A stretch of DNA of 12,389 nucleotides from Promethearchaeota archaeon (GTDB lineage Archaea > Asgardarchaeota > Lokiarchaeia > Sigynarchaeales > MK-D1): the NCBI GenBank assembly GCA_016839865.1, contig JAEOTN010000089.1, positions 1-12,389 on the forward strand, written 5' to 3'. Within the stretch, counting starts at the first letter, position 1. Each line of letters starts with the position of its first letter. The notes below the pieces were generated by a model that was given only the letters and a program-made list of their open reading frames with translations, was not told where the DNA came from and searched no databases. The translations under genes were made by a program, and so were the position numbers. This document shows, in pieces, positions 1 through 12,389 of the stretch.

Positions 1-153
1 AAGAACGTAATTACTTCATCCAGCCACACAATTTTGGATATACTTGGTACATCTCTTGGATTAACAATAACAAATGGACATTACTACGATGTGACCGTAA
101 TCACCGTTGAGGGTCCAAAATATTCAATGTTAGTACTGGGAGAAGCAACATAA
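1..153 (+). CDS. C-terminal end of an unrecognised protein (5' end outside window)
   Basis: Frame 1 is open from the first base to a TAA at 151-153, giving the last 50 residues of a protein that begins before the window. The tail is rich in Ser, Thr, Ile, Val and Leu, with alternating hydrophobic and polar residues that suggest beta strands (for example YYDVTVITVEG, then YSMLVLG). It has no charged clusters and no cysteine. C-termini of this flavour occur in secreted archaeal pilin-like or beta-sandwich proteins, but nothing here is diagnostic, so I give no function. It is followed by a T-rich stretch and then the ftsZ promoter, so it probably belongs to a separate transcription unit. Confidence 0.55.
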   Translation, partial: KNVITSSSHTILDILGTSLGLTITNGHYYDVTVITVEGPKYSMLVLGEAT

Positions 154-170
154 ATACATCTCTTCCAAAT

Positions 171-190
171 TTCTCTTTATTTTATTTTTT
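171..190 (+). terminator. T-rich archaeal-type terminator
   Basis: Starting 17 bases after the stop codon of the upstream partial gene is a pyrimidine stretch ending in a run of six T. A second T6 run follows at about 198-203. There is no GC-rich hairpin, as expected for archaeal oligo-T termination. The assignment is inferred from composition and position only. Confidence 0.45.
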
Positions 191-257
191 ACCCTAGATT
201 TTTTGTGATATTACTGAGATATTATATGGTCTTAAGAAAATGGCGCTACTAATGGTG

Positions 258-263
258 TATATA
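258..263 (+). promoter_or_regulatory. TATA box of ftsZ
   Basis: TATATA lies 37 bases upstream of the TTG at 295. Archaeal transcription starts about 25 bases after the TATA box, so the transcript would begin only about 10-14 bases before TTG. The same spacing recurs before four other genes in this window, which is the main support both for this box and for the TTG start. Confidence 0.55.
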
Positions 264-294
264 GCTAATTTCTAGAAGCGACGCGTTAGCACCC

Positions 295-1554
295 TTGAAC
301 CAACCGAAACTAGTGAGCCCACCGATGTATGGAAGTTTAGAAGACTTAATTGGCGAGGATAAACTTAAAGAGATAACTACGGATACTATAAATGGGATCC
401 CAGTTCTTGAGAATGGTCAAGTGGTGCTTAAACCGAAAGATCCATTAGTAAAGGGTAGGACTTTTGAATCTGATGGACTAAATGATTCTGATGAATATTT
501 ATCTGATTTTCTTCAGCTTCTAAAAACCAGGACAGTAATAATTGGTGTAGGAGGGGCTGGGAATAATGCAATCACTAGATTGCAAGAATCTGGTGTAACA
601 GGAGCAATTACAATTGCAGTAAACACCGATGCACAAGATTTGTATTATGCAAACGCTGATAAAAAAATTCTTATTGGAAAAGAGGTGACAGGTGGTTTAG
701 GTTCAGGAAATAATCCGAAAATTGGAGAAAAATCAGCTGAATCGGATCTTGAACGCATCAGGCAGATAACTAAGAAGAATATCGTTTTCATCACTTGTGG
801 GATGGGTGGAGGAACTGGTACAGGAGCTTCACCTATTATCGCACGAGAAGCCCAGAAAGCAGGAGCATTAGTAATATCATTTTGTACGCTGCCTTTCAAG
901 ATGGAAGGAGATGAAAAAGAAATAATTGCTAATGAAGGATTACTACGTCTAGCAGACCATTCTGATACGATAATACCATTACCAAATGAAAAGCTAATGA
1001 AACTTGTCCCTAATTTAACTCTAATGAAGGGATTTAAGATAATGGATGAAATTCTAATACGTTCCGTTAGAGGAATTGTAGATCTTGTTTCTAATTGTGG
1101 ATTGGTAAATTTGGACTTAGCTGATGTAAAAAACATTCTAAAACGTTCCAATGGAACCAGTGGTTATATAGGAAAAAGTGAAATTAACCTGGAGGATATC
1201 TCCAAAGATAATAATTCTGCACCATCTCCAATGATCAAGGAAATTATCCAAGAAAAAACTCTCAAAGCTCTACACAATCCTATTCTAGAGATGGATCCTC
1301 AAAAAATATCCAGTTGTCTAGTCTCTATCACTGGAAATCAATATCTATCATTAAATCAAGTTAATGAAATCGTGTCAACAGTTTCTAAAAATATTCAGTC
1401 AAATGCTAAGCTAAAATTCGGAGCTATGATAGATCCAAACTCAGAAAAAATACATATTAACATAATTGGTCAAGGTCCAACATCCCCCTATATGGAAAAA
1501 GCTGAAAACCAACTCAAACAGATGAATCTAGAAAAGCTAATTCAAGACGCATAG
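295..1554 (+). CDS. ftsZ: FtsZ cell-division GTPase
   Basis: Tubulin-superfamily GTPase that polymerises at the division site. The nucleotide-binding segment GVGGAGNN is at residues 84-91, the tubulin signature GGGTGTG at 171-177, and the catalytic T7 loop has Asn272, Asp274 and Asp277 in NLDLADV. The C-terminal domain at about 335-395 carries the usual SITG and GAMID motifs. All GTP-binding and hydrolysis residues therefore appear intact, and the T7 loop fits FtsZ rather than CetZ or tubulin. At 419 residues it is longer than typical archaeal FtsZ because about 75 residues precede the core, and there is a short Asn/Ser-rich insert at about 298-312. The start is TTG, chosen for its distance to the TATA box; ATG 325 would remove only ten residues. 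It is transcribed alone or with the flippase downstream. FtsZ1 and FtsZ2 cannot be distinguished by eye. Confidence 0.96.
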   Translation: MNQPKLVSPPMYGSLEDLIGEDKLKEITTDTINGIPVLENGQVVLKPKDPLVKGRTFESDGLNDSDEYLSDFLQLLKTRTVIIGVGGAGNNAITRLQESGVTGAITIAVNTDAQDLYYANADKKILIGKEVTGGLGSGNNPKIGEKSAESDLERIRQITKKNIVFITCGMGGGTGTGASPIIAREAQKAGALVISFCTLPFKMEGDEKEIIANEGLLRLADHSDTIIPLPNEKLMKLVPNLTLMKGFKIMDEILIRSVRGIVDLVSNCGLVNLDLADVKNILKRSNGTSGYIGKSEINLEDISKDNNSAPSPMIKEIIQEKTLKALHNPILEMDPQKISSCLVSITGNQYLSLNQVNEIVSTVSKNIQSNAKLKFGAMIDPNSEKIHINIIGQGPTSPYMEKAENQLKQMNLEKLIQDA

Positions 1555-1578
1555 ATTTGTGATTTTGTACCATTAACT

Positions 1579-1584
1579 ATAATC
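1579..1584 (+). promoter_or_regulatory. Possible TATA box for the flippase gene
   Basis: TATAAT occurs in the 140-base gap after ftsZ. A transcript from it would start near 1605 and carry a leader of about 90 bases before ATG 1695, unlike the short leaders of most genes here. The gap also holds a T run at 1666-1672 just before the gene. Read-through from ftsZ is the alternative. Confidence 0.3.
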
Positions 1585-1694
1585 TTATTTTAACATGGAA
1601 AATGTACAATCTAGATCAAATGGGCTGAAGAAAAACAAAAGGACCAAATTGATTAAGAATCACTCCTTTTTTATTGAAATCTAAGAGGAACAAC

Positions 1695-3398
1695 ATGAAT
1701 GAACAAGGGAAAAATGGCAAACAAGAAGTTTCGATAAAAAACTCAAGTAAACATGTGACTAGAGGTGTACTTGCAAATTTTTTATTTAATTATGGTACTT
1801 TACCGGTTAATCTCATTATTACGTATTTTGTTGTTCGAAACATTCCGAATATCACTGGTGGAACTAATTTTTATGAAATTCTCTCTACTACTCTAGTTTT
1901 TGGAACAGGGGCTCAATTATGGTTATTATTTTTCCATCCCTCAATTGGGAGTGTTCTTATGGTTAATACACCCGAATTGATCCATAATAAGGAATATTCT
2001 ACTATCAAAGGAATTGTTCGGTATGCGATAATTATTAAAACCATTGCTTCTACGGTTGTCTGTCTAATTTATGCGGGAATAGGAATCTCATTAATTTTTG
2101 CAGCTGAAAATTCGATATATGGGGTTGCTCTACTGATATTTTCCCCCTACATTATAATTGACGAAATTCGGAAAGTGTTTTACCATCTTTTTCTAGGTAT
2201 GAAGAAATTCATGATTCGATTTTACCTGTTCTTCGCACAAAAAGTCCTCCTACTCATTGGGGCTTTGATAATTTTCTATGCATTTGACTTCACTTACGAA
2301 ACTAATTTGTATGTCTATTTGGTGTGGAATATTTTAGTCATAATTCCTTCGATTGGGGTATATTTTTATTTATATCGTAAGAGATTTAAGGAGTATCGTC
2401 ACGTTCCAATTACTTGGAAGGGAATTGTTTCCTCTGCTAAGCATGGGATTTATTTTACGATTTTAGCTGGCATTCAGTCATTATCAAGGCAAATTAATTA
2501 CGGGATAGTAAAAACAGCTGATGAAGAAGAAGTCCGGGATCATTTTAATGAGTATCTTTTAGCAAATAACCTCGTAACGCAAAGTTTTGGAGCGTTTAGT
2601 ATGCCATTAACCCCCATATTAGTCGAATTTCACACTGTGAACAAAGAACAGGAAATGATGCGACTATTTAAAAAATCTACCTATTTTGTCAATATAGTTA
2701 TTGCTTTTGTTATGGGATTGGTGTTTTATCTTTCAAAATTATATGTTTTGGTGATTTATACACCCGAATTTATGGATTTTGTCCCATTGTTACGTGTTTT
2801 TGTTCTAATAATTTATTTCGAAAACTGGATGGCTAATTACCAATCATTGTATTCTGCAACACACCAACACAAGCGTATGGTGGTCATAAGAGCTATTAAC
2901 TTTGGATTTACACTATTGATTGCAGGAATTTCTTTCCTGATTTTTGACTTTGAAGGATTTGTTATTGCATATACTATATGTCGGATTTCCACTACATTCA
3001 TGTATTGGGCTGATACGAAATTTTTCCTAAAGAAATATATAATTTCAATATTGGATATTTCCCAGCAATTTATCATTACAGTTATTATCATTCTTGCTAA
3101 TTTTGCTCTATTTCAATTAATCAGTCTGATTCCTCTAGATTGGCTAATCAAGTTAGTTGAGCGAATTCTGAGTTTATTACCGTTTGACCTCACTGACCAA
3201 CCCACAATTATTGTTGAAGAGGGCATTCAACTTTTCACCTTTATTGTTCTGTTTGCGATATATGTAATTTTCTTCAGGGCGATAACTCAAAATGATATTG
3301 CTATGCTTGAAAATGCAAAATTGAAGGTTCCGTTTAAGAAACTGTTGAAGAAAATCTTGAGAAAACGACGAGAAAATGGTATAATTCTTCCAGTATGA
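1695..3398 (+). CDS. Polysaccharide-type flippase, multi-spanning membrane protein
   Basis: Integral membrane protein of 567 residues with about 14 hydrophobic segments separated by short Lys/Arg-rich loops. This is the size and layout of the MATE-like oligosaccharide flippases (Wzx/PST type) that move lipid-linked glycans across the cytoplasmic membrane. The basic N-terminal tail before the first segment and the basic C-terminal tail (KKLLKKILRKRR) would stay cytoplasmic. I chose ATG 1695 because AGAGG at 1684-1688 lies six bases upstream; a TTG at 1674 would add seven residues. The link to glycan export is supported by carbohydrate genes at the right end of the window, though those are 6 kb away. 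The substrate cannot be told, and a general MATE-superfamily exporter remains possible. Confidence 0.75.
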   Translation: MNEQGKNGKQEVSIKNSSKHVTRGVLANFLFNYGTLPVNLIITYFVVRNIPNITGGTNFYEILSTTLVFGTGAQLWLLFFHPSIGSVLMVNTPELIHNKEYSTIKGIVRYAIIIKTIASTVVCLIYAGIGISLIFAAENSIYGVALLIFSPYIIIDEIRKVFYHLFLGMKKFMIRFYLFFAQKVLLLIGALIIFYAFDFTYETNLYVYLVWNILVIIPSIGVYFYLYRKRFKEYRHVPITWKGIVSSAKHGIYFTILAGIQSLSRQINYGIVKTADEEEVRDHFNEYLLANNLVTQSFGAFSMPLTPILVEFHTVNKEQEMMRLFKKSTYFVNIVIAFVMGLVFYLSKLYVLVIYTPEFMDFVPLLRVFVLIIYFENWMANYQSLYSATHQHKRMVVIRAINFGFTLLIAGISFLIFDFEGFVIAYTICRISTTFMYWADTKFFLKKYIISILDISQQFIITVIIILANFALFQLISLIPLDWLIKLVERILSLLPFDLTDQPTIIVEEGIQLFTFIVLFAIYVIFFRAITQNDIAMLENAKLKVPFKKLLKKILRKRRENGIILPV

Positions 3399-3438
3399 TC
3401 CAATAATTTTCTACCATTCTTTTTGAATATTTAATTGA

Positions 3439-3444
3439 TTTTTT
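3439..3444 (+). terminator. T-tract terminator after the flippase gene
   Basis: T6 run 41 bases after the flippase stop, preceded by a T5 run at 3420-3424. It has no GC-rich stem. Archaeal oligo-T termination is inferred. Confidence 0.4.
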
Positions 3445-3487
3445 CCACATTGCAAGTTTTATTCTTGTTAATAACAAAACTACATTA

Positions 3488-3614
3488 TTTTGTATATTTC
3501 ATAACAGTCAAATCATACACATGAGCATAATCATCACTAATGTTAAATCATGATAAAAGCATAAAAAAATATCTGAATGAGAATATTATCATCATGTCCT
3601 TGAAATATACAAAA
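3488..3614. repeat. Perfect 14-bp inverted repeat with a 99-base spacer
   Basis: The left arm TTTTGTATATTTCA (3488-3501) is the exact reverse complement of the right arm TGAAATATACAAAA (3601-3614). The match ends sharply on both sides. The spacer holds smaller AT-rich repeats (ATCATGAT, and CATAATCATCA versus TATTATCATCATG) but no ORF. It lies 99 bases upstream of cysH. It may be a paired operator, the ends of a small non-autonomous element, or chance in AT-rich DNA. Confidence 0.6.
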
Positions 3615-3676
3615 AATTCACTTTATGCATTTGGAGAAAAAAACTAAAGATTAATATACTTCTATCCACATATCAG

Positions 3677-3682
3677 ATATAT
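3677..3682 (+). promoter_or_regulatory. TATA box of cysH
   Basis: ATATAT within GATATATTA starts 37 bases before ATG 3714, the same distance as in front of ftsZ, sat and the Asn-synthetase-like gene. It predicts a start of transcription near 3704 and a leader of about ten bases. A second TATA-like site with a purine-rich flank (TTAATATAC at 3651-3659) is an alternative. Confidence 0.5.
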
Positions 3683-3713
3683 TAGATTTGTAACACTACC
3701 GCAGTGAAAAAAA

Positions 3714-4481
3714 ATGGATAAAATAAGTCATGCAAAAGAACTCATGATAGACGCTATCGAAAAATATCCGAATATTGCAGTTGCGTGTTCATTTGGAAAA
3801 GACAGTATGGTAACGGTGGATATCGCTCGTGCTGTTGATCCTAATATACCAATATTTTCAATAATGACTCAATACAAACCAAGAGAGACTTTCGAATATC
3901 TAGTGGAAATGGATAAGAAAATGAATCTCAATACTACAGTGTATATGGTAGCTGATGAAATTCCTGAGATCTTATCCAAAAACAATATAAAAACAATACT
4001 TCTCCCAACTGATGAGTTCCATCTGGCTCAAAAAAACATTTCTAAAGAATTATACCGTGTTGATCCTGATAAGTGCTGCAAATTACTAAAAGTAAATGCA
4101 ACAAAAATAGCTGTTGAAGACTTAGATGCTTGGATTGCGGGATTACGTAACACTGAAGGGAGAATCCGGGAAGATTATAAGGAAGTGGAGTACAAGGGTG
4201 GATTGGTCAAGGTCAATCCAATACTGACTTTCACTGAAGACGATGTGTTGAATTACTTGCATAATCGCGATATTCCTCTTCATCCATGGTATCTGAAAGA
4301 ATTTCCTGATGGAACAAAATATCGCTCTTTGGGATGTGCTCCTTGTACAAAACCGATCGCGGTTGATCTTCCAGAGCGTATGGGGAGATGGCAAGAAACT
4401 AGCAAATGTGGAGGCGAATGTGGAATCCACACTCAAGTATTGAAAGAAATGAAAGTAAAACCCATAAATCTAAGCCATTAA
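3714..4481 (+). CDS. cysH: Assimilatory APS/PAPS reductase with [4Fe-4S] cysteine set
   Basis: Reduces activated sulfate (APS or PAPS) to sulfite in the cytoplasm using thioredoxin-like donors. The N-terminal adenylyl-binding PP-loop is SFGKDS at residues 26-31. GLRNTEGR at 143-150 is the usual nucleotide-contact segment. Cys121-Cys122 and Cys208-x-x-Cys211 form the CC...CxxC set that binds a [4Fe-4S] cluster in APS reductases and in Bacillus-type CysH. The catalytic C-terminal motif ECGIH is at 235-239, with an extra cysteine at 232. At 255 residues the length is normal for the family. The cluster ligands favour APS as substrate, but family members of this type can also use PAPS. It is the first gene of a pair with the cysteate-synthase-like gene 22 bases downstream, which would consume the sulfite. 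Confidence 0.9.
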   Translation: MDKISHAKELMIDAIEKYPNIAVACSFGKDSMVTVDIARAVDPNIPIFSIMTQYKPRETFEYLVEMDKKMNLNTTVYMVADEIPEILSKNNIKTILLPTDEFHLAQKNISKELYRVDPDKCCKLLKVNATKIAVEDLDAWIAGLRNTEGRIREDYKEVEYKGGLVKVNPILTFTEDDVLNYLHNRDIPLHPWYLKEFPDGTKYRSLGCAPCTKPIAVDLPERMGRWQETSKCGGECGIHTQVLKEMKVKPINLSH

Positions 4482-4503
4482 GCTAAGAAGTGAACTTAAG
4501 AAC

Positions 4504-5778
4504 ATGTTAAAAAAAGAGTTAATTGAAAAATTCGATCTTTATTGTCCAAGTTGTAATTCTTTTATTGAAGATAATTATACCCTACGATGCCCTCATCATC
4601 ATAATTTAATTCAATCTAGATACTCAATGAATTTCCAAGTAGATTCAGATAAAAAAGGGATATGGAAATATTCCCAGTGGTTGCCAATTATATCAGAAGG
4701 AAATGTTGAATCAGGACCTATTACCTATAAATCAGAAAAATTCGCAAAAGAACTGGGATTATCCAATCTGTATATTAGTTTCAACGGCTATTGGCCTGAA
4801 CGAGGAGCATATGTAGGATCTTGCACATTTAAGGAATATGAAGCCCTTGTTACATTTCAACGAATTATTGATAAAGGTTTTAAAGGTGTTTATTTAGCGT
4901 CTGCAGGGAATACTGCAAGAGCTTTTGCTCAAGTATCACAAAAAACTAGAATTCCCTCCATTATTTTTGTTCCCGAGCAAAATGTTAAGAATCTGTGGAC
5001 GACAAATGATGATTTTGAACATATAAAATTAGTAACTTTGAACTCGGATAGTGACTACACAGACGCAATTCAGCTTGCTGCTAAATTTTCGAATCAAAAT
5101 ATATATGTTCCAGAAGGAGGGGCACGAAATGTAGCCCGACGGGATGGAATGTCCACTGTGATGTATGATTATGTTCATAGATTCGGACAGCTACCTGACC
5201 ACTACTTTCAAGGTGTAGGTAGCGGAACTGGAGCAATTTCCGTATGGGAAGCATCAAAGCGATTTATACAAACTCAAAGATTCGGTGGTAAACTTCCAAT
5301 TTTGGAACTGGGGCAAAATTCACCTTATGATCCGATGGTACAAGCTTGGAAACGTGGAATAAGAGACTTCAAAGTGGAAGATTACATATCAGAACCTCGA
5401 CAGAAAATCAAATCTTTAGTTGCAAATATGTTAAGTAATCGAACTCCACCATATGGCATCCCTGGTGGATTGTATGATGCATTAAATGACTCAAAAGGAA
5501 ATATGTACTCCGTGAAGAATAATGAAATAAATTATGCAAGAAAATTGTTCGAAGATACAGAAGGAATTGATATTGTACCTGAAGCGGGTGTCGCAGTTGC
5601 AACATTAATCAAATCCTTGAAGAATAATAAAATTGACTCAGAGAAATCAATATTGTTAAACATCACAGGAGGTGGATTTAAGCGTTTGAAAGATGATTAT
5701 TCTTTATACCAAATTCCAGCAATTCTGAAGTATGAAAATGAAAAGGATATCGAAAAAATCCAAGAGCTCTTCACTTAA
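4504..5778 (+). CDS. Cysteate synthase-like PLP enzyme (threonine synthase superfamily)
   Basis: Fold-type II PLP enzyme of 424 residues. An N-terminal zinc-ribbon-like stretch has Cys14, Cys17, Cys29 and His31. The PLP lysine is Lys110 in CTFKE, where threonine synthases have SFKD. SAGNTARAFA is at 133-142, and the PLP phosphate loop GSGTGA is at 239-244. Several blocks (GPITYKSE 71-78, GYWPE 95-99, PEGGARNVARR 203-213, PDHYFQ 231-236, GGGFKRLK 389-396) match what I recall of Methanosarcina cysteate synthase rather than threonine synthase. That enzyme makes L-cysteate from O-phospho-L-serine and sulfite, the first step of a coenzyme M route. Its position directly behind an APS/PAPS reductase, a sulfite source, supports this. 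The ATG is weakly supported by AGAAGTGA at 4486-4493. Threonine synthase is the main alternative. Confidence 0.82.
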   Translation: MLKKELIEKFDLYCPSCNSFIEDNYTLRCPHHHNLIQSRYSMNFQVDSDKKGIWKYSQWLPIISEGNVESGPITYKSEKFAKELGLSNLYISFNGYWPERGAYVGSCTFKEYEALVTFQRIIDKGFKGVYLASAGNTARAFAQVSQKTRIPSIIFVPEQNVKNLWTTNDDFEHIKLVTLNSDSDYTDAIQLAAKFSNQNIYVPEGGARNVARRDGMSTVMYDYVHRFGQLPDHYFQGVGSGTGAISVWEASKRFIQTQRFGGKLPILELGQNSPYDPMVQAWKRGIRDFKVEDYISEPRQKIKSLVANMLSNRTPPYGIPGGLYDALNDSKGNMYSVKNNEINYARKLFEDTEGIDIVPEAGVAVATLIKSLKNNKIDSEKSILLNITGGGFKRLKDDYSLYQIPAILKYENEKDIEKIQELFT

Positions 5779-5790
5779 TCTCAAATTAAT

Positions 5791-5803
5791 TCCTCTTATT
5801 TTT
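5791..5803 (+). terminator. T-rich stretch ending the cysH-cysteate synthase unit
   Basis: A pyrimidine-rich tract ending in T5 starts 13 bases after the stop codon and lies just before the TATA box of the regulator gene. The position suits oligo-T termination. Evidence is composition only. Confidence 0.35.
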
Positions 5804-5819
5804 ATGAACGAACTATGAA

Positions 5820-5827
5820 TATATAAT
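5820..5827 (+). promoter_or_regulatory. TATA box of the two-domain regulator gene
   Basis: TATATAAT begins 39 bases before ATG 5859, matching the spacing of other promoters here. The predicted start of transcription, about 5845-5850, lies downstream of the in-frame ATG at 5835, so the shorter start at 5859 fits better. Confidence 0.5.
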
Positions 5828-5858
5828 AAAATGAATGTATATACTGTGTGGGGATTTA

Positions 5859-6887
5859 ATGCCAATTAACCTTACATCGAACCAACAAAAAACATTATAT
5901 GGCGTAATAACATTTCCGGAGTTATCTGATAAAGAAATTGCCCAAAAGCTTAAAATCAATGAATCTAGTTATTCAGCTTCAAAGAATCGTCTACAAGAAT
6001 TAAGTGTTTTTCGAAAAATCAACATTCCTATTATTAATCGATTTGGTTATGAACTGATGGGAATCAATTTCACGAACTTCATTGTTGGTTTGACAATTGA
6101 AGAACGATTAGAGAAAACAACGCAGAGATTTGAGAAAAAAAATGAGATTTTTCTATCAGTTGGAGACAATGAAAAAGGATTCTCTCTCAATTTTTGCAAA
6201 AATTATTCTCAATTTGTTAAGATCAATAATGCACGGACCAAGACCTTTGGGGAATTAAATATCTTAGGAAGAGGTCATCCAAAAGGTGTTGTATTTCCTT
6301 TTGAAACTGCTGAAATCTACCGATTTTTTGATTTTCATCCAATAATTGGCTCAATTTTCAAATTGACTGTTAAAAAAACGAATAATTTTCAAAACTTCTT
6401 CCATTCTGGTCCTATAGTAAATTTGACAGAAAAAGAGAAAGAAATATTTTCATTATTACTTCAAAATCCAACTCTAAATAATCAAGAAATCGCAAGCGCA
6501 ACTCAATCCCATCGACATACTGTTAGCAATGTACGACACAAACTTAAAGAAATGAATTTGATGCGGAAAATTGTTGTGCCAAATTTGAATGTGTTGGGAT
6601 TTAAACTTCTCGTGTTTTATAATTTGCGATACAATGCAAGAAAACCTCCTAGTCGAGGTGACCTTGAATTCATCATGAATGAGAATGTTGTATTTTTTGC
6701 TCATAATACCTATCAATCAGTGATGTTGTGTGTGTATCAAACTTTTCCAGCATATTTAAAACACCGAAGCATGATTGTAGAATATTTGGAAGAAAAACAC
6801 ATTTTATCCAAAGCAAATGAGATATATGAATATTCAATTGATAATATTCGATTAATCAAAGATTTCCAGTTTATTGGGTTGTTATAA
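5859..6887 (+). CDS. Transcriptional regulator with two winged-helix domains
   Basis: A 342-residue protein built from two related halves. Each opens with a winged helix-turn-helix, at about residues 4-62 (LSDKEIAQKLKI, then YSASKNRLQEL) and 187-247 (LNNQEIASATQ, then HTVSNVRHKLKEM). After both helix-turn-helices comes the same kind of segment: a basic Arg-Lys-Ile strand, then Val/Ile-Pro, Asn and a Gly-(Tyr/Phe)-(Glu/Lys)-Leu stretch. This looks like an internal duplication of an Lrp/MarR-like DNA-binding unit, each copy followed by an alpha/beta segment that could bind a ligand or mediate dimerisation. I chose ATG 5859 from the TATA spacing and a nearby GGGGAT; ATG 5835 would add eight residues. 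It sits between the cysteate synthase gene and the racemase and ATP sulfurylase genes, so control of sulfur genes is a reasonable guess. Its ligand is unknown. Confidence 0.75.
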   Translation: MPINLTSNQQKTLYGVITFPELSDKEIAQKLKINESSYSASKNRLQELSVFRKINIPIINRFGYELMGINFTNFIVGLTIEERLEKTTQRFEKKNEIFLSVGDNEKGFSLNFCKNYSQFVKINNARTKTFGELNILGRGHPKGVVFPFETAEIYRFFDFHPIIGSIFKLTVKKTNNFQNFFHSGPIVNLTEKEKEIFSLLLQNPTLNNQEIASATQSHRHTVSNVRHKLKEMNLMRKIVVPNLNVLGFKLLVFYNLRYNARKPPSRGDLEFIMNENVVFFAHNTYQSVMLCVYQTFPAYLKHRSMIVEYLEEKHILSKANEIYEYSIDNIRLIKDFQFIGLL

Positions 6888-6902
6888 TCCTAATAACTAA
6901 GA

Positions 6903-7640
6903 CTAATTCTTTTGCCTTGCATAGTCAATACACAATTTAATTATGTGATTTAATGGGTCAAAAAGTTGTTCTGATTCTAAATCTTCATTTTGAAACAATA
7001 CTGATAATTCAGTACATGCGAGGATAACCCATTCAATATCATTTTCTTGTCGAAAGTCTTGAATTATTTTTTTTACTTTATTAATCCCATCCAAAGTAAG
7101 AATTTGTGCTTTAATATCAAATATTATCTTATGAATTTGTTCTTGTATCATTGCTGTGGGATAAATCAAATTAAATCCTAATTCATTGAAATATTTATCA
7201 TAGATTTTTGTTTCAACTAAGCCAGTAGTAGCTAGTATTCCAATTCTAGGATTATTTTTGAGGTTTGAGTTAATAAATTGTTCATTTTTAAAGTACACTG
7301 CTGATTCCTTTATTAAGTGGAGAATCGGCTTAGAAATACCATCAGTTATCTGGTCTATAAAGAAATAAGCTGTATTACATGGTACGACTAAGAAATCTGC
7401 ACCTGCGTTTATTAACAAATTAAGAGAGTTAGTAATACTTTCAACAACTGGGGAATAGTTACCGCTTTGAATAGCTTCCTGTCTACTGGGGATAAGGTTA
7501 TTCGAATAAACAAGAGTTGGTATGTGATCCTCGTCATTTTTAGCGGATGTATTTTTTACCAAGAGATCAAAAAAATAACTTGTAGATGCTGGTCCCATGC
7601 CTCCTAAAATTCCTAATGTCTTTGCGATTTTTTCCACCAT
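6903..7640 (-). CDS. Aspartate/glutamate racemase family protein
   Basis: Cofactor-independent racemase fold of 245 residues, close to the normal length. The N-terminal signature LGILGGMGP is at 9-17. The two catalytic cysteines that act as acid and base are both present, Cys88 in VPCNTAY and Cys209 in LACTEL. NNLIPSR at 47-53 matches the substrate-carboxylate loop of aspartate racemases. It therefore looks active on a dicarboxylic amino acid or a close analogue. The gene ends 15 bases from the convergent regulator gene and is divergent from the ATP sulfurylase gene with 146 bases between starts. TATAAT on the minus strand (7664-7669) lies so close to the ATG that the message is probably leaderless. 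Substrate is open: aspartate or glutamate by family, or cysteate, an aspartate analogue, by context. Confidence 0.88.
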   Translation of the reverse strand: MVEKIAKTLGILGGMGPASTSYFFDLLVKNTSAKNDEDHIPTLVYSNNLIPSRQEAIQSGNYSPVVESITNSLNLLINAGADFLVVPCNTAYFFIDQITDGISKPILHLIKESAVYFKNEQFINSNLKNNPRIGILATTGLVETKIYDKYFNELGFNLIYPTAMIQEQIHKIIFDIKAQILTLDGINKVKKIIQDFRQENDIEWVILACTELSVLFQNEDLESEQLFDPLNHIIKLCIDYARQKN

Positions 7641-7663
7641 TGTTAAATAAAATGAGTTATGCG

Positions 7664-7669
7664 ATTATA
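7664..7669 (-). promoter_or_regulatory. TATA box of the racemase gene
   Basis: Read on the minus strand, TATAAT starts 29 bases before the ATG at 7640, placing the start of transcription at or within a few bases of the start codon. This suggests a leaderless message. Confidence 0.4.
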
Positions 7670-7748
7670 TTGTTTTGATTTTGGGATTTGACCGCATTGA
7701 ACTAAAGAATAAAGCTGATTTTTTTGTAACTCGATTTCATAAAACTTC

Positions 7749-7755
7749 TATAATT
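7749..7755 (+). promoter_or_regulatory. TATA box of the ATP sulfurylase gene
   Basis: TATAATT begins 38 bases before ATG 7787, predicting a leader of roughly ten bases. It shares the 146-base divergent region with the racemase promoter on the other strand. TTATATA at 7769-7775 is too close to the ATG to serve. Confidence 0.5.
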
Positions 7756-7786
7756 AGTCATTGTTCTATTATATACGTGGAAAAAA

Positions 7787-9526
7787 ATGAATGTAGATTC
7801 AGAAGGATTCAAAAATAATCTCATAACACCCCATGGTGGAGAGCTTGTAGATAGAGTGATCAAAGGTGAAGAGGAACGATATGAAATTTTGAAAAAAATA
7901 AAGCAAGCTCCGAAATTAGAGCTAGATGAGTTTAGCCTTGCAGACTTGGAATGCATTGCGACCGGAGTGTATTCACCTTTAACTGGATTTATGGGCGAAA
8001 TGGATTATAATAATGTCCTCAAAAACATGAAGTTAGCTAATGGTATTGTGTGGCCTATTCCTGTTACACTTTCTGTTGAAGAAGAATTCCAATCTCATAT
8101 AAACCAAGGAATGGAAATTGCTTTGACTTGGAAGGGAGAAAATATTGGAGTAATGGAGATTTCTGATATATATATACCTGATAAAAATAATGAAGCCCTT
8201 AGTGTTTTTGGAACAAACGATATAGCTCATCCTGGTGTAGCTACTCTATTTAAGAAGAAGAATGTATATCTGGGTGGTAAGGTCTCATTGATTGCAGACA
8301 TTCCCATATCAGAATTCGCTGAATATCGCCTTAAACCTGAAGAATCTCGGAACTATTTTCTTGAACATAACTGGAATACTGTAGTTGCTTTTCAAACACG
8401 CAATCCGATCCATCGTGCACATGAATATCTACAAAAAATTGTATTAGAAACAGTGGATGGATTATTAATCCATCCTCTTGCAGAAACTCCTAAAAAAGAT
8501 GATATTCCTCTCCACGTGAGAATGGAGACATACAAAACTATTATAAATTCTTATTATCCAAAGGACAGAATCCTTCTGAGTATATTTCCTGCATTTATGC
8601 GTTATGCAGGACCGAGAGAAGCAATTATGCATGCGATTTCGAGACAAAATTATGGATGTACTCACATCATAATCGGGCGCGACCATGCAGGAGTAGGAAA
8701 ATATTATGGTACGTATGAAGCTCATAAGATTTTTGAAAAATTCAGTGATGATGAACTTCTTATCAAACCCGTGAAGATGGAACATGCATTCTATTGCAAG
8801 ATATGCAAACAAATGGCAACAAAAAAAACCTGCCCTCATGGAAATGAAGCCCACGTGTTCCTCTCTGGCACCAAAGTACGACAGATGCTGCAAGAGAATA
8901 AATCACTTCCAGAAGAATTCACCCGACCAGAAGTTGCAATGATCTTGAATAATTCAGTAAATGGAAACACAGCATATGTTGAACAAAAAGGAGTGACGAT
9001 GCTATTTACTGGATTAAGTGGTGCTGGGAAAACTACAGTTTCTAAAGCGGTAGTTCAGGATTTAAAGAAAAGAGGTTATATTATCGAACGATTAGATGGA
9101 GACGTAGTTCGACAGCATTTGACCGCAGATCTTGGATTTAGTAAAGAAGATAGGGATAAGAATATCAGACGTGTTGGTTATGTAGCTCATTTACTTACTA
9201 GAAATAAAGTGATAGTGCTAATGGCAAATATTGCTCCATATCGAGCTATCAGGGATGAAATTCGACAACTTATAGGTGATTATCTCGAGGTATACGTGAA
9301 ATGCCCGATTGAAATATGTGAAGAGCGAGATATCAAAGGTTTATATAAGAAAGCAAAAAAAGGGGAAATTTTGAACTTTACCGGTGTAAATGATCCTTAT
9401 GAGGAACCTACGAATCCCGAATTGGTGCTGGAGACAGACAAAGAGACAATAGAGGAGAGCAAAAATAAGGTAATTAACCTACTCATCGAGTACAATATGA
9501 TTAAAAAATATCCATACAAAAAATAG
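7787..9526 (+). CDS. Bifunctional ATP sulfurylase / APS kinase
   Basis: Activates sulfate: the N-terminal sulfate adenylyltransferase (about residues 1-390) makes APS and pyrophosphate, and the C-terminal kinase (about 400-575) makes PAPS. The sulfurylase motifs are QTRNPIHRAHEY at 203-214 and GRDHAGVG at 297-304, with a zinc site of Cys337, Cys340, Cys349 and His351. The kinase has Walker A GLSGAGKTT at 409-417, DGD at 437-439, the DKNIRR segment at 457-462, and the APS-binding KGLYKKAKKGE and FTGVNDPYE stretches near 517-539. The domain order is the one seen in bacterial fusions such as Aquifex, opposite to animal PAPS synthase. One oddity is NIAPYR at 481-486, with Ala where Escherichia coli CysC has the phosphorylatable Ser109. 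It has its own promoter, close to the reductase and cysteate synthase genes. Confidence 0.95.
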   Translation: MNVDSEGFKNNLITPHGGELVDRVIKGEEERYEILKKIKQAPKLELDEFSLADLECIATGVYSPLTGFMGEMDYNNVLKNMKLANGIVWPIPVTLSVEEEFQSHINQGMEIALTWKGENIGVMEISDIYIPDKNNEALSVFGTNDIAHPGVATLFKKKNVYLGGKVSLIADIPISEFAEYRLKPEESRNYFLEHNWNTVVAFQTRNPIHRAHEYLQKIVLETVDGLLIHPLAETPKKDDIPLHVRMETYKTIINSYYPKDRILLSIFPAFMRYAGPREAIMHAISRQNYGCTHIIIGRDHAGVGKYYGTYEAHKIFEKFSDDELLIKPVKMEHAFYCKICKQMATKKTCPHGNEAHVFLSGTKVRQMLQENKSLPEEFTRPEVAMILNNSVNGNTAYVEQKGVTMLFTGLSGAGKTTVSKAVVQDLKKRGYIIERLDGDVVRQHLTADLGFSKEDRDKNIRRVGYVAHLLTRNKVIVLMANIAPYRAIRDEIRQLIGDYLEVYVKCPIEICEERDIKGLYKKAKKGEILNFTGVNDPYEEPTNPELVLETDKETIEESKNKVINLLIEYNMIKKYPYKK

Positions 9527-9546
9527 GATAAGCATTTACCCCAAGA

Positions 9547-9552
9547 TTTTTT
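9547..9552 (+). terminator. T-tract terminator after the ATP sulfurylase gene
   Basis: T6 run 20 bases after the stop codon, without a strong hairpin. It sits at the start of the 152-base gap that also holds the next promoter. Confidence 0.4.
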
Positions 9553-9639
9553 CTGAAATATCTTTATTTCCACGTATCCCTACAAGAAAATATTCTTAGG
9601 TATCCCTCCTCTCCACCACAAAATGATACTCTATGGATG

Positions 9640-9647
9640 TATAAAAG
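9640..9647 (+). promoter_or_regulatory. TATA box of the Asn-synthetase-like gene
   Basis: TATAAAAG is the best consensus TATA box in the window. It begins 39 bases before ATG 9679, again predicting a leader of about 13 bases. Two copies of GTATCCCT lie upstream at 9574-9581 and 9600-9607. Confidence 0.6.
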
Positions 9648-9678
9648 TTTTTTTTCAATTCTATACAAATATTAATCC

Positions 9679-11490
9679 ATGGAATATCTTCTTGCTAATT
9701 TTCCGATTAAAAAAGGAACAAAATATGAGGATGTATATTTTGAAGGACCGTTTGAAATTGGATCGGATCTACGAATTGTAGATGGAGAGATTATGAATTA
9801 CACCCCCCAACAGATCGAAACTATGAGTGTCGAAGATATATTATCTACCGATCTGCGTGGTTTATACACTTTCATTTGTTACAATTCCAAGAATAAACAG
9901 ATTATAATCAAAAATGATATTTTAGGAGAAATTCCGACTTATTTTTATATACATGATAAGAAAATCCTAGTTAGTAATAATGCATGGAAAATTCTATTCA
10001 ACTTGCTTGAAAATGAAATCAAAATTGATAAAGACCAGCTTAATTCGTACTTATATTACACGGTTCAACCACAAGCAAAAAGTACATTTATCTTAAACTT
10101 GAATATTTTATCTAATGCGTCCATATTGACTTTTAACATCGATGATGGCTCAATCACCGAAAATCAATATTGGGAATTCGAAATGGTACCGAAACGGGAA
10201 CTATCATTAGAGGATGCAATGAATGAATTTGATAAAGCATTAGATGATTTATTTGATTATGTCATTAGGAAAAATCCTGGTAAAATATTAGGATTTGGTA
10301 ATAGTGGGGGATTAGACTCAAGATTGGTGGGAATTTATGCAAGGGAACGAAATTTTCTAGTGAAAGGGATTACAATTGCAGATATTCGACCAAGAAAACT
10401 AATAAAATCAAATAGTGCCTATCAAGCAAGTAAGATTGCAAAAAAATGTGGTATTGATAATTTCTTAATAAATTACACAGCTGAAGATTATGATTCACGA
10501 AATCTCTTGGACATTAGGAACAATTTTTTTGGGGCATCCCAAATTTTTAAGAATCCTTTTGAGAAAATTCCAGATTTTGATATCATGCTTACAGGACATG
10601 AGGGATTACTGATCGGTAGTGGTTATGGTCCTTCTGTTATTGATATTGATCAATCTATGCTTGCAGATGCGCTAATTGCTCGTTATAAAAATGTAGATGC
10701 TACCCAAATTACAAAAACCTCCCTTTGGGAAAAAATCAAAAAAATTTTTCAAATATTGGCTGGTAAACAGCAAAAAAGGTTTGATGAATTTAGTAGTGAA
10801 AACATAGCCAGGAATATTGAATCCAAGCAAAATATATTTGATGAATATTTTAGTACAAATGAAATAGAGCAAATTCATAAGGAAATGAAGACTTTTGTTG
10901 AAAAATATAAAAATAAATATTCAGTAGTGAATATTTGGCGAGTTTTCTTCTTAAAACAAGCCATGCGTCTGAATTATCTCGGTGGATTTGAATCTCTCAA
11001 CCGCTTGAAAAAAACATATTATCTATACTATCCCTTCGCATTTTCGTATATCGAAACATGGCCACGAGAATTCTTAGATGACCGTATGTTATTGAAGAAA
11101 TTTCTAAAACAAAAAGCTCCCGATATCGGTAAAATACCAGGACAAGATATGGAGCCAATTGAGCTTTCTGGAGAAAAAGATAAAAATCTATTCAGAAAAT
11201 ATTTGAGAAGGATTAAGCAAGTCTATAAAAAAATTGTATTAAAAATCAGGAAAAAAGGATTAGAATACTCAGATTGGCTAAAAGATCCAAAATATCAAGA
11301 ATATGCTCAATCTGTAATCAACAGACCCAATCCGTTTTTTGCAGATTATATCGATGTGGAAAAGTTAAAGAAACTCAATTTGTTTAACTACAAATCTCTA
11401 GTAAATCTTGTGAAACTCAAAAGAATTTTTGATATAATACATTTCAAAGAACAACATCTATTAGATCGTGAAGATTTTGAACTAAAATGA
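9679..11490 (+). CDS. Asparagine synthetase-like ATP pyrophosphatase, no glutaminase cysteine
   Basis: Protein of 603 residues with the two-domain plan of AsnB-type amidotransferases. Residues about 1-165 resemble the N-terminal nucleophile glutaminase fold (RGLYTFICYNSKNKQIII at 60-77, then DILGEIPTYFY). However, residue 2 is Glu instead of the catalytic Cys, so it should not hydrolyse glutamine. Residues about 175-480 form the PP-loop domain: NSGGLDSR at 208-215 is the ATP site, and TGHEGLLIGSGY at 305-316 replaces the usual acidic GEG-x-DE motif. The C-terminal part is Lys/Arg-rich. Such divergent copies occur in surface-polysaccharide and natural-product loci, where they amidate or adenylate an acid group, perhaps using ammonia or another nitrogen donor. 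The next gene, 14 bases away, is carbohydrate-related. The real reaction is unknown. Confidence 0.75.
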   Translation: MEYLLANFPIKKGTKYEDVYFEGPFEIGSDLRIVDGEIMNYTPQQIETMSVEDILSTDLRGLYTFICYNSKNKQIIIKNDILGEIPTYFYIHDKKILVSNNAWKILFNLLENEIKIDKDQLNSYLYYTVQPQAKSTFILNLNILSNASILTFNIDDGSITENQYWEFEMVPKRELSLEDAMNEFDKALDDLFDYVIRKNPGKILGFGNSGGLDSRLVGIYARERNFLVKGITIADIRPRKLIKSNSAYQASKIAKKCGIDNFLINYTAEDYDSRNLLDIRNNFFGASQIFKNPFEKIPDFDIMLTGHEGLLIGSGYGPSVIDIDQSMLADALIARYKNVDATQITKTSLWEKIKKIFQILAGKQQKRFDEFSSENIARNIESKQNIFDEYFSTNEIEQIHKEMKTFVEKYKNKYSVVNIWRVFFLKQAMRLNYLGGFESLNRLKKTYYLYYPFAFSYIETWPREFLDDRMLLKKFLKQKAPDIGKIPGQDMEPIELSGEKDKNLFRKYLRRIKQVYKKIVLKIRKKGLEYSDWLKDPKYQEYAQSVINRPNPFFADYIDVEKLKKLNLFNYKSLVNLVKLKRIFDIIHFKEQHLLDREDFELK

Positions 11491-11491
11491 A

Positions 11492-11497
11492 AAGGAG
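11492..11497 (+). promoter_or_regulatory. Shine-Dalgarno site for the last gene
   Basis: AAGGAG lies seven bases before ATG 11505. It is the clearest ribosome-binding site in the window. It fits a downstream operon gene that needs internal initiation, in contrast to the short-leader first genes. Confidence 0.65.
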
Positions 11498-11504
11498 AAT
11501 CTAA

Positions 11505-12389
11505 ATGGAGTTCCAGCAGATTAATAAACTGATACAAACTTGTGAAGATCGGTTTCCTGTTAAAGAATGGAAGATTAGTAATATACATATATGGCCTCTT
11601 ATAAGATTCTTTATTTTTAATAAGCAATTTCAGAGTGATATTAATTCTTCGATGAAAAAAAAAACATTGAAGGAAAATATAACAAATTACTGGACATACC
11701 TAAAATTCATCATCAAAGACAATATTCACAACCAAAAGGTAAGTAAAACAGAGAATCAGGTGGTTTTCTTAGGAAGATCGACATTACGCAATTTCCGGTA
11801 TAGAGATCATTATTTTTCTTCTATATTGGACACATTCAAGTATTCACTTGATTCACTAGGGTATAACACGCTATTACTGGAATTCGATCCTTTATGGAAA
11901 TTCCGTTACCCAAGATATTTTCCTTCGAAATCTATACAAATAGGATTAAAAATAGCTAGTTTAAAAGCCCGGATTCAAAAACTCCTAAGAAAACCAGTTG
12001 ACGTGAATTTATCCCAATTTGATCAATTTGTCAAATTATTGAATGATTATGGTATAAAATCACTAAACGTGGATACCTTTATTTACCAGACACTTAAACT
12101 GAGCAACCTTGCGAATTACTTCAAAAAAATATTAAAAAAAGTAAAACCAATTATGTGTTTTTCTGTTCCGTATTATATTCCTGAGGGTTTAGCATACAAT
12201 TTGGCATGTTCTGAGTTAAAAATTCCTTCAATTGATGTTCAACATGGTGTACAAGATGGTCATTTAGCATATATTTTCAATGATAACATTCCTGATACTG
12301 GATATGAGTTATTACCTGACTATTTCTGGGTTTGGAGTGAATCTGAAAGAGAACAGATAAAAAAATGGGCAATTATTAAAAATAAATCT
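11505..12389 (+). CDS. Surface-carbohydrate biosynthesis protein, glycosyltransferase-like (3' end outside window)
   Basis: Open for 295 codons to the end of the window with no stop. The first 75 residues are Trp-, Ile- and Lys-rich. A Rossmann-like segment begins with VVFLGR at about 86-91. Near residues 226-280, a segment on an alanine-containing helix is followed by IPSIDVQHGVQDG (about 241-253) and then YELLPDYFWVWSE. This IDVQHG plus LPDYFW combination is one I associate with uncharacterised capsule or surface-polysaccharide proteins of GT-B type fold, in which the QHG histidine sits near the sugar-donor site. The gene follows the Asn-synthetase-like gene by 14 bases with a good ribosome-binding site, so the two are probably co-transcribed. 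The specific activity cannot be stated, and the C-terminal donor-binding half is missing from the window. Confidence 0.6.
   Translation, partial: MEFQQINKLIQTCEDRFPVKEWKISNIHIWPLIRFFIFNKQFQSDINSSMKKKTLKENITNYWTYLKFIIKDNIHNQKVSKTENQVVFLGRSTLRNFRYRDHYFSSILDTFKYSLDSLGYNTLLLEFDPLWKFRYPRYFPSKSIQIGLKIASLKARIQKLLRKPVDVNLSQFDQFVKLLNDYGIKSLNVDTFIYQTLKLSNLANYFKKILKKVKPIMCFSVPYYIPEGLAYNLACSELKIPSIDVQHGVQDGHLAYIFNDNIPDTGYELLPDYFWVWSESEREQIKKWAIIKNKS

What the first reader, a model, noticed from the sequence alone, without database searches (positions are those of the whole stretch)
3714..9526. Candidate sulfate-to-cysteate (sulfonate) biosynthesis module in an archaeon
Seen: an Fe-S APS/PAPS reductase and a cysteate-synthase-like gene 22 bases apart, with a fused ATP sulfurylase-APS kinase about 2 kb downstream. 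A regulator and an Asp/Glu racemase family gene lie between. Known: ATP sulfurylase makes APS, the kinase makes PAPS, the reductase makes sulfite, and cysteate synthase uses sulfite and phosphoserine. Inferred: the cluster links sulfate directly to a C3 sulfonate, with no sulfite reductase in the window. In methanogens the sulfite supply for cysteate synthase is not obvious; here a dedicated source appears to be encoded beside it. Products could be coenzyme M, sulfolactate, taurine or a cysteate-containing cell component.
Basis: partly seen in the sequence, partly recalled or inferred. Interest (0 to 1): 0.78.

Follow-up and report, generated by a model that had tools for sequence, protein, structure and literature searches.

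The report
Sulfate-to-cysteate gene module in Asgard archaeon
A Lokiarchaeota-like archaeon carries, side by side, genes that would turn sulfate into sulfite and then build the sulfite into the sulfonate amino acid cysteate, and the same gene pair recurs beside cysteate synthase in several unrelated microbes, which points to where the sulfite for such compounds may come from.

Summary
In detail: an Fe-S (P)APS reductase (PAPSR, 3714-4481) lies 22 bases before a cysteate synthase (CS, 4504-5778; TIGR03844 504 bits, cut-off 325), with an ATP sulfurylase-APS kinase (SAT) 2 kb on. The core interpretation gains support: window-type PAPSR lies within 5 kb of CS in 6 of 7 searched genomes with both (three Asgards, a Thermoplasmata archaeon, ANME-1, a spirochaete). 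In ANME-1 MMP16, a CoM synthase, lies between them; ComDE follows CS in three others. Sulfite reductase (NIR_SIR) was found in 0 of 17 Asgard genomes. The linkage label changes 5 times on each gene's tree. Ordinary PAPSRs of 12 other CS genomes show no CS nearby; in three they adjoin sulfite reductase. Limits: SAT is resident (relative G085 has FtsZ-flippase-SAT without the insert), the racemase misses its cut-off and is at none of 80 other CS loci, and seven Asgard genomes have this PAPSR but no CS hit. The product is open: CoM is likeliest from relatives, but the window has no ComDE and its genome is not held. Known enzymes, new coupling.

The parts
3714..4481 (+). [4Fe-4S]-type APS/PAPS reductase (PAPSR), the proposed sulfite source
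   Evidence: PF01507 123 bits; NF002537 154.4 against cut-off 154; CC/CxxC/ECGIH invariant in 13 of 13
4504..5778 (+). Cysteate synthase (O-phosphoserine + sulfite to L-cysteate), 22 bases after PAPSR
   Evidence: TIGR03844 504.3 bits, cut-off 324.9; solved cysteate synthase 9k3c E 2.2e-93; tree
5835..6887 (+). Winged-helix transcriptional regulator, role here unproven
   Evidence: TrmB/MarR/HTH_24 matches just under cut-off; no homologue in the flanks of 80 other CS loci
6903..7640 (-). Amino-acid racemase, Asp/Glu racemase family; cysteate specificity unproven
   Evidence: TIGR00035 148.9 (cut-off 93.1), CuyB model NF052483 177.5 (cut-off 190, missed); Cys 88 and Cys 209 invariant in 9 of 9 rows (catalytic role recalled)
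7787..9526 (+). Fused ATP sulfurylase-APS kinase (makes APS and PAPS); resident gene of the locus
   Evidence: PF01747 312 bits, PF01583 202 bits; 72-76% to SAT of G085 and G086, which have no PAPSR-CS there
295..1554 (+). FtsZ, left flank of the FtsZ-flippase-SAT arrangement
   Evidence: PF00091; 87-90% to G085/G086
1674..3398 (+). Membrane protein, polysaccharide-flippase-like (name by eye), left border of the insertion
   Evidence: no Pfam family; 46% to the gene next to SAT in G085

Best explanation
It is a sulfate-to-sulfonate assimilation unit. The fused enzyme activates sulfate to APS and PAPS. The Fe-S reductase releases sulfite from PAPS or APS. The cysteate synthase next to it swaps the phosphate of O-phosphoserine for sulfite and gives L-cysteate. 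If the organism lacks sulfite reductase, as its relatives seem to, sulfite would not go on to sulfide. The PAPSR-CS pair, with a regulator and a racemase, sits inside a locus that in a relative is FtsZ-flippase-SAT. Shown: gene identities, kept motifs, recurrent PAPSR-CS pairing, the extra stretch relative to one relative. Inferred: activities, substrate flow, product. For the product I put CoM first (about 45%), then another cysteate-derived compound.
For: CS family test passed by a wide margin. Window-type PAPSR within 5 kb of CS in 6 of 7 genomes with both: G001, G059, G067, G262 (Thermoplasmata), G267 (Spirochaetales), G274 (ANME-1); in G047 it is 17 kb off (chance about 4e-15 if placed at random, not corrected for kinship). 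Same strand and PAPSR first in G059 and G067; in G274 the order is PAPSR-MMP16-CS. Contrast: the other 12 of 15 PAPSR-bearing CS genomes have other PAPSRs, with no cysteate synthase in the stretches fetched round them, and in 3 of 12 the match lies 114-306 bases from a NIR_SIR match. With rows of unknown linkage left out, linkage changes 5 times on the PAPSR tree (9 of 30 rows linked) and 5 times on the CS tree (9 of 50). NIR_SIR in 0 of 17 Asgard genomes, control 11 of 14. In G001 a second, divergent PAPSR is tail to tail, 9 bases away, with a ComA-family gene (PF02679 298 bits, over cut-off), the other sulfite-using sulfonate enzyme. Co-occurrence of PAPSR and CS in Asgards in 4 genomes, p about 2e-4, kinship not corrected.
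Against: Seven Asgard genomes carry a window-type PAPSR without a CS hit at 1e-30 (G011, G020, G055, G058, G086, G088, G090); four of them have the PAPSRs closest to the window's among the Asgard genomes searched (70-73%), so this PAPSR has or had another use. Four of 8 CS genomes show no PAPSR (G038, G048, G060, G082). ANME-1 G274 also has two NIR_SIR matches. On the PAPSR tree the CS-linked label is only weakly clustered (47 of 500 shuffles as low), which fits repeated joining but also chance. The ComA neighbour in G001 misses the arch_ComA equivalog (250.7 of 280). No substrate test: APS or PAPS is unknown. No whole genome for the window, so 'no sulfite reductase' is by kinship, and the relatives may be incomplete.
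Confidence: 0.78

Rival explanations
1. The module is one step of coenzyme M synthesis: cysteate is transaminated, decarboxylated by a ComDE coded elsewhere, and given a thiol by MMP16. This refines the best explanation as to product.
For: Strong ComDE hits (E 7.6e-75 to 3.2e-248) in 7 of 8 Asgard CS genomes, next to CS in G001, G067 and G082. ComDE in the flanks of 45 of 80 other CS loci. MMP16 above cut-off in the near relatives G085 and G086. Window CS groups with CS proteins some of which are named Helarchaeota, and with G082, which has three MCR matches.
Against: No ComDE in the 12.4 kb; no hit in G085, and the one in G086 passes the phosphonopyruvate decarboxylase cut-off and misses both sulfopyruvate ones. 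MCR in only 1 of 17. G085 and G086 have MMP16 but no CS hit, so it may serve another thiol there. Two of the three CS-adjacent ComDE proteins narrowly miss the beta-subunit cut-off (212.3 and 216.6 of 221.5), while passing the alpha one.
Confidence: 0.45
2. The racemase belongs to the pathway and makes D-cysteate, for a surface polymer or peptide, or as a step to a degradation enzyme.
For: CuyB cysteate racemase is the best NCBIfam model, 177.5 bits; the gene ends 1.1 kb from CS; both Cys kept; its close homologues are as few as those of CS (two over 50% identity).
Against: Below the 190-bit cut-off; a 39% homologue that passes it (217.7) sits beside a gene best matching hydroxyaspartate ammonia-lyase in G104, which has no CS hit; no racemase hit in the flanks of 80 CS loci; opposite strand.
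Confidence: 0.15
3. PAPSR serves another sulfite user or PAPS disposal, and CS came to lie beside it by chance of insertion.
For: Seven Asgard genomes with this PAPSR and no CS hit.
Against: Adjacency in separate lineages and the contrast with ordinary PAPSRs.
Confidence: 0.12
4. The PLP enzyme is a threonine synthase and the cluster is ordinary.
For: Same enzyme superfamily; threonine synthases are the second-best matches.
Against: 504 bits for cysteate synthase against 88 for threonine synthase; CxFKE and EGGxxNxARRDGM kept in 14 of 14 rows and, as CSFKE and EGGAKNIARRDGM, in solved cysteate synthase 9k3c.
Confidence: 0.03

Closest known systems
Methanosarcina CoM cluster, cysteate synthase MA3297 - ComDE MA3298 - MMP16 MA3299 (passages of PMC12068725 and PMC12713407)
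   Same: Same cysteate synthase family, using phosphoserine and sulfite
   Different: The passages name no PAPSR there, and the window has no ComDE or MMP16
Assimilatory sulfate reduction in ANME and methanogens (abstract and passages of PMC6286981)
   Same: Sulfate activation and (P)APS reductase; the paper notes an ANME-1b reductase outside the clusters of known substrate, and says the sulfate genes may matter for CoM
   Different: There the pathway is taken to sulfide through sulfite reductases; here the reductase is paired with cysteate synthase. I did not test whether the ANME-1b protein is the L078 one
Bacterial capnine/sulfonolipid synthesis, cysteate synthase and cysteate fatty acyltransferase (passages of PMC11211663)
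   Same: Cysteate synthase as first step; in the spirochaete L064 a PAPSR and a BioF/Kbl-type acyltransferase flank CS
   Different: No such acyltransferase in the window
Phosphosulfolactate synthase ComA route (recalled)
   Same: Also fixes sulfite into a C3 sulfonate; in G001 a PAPSR adjoins a ComA-family gene
   Different: Different carbon acceptor (recalled: phosphoenolpyruvate) and a different protein family

Membership tests
Cysteate synthase | TIGR03844 equivalog score above cut-off | tested here: met
   504.3 against 324.9
Cysteate synthase | Motifs shared with a solved cysteate synthase (CxFKE lysine loop, EGGxxNxARRDGM) | tested here: met
Cysteate synthase | Groups with cysteate synthases and apart from threonine synthases on a tree | tested here: inconclusive
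   one search had no threonine synthase rows; with one threonine-synthase-like row (L147) and one unassigned PLP row (L214) added, both fall outside all 65 CS rows, too few for a real test
Cysteate synthase | Makes cysteate from phosphoserine and sulfite | not testable with these tools
   needs enzyme assay
[4Fe-4S] APS/PAPS reductase | PAPS_reduct domain, CC and CxxC, ECGIH tail | tested here: met
[4Fe-4S] APS/PAPS reductase | Substrate, APS or PAPS | not testable with these tools
   narrow models TIGR02055 (104.7 of 235.3) and TIGR02057 (93.6 of 254.2) both missed
ATP sulfurylase-APS kinase | Both domains above cut-off | tested here: met
   TIGR00339 432.6/323, TIGR00455 234.7/138.7
ATP sulfurylase-APS kinase | Specific bifunctional model NF004040 | tested here: not met
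   564.6 of 669
Cysteate racemase CuyB | NF052483 above cut-off | tested here: not met
   177.5 of 190
Asp/Glu-type amino-acid racemase | TIGR00035 above cut-off and two conserved Cys | tested here: met
   148.9/93.1
Coenzyme M gene cluster | ComDE or MMP16 next to cysteate synthase | tested here: not met
   none named among the window's scanned ORFs
Sulfate-to-sulfide assimilation | Sulfite reductase in the genome | tested here: inconclusive
   0 of 17 relatives; window's own genome not held

The most novel reading that the evidence does not exclude
There is a modular sulfate-to-sulfonate pathway, separate from sulfide assimilation: a subfamily of Fe-S (P)APS reductase makes sulfite for carbon-sulfur bond formation and has been joined repeatedly to cysteate synthase (CoM in archaea, perhaps sulfonolipid in a spirochaete), and a relative to ComA. 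It answers where the sulfite for cysteate synthase comes from in these organisms, and lets archaea without sulfite reductase build sulfonates from sulfate.
Probability: 0.5. Interest if true: 0.75.

Novelty: new variant of a known kind. Interest (0 to 1): 0.6.

Why it matters
Where the sulfite for cysteate synthase comes from is unsettled: the ANME paper (PMC6286981, passages) calls the source of sulfite unclear and considers a sulfite reductase running backwards. A reductase that recurs beside cysteate synthase in archaea and a bacterium gives a concrete, testable source. It would also show that some Asgard archaea draw on sulfate for sulfonates while apparently unable to reduce sulfite.

Tried and rejected
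Threonine synthase reading: rejected on scores. Five-gene operon: rejected on orientation and on G085, where SAT adjoins the flippase gene without the insert. A sequence scar at the insertion borders: blastn of the intergenic stretches gave only short matches of E 0.014 or worse, so the borders are not defined. Cysteate-specific racemase: kept only as a rival. ComA as the sulfite user in the seven PAPSR genomes without CS: not found; ComA over cut-off in 1 of 17, G001 only, with a sub-threshold hit in G086, so the sulfite user there is unexplained. MMP16 as proof of CoM: weak, because G085 and G086 have it without a CS hit or a true ComDE. Promoter and terminator scan: 24 against 22 expected, 1 against 1.8, uninformative. 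Literature: 'cysteate synthase' gave 13 papers; cysteate + coenzyme M + sulfite + PAPS gave 2; sulfonolipid + cysteate + sulfite, Asgard + sulfate adenylyltransferase + coenzyme M biosynthesis, and PAPS reductase + sulfonate biosynthesis gave 0 each; Helarchaeota + coenzyme M gave 25, seen as a listing only. I saw passages of five papers and the whole of none; those passages do not propose the pair. The library misses most subscription papers.

Choices and limits: the line between window-type and other PAPSRs (E under 1e-50) was drawn after seeing the result; the tree agrees with it (37-row branch, 100/99), though three rows of that tree are long and L064 is one of them. The first count of changes on the PAPSR tree (7, at least 6 forced) treated 20 P rows of unknown linkage as unlinked; without them it is 5. 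Of those 80 loci I left out L028 (the genome is G001) and 29 more and handed 50; 49 were held. Round CS in the 12 genomes with ordinary PAPSR the flanks held run from 1,850 to 10,000 bases on the left and 3 to 10,000 on the right. Round their PAPSRs about 0.2 to 5 kb was read from the other side; no cysteate synthase there, only the 21% match in L214. L074 gave no ORF for the CS tree; 41 of the 80 loci and 6 of the 8 Asgard CS entered it. CS linkage of P0002 with P0253 and of P0003 with P0243 rests on equal contig length and source only; leaving them out still gives 5 changes on both trees.
Full report
What is there. The 12,389-base window appears to be a whole metagenome contig (protein P0001 lists a longest contig of that length), and no genome is held for it. 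Its ORFs are FtsZ (295-1554), a flippase-like membrane protein (1674-3398; that name is mine, by eye), PAPSR (3714-4481), cysteate synthase (4504-5778), a winged-helix regulator (5835-6887), a racemase on the minus strand (6903-7640), a fused ATP sulfurylase-APS kinase (7787-9526), an asparagine-synthase-like protein (9679-11490) and an open-ended ORF (11505-12389). The host is an Asgard archaeon by kinship: FtsZ is 87% and 90% identical to genomes G085 and G086 of the phylum of a named Heimdallarchaeota record. A contig of G086 (C36, 143,071 bases) matches in length that of protein P0286, named Lokiarchaeota, so Lokiarchaeota-like is an inference from length.

The enzymes. Cysteate synthase passes its equivalog model by 180 bits, while no threonine synthase model comes near its cut-off. 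The PAPSR keeps CC, CxxC and ECGIH in 13 of 13 rows; whether it takes APS or PAPS cannot be told. The sulfurylase and kinase domains both pass.

History of the locus. In G085, FtsZ, the flippase-like gene and SAT follow one another with a 162-base gap before SAT, and nothing of 3714-7640 lies between; that contig ends inside SAT. In G086 FtsZ and SAT lie about 8 kb apart with other genes between. So the PAPSR-to-racemase stretch is an insertion relative to G085, or a loss there; one comparison cannot tell which. Hits to SAT or its parts occur in 104 of 227 Asgard genomes, so sulfate activation is widespread and not tied to cysteate.

Asgard survey. Of 227 genomes, 8 have CS at E 1e-30 or better. 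PAPSR was found in 12 at 1e-10; one of these, G087, is a weak partial hit, which leaves 11 with the window type. Four have both: G001 (divergent, about 115 bases apart), G059 (same strand, PAPSR first), G067 (same strand, overlapping, PAPSR first) and G047 (17 kb apart). Co-occurrence p is about 2e-4, without correction for kinship. Seven have PAPSR without a CS hit and four have CS without PAPSR; both results count against strict coupling, though the assemblies are of unknown completeness.

Wider survey. Among 80 GTDB loci with CS, a PAPSR lies within the flanks in 4: L028 (the same genome as G001), L057 Thermoplasmata, L064 Spirochaetales and L078 Methanophagales. A search of 49 of those CS genomes found a PAPSR family member in 15; the three of window type are exactly L057, L064 and L078. 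For the other 12 no cysteate synthase was seen near the reductase, nor the reductase in the flanks held of CS; Fisher p 0.002, with the boundary between types set afterwards. In G233, G234 and G248 the ordinary PAPSR match lies 114-306 bases from a NIR_SIR match. NIR_SIR occurs in 31 of the 49 (30 over cut-off), was not found in G262 and G267, and is present twice in G274.

Neighbours suggest the product elsewhere. L078: PAPSR overlaps an MMP16 gene (526.6 bits, cut-off 364) that is followed by CS. MMP16 is reported as the primary CoM synthase of M. acetivorans, where the genes MA3297-MA3299 are cysteate synthase, ComDE and MMP16 (abstract and passages of PMC12068725). L057, G001 and G067: ComDE follows CS; in G059 it is on another contig. 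L064: CS is followed by a BioF/Kbl-type acyltransferase, the type that includes cysteate fatty acyltransferase (recalled; that enzyme is described in PMC11211663, passages); which substrate it takes is not shown. G001: a second PAPSR adjoins a ComA-family gene tail to tail. These are hints that PAPSR feeds sulfonate-forming enzymes.

Trees. On the PAPSR tree the window and two presumed CS-linked metagenome relatives lie inside a set of Asgard and other PAPSRs without known CS link, L078 lies elsewhere, and G001, G059, G067, L057 and L064 lie near the base of the same 37-row branch. The branch also holds proteins named Chloroflexota and others whose neighbours I did not see. With rows of unknown linkage left out, linkage changes 5 times on the PAPSR tree (30 rows) and 5 times on the CS tree (50 rows); a change may be a gain or a loss. 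The window CS groups with Asgard CS proteins, some named Helarchaeota.

Product. CoM is my first guess because of strong ComDE hits in 7 of 8 Asgard CS genomes and MMP16 in G085 and G086. Against it: neither of those two has a CS hit or a true ComDE, MCR is in 1 of 17, G082, and the window carries no CoM gene beyond CS. The racemase would point to D-cysteate, but its family test failed and no other CS locus seen has it.

Conclusion. The wider five-gene module, the racemase's part and the product are not established.

Noticed in passing
L214:2704-4805 (G270, Aminicenantes genome of L071): A PAPS reductase overlaps by 4 bases with a threonine/cysteate-synthase-like PLP enzyme that reaches neither model's cut-off (164.5/303 and 110.9/324.9) and is 21% identical to the window CS; possibly an unrecognised sulfite-using enzyme.
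   Followed up: partly
L203:8757-10361 (G001): A second, divergent PAPS reductase lies tail to tail with a ComA-family gene in a Heimdallarchaeota chromosome.
   Followed up: partly
L148:5187-7756 (G088): Window-type PAPSR divergent from a BioF/Kbl-like acyltransferase in a genome with no CS hit.
   Followed up: no
L200:9299-10696 and L201:9076-10419 (G086, G085): MMP16 over cut-off, with a conserved class-III aminotransferase next to it, in Asgard genomes with no MCR or CS hit and no true ComDE.
   Followed up: partly
L207:5993-7402 (G088): Fusion of a CysQ-like phosphatase with APS kinase, on a contig with genes that look like CysD and CysN (the latter by eye).
   Followed up: no
window 9679-11490: Asparagine-synthase-like protein without a cysteine at position 2, so perhaps no glutaminase activity (role of that Cys recalled).
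   Followed up: no
G011, G020, G055, G058, G086, G088, G090: Window-type PAPSR with no CS hit, no NIR_SIR and no ComA over cut-off: the sulfite user is unknown.
   Followed up: partly
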